Source: Candidatus Poribacteria bacterium
GTDB lineage: Bacteria; Poribacteria; DTPJ01; WJIO01
Direction: 5' to 3'
DNA: 7,303 bases
NCBI GenBank assembly: GCA_014730235.1
Contig: WJIO01000037.1
Coordinates: 1 to 7,303 of the forward strand
Shown: positions 1 to 7,303 of the stretch, in pieces
Position numbering within the stretch: position 1 is the stretch's first letter
Layout: every line of letters begins with the position of its first letter
Program-made: the position numbers and the translations under genes
The notes under the pieces: model-generated
The model's input: the letters and a program-made list of their open reading frames with translations, nothing else
Databases searched by the model: none
What the model was told of the DNA's origin: nothing

Positions 1-137
1 GAATATGTTCCGCTTCCGGTATAATACTGCATAACCTGCCTGAACATCAGGTCTTCAGAACGATCTGCCGCAGATGTTATGATTATCAATGCGATGGCAG
101 CAATTATAAAAATATGTATCAGCAGCTTTTTATACAT
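1..137 (-). CDS. N-terminal fragment of an exported protein with signal peptide (runs off left edge)
   Basis: Reading leftward from the ATG at 137-135, an open frame runs to the window edge and gives 45 residues. It begins MYKKLLIHIF, continues with a hydrophobic stretch to about residue 20, then reads TSAADRSEDLMFRQVMQYY. A short basic start, a hydrophobic core and a small-residue S-A-A run before a polar segment form a classical signal peptide, probably cut around residues 22-23. A strong Shine-Dalgarno site (AAAGGAGA, complement of 148-155) lies 10 nt upstream and supports this start. The gene follows the EEP phosphoesterase after 35 nt, so it is probably the next cistron of the same operon. 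I do not recognise the mature part, and too little is present to assign a function. It would act outside the cytoplasm. Confidence 0.75.
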   Translation of the reverse strand, partial: MYKKLLIHIFIIAAIALIIITSAADRSEDLMFRQVMQYYTGSGTY

Positions 138-172
138 ATTTATTTAATCTCCTTTAAACAAATTTAATAACA

Positions 173-1072
173 TCAATCATCATCCTGTATTATACTAAAT
201 TCGGCCCAGACTGGCCTGTGATCCGATACGGCAATTATTGCCATATCATCATTATTGCTGAATACTTCTTCATCAAACTTATCTATACCGCTGTTTCCCG
301 TATATTCTTTCAGATAATCCCATTGAAACCATATATTGTCATATAGGCTTGAATCGGTTATGTGGGATTTTTCCGGTAAACTTATTATGGGTTTCATGGA
401 TGGTATACCAAAAAGATCTCCGTAGCTATCCATATCATCAGGCTCGCGATTAAAATCCCCCATAAGTAAAACATCCTGTTCCGGGCCGTTTAGTTCCTGG
501 ATCTGGTTATACACTTCAGCAAGCTTTTTTATTTCTGCCCGACGGTCTGAAACCCTGTCACCCCAGATAACATGAATAGCTATAGCTGTAAAATCAAATT
601 GTCCTGCCCTAAATGTGGCATAATATGGCTCTCTAATAAATGAATCCTCAGTATCCGGGAATATTTGACCTGATTCTAATACTGTTACCTTTGTATTATC
701 GTATAAAAAAGCATATCTTTCCTTAACGCCCCTGCCTACAGGTTCGCTTATCTGGTAATCGTAATCTTTGCCCATGTCATTAAGTATAGATTCTGTTCTC
801 TTGAGGACTTTCTCATCCCTTAATTCTATAACGGCGACAAAATCATAGTCCATTATGGTATCGGATATTTGTCCGAGTTCCTGATCATCCCTGCTGTTAT
901 CGGAAAATATTCTTATATTCCAGGATGCAAGACGCATGGTCTCGGAAACCGATCCCAGATGTTTCAGCTTTGGTTCGGCTTTTTTAGGTACTCGATAATA
1001 GTATTGGTAATATATACCTATGGCCAAAGCTAAAATAAGTATAAGAATAAGGAAAGATAAAAACCTTTTCAA
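173..1072 (-). CDS. Membrane-anchored endonuclease/exonuclease/phosphatase (DNase I-like) protein
   Basis: This is a 299-residue member of the EEP (DNase I-like) superfamily, metal-dependent phosphoesterases that cut DNA, RNA or phosphorylated small molecules. Residues 4-22 form one hydrophobic segment after MKR, a signal anchor or uncleaved signal, so the catalytic domain (about 45-295) should face outward. Active-site motifs appear complete: W51-N52, metal ligand E83, R119-Y120 in RYAFLYDN, H167, GDFN at 205-208 (D206, N208), D245-N246, and SDH at 283-285. The RYAFLY motif, and the spacing of H167 to an A-E-I-x-x-L-x-x-V-Y helix and then GDFN, resemble true DNase I more than exonuclease III, but the substrate is not provable. 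The start is TTG at 1072, with TAAGGAG 8 nt upstream; that site contains the stop codon of the URO-D gene, so the two are probably translationally coupled. An extracellular nuclease might serve DNA or phosphate scavenging. Confidence 0.85.
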   Translation of the reverse strand: MKRFLSFLILILILALAIGIYYQYYYRVPKKAEPKLKHLGSVSETMRLASWNIRIFSDNSRDDQELGQISDTIMDYDFVAVIELRDEKVLKRTESILNDMGKDYDYQISEPVGRGVKERYAFLYDNTKVTVLESGQIFPDTEDSFIREPYYATFRAGQFDFTAIAIHVIWGDRVSDRRAEIKKLAEVYNQIQELNGPEQDVLLMGDFNREPDDMDSYGDLFGIPSMKPIISLPEKSHITDSSLYDNIWFQWDYLKEYTGNSGIDKFDEEVFSNNDDMAIIAVSDHRPVWAEFSIIQDDD

Positions 1073-1080
1073 AATATCCG

Positions 1081-1087
1081 CTCCTTA
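1081..1087 (-). promoter_or_regulatory. Ribosome binding site TAAGGAG overlapping the upstream stop codon
   Basis: The minus-strand TAAGGAG is the complement of CTCCTTA at 1081-1087. Its first three bases are the TAA stop of the URO-D-like gene. It lies 8 nt before the TTG start of the EEP gene at 1072. It fixes that start and suggests that terminating ribosomes re-initiate there. Confidence 0.7.
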
Positions 1088-2182
1088 CTTGTATCCTGTT
1101 ATTTCTTTTCTTCGTTCAAGATAATAGAGATAATTTTCATAGGATATATCTTCAGGTACACCATGATCAACCAGAGGGATGAATCCACCTTTATCAACAA
1201 CAGGTTTCAGTCTTTCTATTTCAGCATCTATAGCATTTTTACCTTTAACCAAAGCCCTTTTATCTACATTACCCCACATAACGATCTTTTGACCGTATTG
1301 ATCCCGAAGTTTTCCCGCATCCATGTCAGAGGCCACTTCAAGAGGGTAAAATCCAGTAACGCCGCCTTCAATCCATAACGGTACAAGCTGTTCAATATTG
1401 CCATCACAGTCCACCCATGAAAGCTCTACACCGTTATCTTCCAGGAATGATGTTACCTTTCTGTAATTATGAACCATGTAATCTCTAAACATATCCGGGG
1501 AGATCAACGGCCCCGATTTATAACACATGTCCTCCCAGAACAGGGCAAAATCCACATCCACTTCTTTCACAGCTTTATCAAGCACCTGGATAAAAAAGTC
1601 TGCCAGATAGTCCATCATATCATGAATCAGATCAGGATCATCGTAAAACATAACGCTGATATTACTTACGCCTATCCAGTTTCGGGGAAAGCCGTATATA
1701 CTTCCGCCGTCAATGCTAATTGGATAATCTCTGTCTTTCCATTCCGCTTTTAGTCGTTGCCATTCAGCTTCCTGTGGGTATCTTCTGGGATCATCCGGGT
1801 TTAGCTGTTCTTCCTTAAATTTTTCCCAATCATCTCGGTTTTTTATTGGGTATTCAAGCCATTGATATGTGGGATAACCTGTTACTCCTTTCCGGGCTTT
1901 GGTTATAACACCATCTCCGGCCCGGTAGATTCGATATTCTTCAGTTTCTTCCAGGGTTATAACCTCAAAACCGGGACATATACCGAGATTAACAGGAACT
2001 CGCGGGTTACCCCAGAAAGCTGAGATCACACCTTCAAATCCAAAGAATTCAAAAGGATCAACATCTTTTGGCATACCTTCTTCATGCCATCTATCAAAGG
2101 GGCCAATCCAGTCAGCCCAAAAAGGAAGTCTATCTACTTCCTGAAACCTCATCGTTCGCCAGAATCGTTCTCTTTTTGTCAT
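1085..2182 (-). CDS. Uroporphyrinogen decarboxylase-like (URO-D/MtaA superfamily) protein
   Basis: This is a 365-residue protein of the URO-D fold, a TIM barrel shared by haem uroporphyrinogen decarboxylase and corrinoid or thiol methyltransferases (MtaA, CmuA). It starts TKRERFWRTMRFQEVDRLP, the usual opening of these paralogues. Other family landmarks are WEDMCYKSGPLISPDMF (about 216-232), DCDGNIEQLVPLW (258-270), GFYPLEVASDMD (277-288), a W-G-N-V-D-K-R-A segment (303-310) and DHGVPEDISYENY near the C-terminus. The DxDG form at 258-261 marks the large uncharacterised subgroup. The MtaA-type His-x-Cys zinc pair is not visible there (W256 stands where His is often found), so the catalytic metal is unclear. 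A role in haem synthesis is unlikely in this setting; methyl transfer is possible by family. The start is the ATG at 2182, with AGGAGA 6 nt upstream. An in-frame ATG at 2215 lacks such a site. Confidence 0.85.
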   Translation of the reverse strand: MTKRERFWRTMRFQEVDRLPFWADWIGPFDRWHEEGMPKDVDPFEFFGFEGVISAFWGNPRVPVNLGICPGFEVITLEETEEYRIYRAGDGVITKARKGVTGYPTYQWLEYPIKNRDDWEKFKEEQLNPDDPRRYPQEAEWQRLKAEWKDRDYPISIDGGSIYGFPRNWIGVSNISVMFYDDPDLIHDMMDYLADFFIQVLDKAVKEVDVDFALFWEDMCYKSGPLISPDMFRDYMVHNYRKVTSFLEDNGVELSWVDCDGNIEQLVPLWIEGGVTGFYPLEVASDMDAGKLRDQYGQKIVMWGNVDKRALVKGKNAIDAEIERLKPVVDKGGFIPLVDHGVPEDISYENYLYYLERRKEITGYK

Positions 2183-2188
2183 ATCAAA

Positions 2189-2194
2189 TCTCCT
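2189..2194 (-). promoter_or_regulatory. Ribosome binding site AGGAGA that sets the URO-D start
   Basis: The complement of TCTCCT at 2189-2194 reads AGGAGA, 6 nt before the ATG at 2182. It lies downstream of the alternative in-frame ATG at 2215, and so would be inside the reading frame if that ATG were used. It is the main reason for choosing the shorter 365-residue protein. Confidence 0.75.
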
Positions 2195-2205
2195 GACCCG
2201 ACATC

Positions 2206-2225
2206 TTTGATTCATTTTGATTCAT
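2206..2225 (-). repeat. Perfect 10-bp tandem duplication upstream of the URO-D gene
   Basis: TTTGATTCAT occurs twice back to back on the plus strand, at 2206-2215 and 2216-2225. On the minus strand this reads ATGAATCAAA twice, and so creates two ATG triplets. The one at 2215 is in frame with the URO-D gene, which explains why an automatic caller could extend that protein by 11 residues. The other, at 2225, is one base out of frame with it. Confidence 0.6.
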
Positions 2226-2252
2226 CTATGTTCAGTATAGAAGTTTCCATAG

Positions 2253-2281
2253 ATTATAACGTACCCAGAAGCCTAATTGAA
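2253..2281 (-). promoter_or_regulatory. Possible internal promoter (-10 TATAAT) for the URO-D gene
   Basis: The minus strand has a perfect TATAAT at 2258-2253, overlapping the stop codon of the BFD-type gene. Seventeen nt upstream the -35 position reads TTCAAT (2281-2276), which matches only three of six TTGACA bases. The placement before the one long gap in the operon is suggestive. In AT-leaning DNA such a hexamer can arise by chance, so this is weak. Confidence 0.2.
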
Positions 2282-2505
2282 ACAGGGCGCACCGGAGGAC
2301 GTACTCGGGGAATTGGTATTTCATCTAGAGACTTACCTGTTTCCTCAGCAATAATCCTGGCTATTAATCTGGAGCACGTATGCCCCTGGCATAAACCCAT
2401 TCCAGCCCTTGTCCGGCGTTTTACTTCATCAACAGTAACTGCCCCATCACGAACTGTCTGTCTGATTTCCTCTTCTGTAACTTCTTCACATCTGCATATT
2501 AACAT
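2254..2505 (-). CDS. BFD-type [2Fe-2S]-binding small subunit of a dehydrogenase
   Basis: This 83-residue protein matches the BFD-like [2Fe-2S] domain by eye. It begins LICRCEEVTEEEI, so the first cysteine pair is C4-x-C6. The second pair is in GLCQGHTCS, C39-x4-C44. Between them is V-D-E-V-K-R-R-T-R-A-G-M-G, the helix typical of this family. The tail has a proline-rich RVRPPVRPVS segment that is also characteristic. Relatives are small electron-transfer subunits of multi-subunit FAD dehydrogenases (sarcosine, proline, hydroxyproline or opine type), passing electrons between flavin sites. Its ATG overlaps the end of the 4Fe-4S gene by 20 nt and has no convincing Shine-Dalgarno site, so it probably depends on translational coupling. 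No FAD subunit is adjacent. The acceptor and substrate are therefore unknown; an alternative is a scaffold or electron carrier for the neighbouring URO-D protein. Confidence 0.88.
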   Translation of the reverse strand: MLICRCEEVTEEEIRQTVRDGAVTVDEVKRRTRAGMGLCQGHTCSRLIARIIAEETGKSLDEIPIPRVRPPVRPVSIRLLGTL

Positions 2506-3004
2506 TATTTTTGATCTTTATGCTTCTCACATGATCCGCATATTCTTTGGTAAGTTCAACGGTTATTAATATTGTTCCATCGGCATATTTGCGTTTGACA
2601 ATCTTTTTTACAACAGCAGAGCAAACGCGCTGACCCATGCGATCCAGCCCTTCGACAGTGGAACCTATTTCCGGCAGAGGTAAGAATTCATAAGGTATAG
2701 AAACCAAAGCCTTGTTATCAGAATATGATTTATCTACAACGAATATAGCCAAACCCGGACAATTAATCGCGCATTCCCCGCAGCCTTTGCATTTTTCTAC
2801 ATCCAGTTTTGGCAGATTTGTTATTGGTTCTCCTACAGTTATAGCGTCAAAACGACAGGATGTTTCACAGGGATTACATGGTATCTCCTGAATACACTCA
2901 ATAACTGCAACAGGGCCTTTTTCAAAGGACTTATCCGAAGGATAACCCGGTGAATTTTTTATTTTTTCCAGTGTAACAAACACTACACCAGATCCCTCAG
3001 ACAT
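2486..3004 (-). CDS. 2x[4Fe-4S] ferredoxin-like dehydrogenase subunit
   Basis: This 172-residue cytoplasmic electron-transfer protein shows two cysteine sets. The first is C37-x5-C43-x2-C46-x3-C50 in IECIQEIPCNPCETSC. The second is a classic C72-x2-C75-x2-C78-x3-C82-P83 in CKGCGECAINCPGLAIF. Around them are ITVGEPITNLPKLD and SIPYEFLPLPEIGSTVEGLDR, conserved stretches of a family that accompanies BFD-type [2Fe-2S] proteins and FAD oxidoreductases in anaerobes. The C-terminal 60 residues look like a small beta domain (VCSAVVKKIVKR, ILITVELTKEYADHVRSIK). After C50 the common Cys-Pro is Cys-Arg, a minor departure. The gene overlaps the DUF6485-type gene by 22 nt and the BFD-type gene by 20 nt. 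A modest site (AAAAGGA, 3016-3022) lies 11 nt before the ATG. Family membership is strong, but the partner enzyme is not in the window. Confidence 0.88.
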   Translation of the reverse strand: MSEGSGVVFVTLEKIKNSPGYPSDKSFEKGPVAVIECIQEIPCNPCETSCRFDAITVGEPITNLPKLDVEKCKGCGECAINCPGLAIFVVDKSYSDNKALVSIPYEFLPLPEIGSTVEGLDRMGQRVCSAVVKKIVKRKYADGTILITVELTKEYADHVRSIKIKNNVNMQM

Positions 3005-3153
3005 GCCGGTAGCTGTCCTTTTGATCTATGATTTTCAATACATTCACAGCAAAATCCCCGGCGTGGGCATTTTTCGCTCCCACAGGTGCAATCTTCTTTA
3101 TTAACTTCGATATTAGGACATTCCAATCTCTTTTTATTATCTTTACCTGACAT
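2983..3153 (-). CDS. Small Cys-rich DUF6485-type cytosolic protein
   Basis: This 56-residue gene is easily missed because of its length. It begins MSGKDNKKRLECPNIEV and contains CTCGSEKCPRRGFCCEC followed by HRSKGQLPAC, ending LRDLV. Eight cysteines are present (12, 22, 24, 29, 35, 36, 38, 51). The pattern of C-P-N-I-E-x-N-K, then C-x-C-x4-C, then G-x-C-C-E-C-I, then an H-R-x-x-G-x-L-P-A-C end matches my memory of the DUF6485 family, small proteins of unknown function common in anaerobes. Zinc or Fe-S binding is an inference from the cysteines. Its ATG directly follows the TAA of the glycoside hydrolase with no spacer. A perfect AGGAGG lies 10 nt upstream inside that gene's last codons. Its 3' end overlaps the 4Fe-4S gene by 22 nt. 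Both junctions support translation as part of the operon, just upstream of the Fe-S genes. Confidence 0.85.
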   Translation of the reverse strand: MSGKDNKKRLECPNIEVNKEDCTCGSEKCPRRGFCCECIENHRSKGQLPACLRDLV

Positions 3154-4788
3154 TTATTCTTTTCCTCCTGAATTTATATGTATTTTTTCAATTTTAGCGT
3201 TAACTTCCTTCATCCGGGAAGTAAGTATTTCCCAAGTTTCATCTTTAATATTAACAAGGCCGTAGTTGCTGTTTTCACCATCAAAACGACCTTCGGCTGG
3301 TTCATCGGCATGTTCAAACCAGTGAAAACCCACCATGTAAGGTTGTTCCATAAGAGCAGTTACATAACCATCAAAAAGATCAGCCCTGTCCTGCTGAGTT
3401 TCCACAGGTGAACCTGCGCCTTTTGTGTTCGGCAGACCTGAGTCCATAGCCTTAAAGGAAAATTCGGTTAGCATAATTGGTTTGCCGGTTATTTTATATA
3501 TCTCTTCAAGCCTTTCCAATGGAGCAGTTTTGCTGTAGTTATTATAGGATACCACATCAACATAGTTCTTCATAGCTTTGACTACTTCAGTCGGCGCATA
3601 TCCAGCGAAACGACAACCAAGGATAAGATGATTTGGATCGTATTTTTTTATTGCCTCATTACAAACCTTAAAATATTGTTCAGCAACTTTTTCCAGGAAT
3701 TTACTCTCAACCTTCTTGATTTCCTCAACAACCGGAGATTCACCAGATGGCTTATTATAAAAGGCATCTATAAGCTCATCATAAGAATTAAAATCTGTTT
3801 CAAAAGCTTTGTTTACCTTTTCCAGATTGCCGTATATCATCTCAAGCCCCATTATAATAAACTCCCTGGGAAGATTGAGAATCTGGATCTCTTCTGACAG
3901 CTTTATAAGAAAATCTTTTGTCAGCAATTCATCGTAGGACGAAGCGTTGGTATTATAAACTTCATTTACCTTTTGCAGGCTACCATAAGTTTGGTTCAGG
4001 TAGAGCTTTGCCGCCGGTTTAGGCATAGGCAATCCGGCGAATTTCTGGTCTTCGGGAGATGGAAATTCAACACCCAATTCAGATAGGCTTGATGCTTTTT
4101 CTATATCATCAAAACTGCCGATCTCTGTCTGCCATGACTTGTTTAGTCCATCAATATTTTCATACATGCCTTTCAGCATAGTCATCAGAGCATTTTTCCC
4201 CGGTGAACCGGCAGGAAAGGCCAGGAAATCATCAAAAAGGTCGTTTTCAGAACGCCAATCAGCCGCCCATCTTAATTCATTATCTATAAAATATCCTAGA
4301 AGCATTGGATCATCTCTTCGGGGTGCGCAGTCTTTTAACGCTGAAGCCTCAGCAGCTTCCCTGAATTTTTCTGAAAAGACATCAGGAAAAACACCTTTGC
4401 GCCAATCTCCTCCGGCATTTGCTCCTATATTAAGAATAGGTGTATAGGCCATGTCATAAACATAAGTCTCAGAATCAGACCATGCACCTATTGTATTAAA
4501 ACCCCAACCTTTCATCCGTTCAACGACAGTCTCAGCCCAATCCTGATGACTTTCGTATTTTTTACTTACAAAATCGTGATATGGACTCCGACCTAAAGCC
4601 GGTGAATGGTCACCTCTAAAGGTTACATGGTTAACACCTTTTGATATAAAAGCTTTACCAGAAGGATCAACAAGCCACCACACACCATCTATTTCTTCAG
4701 TGCGAAAGAAACCAGTTCCTTCCACCTGCAAATGTTCCCAGTCCTGCATTGCCAGACTCATAAAAACTAACAACAATCCCTCTAACAA
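3154..4788 (-). CDS. Clan GH-A glycoside hydrolase, agarase-like
   Basis: This is a 544-residue TIM-barrel glycoside hydrolase. The N-terminal FFRTEEIDGVWWLVDPSGKA (27-46), then FISKGVNHV, is the entry strand seen in proteins often annotated as beta-agarase or GH42/GH50-like. LLGYFIDNELRW (163-174) carries the beta-4 Asn-Glu pair N170-E171, the expected acid/base. KPIMLTEFSFKA (436-447) carries E442, the expected nucleophile. DPNHLILGCRFAGYAP and GFHWFEHADEPAEG complete the barrel. Between E171 and the DPNHL strand sits an enlarged insertion (about 200-350) with three copies of one motif. The start is TTG at 4788, 8 nt after AGGAGG. The first 14 residues are hydrophobic but lack a basic end, so export is doubtful. 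It follows the beta-propeller gene by 12 nt. A galactan or other algal-type glycan is a plausible substrate, not shown. Confidence 0.82.
   Translation of the reverse strand: MLEGLLLVFMSLAMQDWEHLQVEGTGFFRTEEIDGVWWLVDPSGKAFISKGVNHVTFRGDHSPALGRSPYHDFVSKKYESHQDWAETVVERMKGWGFNTIGAWSDSETYVYDMAYTPILNIGANAGGDWRKGVFPDVFSEKFREAAEASALKDCAPRRDDPMLLGYFIDNELRWAADWRSENDLFDDFLAFPAGSPGKNALMTMLKGMYENIDGLNKSWQTEIGSFDDIEKASSLSELGVEFPSPEDQKFAGLPMPKPAAKLYLNQTYGSLQKVNEVYNTNASSYDELLTKDFLIKLSEEIQILNLPREFIIMGLEMIYGNLEKVNKAFETDFNSYDELIDAFYNKPSGESPVVEEIKKVESKFLEKVAEQYFKVCNEAIKKYDPNHLILGCRFAGYAPTEVVKAMKNYVDVVSYNNYSKTAPLERLEEIYKITGKPIMLTEFSFKAMDSGLPNTKGAGSPVETQQDRADLFDGYVTALMEQPYMVGFHWFEHADEPAEGRFDGENSNYGLVNIKDETWEILTSRMKEVNAKIEKIHINSGGKE
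3164..3169 (-). promoter_or_regulatory. Ribosome binding site AGGAGG for the DUF6485-type gene, inside the hydrolase gene
   Basis: The complement of CCTCCT at 3164-3169 reads AGGAGG. It encodes part of the Ser-Gly-Gly-Lys-Glu end of the glycoside hydrolase, and lies 10 nt before the ATG at 3153. This is strong support that the 56-residue frame is really translated. Confidence 0.75.
3772..4164 (-). repeat. Three copies of a 21-residue motif within the glycoside hydrolase
   Basis: Residues 209-229 (4102-4164), 268-288 (3925-3987) and 319-339 (3772-3834) align without gaps. Five positions are identical in all three: Y1, N8, T13, S17 and D19. The copies read like Y-G-x-L-x-K-V-N-x-x-x-x-T, then S-Y-D-E-L. 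Copies 2 and 3 are closest to each other and also share an L-P about 14-16 residues before the motif. Copy 1 looks like the standard Y-x-x-x-x-x-L-N-x-x-W-x-T segment of related GH-A enzymes, so copies 2 and 3 are probably later duplications. Confidence 0.7.
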
Positions 4789-4796
4789 ATTATTTT

Positions 4797-4802
4797 CCTC
4801 CT
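4797..4802 (-). promoter_or_regulatory. Ribosome binding site AGGAGG that sets a TTG start
   Basis: The complement of CCTCCT at 4797-4802 is AGGAGG, 8 nt before the TTG at 4788. It shares bases with the TAG stop (4801-4803) of the beta-propeller gene. The perfect site and spacing favour TTG over the downstream ATGs at residues 10 and 14. Confidence 0.7.
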
Positions 4803-5685
4803 AAGTTTCCAAACATGCCAGACCTATGGCATGATATTTATGAATAGTATCCTTGCGTCCTGCGTAATACATACTCCAGCTTCCATCTGGATTCTTCACC
4901 AATGAAGAACATGAAGCATAAACGCTATCCCATTTTTCAGGCCCTGGGCTAATAACAGGATTACCCGTATATTTTTCCCAGTCCAGGCCGTCATTGCTGG
5001 TGGCCACTCCCATATAGCACTTTGACGACGACATCCCGGTGTAAAACATGTAGTATATTCCATCCTGTTTTAATACATGGGGATATAATACGTTGTAGCT
5101 GTCCCAGCCCTTACCGCGAACCAAAACTGGTTTATCCCTGTGTTCCCAGCATAACCCGTCTTTGCTTTCGGCATAAGCTATATCGAATTCACCATAGGTA
5201 TTTATTGTATGCCACATCCGGTATAGGCCATTATCCTTTATAATCGTGGGGGAATATGCGTTTGTAGTAACCGGAGATGCCGGATGCTTAACCCAGTTAA
5301 TCCCGTCCTGACTGATTATATATTCTAAGTCATTGGCCCTGTTTCCATTAAACCAGGCCTTCCATAGACCATCTTCAATCAGTAAAGAGCCATCGGCTTT
5401 TCTTAATACAGCCATGCAGGTGTGGAAATTATCCCGATCACCTAAATCAATTATTGGTTTACCAATTTTGTTAAAATCTATCCCGTCTTCGCTTGTAGCG
5501 AGGCTAAGCTGATATTCCACATATTCATCATCAGGAGGCCCTACCGGCCCGCCGGAGTAAAACATCCAGTAGCGGCTGTCATGGTAAACAACCATAGGAG
5601 CATGGATGTTAAAATGGTCAAAGTCTCCGGGTTTTCCCCGCTCCAGAACCGGGTTGGCTTCGTGTTTTACCCATTTGTCGAACAT
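4801..5685 (-). CDS. Five-bladed beta-propeller glycosidase-type protein (GH43/GH32/GH130-like)
   Basis: This is a 294-residue protein made of repeating propeller blades. A W-x-K-H-x-x-N-P-V-L element opens it (KWVKHEANPVL). Four further S-x-D-G-[IL]-x-[WF] elements follow: SEDGIDF, SQDGINW, SKDGLCW and SNDGLDW, each followed by a P-V/P-I strand. Blade strands such as YWMFYSGG, YYMFYTGM and SWSMYYAG recur. Together these indicate the five-bladed fold of GH43, GH32/68 and GH130 enzymes, which act on arabinose, xylose, fructose, mannose or galactose linkages. No signal peptide is visible, so it is probably cytoplasmic and acts on imported oligosaccharides. I cannot assign catalytic carboxylates safely, so the exact family is open. 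The ATG at 5685 is preferred: GGAGA sits 6-7 nt upstream, whereas the TTG at 5691 overlaps that site. The preceding gene stops only 2 nt before the ATG. Confidence 0.8.
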   Translation of the reverse strand: MFDKWVKHEANPVLERGKPGDFDHFNIHAPMVVYHDSRYWMFYSGGPVGPPDDEYVEYQLSLATSEDGIDFNKIGKPIIDLGDRDNFHTCMAVLRKADGSLLIEDGLWKAWFNGNRANDLEYIISQDGINWVKHPASPVTTNAYSPTIIKDNGLYRMWHTINTYGEFDIAYAESKDGLCWEHRDKPVLVRGKGWDSYNVLYPHVLKQDGIYYMFYTGMSSSKCYMGVATSNDGLDWEKYTGNPVISPGPEKWDSVYASCSSLVKNPDGSWSMYYAGRKDTIHKYHAIGLACLET

Positions 5686-5687
5686 AG

Positions 5688-7127
5688 TCAATCTCCATCC
5701 GTTTCCCTTGTAACCTCAATCCAGTGACTAAGGGCATTTCCCATTTTCTCCCCCGGCAATGATATAGATATTATTGCTCCGTTAATTACATCTCCCCGGA
5801 GTTTCATATCCAGATGTAGATAATAACGACGACGGTTGGAATCCTCTGTACCTATATCACCCATTAGAACACCCCTGATCCAATTATCTTTAAATGTCAC
5901 ATTATTGACAAGGGTTTTAAGCTGGTTTTCCATCTGGACATGCACATCGCCGGATTCTTTGAACCATATATTTAAAGGTATATCACATTTGTAGGTATGA
6001 ATATTTCCAGACCATTTTCCCCGCAGTTCATCACCGGGTTGGAATGGCTCTGGTTCTGATGATTCATCTTTATCTGCTTCTTTTTTCTTAATCTCATCCG
6101 GGAACATCACCTTCAATATTTCTTCATGTATCATCCATGAAAGTGATGATGAGGCGTTTGTCAATACGGCGATAGCTGTTCCATGCTCCGGTTGCAGAGA
6201 TAAGATTGTCCTTACGCCGCCCATTCCGCCGGTATGAGCTACAGTCATCAGACCTTCGGAATTTCTGCCGATCCGCCAGCCAATTCCATAACCTGAACTG
6301 CTGTCTATGTCTGCTGTGGGAACCTGCATTTCATCAATAGTTTCATCAGTGATTATTTGTTTCTGATGGGAAAGATGATTTTTCAGGTGGAACATGCCAA
6401 AGCGTATCAGATCGTGAACGCTGCTGTATACAGCCGACGCACCGGGATGGTCAAAATCATAAAAGGGTATGGGTAGTCCGTCAGAACCGTATCTGATGGC
6501 CTGGTAATCCTCAAGACCGGGATCAATATTAATGGAAGTGTGGGTCATTCCCAATGGTAAAAAAACCTCTGTCCGCATAAAATCCTCATAGCTCAGACCC
6601 GAAAGTCTAGATATTGCATAGTCCATGAGACCATAACCCAGGTTGCAGTATTGGTAACGTTCACCGGGCAAAGTAAATAGTTTTGCATAACGTCTTATGG
6701 TTTCATCCATTGGTGGTCTAGGGTAGGATTCATCTCTACAGAAAAATTGATAATGTAACCCCATTCCCGATGAATGATTTGCCACACGTCGGACAGTAGC
6801 ATCCTCAGCTTTACCAATTCGGGCAGTAATTTTGGCCTCATCCAGATAATCATTAAAAGGTTTATCCAGTTCCACCAATCCCCGTTCTTTAAGGATCATG
6901 AATCCTGTGGCTGTAATAGGTTTGGATATGGATGCCAGAGAATACATGGTATGTTCGTTGGATTTAATCCTTCTCTGACTATCAGCCCATCCGAACCCCT
7001 CTTCCCAGATTATTTCACCTTCCTGGGCCACTGCCACAGCCGCAGATGATACGGACATCTCTACTAGTTTTTGCGTTATGAATTCACGAATCCTGTCAAA
7101 TTTATTGCTGCATTTTTTTGACATCAT
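5688..7127 (-). CDS. Class C beta-lactamase-like serine hydrolase (family S12 fold)
   Basis: This is a 479-residue serine hydrolase of the penicillin-binding/class C beta-lactamase fold. The three active-site motifs are visible: S66-I-S-K69 (nucleophile and base), Y160-C-N162, and H298-T-G300 in place of the KTG box. HTG and a loose overall match point to an esterase, amidase or peptidase rather than antibiotic resistance. The catalytic domain ends near residue 345. A charged linker (KKKEADKDESSEPEP) follows, then an extra C-terminal beta-rich domain (about 363-479) that opens with DELRGKWSGNI, as seen in several S12 relatives. No signal peptide is seen, so a cytoplasmic place is likely. The ATG at 7127 has AGGAGA (7137-7142) 9 nt upstream and overlaps the end of the sulfatase gene by 26 nt. 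Position beside sulfatase and glycosidases suggests ester or substituent removal from a glycan; this is inference. Confidence 0.87.
   Translation of the reverse strand: MMSKKCSNKFDRIREFITQKLVEMSVSSAAVAVAQEGEIIWEEGFGWADSQRRIKSNEHTMYSLASISKPITATGFMILKERGLVELDKPFNDYLDEAKITARIGKAEDATVRRVANHSSGMGLHYQFFCRDESYPRPPMDETIRRYAKLFTLPGERYQYCNLGYGLMDYAISRLSGLSYEDFMRTEVFLPLGMTHTSINIDPGLEDYQAIRYGSDGLPIPFYDFDHPGASAVYSSVHDLIRFGMFHLKNHLSHQKQIITDETIDEMQVPTADIDSSSGYGIGWRIGRNSEGLMTVAHTGGMGGVRTILSLQPEHGTAIAVLTNASSSLSWMIHEEILKVMFPDEIKKKEADKDESSEPEPFQPGDELRGKWSGNIHTYKCDIPLNIWFKESGDVHVQMENQLKTLVNNVTFKDNWIRGVLMGDIGTEDSNRRRYYLHLDMKLRGDVINGAIISISLPGEKMGNALSHWIEVTRETDGD
5692..5696 (-). promoter_or_regulatory. Ribosome binding site GGAGA that sets the beta-propeller start
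   Basis: The minus strand reads GGAGATTGACTATG here. GGAGA (5696-5692) is 6 nt before the ATG at 5685. It directly abuts the TTG at 5691, which would leave no spacer. The TGA in between is the stop of the serine hydrolase gene. Confidence 0.65.
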
Positions 7128-7303
7128 TTATCTGTATCTCCTGTAACTCCCGAATAATTCCGGAATATTCTTCCTGGTCTACAACGTTTCGGTTTTCCTG
7201 CGGACCTCTGCGGTGGTCATATAGCTCCTGGGCTTTAACTTCCCCAGATTTCCTGTCTAGCCATTGGGTATATCTGAAATCATCTGTCCGCATGGTATAA
7301 CCC
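7102..7303 (-). CDS. C-terminal fragment of a sulfatase, iduronate-2-sulfatase-like (runs off right edge)
   Basis: The frame is open at the right edge and ends at a TAA at 7104-7102. It reads GYTMRTDDFRYTQW near the edge, then VKAQELYDHRRGPQENRNV, then a final helix. The G-Y-x-x-R-T-D-x-[FY]-R-Y-T-x-W plus E-L-Y-D-H-x-x-x-P-x-E-x-x-N-V pattern is the well-known end of alkaline-phosphatase-fold sulfatases, close to iduronate-2-sulfatase-type enzymes. These remove sulfate esters from sugars using a formylglycine made from Cys or Ser in a C/S-x-P-S-R motif. That motif lies outside the window, so catalytic status cannot be judged. The internal ATG at 7293 is not the true start, because the conserved motif continues upstream of it. 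The last 26 nt overlap the serine hydrolase gene, which makes the sulfatase the first visible cistron of the operon. Confidence 0.85.
   Translation of the reverse strand, partial: GYTMRTDDFRYTQWLDRKSGEVKAQELYDHRRGPQENRNVVDQEEYSGIIRELQEIQINDVKKMQQ

Follow-up and report, generated by a model that had tools for sequence, protein, structure and literature searches.

The window analysed here (7.3 kb, the whole stretch of DNA under study) is the entire contig C385 of a draft genome (5.53 Mb, 451 contigs, 91.6% complete, 4.8% estimated contamination), and both of its edges are contig ends. The following genes were assigned in it; the gamma (PdhF) and delta (PdhX) names were given according to the published gene order and the match of the BFD-type protein to PH1363, and not according to PdhF or PdhX sequences.

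173-1072, minus strand: endo/exonuclease-phosphatase protein, distantly MnuA-like, with a hydrophobic segment at the N-terminus; closes the glycan gene row
1085-2215, minus strand: URO-D-superfamily protein, distantly MtaA/CmuA/HemE-like; a neighbour only
2254-2505, minus strand: BFD-type 2Fe-2S protein, 83 aa, PdhX/delta-like subunit (Pfam BFD-like [2Fe-2S])
2486-3004, minus strand: 4Fe-4S protein, 172 aa, PdhF/gamma-like electron-transfer subunit (Pfam Fer4)
2983-3153, minus strand: DUF6485-like Cys-rich small protein, 56 aa (Pfam DUF6485)
3154-4788, minus strand: GH42-like glycoside hydrolase (Pfam); upstream neighbour
4801-5691, minus strand: GH130/GH43-like protein; neighbour

The DUF6485-like, 4Fe-4S and BFD genes are thus flanked by the GH42-like hydrolase and the URO-D-like protein, and a serine hydrolase was also found among the window neighbours with Pfam. 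The original prediction described three small genes overlapping by 20-22 nt, and the open reading frames were indeed found at these positions of the minus strand, with overlaps of 22 nt between the DUF6485-like and 4Fe-4S genes (2983-3004) and of 20 nt between the 4Fe-4S and BFD genes (2486-2505). It was also correct that no flavoprotein gene lies nearby: no FAD subunit is encoded in the 7.3-kb window, which is the whole contig. At positions 1-137 of the minus strand, a further gene starts behind a good Shine-Dalgarno sequence and runs off the contig end. Its N-terminus is hydrophobic (MYKKLLIHIFIIAAIALIIITSAADRSED...), and its product, downstream of the nuclease-like gene, is likely a secreted or membrane-anchored protein. 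The Rfam search of the window gave no match, and the promoter and terminator scans gave hits at chance level only.

The 4Fe-4S protein matched Fer4 in Pfam (E = 3.3e-6). Its eight ligand cysteines (C37, C43, C46, C50, C72, C75, C78 and C82) were all kept in 36/36 relatives, and the protein may carry two clusters because these eight ligands are conserved. The ATG at 3004 was favoured as the start of the gene by the N-termini of the homologues; an alternative is the GTG at 2983 (TAGTG, with a 1-nt overlap with the upstream stop), from which translation could possibly begin instead, because residues 1-7 are predicted to be disordered. The structural model was confident (pLDDT 90.5), and the fold search with it gave no significant match among solved structures; no sequence match to 1Y56 was found either. 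Residues ~95-165 form a confidently predicted, beta-rich C-terminal domain that is conserved in the family and has no Pfam or significant PDB match. With close members of the gene block described below, the protein shared about 45-55% identity across most of its length, and the ligand cysteines were common to both. For the BFD-type protein, of which the start was well backed by the homologue alignment, Pfam gave the BFD-like [2Fe-2S] domain (E = 2.9e-16) and the sarcosine oxidase A3 domain (E = 2.9e-14). All four Cys ligands were kept in 30/30 relatives, and the protein matched the C-terminus of PH1363 (1Y56 chain A, residues 414-490).

The match of the third small protein to DUF6485 (PF20095) was just under the curated cut-off of Pfam (E = 7e-5, 23.7 bits against 24); the protein contains the Cys pattern CX3GXCCXCX3H, and the gene has its own Shine-Dalgarno sequence. 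No publication on DUF6485 was found in the literature search. The protein was considered as a member of the complex discussed below and was rejected, as no complex-bearing locus contained a DUF6485 motif. In G058, a genome of the same phylum, the motif sits near groES/groEL-like genes.

Relatives were drawn from the same phylum and from named genomes; in addition, selected genomes and one class were searched genome-wide. The named genomes gave 34 clear loci (L043-L075 and L077); L076 and L078, which were distant (about 30% identity) and had no HcnB match, were excluded. After 7 duplicates were dropped, the total was about 65 loci, of which a few more may be common to two collections. The usual gene order in the relatives is HcnA-like 2Fe-2S, HcnB-like FAD, 4Fe-4S, BFD and DAO-type FAD. 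The 4Fe-4S gene adjoins the HcnB-like FAD gene in these about 65 relatives with the sole exception of L071, the contig of which starts 30 nt upstream, where the FAD neighbour is missing. The four ligand cysteines of HcnA were invariant among the relatives (4 of 4). This dehydrogenase block of five genes occurs widely among uncultured anaerobes and was found in many bacterial and archaeal phyla (among others in Clostridia, Synergistota, Atribacterota and archaea). In two genomes of the same phylum (G058 and G059), the FAD subunit carries the 4Fe-4S protein as a C-terminal fusion, and this fusion is a direct sign of the putative partnership between the two subunits. The small Fe-S proteins had been predicted to belong to the family of FAD amino/imino-acid dehydrogenase subunits, and this was correct.

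Three further observations were made on individual loci. On a plasmid of Parabacteroides distasonis (L018, 6687-9923), a single gene, annotated as an FAD-dependent oxidoreductase, combines the HcnA, HcnB, 4Fe-4S and BFD parts. In G058 (L041, contig C76), the fused HcnB-4Fe4S gene and a GH106-like alpha-L-rhamnosidase gene (3-1265 and 1262-4234) overlap by 4 nt. In Sedimentibacter hydroxybenzoicus (L043), DHDPS-family genes stand on either side of the dehydrogenase block (69-965 and 3203-4096), a hint of an amino- or imino-acid pathway in this species.

The flavoprotein subunits were found elsewhere in the genome with the window, on two other contigs. C263 carries an HcnA-like 2Fe-2S protein (85 aa; Fer2_4, E = 4.9e-32; CX4CX2CX12C) and, directly after it, an HcnB-like FAD protein (342 aa), followed by unrelated efflux genes; the contig opens inside the HcnA gene, which thus lacks its start. 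The HcnB-like protein was 61% identical to the fused protein of G059 and stops short of the point where the 4Fe-4S part would start. C143 carries a DAO-type FAD subunit (374 aa), flanked by genes for a P-type ATPase and a cytidylate-kinase-like protein; it shared 54% identity with the DAO in the block of G059 and was by far the best homologue in the genome (E = 9e-77, against 4e-13 for the next). The contiguous block, which is usual and is dispensable for function, is therefore absent here, with 4Fe-4S and BFD on C385, HcnA and HcnB on C263, and DAO on C143. Neither the HcnB gene of C263 nor the DAO gene of C143 has an adjoining 4Fe-4S or BFD gene (the C263 sequence begins inside HcnA). The 4Fe-4S, BFD and HcnB-type genes were each found once in the draft genome (92% complete; for HcnB, at this level of similarity), and no further copy of 4Fe-4S or BFD was found in it beyond the window. 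With HcnA and DAO, the genome thus provides the full set, one of every subunit; extra subunit copies could sit in the part that is missing from this draft of 451 contigs. A junction of C263 or C143 with a window edge was considered and rejected: no end sequence longer than 13 nt is shared, and the left edge holds the start of another, secreted-type gene.

The base composition and the subunit trees agree that the pieces on C385, C263 and C143 belong together. The tetranucleotide distance to the genome mean was 0.125 for the window, 0.126 for C263 and 0.128-0.144 for C143, where pieces of the same genome gave 0.129 (standard deviation, 0.019) and other genomes 0.20-0.76; all three contigs fit the genome profile, and foreign contigs do not. 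In the HcnB tree, the C263 protein was placed in a clade (100/100) with G059, G058 and certain Bacillota and Myxococcota loci, and in the DAO tree, the C143 protein was the sister of the G059 DAO (96/86). In both trees, this genome thus grouped with G059 and with partly the same Bacillota and Myxococcota loci, and these subunits share their ancestry with intact blocks. The 4Fe-4S tree was consistent with this and poorly resolved, and the window protein and that of G059 were not grouped in it (no starred clade).

From these sequence comparisons, the 4Fe-4S and BFD proteins of the window are very probably the gamma and delta subunits of a known heteromeric FAD amino/imino-acid dehydrogenase, of which the genes are split over three contigs. 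The complex would be of the kind of L-proline dehydrogenase, D-hydroxyproline dehydrogenase, opine dehydrogenase and HCN synthase, with its parts encoded at three sites: HcnA and HcnB (C263), the catalytic DAO (C143), and 4Fe-4S and BFD (window). The products of the three sites would still assemble. By homology with 1Y56 and with the opine and D-hydroxyproline dehydrogenases, the DAO subunit would oxidise an amino or imino acid; the electrons would run through the FAD/FMN and 2Fe-2S centres and on to the 4Fe-4S protein, the putative exit to ferredoxin or the quinone pool.

The original prediction had proposed a new or redeployed role for the Fe-S pair. This proposal is not supported, and both findings that the prediction had named as counting against it were obtained: the matching FAD subunits lie on C263 and C143 with no other Fe-S pair alongside, and the DUF6485, 4Fe-4S, BFD and URO-D gene order was seen in none of the relatives, only in this assembly. 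Redeployment of the pair for a step of the glycan operon (e.g., with the URO-D-like protein), independent of a dehydrogenase, is accordingly unlikely, although the 22-nt and 20-nt gene overlaps and the position in a co-directional gene row speak for it, and the rhamnosidase overlap in G058 is a weak hint of a glycan link in the phylum. We regard it as similarly improbable that the 4Fe-4S/BFD pair serves, with the DUF6485 protein, a second, glycan-linked redox enzyme besides or instead of the dispersed dehydrogenase. A split produced by assembly or binning, with a foreign Fe-S pair, foreign flavoprotein contigs or a chimeric contig, would be in keeping with a draft of 451 contigs with 4.8% estimated contamination and with the lack of a second genome with the same arrangement; however, the three contigs are as close to the genome composition as random pieces of this genome are, the 4Fe-4S gene is tied by overlap to the DUF6485 gene, and the subunits missing from the window are exactly those present on the other contigs, which makes such an artefact very unlikely. 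That the pair is a non-functional relic of a broken-up block is highly improbable: it stands apart from its partners in an arrangement kept in no second genome, but its frames are open, its 8 and 4 Cys ligands are intact, and the 4Fe-4S model is confidently folded.

For the dispersed dehydrogenase, the DUF6485 and glycan surroundings are probably incidental or matter for co-expression only; the gene order is unusual, and the machinery is not new. The locus is a clear case of seemingly orphan electron-transfer subunits for which the break-up of a gene block offers the explanation, and it warns that local gene context alone is a poor ground for inferring a new function.

Among the known systems, the L-proline dehydrogenase of Thermococcus profundus is a four-subunit complex (alpha-beta-gamma-delta), of which the gene order pdhA-F-X-B (PMC4364671) matches the FAD, 4Fe-4S, BFD and DAO order of the relatives; here, in contrast, the genes lie on three contigs, and alpha is represented by two chains, one HcnA-like and one HcnB-like. 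With the L-proline dehydrogenase of Pyrococcus horikoshii (PH1363/PH1364; solved structure PDB 1Y56), HcnB and BFD match chain A and DAO matches chain B; in that enzyme, alpha includes the BFD part by fusion, whereas the BFD of the window is a separate gene. Opine dehydrogenase (OdhABC), D-hydroxyproline dehydrogenase and HCN synthase (HcnABC) consist of alpha (FAD and BFD-type 2Fe-2S), beta (DAO) and gamma (2Fe-2S, CX4CX2CX11-12C) subunits (PMC4575208). They share these three kinds of subunit with the present set; however, they are three-subunit enzymes without a 4Fe-4S subunit, and the present set has one.
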